From a virus: a DNA stretch of 23,923 bases. The notes beneath the pieces were generated by a model that did no database searches, had not been told where the DNA came from, and saw only the letters and a list, made by a program, of their open reading frames with translations. The stretch is taken from the IMG/VR virus record IMGVR_UViG_3300025769_000840, positions 1 to 23,923 of that record. The stretch is one strand, 5' to 3'. Both the position numbers and the translations under genes were made by a program. Positions 1 through 23,923 of this stretch are shown here, in pieces (position 1 is the stretch's first letter; each line of letters starts with the position of its first letter).

Positions 1-2
1 TG

Positions 3-227
3 ATGAATCCTAAAGTAGCTAGAGATGTTCTACCCATTGTCAGTAACCCAGACTTTAATGAACTGATGGGTATTTATCTGGACGAAAAGATTTCTGAACA
101 ACATCGAACCTTAGAGCAGGCAACGGATATACAAACTATTTATAAAGCTCAAGGTGCTACGGCTATACTAAAAAGACTTAAGACTATGAAACTAGAAATC
201 CAAAGTTCTGCGGAGAGGGATAAGTAA
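3..227 (+). CDS. Small phage protein of unknown function, upstream of the lysozyme-domain gene
   Basis: A 74-residue soluble protein with no membrane segment or signal peptide. Residues ~20-74 are charged and predicted mostly helical, ending in a basic/acidic tail. The window opens with TGATG, so an upstream gene probably stops on the TGA that overlaps this ATG, and the gene is therefore probably complete. Its own stop overlaps the next start (TAATGG at 224-229), which implies translational coupling. I do not recognise the family. Its place ahead of scaffold and capsid genes suggests a head-assembly or packaging accessory protein, but that is inference from position only. Confidence 0.7.
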   Translation: MNPKVARDVLPIVSNPDFNELMGIYLDEKISEQHRTLEQATDIQTIYKAQGATAILKRLKTMKLEIQSSAERDK

Positions 228-2911
228 TGGTTGATATTGTTGACCTTAGAAATTTAGTTGCAGAGGCTGAGGGTACAACCGATGAGAGGGCTGTTCAAGA
301 AAACTTTGCTTCTGGCTACGATCTCCCCTTTGGCTACGGTCGGTATCTACAGCCTAGTAAACCTATTTCTCAAATGACTTTTAAGGAACTAGCAGATTTT
401 CAGAGAAGGCAGGTCAACGCTACTAAGGGGACTTTTGACAATACAAATCGGGGGACAAGTGCGGTAGGCCGTTATCAATTTATAGGACCGACCTTAGAAA
501 ATCTTAAAAACCGTTTAGGATATAAAGATACTGATGTGTTTAGCCCGGAGGTGCAGGATCGTCTATTCGACGCGCTAATGGAAGAACAAGGTCTACAAGA
601 ACTCTCGGCAGGACTAATTACCCCAGAAGAATTTCAGGAAAAGCTATCTTCTCAGTTTGCTAGTATCCCTAAGCCTGGGACAGAGACAGGTACTTATAAA
701 GGTCAGGGTACAGGCGTTACCTCTGATCGTGTCTCAGCGGTGCTCTCTAGTATGCAAGATCCTAGTGGTGGGGGTGATACCTTTCGTCCCGAAGATGACA
801 CCGTTCCTTCTGATACCGGCACTGTTACTAGCGATCAGGCTGAGGAAGAACCTGGATTCCTAGATACCGTAGGGGAATATTTAGGAGACGCTGTAGATAC
901 AGTTGGTGAGTATGCTAGTGATGCGTACGACACTGCCTCTGAATATGTAGGTGAAACGGTAGACACTTTAGAAGGGGTTGCAGAGAGTGTAGGCGAGAAA
1001 TTACGTAGACTCTTAGGCTTGGAAGAAGATCAATCATCAAGTGCTACGGGTGATAATCCCCCACTCCCAACTCGTCGCCCTACAGTGATTGATAATCCCC
1101 CACTCCCAACTCGCCGCCCTACAGTGATTGATAATCCTCCACTCCCAGGTCGTCGCCCTACAGTGATTGATAATCCTCCTCTCCCTCAACCTCGCCCTGA
1201 AAACTTAAGGAAAGCAGAAGGTGGTTCCGTGGAAAAAGAAGTAAAGTTCGGTAAAAAAGATGATGACGATGATGTACCTGATCCACCTCCTGGTGCAACA
1301 CCAGAGGAAGTAGCGGATGATATCCCTGCTTATCTATCCACAGGTGAATATGTCCTACCGGCTAATGTAGTTAGGTATATCGGTCTTAAGAATATTGCTG
1401 ATATGCACCGAATGGCTCTGGCTGAACTACAACAGATGGAAGACCTTGGTATCATCGAGAACGTAGACGAGAATGGTTATGTTGAAGATGATGACGATGA
1501 GACTGAATATATGGAGCCGGAAGGTGTTGTAGAAGTTATTGTTGCCGAGCATCATCCTAAAGGTCTAATGGCTATGGGTTTTGCTAATGGTGGCGGTGTT
1601 GGCGGTAGCGGCGATGATTCCGAAGCAGGAGACCCCGGTGCTGCCACCGACGCCGAGGCTGCCGCTGCCGAAGCCGAGGCTGCCAACGCGCCCGCCGGCC
1701 CGGACACCGGCGGCTACGGTGGTGGGGTCGATGACGGTAGCGAGGACGCGCCCGGGGCCGGGAAGTCGAGCCCGGGCTTCAGCGGCACCGATAAGTCGGA
1801 CGTCACCGATGCCGATGTCGCGGCTGCTATCGATCGCGCCAATCGTGATCCCGGCGGGGTGCACGCCGGGTACGAGTCCGTTGCGAGGGATCGCCTGGAC
1901 CGAGCCAGGAGGGGCGATATGTCGTTGACGGAGTTGGCGGCATACAGCCGCAGCGGCGCGATGGCCTTGGATGCCGCGCAAGTGGCCGGGTACTCGGCGG
2001 AGCGCGCCGTCGAAGAGGCCGGCATGACCTACGACAGGGCCGACGAGCCGGGGTTTCAGGGCGGCAATACCCGCAGCGGTACCGGTGATCCGGCGGGTGA
2101 GGGGCAGGGCGAGAAGGGAAACACCCCGGACGATGAAGAAGTAGATACGGATACTGAAAAATTAACAGACACAGATTCTTTAAGTGACTACACATATGTT
2201 CCAGGCGTTGGTTACCGCCGTACAGTAAAGGGTGTTAAACCACTTAGTAAACTTAAATACGGCGGTTACGTAACCCGTAATGGTATCATGGCTAGGGGGT
2301 TTGCTGAAGGTGGTATGTTAAATTCAGATTCTCTTAATGGAGAAGAAGTATTACCAACCTCTGATATTTTTTCTAAGGGGGTATACGCCCAAGCAAATAT
2401 TGATAGGTCGGTTGACTCAGACGGTGTAGTGGAAAGTGATAAGGTAATTACCGCCCCTGTTGCATTCTCTAGTGCTCCGGGTAAAACTGCTTACCTAGCT
2501 TATATTACACCCGAAGAAGCTGCTTCTTTACGTCAAGCAAAGCAAGGCTTTAGTCCAGAAGGCAGCGGACAAGAAGTATCCCCCGATCAATATCAGCATA
2601 TAGGTCCAAAAGGTTTGATGTCGTTTAATGGTGATGGTGAGAGTGATGGACCTAGTGATGTGGGTGATCCCGAAGGCGGTCCAGGTGAGCCTCCAGCAGA
2701 ACGCGAACCAGAAGTGGTCGAAGAAGAAGAAAAACCAACAGATCTTTATGAAGGCTACACCTATGTTGATGGTATCGGCTATGTACCAACATCACGTCGG
2801 ATGACTTCCGATAAACCTGTTGAGTCAGCCTCTTTAGCTTTATCATCTATTTTTACACCCAGTTTTCTACAGACTATCGGGCTTATGAGTGACCCTAACA
2901 AAGAAGTATAA
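227..2911 (+). CDS. Lambda-R-like lysozyme/transglycosylase domain fused to a long low-complexity virion protein
   Basis: 894 residues. Residues 1-170 can be aligned by eye with lambda R endolysin (GH104-type lytic transglycosylase, COG4678): AEAEGT at 12-17 matches lambda WSEGT, making Glu15 the candidate catalytic acid. GYD at 30-32, AVGRYQF at 79-85, FSPEVQD at 105-111 and FASIP at 144-148 also match. The role is cleavage of peptidoglycan. Residues ~212-270 are amphipathic helical repeats. A proline-rich 13-residue repeat follows (~276-325), then an acidic linker, a block with DIPAYLSTGEYVLPANVVRY, a GC-rich insert (~454-638), and repeated GYxYVxGxGY and GFAxGG motifs. Because it lies in the head operon and is about five times the length of lambda R, I infer a virion-borne muramidase rather than the free endolysin. 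The order and fusion are seen; enzymatic activity is inferred. Confidence 0.8.
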   Translation: MVDIVDLRNLVAEAEGTTDERAVQENFASGYDLPFGYGRYLQPSKPISQMTFKELADFQRRQVNATKGTFDNTNRGTSAVGRYQFIGPTLENLKNRLGYKDTDVFSPEVQDRLFDALMEEQGLQELSAGLITPEEFQEKLSSQFASIPKPGTETGTYKGQGTGVTSDRVSAVLSSMQDPSGGGDTFRPEDDTVPSDTGTVTSDQAEEEPGFLDTVGEYLGDAVDTVGEYASDAYDTASEYVGETVDTLEGVAESVGEKLRRLLGLEEDQSSSATGDNPPLPTRRPTVIDNPPLPTRRPTVIDNPPLPGRRPTVIDNPPLPQPRPENLRKAEGGSVEKEVKFGKKDDDDDVPDPPPGATPEEVADDIPAYLSTGEYVLPANVVRYIGLKNIADMHRMALAELQQMEDLGIIENVDENGYVEDDDDETEYMEPEGVVEVIVAEHHPKGLMAMGFANGGGVGGSGDDSEAGDPGAATDAEAAAAEAEAANAPAGPDTGGYGGGVDDGSEDAPGAGKSSPGFSGTDKSDVTDADVAAAIDRANRDPGGVHAGYESVARDRLDRARRGDMSLTELAAYSRSGAMALDAAQVAGYSAERAVEEAGMTYDRADEPGFQGGNTRSGTGDPAGEGQGEKGNTPDDEEVDTDTEKLTDTDSLSDYTYVPGVGYRRTVKGVKPLSKLKYGGYVTRNGIMARGFAEGGMLNSDSLNGEEVLPTSDIFSKGVYAQANIDRSVDSDGVVESDKVITAPVAFSSAPGKTAYLAYITPEEAASLRQAKQGFSPEGSGQEVSPDQYQHIGPKGLMSFNGDGESDGPSDVGDPEGGPGEPPAEREPEVVEEEEKPTDLYEGYTYVDGIGYVPTSRRMTSDKPVESASLALSSIFTPSFLQTIGLMSDPNKEV
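1052..1200 (+). repeat. 39-bp in-frame tandem repeat (proline-rich linker)
   Basis: Three complete 39-bp units (1052-1090, 1091-1129, 1130-1168) and a diverged fourth encode DNPPLPTRRPTVI-type 13-mers. Unit 3 changes Thr to Gly, and unit 4 reads DNPPLPQPRP. The units are nearly identical in DNA, so expansion is recent. The product would be an extended Pro/Arg linker between the lysozyme part and the acidic segment. Confidence 0.9.
1590..2140 (+). other. GC-rich in-frame insert inside the lysozyme-fusion gene
   Basis: Base composition changes abruptly. By hand count, 1681-1740 is 75% GC, whereas 2161-2220 is 43%. The block stays in the reading frame of the host gene and encodes roughly residues 454-638. 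These are a Gly/Ala/Asp/Glu-rich disordered stretch followed by a more structured-looking helical part (around ADVAAAIDRANRDPGGVHAG and LTELAAYSRSGAMALDAAQ). No flanking direct repeats, transposase or stop codons are visible. I infer a recombinational domain insertion from a GC-rich genome. The boundaries are good to about 20 bp. Confidence 0.75.
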
Positions 2912-2939
2912 GGGTCAAGACTGTGGGCTACCCTATACC

Positions 2940-2956
2940 CCTCTCAAGGTGAGAGG
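2940..2956 (+). promoter_or_regulatory. Short hairpin between lysozyme-fusion and scaffold genes
   Basis: CCTCTCA (2940-2946) pairs with TGAGAGG (2950-2956) around a three-base loop. No U-tract follows, so it is not a convincing intrinsic terminator. It may be an RNA-processing site or a partial attenuator in the 74-bp gap before the scaffold gene. Confidence 0.35.
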
Positions 2957-2985
2957 CTACTAGAGGCCCCCAAACGGAGACTAAC

Positions 2986-3822
2986 ATGTCTGTGACTGCC
3001 GAAGTAGAACAGAATAATTATACACCTATGAAATATCGCAGTAACCGTATTGAAGAAGATGAACGGGAGCTTGCTGAACTAGAAGCTGAACGAAATAAAT
3101 CACCAGAACAACGCGCTGAGGAAGATGAAGATGCTAACCTTGATCCTGAAGAAGCTACGTTTAAAAAGCGTTATGGAGACCTTCGTCGCCACATGCAACG
3201 GACTCAAGAAGAAAGTAACCGTCAGCTTCTGCAACTTCAAGAGCAGGTTAAAGCTCTTACTAAGAAGCAAGTTAAACTTCCGAAATCGGATGAAGAACTA
3301 GACGCTTGGGCAAAGAAGTATCCAGACGTTGCTAAGATCGTTGAGACTATTGCTACCAAGAAAGCTATGGAAGCTCGTGGCGAGGTCGACCAGCGACTAA
3401 GGCGAGTCGAGGAACTAGAGACCAAGATCGCACGAGAGAAAGCTGAGAAAGAATTGGCCCGACTTCATCCAGACTTTGATGAACTACGCCAGGACAAGGC
3501 TTTCCATGAGTGGGTTGCTCATCAACCTAAGTGGATTCAGAGCGCACTGTATGATAACGATACAGATTTCTTAGGTGCCGCTAAGGCTATTGACCTGTAT
3601 AAAACAGAGAATGGCCGTAAGAAGCGCACTAAGGACACTGACGCAGCCCGGTCAGTACCAGCTCGAAGCCGTCGAGAAGATATCAGTGATGGCAAAAGTG
3701 TTTGGTCAGAGTCTCGTGTTAAGCGGCTGACCGCCCAGGAATATGAGAAGTATGAAAAAGATATCGAGAACGCTATTCGTTCCGGTAACTTTGAGTACGA
3801 TATTTCTGGAGGTGCTAGGTAA
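2986..3822 (+). CDS. Capsid scaffolding / assembly protein
   Basis: 278 residues, highly charged and predicted almost wholly helical, with a long coiled coil at about residues 60-165 (rich in Glu, Arg, Lys, Gln) and a basic patch near ~208-230 (RKKRTKDTD and RSVPARSRRED). It lies directly before the major capsid gene, the usual place for scaffold proteins in short-tailed phages. The composition and helical, coat-binding C-terminus fit a scaffold that nucleates procapsid assembly and is later expelled. A GGAG ribosome site precedes the ATG. Identification is by position and composition, with a recollection of similar proteins in marine podoviruses. No catalytic motif is present, so it is not a maturation protease. 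Confidence 0.75.
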   Translation: MSVTAEVEQNNYTPMKYRSNRIEEDERELAELEAERNKSPEQRAEEDEDANLDPEEATFKKRYGDLRRHMQRTQEESNRQLLQLQEQVKALTKKQVKLPKSDEELDAWAKKYPDVAKIVETIATKKAMEARGEVDQRLRRVEELETKIAREKAEKELARLHPDFDELRQDKAFHEWVAHQPKWIQSALYDNDTDFLGAAKAIDLYKTENGRKKRTKDTDAARSVPARSRREDISDGKSVWSESRVKRLTAQEYEKYEKDIENAIRSGNFEYDISGGAR

Positions 3823-3830
3823 TTTTTTAC

Positions 3831-3859
3831 TTGACACCATTTTTAGACTAAAGTATAAT
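3831..3859 (+). promoter_or_regulatory. Perfect consensus sigma70 promoter upstream of the capsid gene
   Basis: TTGACA (3831-3836) and TATAAT (3854-3859) are both exact consensus boxes, with a 17-bp spacer. This is the only 12/12 match I noticed in the window. Transcription would begin near 3866 and give a ~170-nt leader before the capsid ATG at 4040. It would add host-polymerase transcripts of the most abundantly needed protein on top of read-through from upstream. Confidence 0.8.
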
Positions 3860-3865
3860 AATACA

Positions 3866-4039
3866 AGTACTACAAAAAGCGCCCCCTTGGTTGGGACTAC
3901 CGCTTACAATATGACAGCGGCTAACCTTCGCTTTCAACTACCTGATAAACTAGGCCGGTTTAATTACCCACCCTATCCTTTGTCAGCCTTGAATGACCGA
4001 CGTTAGCTCTTTTCCGCACTTTTTGAAAGGAGAAAACTC
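3866..4039 (+). promoter_or_regulatory. Capsid mRNA leader with strong ribosome site
   Basis: The ~170-base non-coding leader ends in a strong AAAGGAG at 4026-4032, placed for the ATG at 4040. Its first part can fold, for instance AAGCG and CGCTT arms flanking CCC/GGG segments (roughly 3877-3906). I see no known riboswitch or tRNA-like element. An open frame crossing it (3743-4006) overlaps the scaffold gene and has no coding character. Confidence 0.45.
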
Positions 4040-4326
4040 ATGGCATTTAGGAGTGCGGCAGGATACGGTAACCTTCCTAATGGTAACTTTAGTCCAGTTA
4101 TCTATTCTAAGAAGGTACAAACTGCCTTTCGTAAAACCTCAGTAGTTGAGGACATTACAAATAACGACTATATGGGGGAAATTTCCAACTTTGGCGATTC
4201 CGTCCGTATTATTAAAGAGCCAGAAGTCTCTGTTCAGGCTTATTCTCGTGGTACACAGGTTGTCCCACAGGATCTAGATGACGAAGATTTCACTCTTGTT
4301 ATCGATCAGGCAAACTACTTCGCGTT
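4040..4326 (+). CDS. Major capsid protein, exon 1 (N-terminal 95 codons plus 2 bases)
   Basis: First exon of the intron-split capsid gene. It encodes the N-terminal arm (MAFRSAAGYGNLPNGNFSPV) and an EDITNNDYMGEISNFGDSVRI segment typical of phage coat proteins of the HK97-fold class. Without splicing, translation runs into the intron and stops at TAG 4340-4342, giving a 100-residue truncated product. The exon ends in U (4326), as group I introns require. The last five bases GCGTT (4322-4326) pair with GACGC (4342-4346) inside the intron, with a U.G wobble at the splice site. Joined to 5162 the reading continues YFAF-KIDDIEAAHSH without a gap. The ribosome site is AAAGGAG at 4026-4032. Confidence 0.9.
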
Positions 4327-5161
4327 TCAACAAGCTGCGTAGACGCATTTGCGGGTAACCGCATCTAAAGAACTGGGTGAATTGCTGGAAACCCTAAATA
4401 AAGAGTTGACTTCTTAAAACTATCACAATACATATAGAGCAGAGGAGAAAAGTATGAAGACCTGCTCTAAATGTAAAACAACAAAACCCTTAACAGAGTT
4501 TAATAAGACTAAATCCAACAAAGACGGTTTATCATTTTATTGCAAAGTATGTAATCGTAAAACATCTCGTCAGTACAGAGAAAAAAATAAAGATCTGTAC
4601 TACGCTAACCAGAAAGCCCGACGAGAAAATATAAACGTCTTTATCTCTCAAACCTTTTATAGTCTAAGAACAAGGTCTAACAAAAAAGGTTTAGAAGTTA
4701 CTGTTACCTCAGAGTATTTGCTGAAACTTTTAGAAGATTCTAAATTTCAGTGTGAGGTAACCGGTCAGAAAATGGATTTAAAAACTCAGCCGAGAAAGAA
4801 AGCCAACCCTTTTAAAGCCTCTCTAGATAGGATTGACTCTACTAAAGGGTATATTAAAGGGAATGTTAGGTGGGTTTGTTGGGCAGTAAATCAGATGAAA
4901 TCTGATAAAACTGAAGAAGAATTTAAGTTCTGGGTAGAAACTCTTTACAAGGCAATCAGCAGCCAAGCTTGAGCCGGGAGGCTCTTGAAGGTTCAACGAC
5001 TAGGACATACGATCTAGGCCAGATTATGAAGTCCATACGCTCAAGCGAGCGGAAGTGCCCAGCCCCTTATAGGGTGATGATATAGTCTTCTCTGCATAGA
5101 AATATGCAGCAGTTCATAAGAGAACGGGTGGGTTGGTAGCGTAACCCATTGAAAATAAAGG
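4327..5161 (+). ncRNA. Group I self-splicing intron in the capsid gene
   Basis: An 835-nt intron. P1: guide GACGC 4342-4346 pairs with exon GCGTT 4322-4326, with U.G at the cut. P2-like hairpin 4350-4363 is capped by GTAA (GNRA). A P4-region signature GAATTGCTGGAAACCC lies at ~4379-4394. P7: GACTA 4998-5002 pairs with TAGTC 5083-5087, within the familiar phage contexts GTTCAACGACTA and TGATGATATAGTC. Small P7.1/P7.2-like hairpins (GGAC 5003-5006 with GTCC 5031-5034; CGCTC 5038-5042 with GAGCG 5047-5051) suggest subgroup IA. P9-type hairpins include 5092-5109 capped by GAAA. The intron ends in G (5161), as expected. An endonuclease gene fills its middle. Known: such introns splice themselves with guanosine. 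Seen: the pairings. P3 was not resolved by eye. Confidence 0.93.
4454..4972 (+). CDS. Intron-encoded HNH-like homing endonuclease with N-terminal zinc finger
   Basis: 172 residues, sitting between the P4 and P7 parts of the group I intron. The N-terminus has a CxxC...CxxC zinc-binding pair (Cys4/7 and Cys30/33) followed by a basic helix rich in Arg/Lys/Tyr. The C-terminal half holds FQCEVTGQKMDL (98-109) and then SLDRIDSTKGYIKGNVRWV with VNQMK (123-149). This is the LDRID...KGY...N..WV...N signature seen in many phage HNH-type (His-Me finger related) endonucleases. It would cut intronless capsid genes and drive copying of the intron into them. AGAGGAG precedes the ATG. GC is about 30% at 4621-4680 against about 50% in the flanking exons, a sign of independent origin. 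I cannot see the canonical first histidine, so the exact subfamily is uncertain. Confidence 0.85.
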   Translation: MKTCSKCKTTKPLTEFNKTKSNKDGLSFYCKVCNRKTSRQYREKNKDLYYANQKARRENINVFISQTFYSLRTRSNKKGLEVTVTSEYLLKLLEDSKFQCEVTGQKMDLKTQPRKKANPFKASLDRIDSTKGYIKGNVRWVCWAVNQMKSDKTEEEFKFWVETLYKAISSQA

Positions 5162-5930
5162 TAAGATCGATGACATCGAGGCGGCTCACTCTCATGTGAA
5201 CTTTGAATCTCTTGCTACTGATCGTGCTGGTTATCGCCTTCGTGATCAGTTTGACCAGGAGATCTTCGGTTACATGTCCGGTTACAAGCAGGCCGCTCTA
5301 CACGCCAATGCTAGTGCCGCTCGTGTTGCCGCTGACAAGTCTGGTACTGATCCAGTGTCCGCCGATGCTGATGGTCTTCTTGCTTCCATGAAGCTCGACC
5401 TCGGTTCATTCGGTGGTTCTGCTGGTAACTCTATTCCAGTTGGTCAGAACACCAGTGCAATCTCTCCTCTAGCGGTTATTAACCGTATGGCTCGTAAGCT
5501 AGACCAGCAGAACGTTGATCGTGACGGTCGTTGGCTAGTTGTCGATCCGGTCTTTGCCGAGCAGCTTAATGACGAAAACTCAAAGCTTCTAAGCAATGAC
5601 TTTGCCGGTCGTCAGGATGCCGGTGATATCCTCCGTAACGGTCGTATCATCGATGGTATGGTTCGCGGTTTCCGCATCTACATGTCCAACAACCTGCCAA
5701 TCATCGGTACTGGTCCGGGCACTGTTGCTACTGGTGGTTCTTCCAGTAACTACGGTGTTATCATCGCCGGTCACGACTCCGCTGTTGCTACTGCTTCTCA
5801 GATCGAAAAGGTTGAAACCTATCGTGACAATGACAGCTTTAGCGATGTCGTTCGTGGTCTACATCTCTATGGCCGTAAGCTTCTCCGTCCAGAAGCTATC
5901 ACTCGCGCCGTTTACAACGTGTACGAATAA
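5162..5930 (+). CDS. Major capsid protein, exon 2 (residues 96-351)
   Basis: The second exon starts at T5162 and completes the split codon (TT+T = Phe). The frame is open from 5145 onward, and a GTG at 5196 within it (HSH-V-NFESLA) is not a real start. Exon lengths 287 + 769 = 1056 nt, exactly 351 codons plus stop. Diagnostic capsid segments include ESLATDRAGYRLRDQFDQEI, DGRWLVVDPVFAEQL, VRGFRIYMSNNLP and the C-terminal GLHLYGRKLLRPEA. The product forms the icosahedral shell, an HK97-like fold by inference. Codon use is backbone-like (about 50% GC at 5221-5280). Followed after GGGAGG by the probable decoration protein. Confidence 0.92.
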
Positions 5931-5944
5931 GGGAGGTATGAATC

Positions 5945-6433
5945 ATGGCTTACGATCTAACTACTGGTTCTAATACCAACCACATGTCTCGTACCGGTGC
6001 TAATGTTCCTTACACCGTAGAGAAGGTAGTTTCTATGGCTGACGCGGTAACTCTCAAGGGTTCTTCCCTTGCTAATGCCGATGTCCTAGAAGTTATCCCT
6101 GTTCCAGCTAATACCCTCCTTCATGGTGCGGTTGCCTATGTTGAAGACGTTGTTCTCTCAACCGGTGCGACATTCGATCTTGATGTTGCCGGTGGTGATG
6201 ACTTCATCGACGGTGGCGATCTAACCACTGCTGGTTGGGTTGCAGCCGGTACTAACGGCCTACTTCCTTTCGGTGCTAACTCGGTAATTATCACTGCTGC
6301 TGATACTATCGACATGACCCTTGCGGTTACTGGTTCTGTTGCACCTGATACCGGCACTGTTCGCGTAGTTGCTTACATGTCTGATCTGGCTGAAATTCCA
6401 GGTCCGGCTGAAGTTGCTCGTGATCTAGCCTAA
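5945..6433 (+). CDS. Probable capsid decoration / head fibre-like protein
   Basis: 162 residues, Thr/Ala/Val/Gly-rich and predicted all-beta, with few charged helices and no membrane segment. It is 14 bases downstream of the capsid gene with a strong GGGAGG site, which supports high-level expression alongside the capsid protein. Small beta-rich proteins in this position in many phages decorate and stabilise the expanded capsid. The N-terminal sequence (DLTTGSNTNHMSRTGANVPY) looks like an extended arm and the rest like one beta-sandwich. The functional call comes from location and composition only. An alternative is a head-tail joining protein. Confidence 0.6.
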   Translation: MAYDLTTGSNTNHMSRTGANVPYTVEKVVSMADAVTLKGSSLANADVLEVIPVPANTLLHGAVAYVEDVVLSTGATFDLDVAGGDDFIDGGDLTTAGWVAAGTNGLLPFGANSVIITAADTIDMTLAVTGSVAPDTGTVRVVAYMSDLAEIPGPAEVARDLA

Positions 6434-6440
6434 CAAACTT

Positions 6441-6464
6441 GGGGAGATCCTTCGGGATCTCCCC
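6441..6464 (+). terminator. UUCG-capped hairpin terminator after the head genes
   Basis: GGGGAGATCC (6441-6450) pairs perfectly with GGATCTCCCC (6455-6464) around a TTCG tetraloop, an exceptionally stable C(UUCG)G closure. Only TT follows directly, so termination may be partial or the hairpin may mainly protect the head mRNA 3' end. It separates abundant head products from the AT-rich moron and tail genes. Confidence 0.7.
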
Positions 6465-6493
6465 TTGACCTATTTGGAATACTATGATACAAT
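6465..6493 (+). promoter_or_regulatory. Possible sigma70 promoter directly after the hairpin
   Basis: TTGACC (6465-6470) and TACAAT (6488-6493), each 5/6 to consensus, are 17 bp apart. The -10 box overlaps the first codons of the next gene (ATG 6484), so this promoter could express only the tail genes downstream, not that gene's full frame. It may be chance. Confidence 0.3.
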
Positions 6494-7290
6494 TAAACTG
6501 TTCAGTCTCAGAAGATATACTCAAGTCTAACTATGAGAATAACAAGAATAGAAACCTTCCATCTATTTCTAAACTAAAGAACAGTCCACATAAACGTAGC
6601 CAAGAAATTAATATATGTGCTGCTGGACCTAGTATCAAGAAGTTTGAAGAGTTTCTTCGTACATCTAATAACGATATCTTTGCTTCCAAAACTGTAGATT
6701 ATCTTACCTCTATCGGGTGTGATCCTAGATACTCTGTCTCTATCGATCCACGAGAGTCTGGTGATAAAGCCCAACTAAATAAAAAAACCAATTACATTAT
6801 TTCTTCTCAGTGTGATCCTAGTCTATTCGATGCACTAAAGAACTACAAGACATACATGATCGATACTGTCACTTCTAAAACGTGGCGACCCTCTGATAAG
6901 TGTATGTCTGCCGGATCTAACTCCACTGTTCATGCTATTCTACTTTCCATATGGCTTGGTTATAAGAATATCAATCTATTCGGATTTGACTGCGGTTATG
7001 ATAAAGCCTCTGGTAACTATCGAGTAAACCGTGAAAATAAGCATGATGAATCTTGTGAAGAAGTAACCGTATCATGCCCTATAACAAATAAACTTTACCA
7101 TACAACCACTGAGTATATTGGTATGGCTGAGGAAGCCATGAAGATTATCCAGATACTTAGTAATCAAAAAGGTATCAACTTTAATGTCTGCGGCGATACA
7201 TTCCTAACATGTTTTATTCAAAATAATATAAACAAAACCGAGTATATTTTACATGATGACTTTCCTGTTCGCTGGTTAAAGGCTGCTTAA
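6484..7290 (+). CDS. MptE/DUF115-like Rossmann protein (moron)
   Basis: 268 residues. INICAAGPSIKKF (42-54) is a glycine-turn nucleotide-type motif after a beta strand. YSVSIDPRES (83-92) is the second family signature, and AGSNSTVHAILLSIWLGYKN followed by INLFGFDCGY forms the third (~139-168). This order (GxS, then SxDP, then a Gly-Ser/Asn helix, then LxGxDxxY) matches the DUF115 / 6-hydroxymethylpterin-diphosphokinase-like family, which also includes flagellin-glycosylation accessory proteins. The substrate is unknown here; a cell-surface or sugar-modifying role is inference. GC is ~33% (6541-6600; 6781-6840), far below the neighbours. It lies between a hairpin and the tail genes and lacks a good ribosome site (only GGA). 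These traits mark it as a recently acquired moron. Confidence 0.65.
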   Translation: MIQLNCSVSEDILKSNYENNKNRNLPSISKLKNSPHKRSQEINICAAGPSIKKFEEFLRTSNNDIFASKTVDYLTSIGCDPRYSVSIDPRESGDKAQLNKKTNYIISSQCDPSLFDALKNYKTYMIDTVTSKTWRPSDKCMSAGSNSTVHAILLSIWLGYKNINLFGFDCGYDKASGNYRVNRENKHDESCEEVTVSCPITNKLYHTTTEYIGMAEEAMKIIQILSNQKGINFNVCGDTFLTCFIQNNINKTEYILHDDFPVRWLKAA

Positions 7291-8007
7291 ATGGCAACAA
7301 CTTTCCTTACCTTAGTTAATGATACACTAAAGCGGTTGAATGAAGTCCAGCTTACTTCGGACGAATTTCCAACCGCTATTGGTTTTCATGCCTCGGTTAA
7401 GGATGCAGTCAATATTGCACTTGATGAAATCGGTCAGGAGCAGTTCGGGTTCCCGTTTAACCATCAGACCGGCACACTAACCTTGGTTGCCGGTACGTCT
7501 GTATATTCGTCTGAAAGTAATATGAAGGTTGTTGACTGGGATTCATTTCGTATCACCAAGGATGAAGCAGAAAATATCCAGGCGGTAAGGTTAAGACAAA
7601 TTAACTATGATACCTATCTTCAACGGTTCTATATTCGGGATGGTAATGCGGGTACTGCTGACTATGATACCCCTAATTACGTGTACAAAACTCTTGACAA
7701 TCGTATCGGTCTAACTCCTATTCCTGATAAAGCATATAGTATCGAGTATGACTATTACCAGTATCAGACTGCTTTGAGTAACGCTACTGATACAATGGCT
7801 GTCCCAGACCAGTTTAAGAACGTGGTTATCGATGGGGCTATGTATCACTGCTATATGTTCCGTGATAATTCTCAACAGGCTACTCTAGCCCAGCAACGAT
7901 TTATTCGCGGCATTGAAAATATGCGTAAACTGCTAACAAACAACTTTACTGATCTTCGGGATACTAGGGTTAATAGACTAATTAACGTTCCGGCAGGCAG
8001 TAAGTAA
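7291..8007 (+). CDS. Tail tubular / head-to-tail adaptor protein (T7 gp11-like role)
   Basis: 238 residues. The N-terminus (FLTLVNDTLKRLNEV, then a helix with AVNIALDEIGQE) and the middle strands (HQTGTLTLVAGTSVYSSESN; WDSFRI) have the helix-beta layout of podovirus adaptor proteins that ring the portal. The C-terminal half carries YDYYQYQTAL and a helical end (AQQRFIRGIENMRKLL). It starts directly after the preceding stop (TAAATGG) and its own stop overlaps the large hub gene, as tail tube A and B genes do in short-tailed phages. Identification is from layout and remembered sequence patterns; no catalytic site is expected. Confidence 0.7.
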   Translation: MATTFLTLVNDTLKRLNEVQLTSDEFPTAIGFHASVKDAVNIALDEIGQEQFGFPFNHQTGTLTLVAGTSVYSSESNMKVVDWDSFRITKDEAENIQAVRLRQINYDTYLQRFYIRDGNAGTADYDTPNYVYKTLDNRIGLTPIPDKAYSIEYDYYQYQTALSNATDTMAVPDQFKNVVIDGAMYHCYMFRDNSQQATLAQQRFIRGIENMRKLLTNNFTDLRDTRVNRLINVPAGSK

Positions 8008-10142
8008 TGGTTGACAATCTCCGCGATGTAACAATCATTGCTAGGGGTGGTCTATATACTAACGAGGATGCTCTAACCCTCGCTGGTACTGAACCCGGTG
8101 CGGCAATCCGTATGACAAACTTTGAGGTATCTCAGTTTGGAGGATATCGCCGGATCAACGGTTATGAGTATTATGATGCTGACAATCCACAAGTCCCCGG
8201 CACTGGTAAAGTCTTGGGTGTCTGGATTCACAACGACAAGGTCTATGCAGCAAGACGTAACTCAATTGATTCTACTTCTGCCACTCTATCTGTAGGTGCT
8301 GTATCTCTCACTTCAGGTAGTTCAATTGTAACTGTTACTTCTGCTGCACATGGTTTATCTGTTGGTGAATGGGTCACCTTTAGTAATATTGATACTAACC
8401 TTGGTGGATTAGATCTAAACAATAATGAGTTTGTAGTTGCATCTACTCCGACTACAGATAGTTTTACCTTCGTTGCTGATGAGGCTGCTGACAGCACAGT
8501 AACCAGTACAGCAGCTACAATCTTTTATACTGTAAGTCGATACTATACCATCTACGATCATACAAATGGCGTTGGCTGGTCAGCGGTAAACAACACCTCA
8601 GATACTAATACTCGTAGTGCTGTAGGCGTAACTAAACTCAGAACTAACGAACATAGCTTTACCGGGTCAGAAGTTGTAGTTGTCGTAGACGGGGTTAACC
8701 GGCCCTTAAGACATAACTCAGCAACTCCTATCGAACTATACGACCGTCAAGGTTCAAGCCTAAGCGAAACTGAGGACCAGTTATCTAACCCTTTCTCAAT
8801 CAGCAACGGAACCAGTATAGTCACTGTAGCTCAGGTTGCTCATGGTATGCACGTCGGGGATATTGTCAAGTTCAGCAATGTCAATGTCAATATCGGTACG
8901 GAAGACATTAACGGTAATGAATATACTGTTGCTACCGTAGTTGATGCTGACTCTTATACTTTTGTTATCTCAGCTACAGCTACATCAACTCAAAACAATG
9001 TAGGTGGTACAGCGGTAAACTGGTTCTATACCCATGTAGATATCGCAAATATCGAAGGTGCTAAGTTCGTCACGGATTTCCGAAACCACCTATTCTTTGC
9101 CGGTTCTGAGGATAACTCCAACAGTATCACCTTTAGTAACCCTAACTCAGACCTAAGATATGATCCGGCTGGTGGTGCAGGAGAGATTAACGCAGGTTTT
9201 ACCGTTACTGGTATAGCTAAGTTCCGTGATGCTCTATATATATTCGGTGAGAGACAGATCAAACGGTTACAAGGTAACAACTCGTCAGACTTTGTTCTCT
9301 CAGAAGTAACAAGTAATGTCGGTTGTATCGCTTCTGATAGTATCATTGAGATCGGTGGTGATATCCTGTTCCTGGCATCAGATGGTATCAGACCTATCCA
9401 GGGTACCGCCCGTATCGGGGATATCGAACTACAGACCGTATCTAAACCTATCCAGCAGATCTTGCAAGCCCTACCTGAGAACTATGATCTGGACCTTATG
9501 AGTTCTGTAGTTATCAAGAATAAATCTCAGTTCCGTTATTTCTTCCCTAGCGAGACTGGTTCTGTCACCGATGCTTTCGGTATTATTGGCGGTCTACGGT
9601 TTGCTAATAACAGTGTCGGTTGGGAGTTCGGGGAACTATTAGGTATCCGATCTTTCGTGGCTTACTCGGACACCATCAATACTATTGAGACTACGGTTCA
9701 CGGTGATCTTGACGGGTATGTATTCAAGCAAGAATCCGGTAACTCGTTTAACGGTGCTGATGTAATTGCGGTATATGCTACTCCGTTCTTTTACTTTGAT
9801 AGTACAGAGCGTCGTAAGATATTTCATAAAGTATCTATCTATACCAGACCAGAAGGTACTTCTAGTTTCAATATGGCTGTATATTATGATTGGGATGATC
9901 CTAACAAATATAACCCTAACTCTTACGGTCTTTCCACTCAAGGTGCAATCCTTCGTTATTTCTCTACCGGAGGAACCTATGGGTCAACCTTTACTTTCGG
10001 CGGTTCTAGTAGTCCCGTTCTAGAAAAGAATATCCAAGGCTCCGGCAGATCTGTCAGCTTTGTTATTACATCAATCGGTACGGAAGCACCATACAGTATT
10101 CAAGGCTGGGGCCTTACTTTCCAAGAAGCAGGATATAGATAA
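8007..10142 (+). CDS. Large tail hub / nozzle protein with duplicated domain
   Basis: 711 residues, beta-rich. The N-terminus (NLRDVTIIARGGLYTNEDAL, then GAAIRMTNFEVSQFGGYRRI) fits podovirus tail tube B / DNA-stabilising hub proteins that close the portal and form the nozzle. Two homologous ~80-residue modules are visible. The first is at ~92-174 (SSIVTVTSAAHGLSVGEWVT) and the second at ~262-346 (TSIVTVAQVAHGMHVGDIVK). Each contains AHGxxVG, a conserved NxNEyxV strand and a DxxTFV strand, then FYTx. The rest resembles a beta-propeller (FGERQIKRLQG; ASDGIRPIQGT). Start and stop overlap both neighbours (TAATGG), giving coupled translation with adaptor and fibre. Confidence 0.75.
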   Translation: MVDNLRDVTIIARGGLYTNEDALTLAGTEPGAAIRMTNFEVSQFGGYRRINGYEYYDADNPQVPGTGKVLGVWIHNDKVYAARRNSIDSTSATLSVGAVSLTSGSSIVTVTSAAHGLSVGEWVTFSNIDTNLGGLDLNNNEFVVASTPTTDSFTFVADEAADSTVTSTAATIFYTVSRYYTIYDHTNGVGWSAVNNTSDTNTRSAVGVTKLRTNEHSFTGSEVVVVVDGVNRPLRHNSATPIELYDRQGSSLSETEDQLSNPFSISNGTSIVTVAQVAHGMHVGDIVKFSNVNVNIGTEDINGNEYTVATVVDADSYTFVISATATSTQNNVGGTAVNWFYTHVDIANIEGAKFVTDFRNHLFFAGSEDNSNSITFSNPNSDLRYDPAGGAGEINAGFTVTGIAKFRDALYIFGERQIKRLQGNNSSDFVLSEVTSNVGCIASDSIIEIGGDILFLASDGIRPIQGTARIGDIELQTVSKPIQQILQALPENYDLDLMSSVVIKNKSQFRYFFPSETGSVTDAFGIIGGLRFANNSVGWEFGELLGIRSFVAYSDTINTIETTVHGDLDGYVFKQESGNSFNGADVIAVYATPFFYFDSTERRKIFHKVSIYTRPEGTSSFNMAVYYDWDDPNKYNPNSYGLSTQGAILRYFSTGGTYGSTFTFGGSSSPVLEKNIQGSGRSVSFVITSIGTEAPYSIQGWGLTFQEAGYR
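8283..9045 (+). repeat. Two protein-level copies of an ~80-residue beta domain
   Basis: Copy 1 is at about 8283-8530 and copy 2 at about 8792-9045. They share the order SIVTV...AHG..VG..V.FSN...N.G..D.N.NE..V......DS.TFV and end with FYT. DNA identity is low, so the duplication is old. This domain probably protrudes from the hub as a paired outer module. Confidence 0.7.
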
Positions 10143-12253
10143 TGGCAGGTTATACACGGCAATCTCTGGCTCAAATTCTAAACGGTGAGATCGTATCTGC
10201 ACCACCGCTTAACGCTGAGTTTAACCAGATCCTCTCAGCCTTTAATAACTCTACCGGTCATAAGCATGATGGTACTGCTGCCGAAGGTCCACCTATTGAT
10301 CGTATCGCTGACCTAGACCAGAACAATCTTATCTTTGTAGATACCAGTGCTAACCAGATCAACTTCTATGTCGAGTTCAGTGCTGCCCCTGTAGGTCAGA
10401 TCAGTATCCAAGACGGGGCTATCCTACCATTTACTGACAATGACATTGATCTAGGTTCATCCTCATTCGAGTTCAAGGATCTATATATCGACGGTACTGC
10501 TAATATTGATTCTCTGGTAGCTGATACCGCTGATATTAATGCTGGTACAATTGATAATACAGTTATCGGTGCGACCACTCCTGCCGCTGGTACATTTACT
10601 AACCTAACCGTATCTACCGGTAGCACTATTGATTTTACAGGTGCTACAGTTTCTAACGGTGGAACCTTTACCACTGTTACTATCTCAGGCGGATCTATCA
10701 CTGGCATCACTGATCTAGCGATTGCTGATGGCGGTACAGGTGCATCTACTGCTTCTGCCGCCCGGACTAATCTTGGTCTAGCAATCGGGACTAATGTTCA
10801 AGCCTATGATGCCGGTCTACAGTCTATCTCCGGCCTGACCACTTCTGCTAACCAGATGCTATATACCACGGCATCTGATACTTATGCAACCACTAGTCTT
10901 ACCTCAGCCGGTCGGGCATTGCTAGATGATGCTGATGCTTCTGCTCAACGGACTACACTCGGTCTAGGTACGATTGCTACTCAGAATGCTAATAACGTAG
11001 CAATCACAGGCGGGACTATCTCTGGTATCAGTAACCTGTCTGATATCGGTAATGCACTTCCTTACACCTTTAGCACAACCACAACCGACTCTGATCCTGG
11101 TAGCGGTGTACTTAGGCTAAACAATGCCACCCAGAATACCGCTACGGAAATCTATATTGATGATGAAGAAGCTAATGCAGCCGATGTATCTGCTTTCATT
11201 CAGTTGCTATCAGGTGGTAACAATCCTTCATCTGTTCTAGGTACGATCACCCTACGTAAAGAGTTTAGCCCGGAATCTTTCCTACAGTTTAAGGTTACAG
11301 GTGTAACTAACGCTTCCGGTTATACTAAACTCACTATTATTAATACATCTTCAAGCACAGCCAGCCCGTTTTCTAACAGTGACAGTGTATTCCTTGATAT
11401 CAACCTAGCCGGTGATAAGGGTGATCCAGGTGATGTAACCGGTCCCGCCAGTTCAACCGATAATGCTATTGTTCGCTGGGATGGGACAAGTGGGAGTCTG
11501 GTCCAGAATAGCGGTGTTGTTATTGATGATAGCGGTAATATTACTGGTGTTACTTCTATTACCGCTTCCACAGGTAACTTCACTACTGTAGATATTGACG
11601 GTGGTGATATTACAGGTATTACAGATCTAGCCGTAGCCGATGGTGGAACAGGTGCAAGTGACGCTGCCACGGCAAGGAGCAATCTAGGTGCTGGTGATGT
11701 AAACGGTCCATCCTCTTCTACTGACAATACGCTTGTTAGATGGGACGGAACTACCGGTAAAACTATTCAAAACTCTGGTTGGGCGCTATCTGATGCAGAG
11801 GCTTTAACTGCCGGTGGCACTCTCGACATGAACGGCAATACGCTGACGGTCGACGCCGTGACCTTGAGCGGCGTGGTGTCTGGCGGCGACAACGAAGTAA
11901 ACAGGGTGAAGTTCAAAGACATCTCTGAAACAGTAGTCACAGCAAATTCCGGGGCGACCTATACGATTGACTTGGAAAACGGGAACGTTTTCAAGATCAC
12001 GTTGACCGCCAACTGTACCCTCACCTTCAGCAACCCGCCCGCGACGGGAAATTACGGCTCTTTCCGTTTAGAACTTATCCAGGATGGAACTGGCAGCCGC
12101 ACGGCAACCGTGCCTGCATCGGTCGATTGGCCGAATGGAACGGCTCCGACGCTTACGACAACGGCCACGACGGGCAAGGACGTGTTGTTTTTCGAGACGA
12201 CCGACGCCGGGACGACTTGGCTGGGGTACGTGTCGGGTCAGGCGTTCGCCTGA
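10142..12253 (+). CDS. Tail fibre protein with GC-rich exchanged C-terminus
   Basis: 703 residues. The N-terminal anchor (LNAEFNQILSAFNNSTGHKH, then DGTAAEGPPI) is the common virion-attachment domain of short-tailed phage fibres. The shaft has repeats: DLAIADGGTGASTASAARTN (~195-214) recurs as DLAVADGGTGASDAATARSN (~496-515), and an SSTDNxxVRWDGTxG unit occurs twice. A short collagen-like GDKGDPGD (~423-430) joins two parts. The last ~145 residues (from about LTAGGTLDMNGNTLTVD) form a beta-rich tip whose DNA is markedly GC-rich. The trimeric fibre would bind the host surface receptor. The stop TGA overlaps the next ATG (12251-12255), pairing it with the SPRY-like protein. The frame is intact across the composition change, so this is a functional chimera rather than a broken gene. 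Confidence 0.88.
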   Translation: MAGYTRQSLAQILNGEIVSAPPLNAEFNQILSAFNNSTGHKHDGTAAEGPPIDRIADLDQNNLIFVDTSANQINFYVEFSAAPVGQISIQDGAILPFTDNDIDLGSSSFEFKDLYIDGTANIDSLVADTADINAGTIDNTVIGATTPAAGTFTNLTVSTGSTIDFTGATVSNGGTFTTVTISGGSITGITDLAIADGGTGASTASAARTNLGLAIGTNVQAYDAGLQSISGLTTSANQMLYTTASDTYATTSLTSAGRALLDDADASAQRTTLGLGTIATQNANNVAITGGTISGISNLSDIGNALPYTFSTTTTDSDPGSGVLRLNNATQNTATEIYIDDEEANAADVSAFIQLLSGGNNPSSVLGTITLRKEFSPESFLQFKVTGVTNASGYTKLTIINTSSSTASPFSNSDSVFLDINLAGDKGDPGDVTGPASSTDNAIVRWDGTSGSLVQNSGVVIDDSGNITGVTSITASTGNFTTVDIDGGDITGITDLAVADGGTGASDAATARSNLGAGDVNGPSSSTDNTLVRWDGTTGKTIQNSGWALSDAEALTAGGTLDMNGNTLTVDAVTLSGVVSGGDNEVNRVKFKDISETVVTANSGATYTIDLENGNVFKITLTANCTLTFSNPPATGNYGSFRLELIQDGTGSRTATVPASVDWPNGTAPTLTTTATTGKDVLFFETTDAGTTWLGYVSGQAFA

Positions 12254-12831
12254 TGCCGGTCGGACACGCAAAACTCGTCGGGTTGGGAAGCAAAGTTCCG
12301 CTGGTCCAGACCACCTGGAATCCCGCGGACACGGACGGCAACATTACACTGTCCAGCGGAAACCGTGTCGCTAGCATAAACAACTCGGCAGGCGTCTATA
12401 AAGGAACACGATCCATCAAGCAAACGGATGGGTCGAACAAATTGTACGGCGAAATCACTATCGGAACGACGGTGGCCAACAACATTTTTGGCGTTGGAAC
12501 CTCGACTGTTTCACTTTCGAGCGGCTACCTAGGAAGCACCTCGGGTGGCTGGGGGGTGCAGTACAACGGTGACAAGGTGCACAACAATATCTTCTCATCG
12601 TACACGGGCGGCCCGATCACGAACGGCGACATATTTATGGTGCGATTTGATAGCACCACGGGGGATTTGTACTTCGGTCGAAACGGGTCGTGGTTTGACG
12701 GAGGGTCGCCAATATTTACAGGTGTCTCGGCGAACGTATTTTTGTTCGCGTCAATGTCGGGGCTAGCTTCGGCAACACTTGCCGCAAACCTAACCTACCC
12801 TGTTCCGTCTGGCTATGAAATTTGGACCTAG
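12253..12831 (+). CDS. SPRY-like (concanavalin-fold) fibre-associated protein
   Basis: 192 residues. I choose ATG 12253 because it overlaps the fibre stop (TGATG). An upstream in-frame ATG at 12127 would overlap the fibre by 42 codons and is unlikely. The C-terminal ~140 residues resemble a SPRY/B30.2 domain: GGWGVQYNGDKVHNN, then NGDIFMVRFDSTTGDLYFGR leading to NGSW, then a final FLFASMSG strand. In phages such domains sit at fibre tips and bind surface ligands, so this is probably a second receptor-binding subunit or a tip cap. The DNA is GC-rich like the adjoining fibre tip, and the two probably moved together. A weak point is that no SPRY ligand-binding residue can be assigned. Confidence 0.72.
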   Translation: MPVGHAKLVGLGSKVPLVQTTWNPADTDGNITLSSGNRVASINNSAGVYKGTRSIKQTDGSNKLYGEITIGTTVANNIFGVGTSTVSLSSGYLGSTSGGWGVQYNGDKVHNNIFSSYTGGPITNGDIFMVRFDSTTGDLYFGRNGSWFDGGSPIFTGVSANVFLFASMSGLASATLAANLTYPVPSGYEIWT

Positions 12832-12840
12832 GAGGTAGCG

Positions 12841-13497
12841 ATGTTTGAGCACTCTACGATTGTTGTTCGCCACGACGACGGTGCTTACCAAGCACACGGC
12901 AAGGTGCGCGACATGGCGCCGCACGCCTTGTTCCCGCGCCTGATCCCACTGGCGACGCTGACCGAACTGTCTCTGGCGCCAGTGTCGTTTGTGACCACCC
13001 TTGGAGAGGGCGAGGTCTGGGATGGCGATCCCGATATCCCGAGCGGACAACTGGCGGCTTCTGGATCATGGGAGTACGGGCGTCCGAAAAGAGCGATGAA
13101 TGAGGTTGAGCAGCTTGCCGAGCTAGAGCGCCTGAAAGACGCGAAGAAAGCCTCTATCACGGCGCGTTTCCGCGATTTGATCGCAGAAGGCGTGACCGTC
13201 GACGGGGAGGTGATTGACCTATCTCCTAGCGGGTTCACGACACTGGAGCAAGCTCTTAGTGTCGTCCCGGTCGAGGCTGTTACAGCACGCGGGGCGCGGA
13301 TCAGTTTGCCGAACCAAGCGGCGGTCAACGCGATCCTGGCGGCGGCACGAGCGCGCTACAAGGCACTCGTTCAACGAGAGGCGGCGCTGTTCGACGCGGT
13401 CGACGCGGTGACTACGTGGGCGGGTCGGGGCACCCTCGATAATATCGACGCCAATGACGGGTCCATCGGCGGCGTCGAGTCTTGGCCTGCGCCATGA
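12841..13497 (+). CDS. DUF4376-like fibre-linked protein (possible tail fibre assembly factor)
   Basis: 218 residues with a good AGGAGG site nine bases upstream of the SPRY gene's end. The N-terminal half (VVRHDDGAYQAHGKVRD; LSLAPVSFVTTLGEGEVWDG) is beta-like. The C-terminal half (DAKKASITARFRDLIAEGV, then a helical stretch ending LDNIDANDGSIGGVESWP) matches the general DUF4376 pattern of an R/K-rich helix, a central segment and a terminal helix ending near GWP, which is common in genes directly after phage tail fibres. Its role is probably fibre assembly or attachment. The composition is GC-rich, so it belongs to the acquired cassette. Family assignment is moderate; chaperone function is inference from position. 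Confidence 0.65.
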   Translation: MFEHSTIVVRHDDGAYQAHGKVRDMAPHALFPRLIPLATLTELSLAPVSFVTTLGEGEVWDGDPDIPSGQLAASGSWEYGRPKRAMNEVEQLAELERLKDAKKASITARFRDLIAEGVTVDGEVIDLSPSGFTTLEQALSVVPVEAVTARGARISLPNQAAVNAILAAARARYKALVQREAALFDAVDAVTTWAGRGTLDNIDANDGSIGGVESWPAP

Positions 13498-13522
13498 CAA
13501 AGCCGTAACCAGGGCAGGTGAT

Positions 13523-13702
13523 ATGATTGAGGCTGATGCAACTCAGGCAACGGCAATCTTCATAGCGGTTGATGATTATATCGCGGAATGTTGGTCACGA
13601 GAATATGATCTTCGGGTAGCAATTAATGCAGCCGCAAATGCTACAGAACTCGAGGCTATCGACATTACTTCTGGTTGGCCTGTATCAGAACAACCCAAAT
13701 AA
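13523..13702 (+). CDS. Short DUF4376-tail-like protein, possible remnant of the replaced gene
   Basis: 59 codons starting at ATG 13523 (preceded by GGCAGGTG). An in-frame ATG at 13454 lies inside the previous gene and is less likely. Composition is back to backbone level. The sequence CWSREYDLRVAINAAANATE then LEAIDITSGWP resembles the last ~35 residues of the upstream 218-residue protein (FDAVDAVTTWAG...LDNIDAN...SWP), ending in the same GWP/SWP. I infer that it is the surviving C-terminus of the original fibre-assembly gene after the GC-rich cassette replaced the rest. Whether it is still translated as a stand-alone protein is unknown. Confidence 0.5.
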   Translation: MIEADATQATAIFIAVDDYIAECWSREYDLRVAINAAANATELEAIDITSGWPVSEQPK

Positions 13703-13735
13703 TAATATAAACTCTTTTGTTCAGGATTCTCGGGC

Positions 13736-13966
13736 ATGGATTTATCACCAACCGTTATATGGAATATAATCCTATCACTTATAGTGGCACCTGCCGCTTG
13801 GATATTCAAGTCTTTATTCTCAGAGATTAAGCGTCTTGAGGAAAAACTTCAAGACACCCGAGAAGAGTACGCCACTCGTGCAGAACTAAGGGAAGATATG
13901 CGCCGTGTTATGGAAAGTCTTAACCGGCTTGAAGATAAACTTGACAAGATACTAGAAAAGAGGTGA
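13736..13966 (+). CDS. Small membrane protein with coiled coil (holin-like)
   Basis: 76 residues. Residues ~7-27 (VIWNIILSLIVAPAAWIFKS) form one transmembrane helix, followed by a charged helix/coiled coil to the C-terminus (EIKRLEEKLQDTREEY; VMESLNRLEDKLDKILEKR). One N-terminal membrane span plus a cytoplasmic or periplasmic coil resembles haemolysin XhlA/holin-type phage proteins. Position between fibre and internal protein genes is common for lysis genes in short-tailed phages. An alternative is a structural membrane anchor. The ribosome site is an AGGA ~10 bases upstream. Confidence 0.55.
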   Translation: MDLSPTVIWNIILSLIVAPAAWIFKSLFSEIKRLEEKLQDTREEYATRAELREDMRRVMESLNRLEDKLDKILEKR

Positions 13967-13970
13967 GATC

Positions 13971-15086
13971 ATGCCTACAGCAGTAAACGGGCAATTGTAT
14001 TATTCACAAGCAGAAGTACAGGCTGGTCTACCACAGTACCATGCAGCACTTCGCCAAGCAACGGGGTATGGTGGTCAGTTCTCTGCCGATCCCACCCAGA
14101 GGTTTCAACAGTATATTGCCGGTGCAACCCCGGAACAACAGGCCGCATATAACGCTCTGTCTAACATATATGGTTCTGGTTCCTTCGCGCCCGGTACAAC
14201 CACGGTCGTACAATCTAATCAGGCTCAACAGGCACCTATTGATTTTGAACCAATTCAGACAGGTATCTCAGATCTGGGTACTGGTCAGCAAGGTCTTATG
14301 GCTGGTCAGCAAGGTCTTATGGCTGGTCAGCAAGGTCTTATGGCTGGTCAAGAAACCCTACAGACAGGTATCTCAGGTCTAGGTACAGGTCAGCAAGGTC
14401 TTATGGCTGGTCAAGAAACCCTACAGACAGGTATCTCAGGTCTAGGTACAGGTCAGCAAGATATTCAGACAGGTATCTCAGGTCTAGGTACAGGTCAGCA
14501 AGCCCTTATCGGCGGTCAGTTGGCACTAGGCGAAGGTCAAGGTGCTATCATGGGTGCCGTAGGTGCTCCTGCTGAGGGTCAGCCCTCAACCTTGTTCGCA
14601 GGTCAGGCTGGTCTTATGGGTGGTCAACAGGCACTAGGTCAGCAACTAACAGGCGGTATTCAGGATATCACTGGTGCAGTCGGTGGTGTATCTCAGAACA
14701 TTGATGCACTAGAGCGGGCCGCTGAACAGTATCGTCGGGAAGCACAACGTCAGCGTGCCCAGATCCAGACATCAGGTGTAGAAGGTCGGGAACAACTTTC
14801 TCAGCAGGTTTCCGATGTAGGTCAGCAAGTTAATACCGGTGTTGAACAACAGCGTGCTCTTATGGGTGGTATGGCTGCTCCTGTCGCCGCTATGGGTGCT
14901 ACAGCAGGTATTCAACCTGGAGGGGCTACTCAGGCTGCTACTCAATATGCACAAACCCAGAAGTTTACTCCCCCGGCTCAAGGTCAGCAAACCCTTATGG
15001 GTCCGTTGGGTCCAATGACAATCGATCCACGAGACCAAGTAACCCAGCCAGTGTATTCATCCGGCTTAATGAATTATCCTGTATAA
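13971..15086 (+). CDS. Internal virion protein with heptad tandem repeats
   Basis: 371 residues. The N-terminal ~95 residues are ordered-looking (YYSQAEVQAGLPQYHAALRQ; TPEQQAAYNALSNIYG). Residues ~98-195 are 14 consecutive heptads such as GQQGLMA, GQETLQT and GISGLGT, which place Gly at position 1 and Leu/Ile in the core. Then follows a longer helical stretch (LERAAEQYRREAQRQRAQIQ) and a disordered Pro/Gln-rich C-terminus. Gln, Gly and Met content and position (first of five probable ejection genes) suggest an internal core or ejection protein. The start follows the holin-like stop by four bases (TGAGATCATG). No enzyme motif is seen. Confidence 0.65.
   Translation: MPTAVNGQLYYSQAEVQAGLPQYHAALRQATGYGGQFSADPTQRFQQYIAGATPEQQAAYNALSNIYGSGSFAPGTTTVVQSNQAQQAPIDFEPIQTGISDLGTGQQGLMAGQQGLMAGQQGLMAGQETLQTGISGLGTGQQGLMAGQETLQTGISGLGTGQQDIQTGISGLGTGQQALIGGQLALGEGQGAIMGAVGAPAEGQPSTLFAGQAGLMGGQQALGQQLTGGIQDITGAVGGVSQNIDALERAAEQYRREAQRQRAQIQTSGVEGREQLSQQVSDVGQQVNTGVEQQRALMGGMAAPVAAMGATAGIQPGGATQAATQYAQTQKFTPPAQGQQTLMGPLGPMTIDPRDQVTQPVYSSGLMNYPV
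14262..14555 (+). repeat. 21-bp tandem array (14 heptad units)
   Basis: Fourteen consecutive 21-bp units with perfect phase. Units 2-4 (14283-14345) are identical GGTCAGCAAGGTCTTATGGCT copies. A 63-bp three-unit block is then duplicated exactly (14325-14387 and 14388-14450). Flanking units are diverged. The exact copies imply recent unequal exchange or slippage, so copy number may vary between relatives. Confidence 0.95.
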
Positions 15087-15102
15087 AAGAAAAGAGTAAG
15101 GC

Positions 15103-16995
15103 ATGGTTCAGATCGGCAACTATAATTATAGTGATTATTATAGCTCTGGTGCTTATACACCGCGAGAAGGAACTTTGTCTTATGCCGAGTTTGACCCGGA
15201 AGCGTATCTAGCAATCCGCCCTGATGTTGCTCAAAGCCCCGGTTTTACAGGTCAGGGTCAATATCGGACTGACAGCCTGTTCACGCAGCAGTATGGTAGA
15301 GCGCCTACCCGCGATGAAGCACTATATGCGCATTATCAAGGTCTATACCCTAGTAACCCTCAGCAACAGTTACCGGACCAGTATCAGCAACAGGCACCTG
15401 ATCCATTCCGCAGATCAGCAGAAGATGTGGCGTCGATCCAGGGATATGAAACTACTAGAGGTACTGTAGGTCAGTACGAGACTGATATAACTTCGTTCCT
15501 AGATCCAGAGACTAATCAGATCCGTCAAGACCTTATAGGTGGTACAGGTATCCCAAAAGATCTTAATCTACAGGAAAAGATCGATGCTGCCAAGAATGCA
15601 ACCACACCTAACGATCCTGCCGTACTAGAACTAAAGACAATCCTCGACACTCTAAACGAACGTAAGATCGCTCGTGATACAGGTTATCTAGGTGTATTCG
15701 GTGAAGGCGGTTACGAGAGATTTAAACAAGCTGTTGGTTCTCAACAGTCCTATGTAGATCCTTATGGTAAAGTAACTCCTCTCGGTAAGATGGCTGAACT
15801 TGCTGAGAATCCTGAACTTCCCCCAGGAACAGAACTATCCCTAGAGCGTTATCAAGCACAACCAGATGAGTTTCTGGATGCAGATAAGTATACGGTTACT
15901 CCTACAAAATATAATGTTCAGGCTGCTCAGGCACAAGTATCTCAGGCTGTAGATCCTACCAAGACCGGGGCTACTTCATATGAAGCTACTCAGGTTGCCG
16001 ATCAAGTAGCCAAGACCCAGATCCAAGCTGCTAAACAACAGGGCTTGACAGATTATGTAGAACCTGCTAGGGGTGAGGTGGATGTAAAGTCTACTGTTCA
16101 GGGTCAGCTTGCTCAACTTATGCAGCAGTTTGAAGGCGGTCAGATCCCTGCCTTTGCTGCCGGTGCTATCCGTACCGCTGAACAGAGACTAGCCGCCCGT
16201 GGTATGGGTGCCTCTAGTATGGCCGGTGCTGCTATTGTTCAGGCTGCTATGGAGGCCAGCACTCCTATTGCCGCTGCCGATGCTGAAACTTATCGGCGTA
16301 TGCAGGAACTAAATCTGAATAACCGTCAGCAAGCCGAAGTCCTGAATGCTCAGATGACATTGCAGATGGATCTACAGAACCTAAACAATGAACAACAGGC
16401 TCGGGTAACCAACACACAGAATCAGATCCAGTCTCTATTTAATGATCAGTCTGCGGTTAATAGTGCTCGCCAGTTCAATGCTACATCTGAACAGCAGAAT
16501 GATCAGTTCTTTGCTAACCTGTTTAATCAGACCGCACAGTTTAATACTGCACAGAAAAATGCTATTGAACAGTTTAATGCAGGTCAGACCAATGCTGTAG
16601 CACAGTTTAACTCTGAACTGGCAAACCAGCGGGAGCAGTTTAATCTTAAGAACAGCATCGTTATCGATCAGGCTAACGCTGTATATCGCAGACAGATTAA
16701 TACCGCTAATACTGCAATCGCTAATGCCGAGAACGAGTTTAACGTACGCAACCTGTTTAATATCAGTCAGAATGCTCAGGCTCAGATCCTACAGCAGCAG
16801 CGAGACGAGATTAACTTTGCTCGGGTTACGGCTTTGAATGATCAGGAATATCGGAATAATCTGGCCTTGGCTTCTTTCGCTTATGACCGTGATCTAGATC
16901 TTGCATCTGACTTGGCTGTAGGCGGATTATTTGGTAGTATCGCTGGCGGTATTATCAGTTCTGTGTTTGCCCCAACTCCGAAAAAGACAAAGTAA
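15103..16995 (+). CDS. Internal/ejection virion protein with QFN coil repeats
   Basis: 630 residues. Residues ~24-85 contain FDPEAYLAIRPDVAQS and ALYAHYQGLYPSN, a pattern (FDPxxYLxxxPDVA...HY) that recurs in marine phage virion proteins. The middle is Gln/Ala-rich. A conserved block EGGQIPAFAAGAIRTAEQRL, AARGMGASSMAGAAIVQAAM lies at ~346-388. After it, QFN recurs about every 11 residues (~460-515), a long coiled rod. The C-terminus ends with a hydrophobic segment (LAVGGLFGSIAGGIISSVFA, ~606-625) that could insert in a membrane. Together these suggest an ejected core protein. A TAAGG-like site precedes ATG. Confidence 0.7.
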   Translation: MVQIGNYNYSDYYSSGAYTPREGTLSYAEFDPEAYLAIRPDVAQSPGFTGQGQYRTDSLFTQQYGRAPTRDEALYAHYQGLYPSNPQQQLPDQYQQQAPDPFRRSAEDVASIQGYETTRGTVGQYETDITSFLDPETNQIRQDLIGGTGIPKDLNLQEKIDAAKNATTPNDPAVLELKTILDTLNERKIARDTGYLGVFGEGGYERFKQAVGSQQSYVDPYGKVTPLGKMAELAENPELPPGTELSLERYQAQPDEFLDADKYTVTPTKYNVQAAQAQVSQAVDPTKTGATSYEATQVADQVAKTQIQAAKQQGLTDYVEPARGEVDVKSTVQGQLAQLMQQFEGGQIPAFAAGAIRTAEQRLAARGMGASSMAGAAIVQAAMEASTPIAAADAETYRRMQELNLNNRQQAEVLNAQMTLQMDLQNLNNEQQARVTNTQNQIQSLFNDQSAVNSARQFNATSEQQNDQFFANLFNQTAQFNTAQKNAIEQFNAGQTNAVAQFNSELANQREQFNLKNSIVIDQANAVYRRQINTANTAIANAENEFNVRNLFNISQNAQAQILQQQRDEINFARVTALNDQEYRNNLALASFAYDRDLDLASDLAVGGLFGSIAGGIISSVFAPTPKKTK

Positions 16996-17006
16996 AGAGG
17001 TAAATA

Positions 17007-17312
17007 ATGATCGGAAGTATTATCGCATCGGTAGCAGGTAGTGCAGCATCATCCCTTCTTGGTGGTGGCAGTCGTAGATCCCAGACCCTGCCCGCTAAAT
17101 TTTCTACTCGACAGGCCCCATTCCGGCGCAGGGTAGAGAACGTAATGGAACCCGGCACCAGAGGTTTGGAAACATTACCAGAAGACTCCGCTTCATTTGG
17201 TACAATTCAAACGCTTATCAATCGTCACGAGGCTATGCTTAGTGCCATCGATGCTGATGCTGGTGCGGCAGGGTCTCTATCTTCTGGCGGTATCGGTCGA
17301 TATAATTACTAA
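17007..17312 (+). CDS. Small virion-associated protein with glycine-rich hydrophobic N-terminus
   Basis: 101 residues. The N-terminus (IGSIIASVAGSAASSLLGGG) is a small-residue hydrophobic helix like those ending the previous protein. Then follows a basic stretch (SRRSQ; RQAPFRRRVENVMEPGTRG) and a soluble tail ending GGIGRYNY. The ribosome site is AGAGG. It sits within the ejection-protein run with 11- and 8-base gaps to its neighbours, so it is probably a minor core component. I do not recognise the family. The hydrophobic helix is short and could be either a membrane insertion element or a packing helix. Confidence 0.6.
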   Translation: MIGSIIASVAGSAASSLLGGGSRRSQTLPAKFSTRQAPFRRRVENVMEPGTRGLETLPEDSASFGTIQTLINRHEAMLSAIDADAGAAGSLSSGGIGRYNY

Positions 17313-17320
17313 GGTGTCTT

Positions 17321-17881
17321 ATGCAACCCAATGATCAAAGTTTTAACGGGCCTATTCCTGGTGCTTCCCTAACCCACGAGTTAGGGTCTCAACCGGATGA
17401 ACGTCCGCCTATGTATGTTGACCCAACAGAAGCATACGATTTTCTGGTTGATCGTATTGCTAACCCTGATGTGTTTAAGCGTATCGCTGTAGCAGCAGAA
17501 CTAGGCGTACCTCTGGAACTTATGGTCAGACCTATTGTCTTCGCTGGTTGGGCTGAAGGTTACTATACCAATGATGTTATGCACCTTATTGCTGGCCCGG
17601 TATTTGAAGTGGCAGGTAAGCTGCTAGAGAAATCCGGTGTGGACTATATCCCCTTAGCCCCACGAAAGCAAGACGAGTCCTACGAGAACCTTCTTGACAT
17701 GCTCTACAAAAAACGTGAGGCTCTAGAGCAAGGTCTTGATGAACCTGATGATGAAGACGAACAACCAGAAATGATGCAAGAAGAAGTCGTATCAGAGCCT
17801 ACTGAACCGTTAATGGATCAGGCACCTGTTGAAGAAGAAGTATCTGCTCCTTCTAGCGGTCTAATGGGGAGGCCAGAATAA
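17321..17881 (+). CDS. Conserved-looking phage protein with acidic C-terminus, ejection cluster
   Basis: 186 residues. The folded part spans ~30-135 (TEAYDFLVDRIANPDVFKRI; ELMVRPIVFAGWAEGYYTND; VFEVAGKLLEKSGVDYIPL). The tail is strongly acidic (DEPDDEDEQPEMMQEEVVSE). There is no signal peptide or catalytic motif. The stop overlaps the next start (AATAATGGG), coupling it to the 377-aa protein. Function unknown; the acidic tail could bind a basic partner during core assembly. Confidence 0.6.
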   Translation: MQPNDQSFNGPIPGASLTHELGSQPDERPPMYVDPTEAYDFLVDRIANPDVFKRIAVAAELGVPLELMVRPIVFAGWAEGYYTNDVMHLIAGPVFEVAGKLLEKSGVDYIPLAPRKQDESYENLLDMLYKKREALEQGLDEPDDEDEQPEMMQEEVVSEPTEPLMDQAPVEEEVSAPSSGLMGRPE

Positions 17882-19014
17882 TGGGTTTCTTTTCACCAGG
17901 GTTTGTTATCGGTGCTGCTAGTAGCCTCACTAATCAGATTGAGGATGCTAAGGAACGTAACGCTGAGATGATGGAGCGTAGACGTAATCAGTTTGATCAG
18001 TTAAGTCGTGAGGCTAAACGAGAACTAAACCGAAAAAAGATGACAGAGCAACAATACGTTGATCTTGCGAAGGAAGTTCTGTCACCTGAACTTAAAATTA
18101 AGATCGGTGATGACCCGGCATTACTGGCAGCGGCTGGTAGAAGTTTCGAAACTCAATCCAAGGTTCGAGGACTAACACCGAGTAATTTCAATAAGAGTCT
18201 TTTACTCAGCGGTCTTACCGAGGAAGGTAAATTTGATCCTGCAAAAGCGTTTAAGGTTATCGAACCTCCTAAGATGGATGTAGAGACCCAGACCGAGGAA
18301 GGTTTCTTCGGCAGGGTTATTCGTGGTATTACCGGCGCACCTTCTCAACAAGAACTGGCGGAAACTGATCCTTCAAGGATTACCTCAGATATTAGGGAAG
18401 CGTCTGTTAATCTTAACAGGATTTATAATCCGGTTCCAGTAGACAGCCGTGAATGGGCTAAGTACGAAAAACTATTCGCTGAGAGCGAAAATGTTAAAGT
18501 AGTCGTAGATCCTTTTGACCGAACTATTGATCGCGTAAAAACCTTTGCAGGTACGAAAGACAGCATCCTACGGAAATTCCTGATCCTAAACGGGTTACGG
18601 ATTGGTCAGGCGTACACTGAGGATGATCTTCCTAGTATTATTACTGATGTTAACACTATTTATAATGCGATGGGCGGCCATGAAAGTTTATCCACAGAGC
18701 AGGCTGAGGCTGTAATCTCTAAGATTTCTTCTGACATGAATCGTACCAGCGTTTCAGAGGTGATGAAGAACTTGGAACAGTATGTTCCGGCTAAAAAAGA
18801 CACAGCGGATGCGCCGGGAACCCCGAAACAGCCAAAACCTATTGATCCTGGCTTACTTCAGGCTATTACTGAGCAGATAGACTCTGGTGACGCGCCTAAT
18901 ATTCAGACCGACGAGAGTAAACCGCCTGTATATGAAGTAGAGTATAACGGGGAAATTTATAAAATCGAAATGGTCGAACCGGGAAACCCACGAATCCTGC
19001 AACCTGGAGGATAA
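17881..19014 (+). CDS. Probable internal virion protein
   Basis: 377 residues. The N-terminus (FFSPGFVIGAASSLTNQIED) has a short hydrophobic helix, then a long charged helix (AKERNAEMMERRRNQFDQLS; REAKRELNRKKMTEQQY). The middle is mixed helical (PALLAAAGRSFETQSK; FLILNGLRIGQAYTEDDLPS). A Pro/Lys linker (DAPGTPKQPKPIDPG) precedes a small C-terminal beta segment (YEVEYNGEIYKIEMVEPG). It starts on the overlapping ATG after the 186-aa gene and lies nine bases before the giant protein gene. Gene order suggests an injected or core protein. No family recognised. Confidence 0.6.
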   Translation: MGFFSPGFVIGAASSLTNQIEDAKERNAEMMERRRNQFDQLSREAKRELNRKKMTEQQYVDLAKEVLSPELKIKIGDDPALLAAAGRSFETQSKVRGLTPSNFNKSLLLSGLTEEGKFDPAKAFKVIEPPKMDVETQTEEGFFGRVIRGITGAPSQQELAETDPSRITSDIREASVNLNRIYNPVPVDSREWAKYEKLFAESENVKVVVDPFDRTIDRVKTFAGTKDSILRKFLILNGLRIGQAYTEDDLPSIITDVNTIYNAMGGHESLSTEQAEAVISKISSDMNRTSVSEVMKNLEQYVPAKKDTADAPGTPKQPKPIDPGLLQAITEQIDSGDAPNIQTDESKPPVYEVEYNGEIYKIEMVEPGNPRILQPGG

Positions 19015-19023
19015 CACTTACTC

Positions 19024-22000
19024 ATGGTCGAGGAGAAGCAACCTCTTACCTTAGAGGATATCAAAAAAGATAGCGACCTTATGCGTACTATTGATCGTTA
19101 TTCGAGAGATAGGTACAATAGAGGTTACGCCGATGCTGATAAAGCTGTAGAGGACTTCCTGTCAGAGTATCGTGGTATTCAAAACAATACCGTGAATGCT
19201 TTGACATTTGCTAACTATGCTTCGGAGATCGACGATCCTGAGTATAAGGAAAAACTAGGTCGGCTATACAACACCTTTGATAATGAACTGGAAAACTTTG
19301 CTGATGTTGAGGGGGTTGGGTCTGGCCTGATGGCCGCTGGTGAAATCCTGGCCTACAACATCGCTGACCCTATCAACCTGCTAGGTTTTGGTGCGGGTAA
19401 GTTGGTAGCATCTACAGCAGGTAGGGCGGTCCTTAAGAAAGTAATAGGTCAATCCTTAGCCTCTAAAGCGGCAAAACGCCCTATCACTACAGGTGTTGCC
19501 ACCGGTGCTGTAACTGAAGGGGCTCTAGGTGCTGTTGCTGAGGGTTCAGTACAGAGAGCAGAGCAGGATCTAGACGTACGTAAGGGATATGACCCTACCG
19601 GTCTAGCGATTGCTGCCGGTCTTAGCGGTGTCGTAGGTGGTGTAGCCGGTGGTCTAGGTGGTCGTGCAGCCGCCAAGATGGAAGAACAGATGGATCAGTT
19701 ATTCAAGCAGACCGAGGCCGCTTCTGTCCAGGGTCAGGTTGCTGCTATGGATAACCTAGAACAAGCTGTTCTGGCCCCGCCCACTGTCGCTGGTCAAACC
19801 GCCCCTATTGATGTTAAGAAAGATCTAGCAGAAGTATTTGTTACTTCTGAGTCTATTCCAGATAACGTCAAAAGTGACTACGATTCATTAGGTCGAGTTG
19901 TATCAATTGACGAAACTAAAAAGACTGCTCAGGTACAGTATCTACCTAAAGGGGCTGACAAAGACTTCAAGGGTGTAGGTGGTTTCGATAAGGGTGCGGT
20001 CATGCTTGAAATTTCTCTGGCGGATCTAAAGGCTCCGTCTGCCAGAGAAACTAATCGTATGCTTAACAAATACGTAAAATCATACGGAGACTTCCTAGAT
20101 CCCAAGCAAGTAGCGGAAGGTCGAAAATTCCTAAATATTGCCGAGCCTGGGGTTGACCCGGATAAACTGGTTAAGTCAATCCCTATCGAAACTTTGGCGC
20201 AGATTAATGAGACTATAATTGACTTCCTGTCTTCCCCTGAAATCATTACAAATCCTTATGTGCCACCCGGCGTATTTGACCCCCGTCTAAAGATCACTGA
20301 GCGGTTTGCTCAGATTATCGACGTTATCCCTGAAGAAAACTTTGATAATGTGCGTAAGGTTCTTGATGCTGAGGGTATTAGCATGGAGACACTCGCGCAG
20401 ATTTATAGGGCTGATATCAGTCAGGCCGGTCGTATGCTACAACTACAATCTGCTGAGAAGACTCAACAACTTTTAGAATTAGCCAATAAAATCGGCGGGG
20501 TCGATAATAAAAAAATGGCTGTCGTCAACCAGTATATTAAGGAGCTTAACAAGACTATCAAGGAAGAAGAGACTACCCCTTGGTTTTCTAAGACTATTGA
20601 TATCTGGCGTGCTTTTCTTGTATCTCAGCCTAGTACAACTGCACTTAACGTGCTAGGCAGTGTGGCCCGTCTACCAGAAGAGTTCGCTCGTGCTACCATC
20701 GATAACATGCTTATCAATGTACAGAGGAGTGCGCTAGGTCTTGATCCGCTAGATCAGACTGAGATTCTAAAACGAAATCCCTTTGACGTATTAAACAATT
20801 TCTCTGATGCAGGTGAATCTATTGCTTTGACTCAGCATGTAGCATTATTCTTTAACGAGGTGGACACAAAGATTATCAAGGTGTTCGATGATCTTATCCC
20901 GTCTCAGTACAAAGGTAAAGGGCCGCTGAATAAGTTAGGTAAGGCGTCGGTGACTATCAATGCCTTAAACGTGTACCAGGATCGGTGGTTTAAGTCTGCT
21001 TCATTTCTTACAGAGTTGAACGCTCAATATATCGAGAAGGTCAATCTCGGCATGATTGAAGCACCTTCTATTACTCTATCTAACGGCACCACGAAGAAAC
21101 TATCAAACTTACGGGATCTTATTCAGTATAATCGACTTGATCTACTGAACGATGAGATGGTGTCTAAGTCTATTCAATTTGCTTTCGATATGGCGTACCA
21201 GAATCGTAAAATCGGTGAGAAGATGCCTTTCGGTGGCAAGTTCGTTCAAGACACGTTGGACGGTTTTATCGGCTTTGCGGCGAAAGTTCCACTTGTAAAG
21301 GTCGCTGTACCATTCCCGACATTCCAAGCCAATAGTTTTGTGTATACGTTGAACCGTGTCTTGCCTTTCGGTGCCGTAAAATCTGGCTGGAACTTTGCTA
21401 AATTAATGCGTATGAACGGTGTACCTGCCGCTAAACGTAAAGCGTATCAAGAGGCACAAGAGCGCCTTATTGACGCTCAACAGAAACTTGTGGCTTCCAC
21501 TGATAAGGCGGAAAAAGCTAATCTTCGCGTCGTTGTAAAGGATCTCGGCACCCAAGTAGACGCGCTGGGCGAACTGAGTCTGGAAGCACAAAGAGAGTCA
21601 TTGCAGTATTTTACTAAGTTTAAGGAAGGTTTTGTTGAATCTGCCGGGGCTATATCGTTATACGCCTCCACTTACGTTTTGTATACCTACGCCGGTGGGG
21701 ACACATGGAACAAGATTAAATCCGGGGATCAAGAGCTTGATATAAAAAGGGTATTCCCGTTATCTGGGTATATGTTAGCAATGGACGCCATTCACCGGTT
21801 TGCGAATAATCTTCCGTTTCCAGAGACGTACGCCAATGATGCTGCGGAAGTTTTGGCTGGTTTAGCTGGTTCTCGTGGATCTGTTGCACCGGAGCTTACT
21901 GAACTTATGGAGGCCCTTACATCCCCTGAAAACACCGAAGACGTCAATAAAAAGCTGGGTGAGTTTGTTGGTAAGATGGTTGGGTCATTTACAAATGGAT

Positions 22001-22989
22001 TTCTTATCCCCACTCGCCCCGCGTATGAGGCAGTGACATCTCAAGGCCTTTCAGAAAGAGATTATAGAGATCGTAGACTACAGAAAGATGTTATTCCAGA
22101 AGAGTTCTTGCCGGACGATCCCGAGATCCGCGCGGCAATACAAGGCTTTATGGACGGGCTGGTAAAAGAGACAGTCAAAGGTACGCCATTCGAGAATCAG
22201 ATCTTTAGCAAAACACCTAGGGCTGCTTCATTTACCGGGGAACAACCGAGGTCCGGTAGAGGGGCTGTATTCCGCCAATTCTTCGGTGCTACACCGAGCA
22301 TGGATAACGATCTTATTATGAACGAGATCGAGAAAACCGGTATTGATCCTTACTCTCTCCGTCGATACTCAAGTGTTCCAGAGTATGATAACAAGAGAGA
22401 TCGTATTTTGGGTGAGGTGTCCAAGGCTGTCCTAATACCAATCCTAAAGTCGCGGGCGTATCGTACCGCTAGTCTGGCTGATAAGCGTCGGATCATTCAG
22501 TTAGCCTACAACAACAGTGTAAGCTCCGATGCTCCTGAACAGATTAAACGCTTCCGTAAAGCGGCGGGTTTCTCTAACGTCAATGACCTTCGCGATATCG
22601 CTAACATCATTATGGAAGAGGAATACCCTGTAGTTACTGCTGTGTCTAAGATCAGGAACCGTTTAAATAATGACACAGAAGCAAAGGTCTTAGGAACAAT
22701 TCGCGAAGGTGGTCCCGGCGTTGTTTCTCTTGCCCGATCTTCGCTTAGAAAGCAGGGTATAGATACGACTCCGTTGTCAGATCAGGGTGTGCTGGATCTT
22801 CTTGTACCTAGACTGTCTTATAAAGAAGAGAAAGACCCGGCTAACGAAGAGCATAACAAACGTTTACTAGCTACTATCGATCTGTACGATCAACTAGCCC
22901 CACTAGAAGATGCTCCTATTAGAGAAATTACTGTGCCTAGTATGATTAGAGGGGGTAGAAAAGTCATAGAAGACTACGGGAGACAATAA
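19024..22989 (+). CDS. Giant internal (ejection) virion protein
   Basis: 1321 residues, the largest gene in the window. N-terminal helices are followed by a Gly/Ala-rich hydrophobic region (~100-215; TGVATGAVTEGALGAVAEGS; GLAIAAGLSGVVGGVAGGLG) with two or three possible membrane-insertion hairpins. The long helical middle carries SKTIDIWRAFLVSQPSTTAL (~519-538), and further hydrophobic segments lie at ~755-780 and ~875-895 (AISLYASTYVLYTYAGG). The C-terminus is charged. No lysozyme or protease motif is evident, unlike T7 gp16. Size, location at the end of the structural operon and membrane-active segments fit a protein ejected with the DNA to span the cell envelope. The start at 19024 follows the previous stop by nine bases. 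Confidence 0.7.
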   Translation: MVEEKQPLTLEDIKKDSDLMRTIDRYSRDRYNRGYADADKAVEDFLSEYRGIQNNTVNALTFANYASEIDDPEYKEKLGRLYNTFDNELENFADVEGVGSGLMAAGEILAYNIADPINLLGFGAGKLVASTAGRAVLKKVIGQSLASKAAKRPITTGVATGAVTEGALGAVAEGSVQRAEQDLDVRKGYDPTGLAIAAGLSGVVGGVAGGLGGRAAAKMEEQMDQLFKQTEAASVQGQVAAMDNLEQAVLAPPTVAGQTAPIDVKKDLAEVFVTSESIPDNVKSDYDSLGRVVSIDETKKTAQVQYLPKGADKDFKGVGGFDKGAVMLEISLADLKAPSARETNRMLNKYVKSYGDFLDPKQVAEGRKFLNIAEPGVDPDKLVKSIPIETLAQINETIIDFLSSPEIITNPYVPPGVFDPRLKITERFAQIIDVIPEENFDNVRKVLDAEGISMETLAQIYRADISQAGRMLQLQSAEKTQQLLELANKIGGVDNKKMAVVNQYIKELNKTIKEEETTPWFSKTIDIWRAFLVSQPSTTALNVLGSVARLPEEFARATIDNMLINVQRSALGLDPLDQTEILKRNPFDVLNNFSDAGESIALTQHVALFFNEVDTKIIKVFDDLIPSQYKGKGPLNKLGKASVTINALNVYQDRWFKSASFLTELNAQYIEKVNLGMIEAPSITLSNGTTKKLSNLRDLIQYNRLDLLNDEMVSKSIQFAFDMAYQNRKIGEKMPFGGKFVQDTLDGFIGFAAKVPLVKVAVPFPTFQANSFVYTLNRVLPFGAVKSGWNFAKLMRMNGVPAAKRKAYQEAQERLIDAQQKLVASTDKAEKANLRVVVKDLGTQVDALGELSLEAQRESLQYFTKFKEGFVESAGAISLYASTYVLYTYAGGDTWNKIKSGDQELDIKRVFPLSGYMLAMDAIHRFANNLPFPETYANDAAEVLAGLAGSRGSVAPELTELMEALTSPENTEDVNKKLGEFVGKMVGSFTNGFLIPTRPAYEAVTSQGLSERDYRDRRLQKDVIPEEFLPDDPEIRAAIQGFMDGLVKETVKGTPFENQIFSKTPRAASFTGEQPRSGRGAVFRQFFGATPSMDNDLIMNEIEKTGIDPYSLRRYSSVPEYDNKRDRILGEVSKAVLIPILKSRAYRTASLADKRRIIQLAYNNSVSSDAPEQIKRFRKAAGFSNVNDLRDIANIIMEEEYPVVTAVSKIRNRLNNDTEAKVLGTIREGGPGVVSLARSSLRKQGIDTTPLSDQGVLDLLVPRLSYKEEKDPANEEHNKRLLATIDLYDQLAPLEDAPIREITVPSMIRGGRKVIEDYGRQ

Positions 22990-23441
22990 TGTCTGGCTTA
23001 CCTATGGAGATATTAACCCTGCTGTTCTCAACAGTTCTCGGGGGTATCATGTCTATCTGGGGTCAGAGTATCAAAGCATCCCACGAGCGTAACAAGATGT
23101 ATATCGCTGCTCTCACTGAGGAAGCTAGGATTGTTCAGTCCGCTAGGGAATACGGTCTAAAGGATAAGCACTTCGCTTGGACTAGACGAATCATTGCATT
23201 ATCGTCTATCTTTTCCATTGTCGTACTTCCTAAAGTAGCTGCCTTGATGTACCTGGACACCCCTTGGATTGTAACAGTTGGTTATCTGGAAATTCAAGGA
23301 GGTCTACTAGCTTGGCTATTCGGGCCAGAGAAAGCCACCGAATGGGTATCGTTCCAAGGTCTGGTTATTACACCTCTTGATACAAACCTAGTCGCTGCTA
23401 TCACCGGCCTATACTTCGGTAGTGGATTTACAAAGCGTTAG
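22989..23441 (+). CDS. Three-span membrane protein, holin candidate
   Basis: 150 residues with predicted spans at ~6-25, ~67-88 and ~131-146, plus an amphipathic part near 92-112. A charged segment (SHERNKMYIAALTEEARIVQ) links spans 1 and 2. The overall layout resembles three-span phage or gene-transfer-agent holins that permeabilise the inner membrane at lysis. The start overlaps the giant gene's stop (ATAATG), and it is the last gene before the terminator, a normal site for lysis genes. It competes with the 76-residue protein at 13736 for the holin role. An alternative is a membrane-anchored virion or superinfection protein. Confidence 0.55.
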   Translation: MSGLPMEILTLLFSTVLGGIMSIWGQSIKASHERNKMYIAALTEEARIVQSAREYGLKDKHFAWTRRIIALSSIFSIVVLPKVAALMYLDTPWIVTVGYLEIQGGLLAWLFGPEKATEWVSFQGLVITPLDTNLVAAITGLYFGSGFTKR

Positions 23442-23470
23442 GTCAAACATACATAACTAAGCATAAAATA

Positions 23471-23502
23471 AACCCCCGGTTGGTTGATTCCTTCCGGGGG
23501 TT
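23471..23502. terminator. Bidirectional intrinsic terminator between convergent operons
   Basis: AACCCCCGG (23471-23479) pairs with CCGGGGGTT (23494-23502), a 9-bp stem with a 14-base loop. The + strand side is followed by TTATTGTTTGTTT. The - strand side reads into TTTATTTTATG. It lies between the + strand structural operon and the - strand gene ending at 23512, so it serves both. Confidence 0.85.
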
Positions 23503-23511
23503 ATTGTTTGT

Positions 23512-23823
23512 TTATGGGCCGTCTGCTTTTCGATACTTATCCAGTTTATATACCGCTGTACCTACATCCTCTGGACAGATATGATCAGGGTGTTCTGGAT
23601 GTACAAACCCAATACTGTACGATCCGTTGGCCTGATTATAATAGATCACGATCAGGTGACCTTTCTCTGATGCACCAACAAAGATCTTACTCTCTCTATA
23701 CCTCGCCATCAGAGTACTTTCAGCGGATTTGATATCTATACAATCCGCAGGTGGATCAGCCTTAGACGGTGTTGCTGTCAGCATTAAGCATAACAGACCG
23801 ACACCTAACATATTAAGTAACAA
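23512..23823 (-). CDS. Small secreted (periplasmic) protein of unknown function
   Basis: 103 residues with a signal peptide: hydrophobic core ~5-17 and a likely cut after SKA at 22. The mature ~81 residues hold two cysteines (Cys28, Cys83) that could pair, and beta strands (SKIFVGASEKGHLIVIYYNQ; GSYSIGFVHPE). The start is TTG at 23823, because GGGAGG lies nine bases upstream. The later ATG (23811) would leave that site too far away and shorten the signal peptide. It overlaps the stop of the next - strand gene by 11 bases. Position at the 3' end of the leftward operon is compatible with a lysis, exclusion or periplasmic accessory role; none is shown. Confidence 0.65.
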   Translation of the reverse strand: MLLNMLGVGLLCLMLTATPSKADPPADCIDIKSAESTLMARYRESKIFVGASEKGHLIVIYYNQANGSYSIGFVHPEHPDHICPEDVGTAVYKLDKYRKADGP

Positions 23824-23923
23824 TTGTCAATGCCTCCCATGATACCGGGAATAACGGTCGGATAATATCACCTACCATTTCTGCTAGTTCCTGGATCTCG
23901 TGTTGTGCATCCGGTGCAGCGCG
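23813..23923 (-). CDS. C-terminal end of a leftward gene cut by the window edge
   Basis: On the - strand the frame is open from the window edge for 36 codons and ends with TAA at 23813-23815. The visible end reads HEIQELAEMVGDIIRPLFPV and then SWEALTIVT. Its 3' end contains the GGGAGG site and the TTG start of the 103-aa gene, so the two are translationally coupled. Too little is visible to name it. Confidence 0.6.
   Translation of the reverse strand, partial: RAAPDAQHEIQELAEMVGDIIRPLFPVSWEALTIVT

Follow-up and report, generated by a model that had tools for sequence, protein, structure and literature searches.

A single open reading frame in the middle of the virion operon of an HMO-2011-type phage probably encodes a single-domain DUF115/Maf glycosyltransferase, similar to nonulosonic-acid transferases, which would place a sugar onto a virion protein late in infection; its catalysis, sugar donor, acceptor and biological benefit are what we infer. 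Judged by its distribution the gene is an old and clade-specific part of the operon and no recent arrival, because it is kept in the same slot across close relatives and is absent from distant ones.

The window, i.e., the whole stretch of DNA analyzed, is the virus record IMGVR_UViG_3300025769_000840 with a length of 23,923 bases. The open reading frame at 6484-7290 on the plus strand starts with ATG and has 268 codons. The gene order of the record is major capsid protein (MCP), cement, hairpin, DUF115 gene, adaptor, a 711-aa protein and tail fibre, with the following features:

5172-5930, plus strand: major capsid protein gene, second exon
5945-6433, plus strand: capsid cement (decoration) protein with a beta-sandwich fold, its model matching GP4, Pam1 and KHP30
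6441-6464, plus strand: hairpin with a 10 bp stem and a UUCG loop, between the cement gene and the DUF115 gene
6476-6478, plus strand: GGA, weakly Shine-Dalgarno-like
6484-7290, plus strand: DUF115/Maf-like protein, predicted single-domain glycosyltransferase, 268 aa
7291-8007, plus strand: head-tail adaptor, SU10 adaptor family PF24175
10142-12253, plus strand: tail fibre

With the cement gene upstream and the head-tail adaptor downstream, the gene does lie between the head and tail blocks, as had been proposed in an earlier sequence-only reading of this DNA. The model of the cement protein (pLDDT 74.5) has capsid chains as its best structural matches, namely GP4 (8h89, Z 11.9), Pam1 (7eel, Z 11.1) and KHP30 (7dn2, Z 10.0), and matches with Z 9.0 a KHP40 chain whose title names a trimeric cement protein. 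The MCP, compared by means of the L003 sequence in which it is unbroken, shares 63% identity with its counterpart in Roseobacter phage CRP-345 and 62% with the one in Puniceispirillum phage HMO-2011. The adaptor of the record matches 27 GenBank phage records, duplicates among them. By its homologous MCP, its adaptor and its gene order the record is that of an HMO-2011-type phage, a type of marine podovirus.

Some further observations were made on the record. In the window the first MCP exon ends near 4326 and the second starts near 5172, whereas the MCP of L003 is uninterrupted. The intervening stretch 4327-5171 resembles a group I intron (RF00028, 44.6 bits, E 6e-10), there being no RF00028 match in this intron at the gathering threshold (score 50), and it contains an endonuclease VII-like open reading frame (4454-4972). 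The 371-aa protein encoded at 13971-15086 has internal repeats of the GLMAGQ / LQTGISGL type and gave no PHROG match at E up to 0.001. Two stretches, 1501-2100 and 12001-13500, are GC-rich (53-67% in 600-base windows, the record having 46.5%). No anti-phage defence families were found.

The membership in the MptE-like/DUF115 family (PF01973), which the sequence-only reading had suggested, was confirmed by a profile search with 58.1 bits against a cut-off of 34.6 over residues 20-174, and the family is matched by all 16 aligned orthologues (E up to 1; best E 4.1e-19). NCBIfam gave no match for the 268-aa protein, and the phage proteins had no relevant counterpart when the PDB was searched by sequence. 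We obtained an AlphaFold2 model of the 268-aa protein from 16 sequences (pLDDT 74, pTM 0.77); its confidence is middling, and four further AlphaFold2 models have a mean pLDDT of 70 down to 48. The best structural match of the model is the Magnetospirillum Maf glycosyltransferase (5mu5, Z 16.9, 212 residues, rmsd 3.5), ahead of the HPPK/MptE protein of M. jannaschii (8sd5, Z 13.5, 175 residues). Further matches are SteA (Z 10.1), CstI (Z 9.6), thiamine pyrophosphokinase (9.4) and human ST8SiaIII (9.2); the sialyltransferases together cover Z 7.6-9.6, the Cst chains among them 8.3-9.6. Foldseek ranked a human sialyltransferase at the top in the PDB (E 1.1e-4), and the nearest viral models were proteins of uncultured phages named 'MptE-like' (E 1.7e-14). 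The PHROG family of alpha-2,3-sialyltransferases was matched weakly by 16 of the 16 members of alignment A3 (E up to 0.1, best 3.4e-5).

These matches were complemented by comparisons with two reference sets, five Maf proteins from bacteria and ten MptE-like proteins from archaea, the latter being counted as MptE by family and motif and not by assay. An hhalign comparison of the phage profile with the five bacterial Maf proteins, which covered the Maf profile only, resulted in a probability of 95.4 (E 1.8e-8, 140 columns). In a maximum-likelihood tree with 28 rows a 100/100 branch parts the phage, Maf and alphaproteobacterial proteins from MptE. Two alphaproteobacterial proteins group with the phage rows at 95/98, and the phage-only group, which includes one long row (L108), has a support of 94/93. 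By fold, profile comparison and tree the phage protein thus appears nearer to the Maf flagellin glycosyltransferases, which place nonulosonic acid onto Ser/Thr residues of flagellin, than to archaeal MptE.

One of the two alphaproteobacterial proteins is encoded at L208:8250-9056 (268 aa, PF01973 57.5 bits), the other being that of L209. The gene of L208 is situated between a terminase-like open reading frame (PF03237, 23.5 bits, cut-off 22) and a portal gene (PF12236, E 7e-131), and it adjoins two sulfotransferase open reading frames (PF00685, PF13469; L208:6485-8098) as well as an open reading frame with a sub-threshold LamG match. This prophage-like setting, known as one case for L208 alone, supports a role in glycan modification which would be tied to the virion module.

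To describe the distribution of the gene we rely on two overlapping sets of loci in which many contigs are identical. A search seeded with the adaptor gave 44 loci. All 21 loci with an adaptor identity of at least 68% carry the gene directly upstream of the adaptor (two of them, L011 and L018, having only the first ~60 adaptor residues), and this presence across relatives contradicts the recent moron of the sequence-only reading. In the remaining 23 loci no match to the gene was found; five of these (L039, L041, L043, L047, and L050) start so close to the adaptor that they are uninformative. With the cement protein as the seed, 53 loci were obtained, 43 of which were analyzed, the 10 others being already known from earlier searches. 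Here the gene is present in 37 of the 40 analyzed loci with a cement identity of at least 52%, and the other three (L107, L128, and L134) stop at the cement gene or no more than ~120 bases from it; no match to the gene was seen in the 3 loci with 27-37% cement identity. The pooled loci comprise 32 distinct upstream sequences with the gene, 31 without and 3 that are too short, a count which leaves out L093, L141 and the reference loci L177-L209 and in which some of the 32 were found via the gene itself. The adaptors of the gene-bearing loci are 58-100% identical to that of the window, except for L108 (38%), whose slot contains a 307-aa version with 28% identity to the protein of the window, and the adaptors of the loci without the gene are at most 49% identical.

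In the phages without the gene the slot is either empty, as in HMO-2011, or occupied by other open reading frames. A PF01973 match is found nowhere in the records of CRP-345, HMO-2011 and phiM6, and gp55 of CRP-345, which occupies the slot and likewise has 268 aa, has no Pfam match at E up to 1. In the distant relatives L040, L044, L045, L048, and L049 the slot contains one or two small open reading frames (62-83 aa) that are very AT-rich (27-31% GC). At L070:1681-2427 the DUF115 frame breaks near its end, leaving 248 aa, which could be real or a sequencing error. Outside these loci tblastn detected no match to the protein in plasmids, and a search for related loci in bacterial genomes revealed no close relative; a profile search detected distant relatives in 4 of the 289 genomes that belong to the class of G008. 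For four pairs of orthologues we could determine dN/dS values between 0.08 and 0.15 (0.08 for the window with L008 and with L006, 0.15 for L008 with L018 and 0.12 for L026 with L113), dS being saturated in 6 of the 10 pairs. Judged by these ratios the DUF115 gene is under purifying selection.

Individual alleles of the gene do move. The gene of L018 has only 67-68% nucleotide identity to eleven relatives, whereas its flanks are 87-89% (cement gene) and 91-98% (first 180 adaptor bases) identical to theirs. The opposite is seen when L026 and L027 are compared with L112 and L113, the gene being 92-93% and the flanks 74-80% identical. Among the 561 pairs of 34 loci the gene lies at least 12 points below both flanks in 18 and at least 8 points above them in 7; both thresholds were picked post hoc after inspection of the data, and the pairs are not independent and represent a few events repeated over near-identical loci rather than 25 events. 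In sliding windows the identity changes close to the ends of the gene, after the hairpin and before the adaptor begins. These identity profiles indicate that alleles are exchanged in place, nearly at the gene borders.

We then compared the allele with the tail fibre. Of 23 loci entered, 22 had 330 or more fibre residues, and 17 distinct ones among these were used; contig ends cut off some of the fibres. When the backbone (cement, adaptor, and 711-aa protein) is allowed for, the identity of the gene and the similarity of the fibre C-terminus (beyond residue 150) have a partial rank correlation of 0.44, which was reached in none of 2000 label permutations; the link was first seen and then tested on overlapping loci. 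The partial correlation of the backbone with the fibre C-terminus is 0.45, and for the first 90 fibre residues the value has the opposite sign (-0.39). In the 45 pairs formed by the 10 loci of the L026-like clade, the gene gives a rank correlation of 0.65 and the backbone one of 0.33; the gene-fibre partial value is 0.60 (36 of 5000 permutations). The clearest illustration in this comparison is L211: its backbone and fibre anchor resemble those of L216 and L217 (92%, 0.94-0.95), whereas its gene (89-96%) and its fibre C-terminus (0.84-0.96) resemble those of L210, L212, L213, and L214, to which its backbone is only 77-81% identical. A sliding profile of L211 against L217 has two separate drops, one at the DUF115 gene and one in the fibre from about position 5400. 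The same clade also has exceptions, L026/L217 with 94% for the gene and 0.67 for the fibre C-terminus and L026/L214 with 70% and 0.75. In the clade of the window the link is not seen: the gene identities and fibre C-terminus scores are 71% and 0.77 for the window and L025, 85% and 0.72 for the window and L009 and 100% and 0.64 for L022 and L023. These comparisons are suggestive of an allele class that, in one clade but not in the other, tends to move together with the fibre C-terminus and not with the intervening genes. As to the fibre gene itself, its open reading frame, which ends at 12253, overlaps an open reading frame with a SPRY domain (12127-12831); in L021 the fibre frame has 1067 aa as compared to 703, and both frames may be one gene in relatives.

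A virion glycosyltransferase could act as follows. The protein would be made with the late operon, just after the capsid genes, would take a nucleotide-activated sugar made by the host, CMP-nonulosonic acid or a similar compound, and would attach the sugar in the cytoplasm to a virion protein, most likely the tail fibre and less likely the cement protein. As acceptors we would rank the fibre first, the host surface second and the cement protein last; the cement protein is disfavoured because its gene does not move with the allele where alleles have been swapped. Neither NeuB families (0 of 12) nor CMP-sugar synthetase families (0 of 12) were found in related records, for none of which completeness is known, and since the sugar-synthesis families are missing from these perhaps incomplete records a donor supplied by the host would be the simpler idea. 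The suggestion of the sequence-only reading that virion or host surface sugars could be modified fits the Maf-like fold and profile, the activity being a predicted one.

It is conceivable, and we put it forward tentatively, that this minimal Maf-type nonulosonic-acid transferase is a virion glycosyltransferase whose alleles are swapped as a cassette and matched to the receptor-binding tip of the fibre. Recombination in these phages would then affect two spots, the gene and the C-terminal part of the fibre, and would leave the adaptor and the other intervening genes in place. As an outcome the fibre would always be paired with the transferase that glycosylates it, or with the host glycan that it needs. 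If this were true, a Maf-type enzyme encoded among the virion genes of HMO-2011-like phages would connect a sugar pathway of flagella with the chemistry of the virion surface and with host range. The co-segregation of gene and fibre makes the idea of virion glycosylation directly testable.

The glycosyltransferase could instead act late in infection on the surface of the host (flagellin, LPS or capsule) and mask the receptor, which would spare the progeny from being trapped on debris or would exclude other phages; the link to the fibre would then reflect a shared host or receptor. In the parts of PMC11339370 consulted Maf enzymes are described to act on flagellin, and a shared host would explain the co-segregation with the fibre C-terminus just as well; the nearly gene-exact swapping of alleles is also in line with such a role. 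The gene is, however, embedded within the virion operon and does not belong to an early or accessory region, and tblastn in 50,697 GenBank phage records, HMO-2011-type alphaproteobacterial isolates included, detected no relative of the protein. We regard a host-surface enzyme as rather unlikely.

Still less probable seems a member of the fold without catalytic activity that serves as assembly or regulatory factor between head and tail. Its fixed place beside the adaptor and the fold match to SteA, the title of which names a cell division regulator, would agree with such a function, but HMO-2011 makes virions without the gene, as its gene order implies, and many polar residues are invariant (K69, D88, S107, Q109, S145, N146, T148, D169, and R183).

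We reject a pterin kinase, and a pterin or thiamine-type pyrophosphokinase with true MptE activity is highly improbable: the name of the Pfam model and the fold match to 8sd5 speak for the pterin phosphorylation of the sequence-only reading, but the archaeal motifs DLDG (10/10 archaeal rows of the joint alignment), HGDN (9/10) and DGDR (10/10) occur in none of the 10 phage rows, and the 100/100 branch sets these apart from MptE.

The hairpin upstream of the gene is well supported, as the sequence-only reading had noticed. The stretch 6431-6500 folds with z -4.8 and none of 200 shuffles is as stable, and the hairpin forms in all 14 orthologous junctions folded besides that of the window. HMO-2011, L147, and MW202701, all without the DUF115 gene, have it where the cement gene adjoins the adaptor. 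It is therefore a backbone element, and we reject its being part of a mobile gene. In phage T7 a terminator stands between the capsid gene and the adaptor gene. The hairpin has a similar place and for this reason is likely an attenuator or terminator-like element of the backbone causing attenuation after the capsid genes. On the plus strand of the window there is no clear T run after the stem, a terminator-like match being found on the minus strand only, whereas a T run follows the stem in HMO-2011.

A recently acquired AT-rich moron has hardly any probability left. It is true that the gene is nearly the lowest-GC stretch of the record (35.7% as compared to 46.5% for the record; equally low values occur in 0.13% of its 807-base windows taken in steps of 10 bases) and that the slot of HMO-2011 is empty, but the gene has the same slot in close relatives with sequence identities reaching down to 28-44%, the four orthologues measured are equally AT-rich (35-39% GC), selection on the gene is purifying, and phages without the gene have the hairpin as well. 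The sequence-only reading had taken a GC content of ~33%, the lack of a good ribosome site and the hairpin as signs of recent acquisition. The gene is indeed AT-rich, with a figure somewhat above the one given, and the ribosome site of the window is indeed weak (GGA, 5 bases before the ATG), but at the same position L026 and L027 have AGGAG and L008, L018, and L025 have GGAG. These checks do not confirm any of the three features as such a sign. The term moron is adequate in the loose sense that distant HMO-2011-type relatives are without the gene; its recent arrival in the clade is contradicted by these comparisons, while individual alleles do move.

The DUF115 family, its 'MptE-like' members in uncultured phages and the glycosylation of phage virions (the latter according to the parts of PMC12619734 consulted) are already known. 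In the literature searched we did not meet the clade-conserved slot, the affinity to the Maf side, the allele exchange that is nearly gene-exact or a possible coupling with the tip of the fibre. A DUF115 gene in this setting was not described in the titles and abstract starts among the matches listed, and a term search for 'MptE', 'DUF115' and 'glycosyltransferase' had no result in the main text of a paper on HMO-2011-type phages (PMC9038755). PMC12839542, which came up as a candidate for a DUF115 phage paper, concerns another family, DUF1156.

Among the known systems, mycobacteriophages with glycosylated virions carry glycans on capsid and tail proteins (Freeman et al. 2023, as cited in the parts of PMC12619734 consulted), whereas here glycosylation is predicted. 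For bacterial CstI and CstII (GT42) and the mammalian sialyltransferases there are the fold matches and the weak PHROG match of the phage protein, whereas the PDB gave no significant match by sequence. With archaeal MptE/HPPK (8SD5), a 6-hydroxymethyldihydropterin diphosphokinase, the phage protein has the Pfam family name and the fold in common, but the three archaeal motifs are absent from it. HMO-2011 resembles the record in the order of MCP, cement and adaptor and differs from it by the missing DUF115 gene. The solved Maf protein consists of three domains, the central one being CstII-like, and one Maf enzyme tolerates several nonulosonic acids as donors (both from the parts of PMC11339370 consulted). 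The five Maf reference frames have 578-671 aa as compared to 268 aa for the phage protein, from which the N- and C-terminal domains of Maf are missing, and, unlike Maf, the phage gene is part of a virion operon. What the phage protein and Maf (5MU5) have in common is the central PF01973 domain, the similarity of their profiles and the fold, the Maf fold comprising residues 1-249 of the model.

Follow-up and report, generated by a model that had tools for sequence, protein, structure and literature searches.

The window analyzed here is the whole of IMG/VR record IMGVR_UViG_3300025769_000840 (23,923 bases). It contains a tail fiber gene whose 3' end, together with the two genes that follow, lies in a GC-rich block at 11815-13500. 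The features of this locus are listed below.

10142..11824, + strand: tail fiber, N-terminus that anchors it to the virion, and shaft (composition of the backbone, GC3 0.33; PHROG tail fiber matches)
11815..11854, + strand: GC-rich 'LDMNGNTLTVD' handle (window and sibling contig L004 identical over 11504-11854, unrelated from 11855)
11825..12253, + strand: fiber C-terminal 'platform' domain, 142 aa (GC3 0.725; homologues in other loci)
12253..12831, + strand: SPRY-domain protein, 192 aa, putative tip adhesin (PF00622 match and position)
12841..13497, + strand: DUF4376-like protein, 218 aa, putative fiber/adhesin chaperone (PF14301 match below cutoff; 43% aa identity to the L002 counterpart)
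13499..13718, + strand: remnant, the last 64 codons and 3' flank of a different DUF4376 gene (DNA identity to L024/L025)
13736..13966, + strand: small coiled-coil/spanin-like gene, where the backbone resumes (DNA matches in relatives restart at 13736)

The start of the SPRY gene overlaps the fiber stop codon by 1 nt (TGATG), and the DUF4376-like gene follows the SPRY gene directly, a place that it also holds in L002, L003, L007, L008, and L020.

By its sequence the backbone is that of an HMO-2011-type marine podovirus. The type is also marked by a DNA polymerase with a DnaJ-like domain; the fragment carries structural genes only. A homologous adaptor or tail protein, a homologous fiber N-terminus, and the order coat, tail, fiber mark this type, and all three were found in the window. 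The adaptor protein (7291-8004) has 36-42% aa identity to those of CRP-1, CRP-235, and HMO-2011, the fiber N-terminus has 50-61% aa identity to fibers of HMO-2011, CRP phages, and pelagiphages, and the order of the coat protein, tail protein, and fiber genes agrees with HMO-2011 and CRP-235. HMO-2011 is a Puniceispirillum phage and the CRP phages are Roseobacter phages.

The initial annotation had described a backbone-like fiber shaft leading into GC-rich tip, SPRY-like, and DUF4376-like genes at 11815-13500, with a return to backbone downstream, and the composition of the window agreed. The GC fraction was 0.579 within the block and 0.457 in the remainder of the record. The GC-richest stretch of this length starts at 11808, and the best non-overlapping stretch reached 0.543 (mean 0.457, SD 0.030); a two-breakpoint maximum likelihood fit to GC placed the edges at 11810 and 13520. 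GC3 was 0.33 in the shaft, 0.725 in the platform, 0.635 in the SPRY gene, 0.688 in the DUF4376-like gene, and 0.31 in the next segment, and the 15 backbone genes averaged 0.380 +/- 0.036, with a maximum of 0.45. Because the difference is seen at third codon positions (0.64-0.73 versus 0.38), the GC richness of the block is not attributable to amino acid bias. GC is uneven within the block, and 11885-12004 is only 45-47% GC. The return to backbone held for composition, with the refinement that a second scar, at 13499-13718, adjoins the 3' boundary first. At the other boundary, GC steps up near 11815, yet the window and L004 are identical through 11854, and the two therefore have a GC-rich handle of approximately 40 bp in common. 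A DMNG or DMDG motif is found at the handle position in L007, L008, L012, L013, L020, and L002, and DMAG in L014. The handle at 11815-11854 is likely to be the 5' crossover zone.

With the 711-aa tail protein as query, 20 relatives were recovered. Three of these, L004, L005, and L006, have an overall identity of 97.8-98.2% to the window, and most 250-bp bins from 5200 to approximately 11450 are 98-100% identical, the exception being a patch at 8450-9950; the shaft keeps this level over most of its length. Beyond the handle, L004 continues with sequence that is also GC-rich (GC3 0.81). L005 parts from the window at 11535; 4.7 kb of other fiber and tip genes follow there before the match returns at 13624, at 100% identity as far as 13774. 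In more distant relatives (80-88% identity) the match breaks near 11540 and resumes at 13736, the position at which DNA matches to the window begin again in L007, L008, L009, L013, and L020. That backbones so nearly alike bear different tips directly demonstrates recent replacement, and the tip exchange proposed in the initial annotation was thus confirmed. Both marks of an exchanged module were found, namely differing modules on near-identical backbones and a module common to phages with otherwise unrelated genomes.

When the segments were matched separately, the shaft found AT-richer HMO-2011-type phages (L004-L023, 43-49% GC), and the best match of the tip lay in contigs of 62-63% GC with another capsid, as had been anticipated. 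These contigs, L002 and L003, carry the same trio in the same order (fiber end, SPRY, DUF4376-like) with aa identities to the window of 79%, 78%, and 43%, respectively. Their DNA matches the window from 11816 to 12836 at 69%, and their capsid belongs to another lineage, PHROG 1328, with Sinorhizobium phage phiM5 as the best named match (51%). A 69% DNA identity together with an AT-rich SPRY gene rules out L002/L003 as the direct donor, and no exact donor of the tip was found, these two being the nearest, with a SPRY gene AT-richer than that of the window. The SPRY gene of L002 (6443-7018) has a GC3 of 0.44 in a contig of 62% GC, the neighboring platform and DUF4376 genes having values of approximately 0.70-0.73 and the capsid gene 0.84; in L002 the adhesin gene alone looks foreign, and it was seemingly imported there too. 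The proposal of import from a GC-rich phage therefore stands in part. The tip does have kin at 62-63% GC, but phages of the L002 type are not simply the source, and the event was no one-off, since the slot has also been exchanged with T4-like contigs of 34-42% GC. No SPRY homologue was found in genome contigs, and neither SPRY nor DUF4376-B was found in cultured phages. A peptide-pattern search for DUF4376-B in viral contigs gave no match, a weak negative given that L002/L003 carry a 43% homologue.

Just past the stop of the DUF4376-like gene, at 13499-13718, lies what is left of a second DUF4376 gene, its 3' end, read in a different frame. Over these 220 bp the window is 97.7% and 98.6% identical in DNA to L024 and L025, in which T4-type genes follow (head-tail adaptor, sheath stabilizer, and large terminase). 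The gene is intact in the T4-like L024, and we accordingly rejected the idea that the remnant at 13508-13702 is the backbone's own ancestral DUF4376 gene. L005 retains a shorter piece of the remnant, from 13624, and the 252 bp preceding it are 87% identical to the upstream region of L024. The common ancestor of the window and L005 therefore probably had an older cassette that was later cut differently in each lineage.

A further scar was found in L008 and L009, contigs from two samples, which match the T4-like contig L040 over 1,160 bp at 94% and are near-identical to it at the end of this stretch. The stretch takes in the glycine-rich gene and the intergenic leader downstream of it, and runs on into the opening codons of the next gene. 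The leader precedes a T4-type prohead protease in L040, and the first codons of the protease are fused to the DUF4376 gene in L008/L009, which suggests that the transfer ran from a T4-like phage to the podovirus. Bases 1-377 of L040, in turn, match the window shaft at 94.7%, and traffic between podoviruses and T4-like phages thus seems to run both ways, as judged from this one contig, which shares its sample code with L005 and could therefore be a chimera. At 13490-13570 of L008, and likewise in L009, the DUF4376 gene begins MKLITDV, the first codons of the T4-like prohead protease. The leader in both includes ACATAAATA, a late-promoter-like site identical to that of L040.

The platform has homologues at 23 viral and 10 genome loci, with aa identities to the window of 79% in L002 and 68-71% in L008, L012, and L020. 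Its predicted structure is beta-rich (pLDDT 82). A fold search of the PDB with this model returned only low TM-scores, the top match being the Pa223 capsid spike at 0.46, and the viral structure models that matched it included many fiber ends. In most platform loci that could be read onward, a gene starts at the fiber stop or within approximately 25 nt of it. The product of this gene is a SPRY protein in the window and L002 (and, by alignment, L058), a glycine-rich protein in L008, L020, L040, and most of L044-L053, a LamG-like (lectin-like) protein in L012 (and, by eye, L057), and a 519-aa protein in L007/L013, with others elsewhere. L008 and L020 are approximately 92% alike on both sides of the adhesin gene, which itself differs. 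The adhesins of L012 and L020, LamG-like and glycine-rich, respectively, have approximately 14 N-terminal codons in common (MLGASKA..LLGAAG) and unrelated bodies. The window SPRY protein begins MPVGHAKLVGLGS, as does that of L002. From this slot pattern, in which leader codons are common while adhesin bodies differ, we infer that the short N-terminal leader docks on the platform.

The window protein matched PF00622 with 30.8 bits, above the gathering cutoff of 26.3, and its L002 homologue scored below it, at 22.6. The product is thus a SPRY protein and not a gp38-type glycine-rich receptor-binding domain. A sequence search of the PDB with it found only weak eukaryotic SPRY matches, and a fold prediction from three sequences was unusable (pLDDT 32). 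The L008 and L020 products are glycine-rich by sequence, their matches to the ALK/LTK glycine-rich domain being sub-threshold. The DUF4376-like protein scored 21.2 bits against PF14301, below the cutoff of 25, and its slot-mates in L007 (52.7), L008 (59.8), and L024 (25.8) scored above it. In Alteromonas phages V22 and A5, DUF4376 proteins have been demonstrated or modeled to be fiber chaperones (PMC7289586, PMC10579305). Chaperones of this class, typified by V22 gp27, are marked by being required for an active fiber while missing from the finished fiber complex.

We consider it highly probable that 11815-13500 is an acquired host-recognition cassette in a slot that has undergone repeated replacement. 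Because this is a metagenome contig and common fiber motifs can mislead assemblers, the assembly might instead have merged a podovirus backbone with the tip genes of a GC-rich phage, and an exact-junction search found the 13498/13499 junction in no other IMG/VR contig. Such an artifact would, however, need two independent misjoins enclosing exactly one complete module, in frame on the 5' side and with a stop on the 3' side, where there is no DNA similarity to L002/L003 that could drive a misjoin. Sibling L004 likewise has the handle leading into a GC-rich tip, though another one; the join between remnant and backbone recurs in L005, and the gene order of the trio in L002/L003. We regard a misassembly as very improbable. 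We give still less credence to the notion that the GC-rich tip is the old tip of the lineage and the AT-rich tips of relatives the imports. GC-rich tips are present as well in L004, L005, L007/L013, and part of L014, but these are unrelated in DNA to the window's tip, which departs widely from the backbone in GC3, and the remnant directly downstream in both the window and L005 comes from another cassette, with a backbone-like GC3 of 0.31.

It is also conceivable, if unlikely, that the SPRY and DUF4376-like products are passengers or decoration proteins and that recognition resides in the fiber C-terminal domain itself. The platform is the C-terminus of the fiber, its most variable part could bind a receptor, and the phage literature searched held no direct precedent for a SPRY adhesin. 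The platform is nevertheless conserved across phages, whereas the product of the next gene varies in fold (SPRY, glycine-rich, LamG, and others), and glycine-rich proteins at or beside fiber ends are known receptor-binding tips, as with S16 gp38 and Pam3 gp24 (PMC9608196).

For the acquired cassette that we favor, the following course may be proposed. During co-infection, recombination would have swapped the old tip, with the coding sequence around the handle serving as the 5' homology; the 3' junction was apparently illegitimate. As read directly in the window, the fiber keeps its virion-anchoring shaft, and at the short conserved 'DMNG' handle the gene switches to a foreign C-terminal domain, followed by the SPRY and DUF4376-like genes, all of them GC-rich in codon usage; the 3' edge of the block falls within what remains of the DUF4376 gene of an earlier cassette. 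The C-terminal domain would act as a socket and the product of the next gene as the adhesin, its short leader docking on the socket and its body, here SPRY, binding the receptor, while the DUF4376-like protein would be a chaperone that helps the tip to fold. Swapping the whole set, or the adhesin gene alone, would then alter the receptor recognized. The adhesin role and the docking leader are deduced from position and pattern, and for the window the chaperone role is putative; a host change, or a host common to high-GC phages, as the initial annotation suggested, may reasonably be supposed. We propose more tentatively, and with somewhat less than even confidence, that a conserved fiber-end domain present on several tail types accepts adhesins of unrelated fold (SPRY, glycine-rich, LamG, propeller-like repeats) through a conserved leader, and that single adhesin genes are traded across families at sea. 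If so, the hosts of marine phages would be predicted by adhesin sequence and not by phage taxonomy.

Cultured phages offer a parallel. CRP-9 and CRP-13 (HMO-2011-type) and the cobavirus CRP-4 are Roseobacter phages all isolated on strain FZCC0023. They have in common a fiber-end domain (approximately 80-83% aa identity over the last 121-132 residues), the next gene of approximately 650 aa (44-49%), and a small third gene (53-56%). The same tip type on the same host across families fits the host-recognition reading, but it is not independent proof because CRP-9/13 and CRP-4 also have replication modules in common. CRP-9 and CRP-13, of the same backbone family as the window, were described as HMO-2011-type and Cobavirus recombinants and likewise attest recombination between phage groups (PMC8528129). 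That work concerned combinations of replication and morphogenesis modules, and it states that too little nucleotide similarity kept their precise boundaries elusive (PMC8528129), whereas the boundaries of the tip exchange are resolved here.

That unrelated phages exchange host-recognition modules is already established (PMC10579305). In Alteromonas phages A5, V22, and P24, a fiber and downstream DUF4376 chaperone are common to podo-, myo-, and siphoviruses whose genomes are in other respects unrelated (PMC10579305, PMC7289586). That sharing is at the protein level (45-96% similarity), and the passages of these two reports considered here present neither mapped junctions nor a separate fold-changing adhesin gene between fiber and chaperone. 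The window junctions, in contrast, are placed at single-base resolution, and phages of different types share up to 98% DNA identity. In T-even gp37/gp38, S16 gp38, and Pam3 gp24/gp25, a protein at or next to the fiber end is the receptor-binding tip, often glycine-rich, as in L008, L020, and L040 (PMC9608196); the tip protein of the window is instead a SPRY protein, and unrelated folds fill one slot. What is new here are the nucleotide-level boundaries, the nested remnants, the scars between T4-like phages and podoviruses, and the replacement by a different fold in one slot. Boundaries, order of replacement, and scars common with T4-like contigs can all be read directly.

Several other segments of the window depart from its relatives. 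The patch at 8450-9950, within the gene for the 711-aa tail protein, falls to 89-97% identity in L004, L005, and L006 alike, with flanks at 99-100%, and is a probable second recombination tract. Within the gene for an 894-aa protein with a lysozyme-like N-terminus, 1500-2250 has a GC content of 62-66%, and alignment to relatives such as L004 is lost over approximately 1585-2260; this GC-rich segment may be another that was exchanged. An insert at 4327-5162 splits the coat-protein gene; most relatives lack it, the gene being uninterrupted in L004. Within it lie an HNH endonuclease-like ORF (4454-4972) and, at 4857-5109, a match to a group I intron (Rfam RF00028, 44.6 bits, E 6.5e-10, under the gathering score), and its 3' end is 92-95% identical to sequences of enterobacterial and other phages. 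Finally, an AT-rich ORF at 6484-7290 (36% GC, GC3 0.31) lies amid the structural genes and is unaligned in L015/L016.
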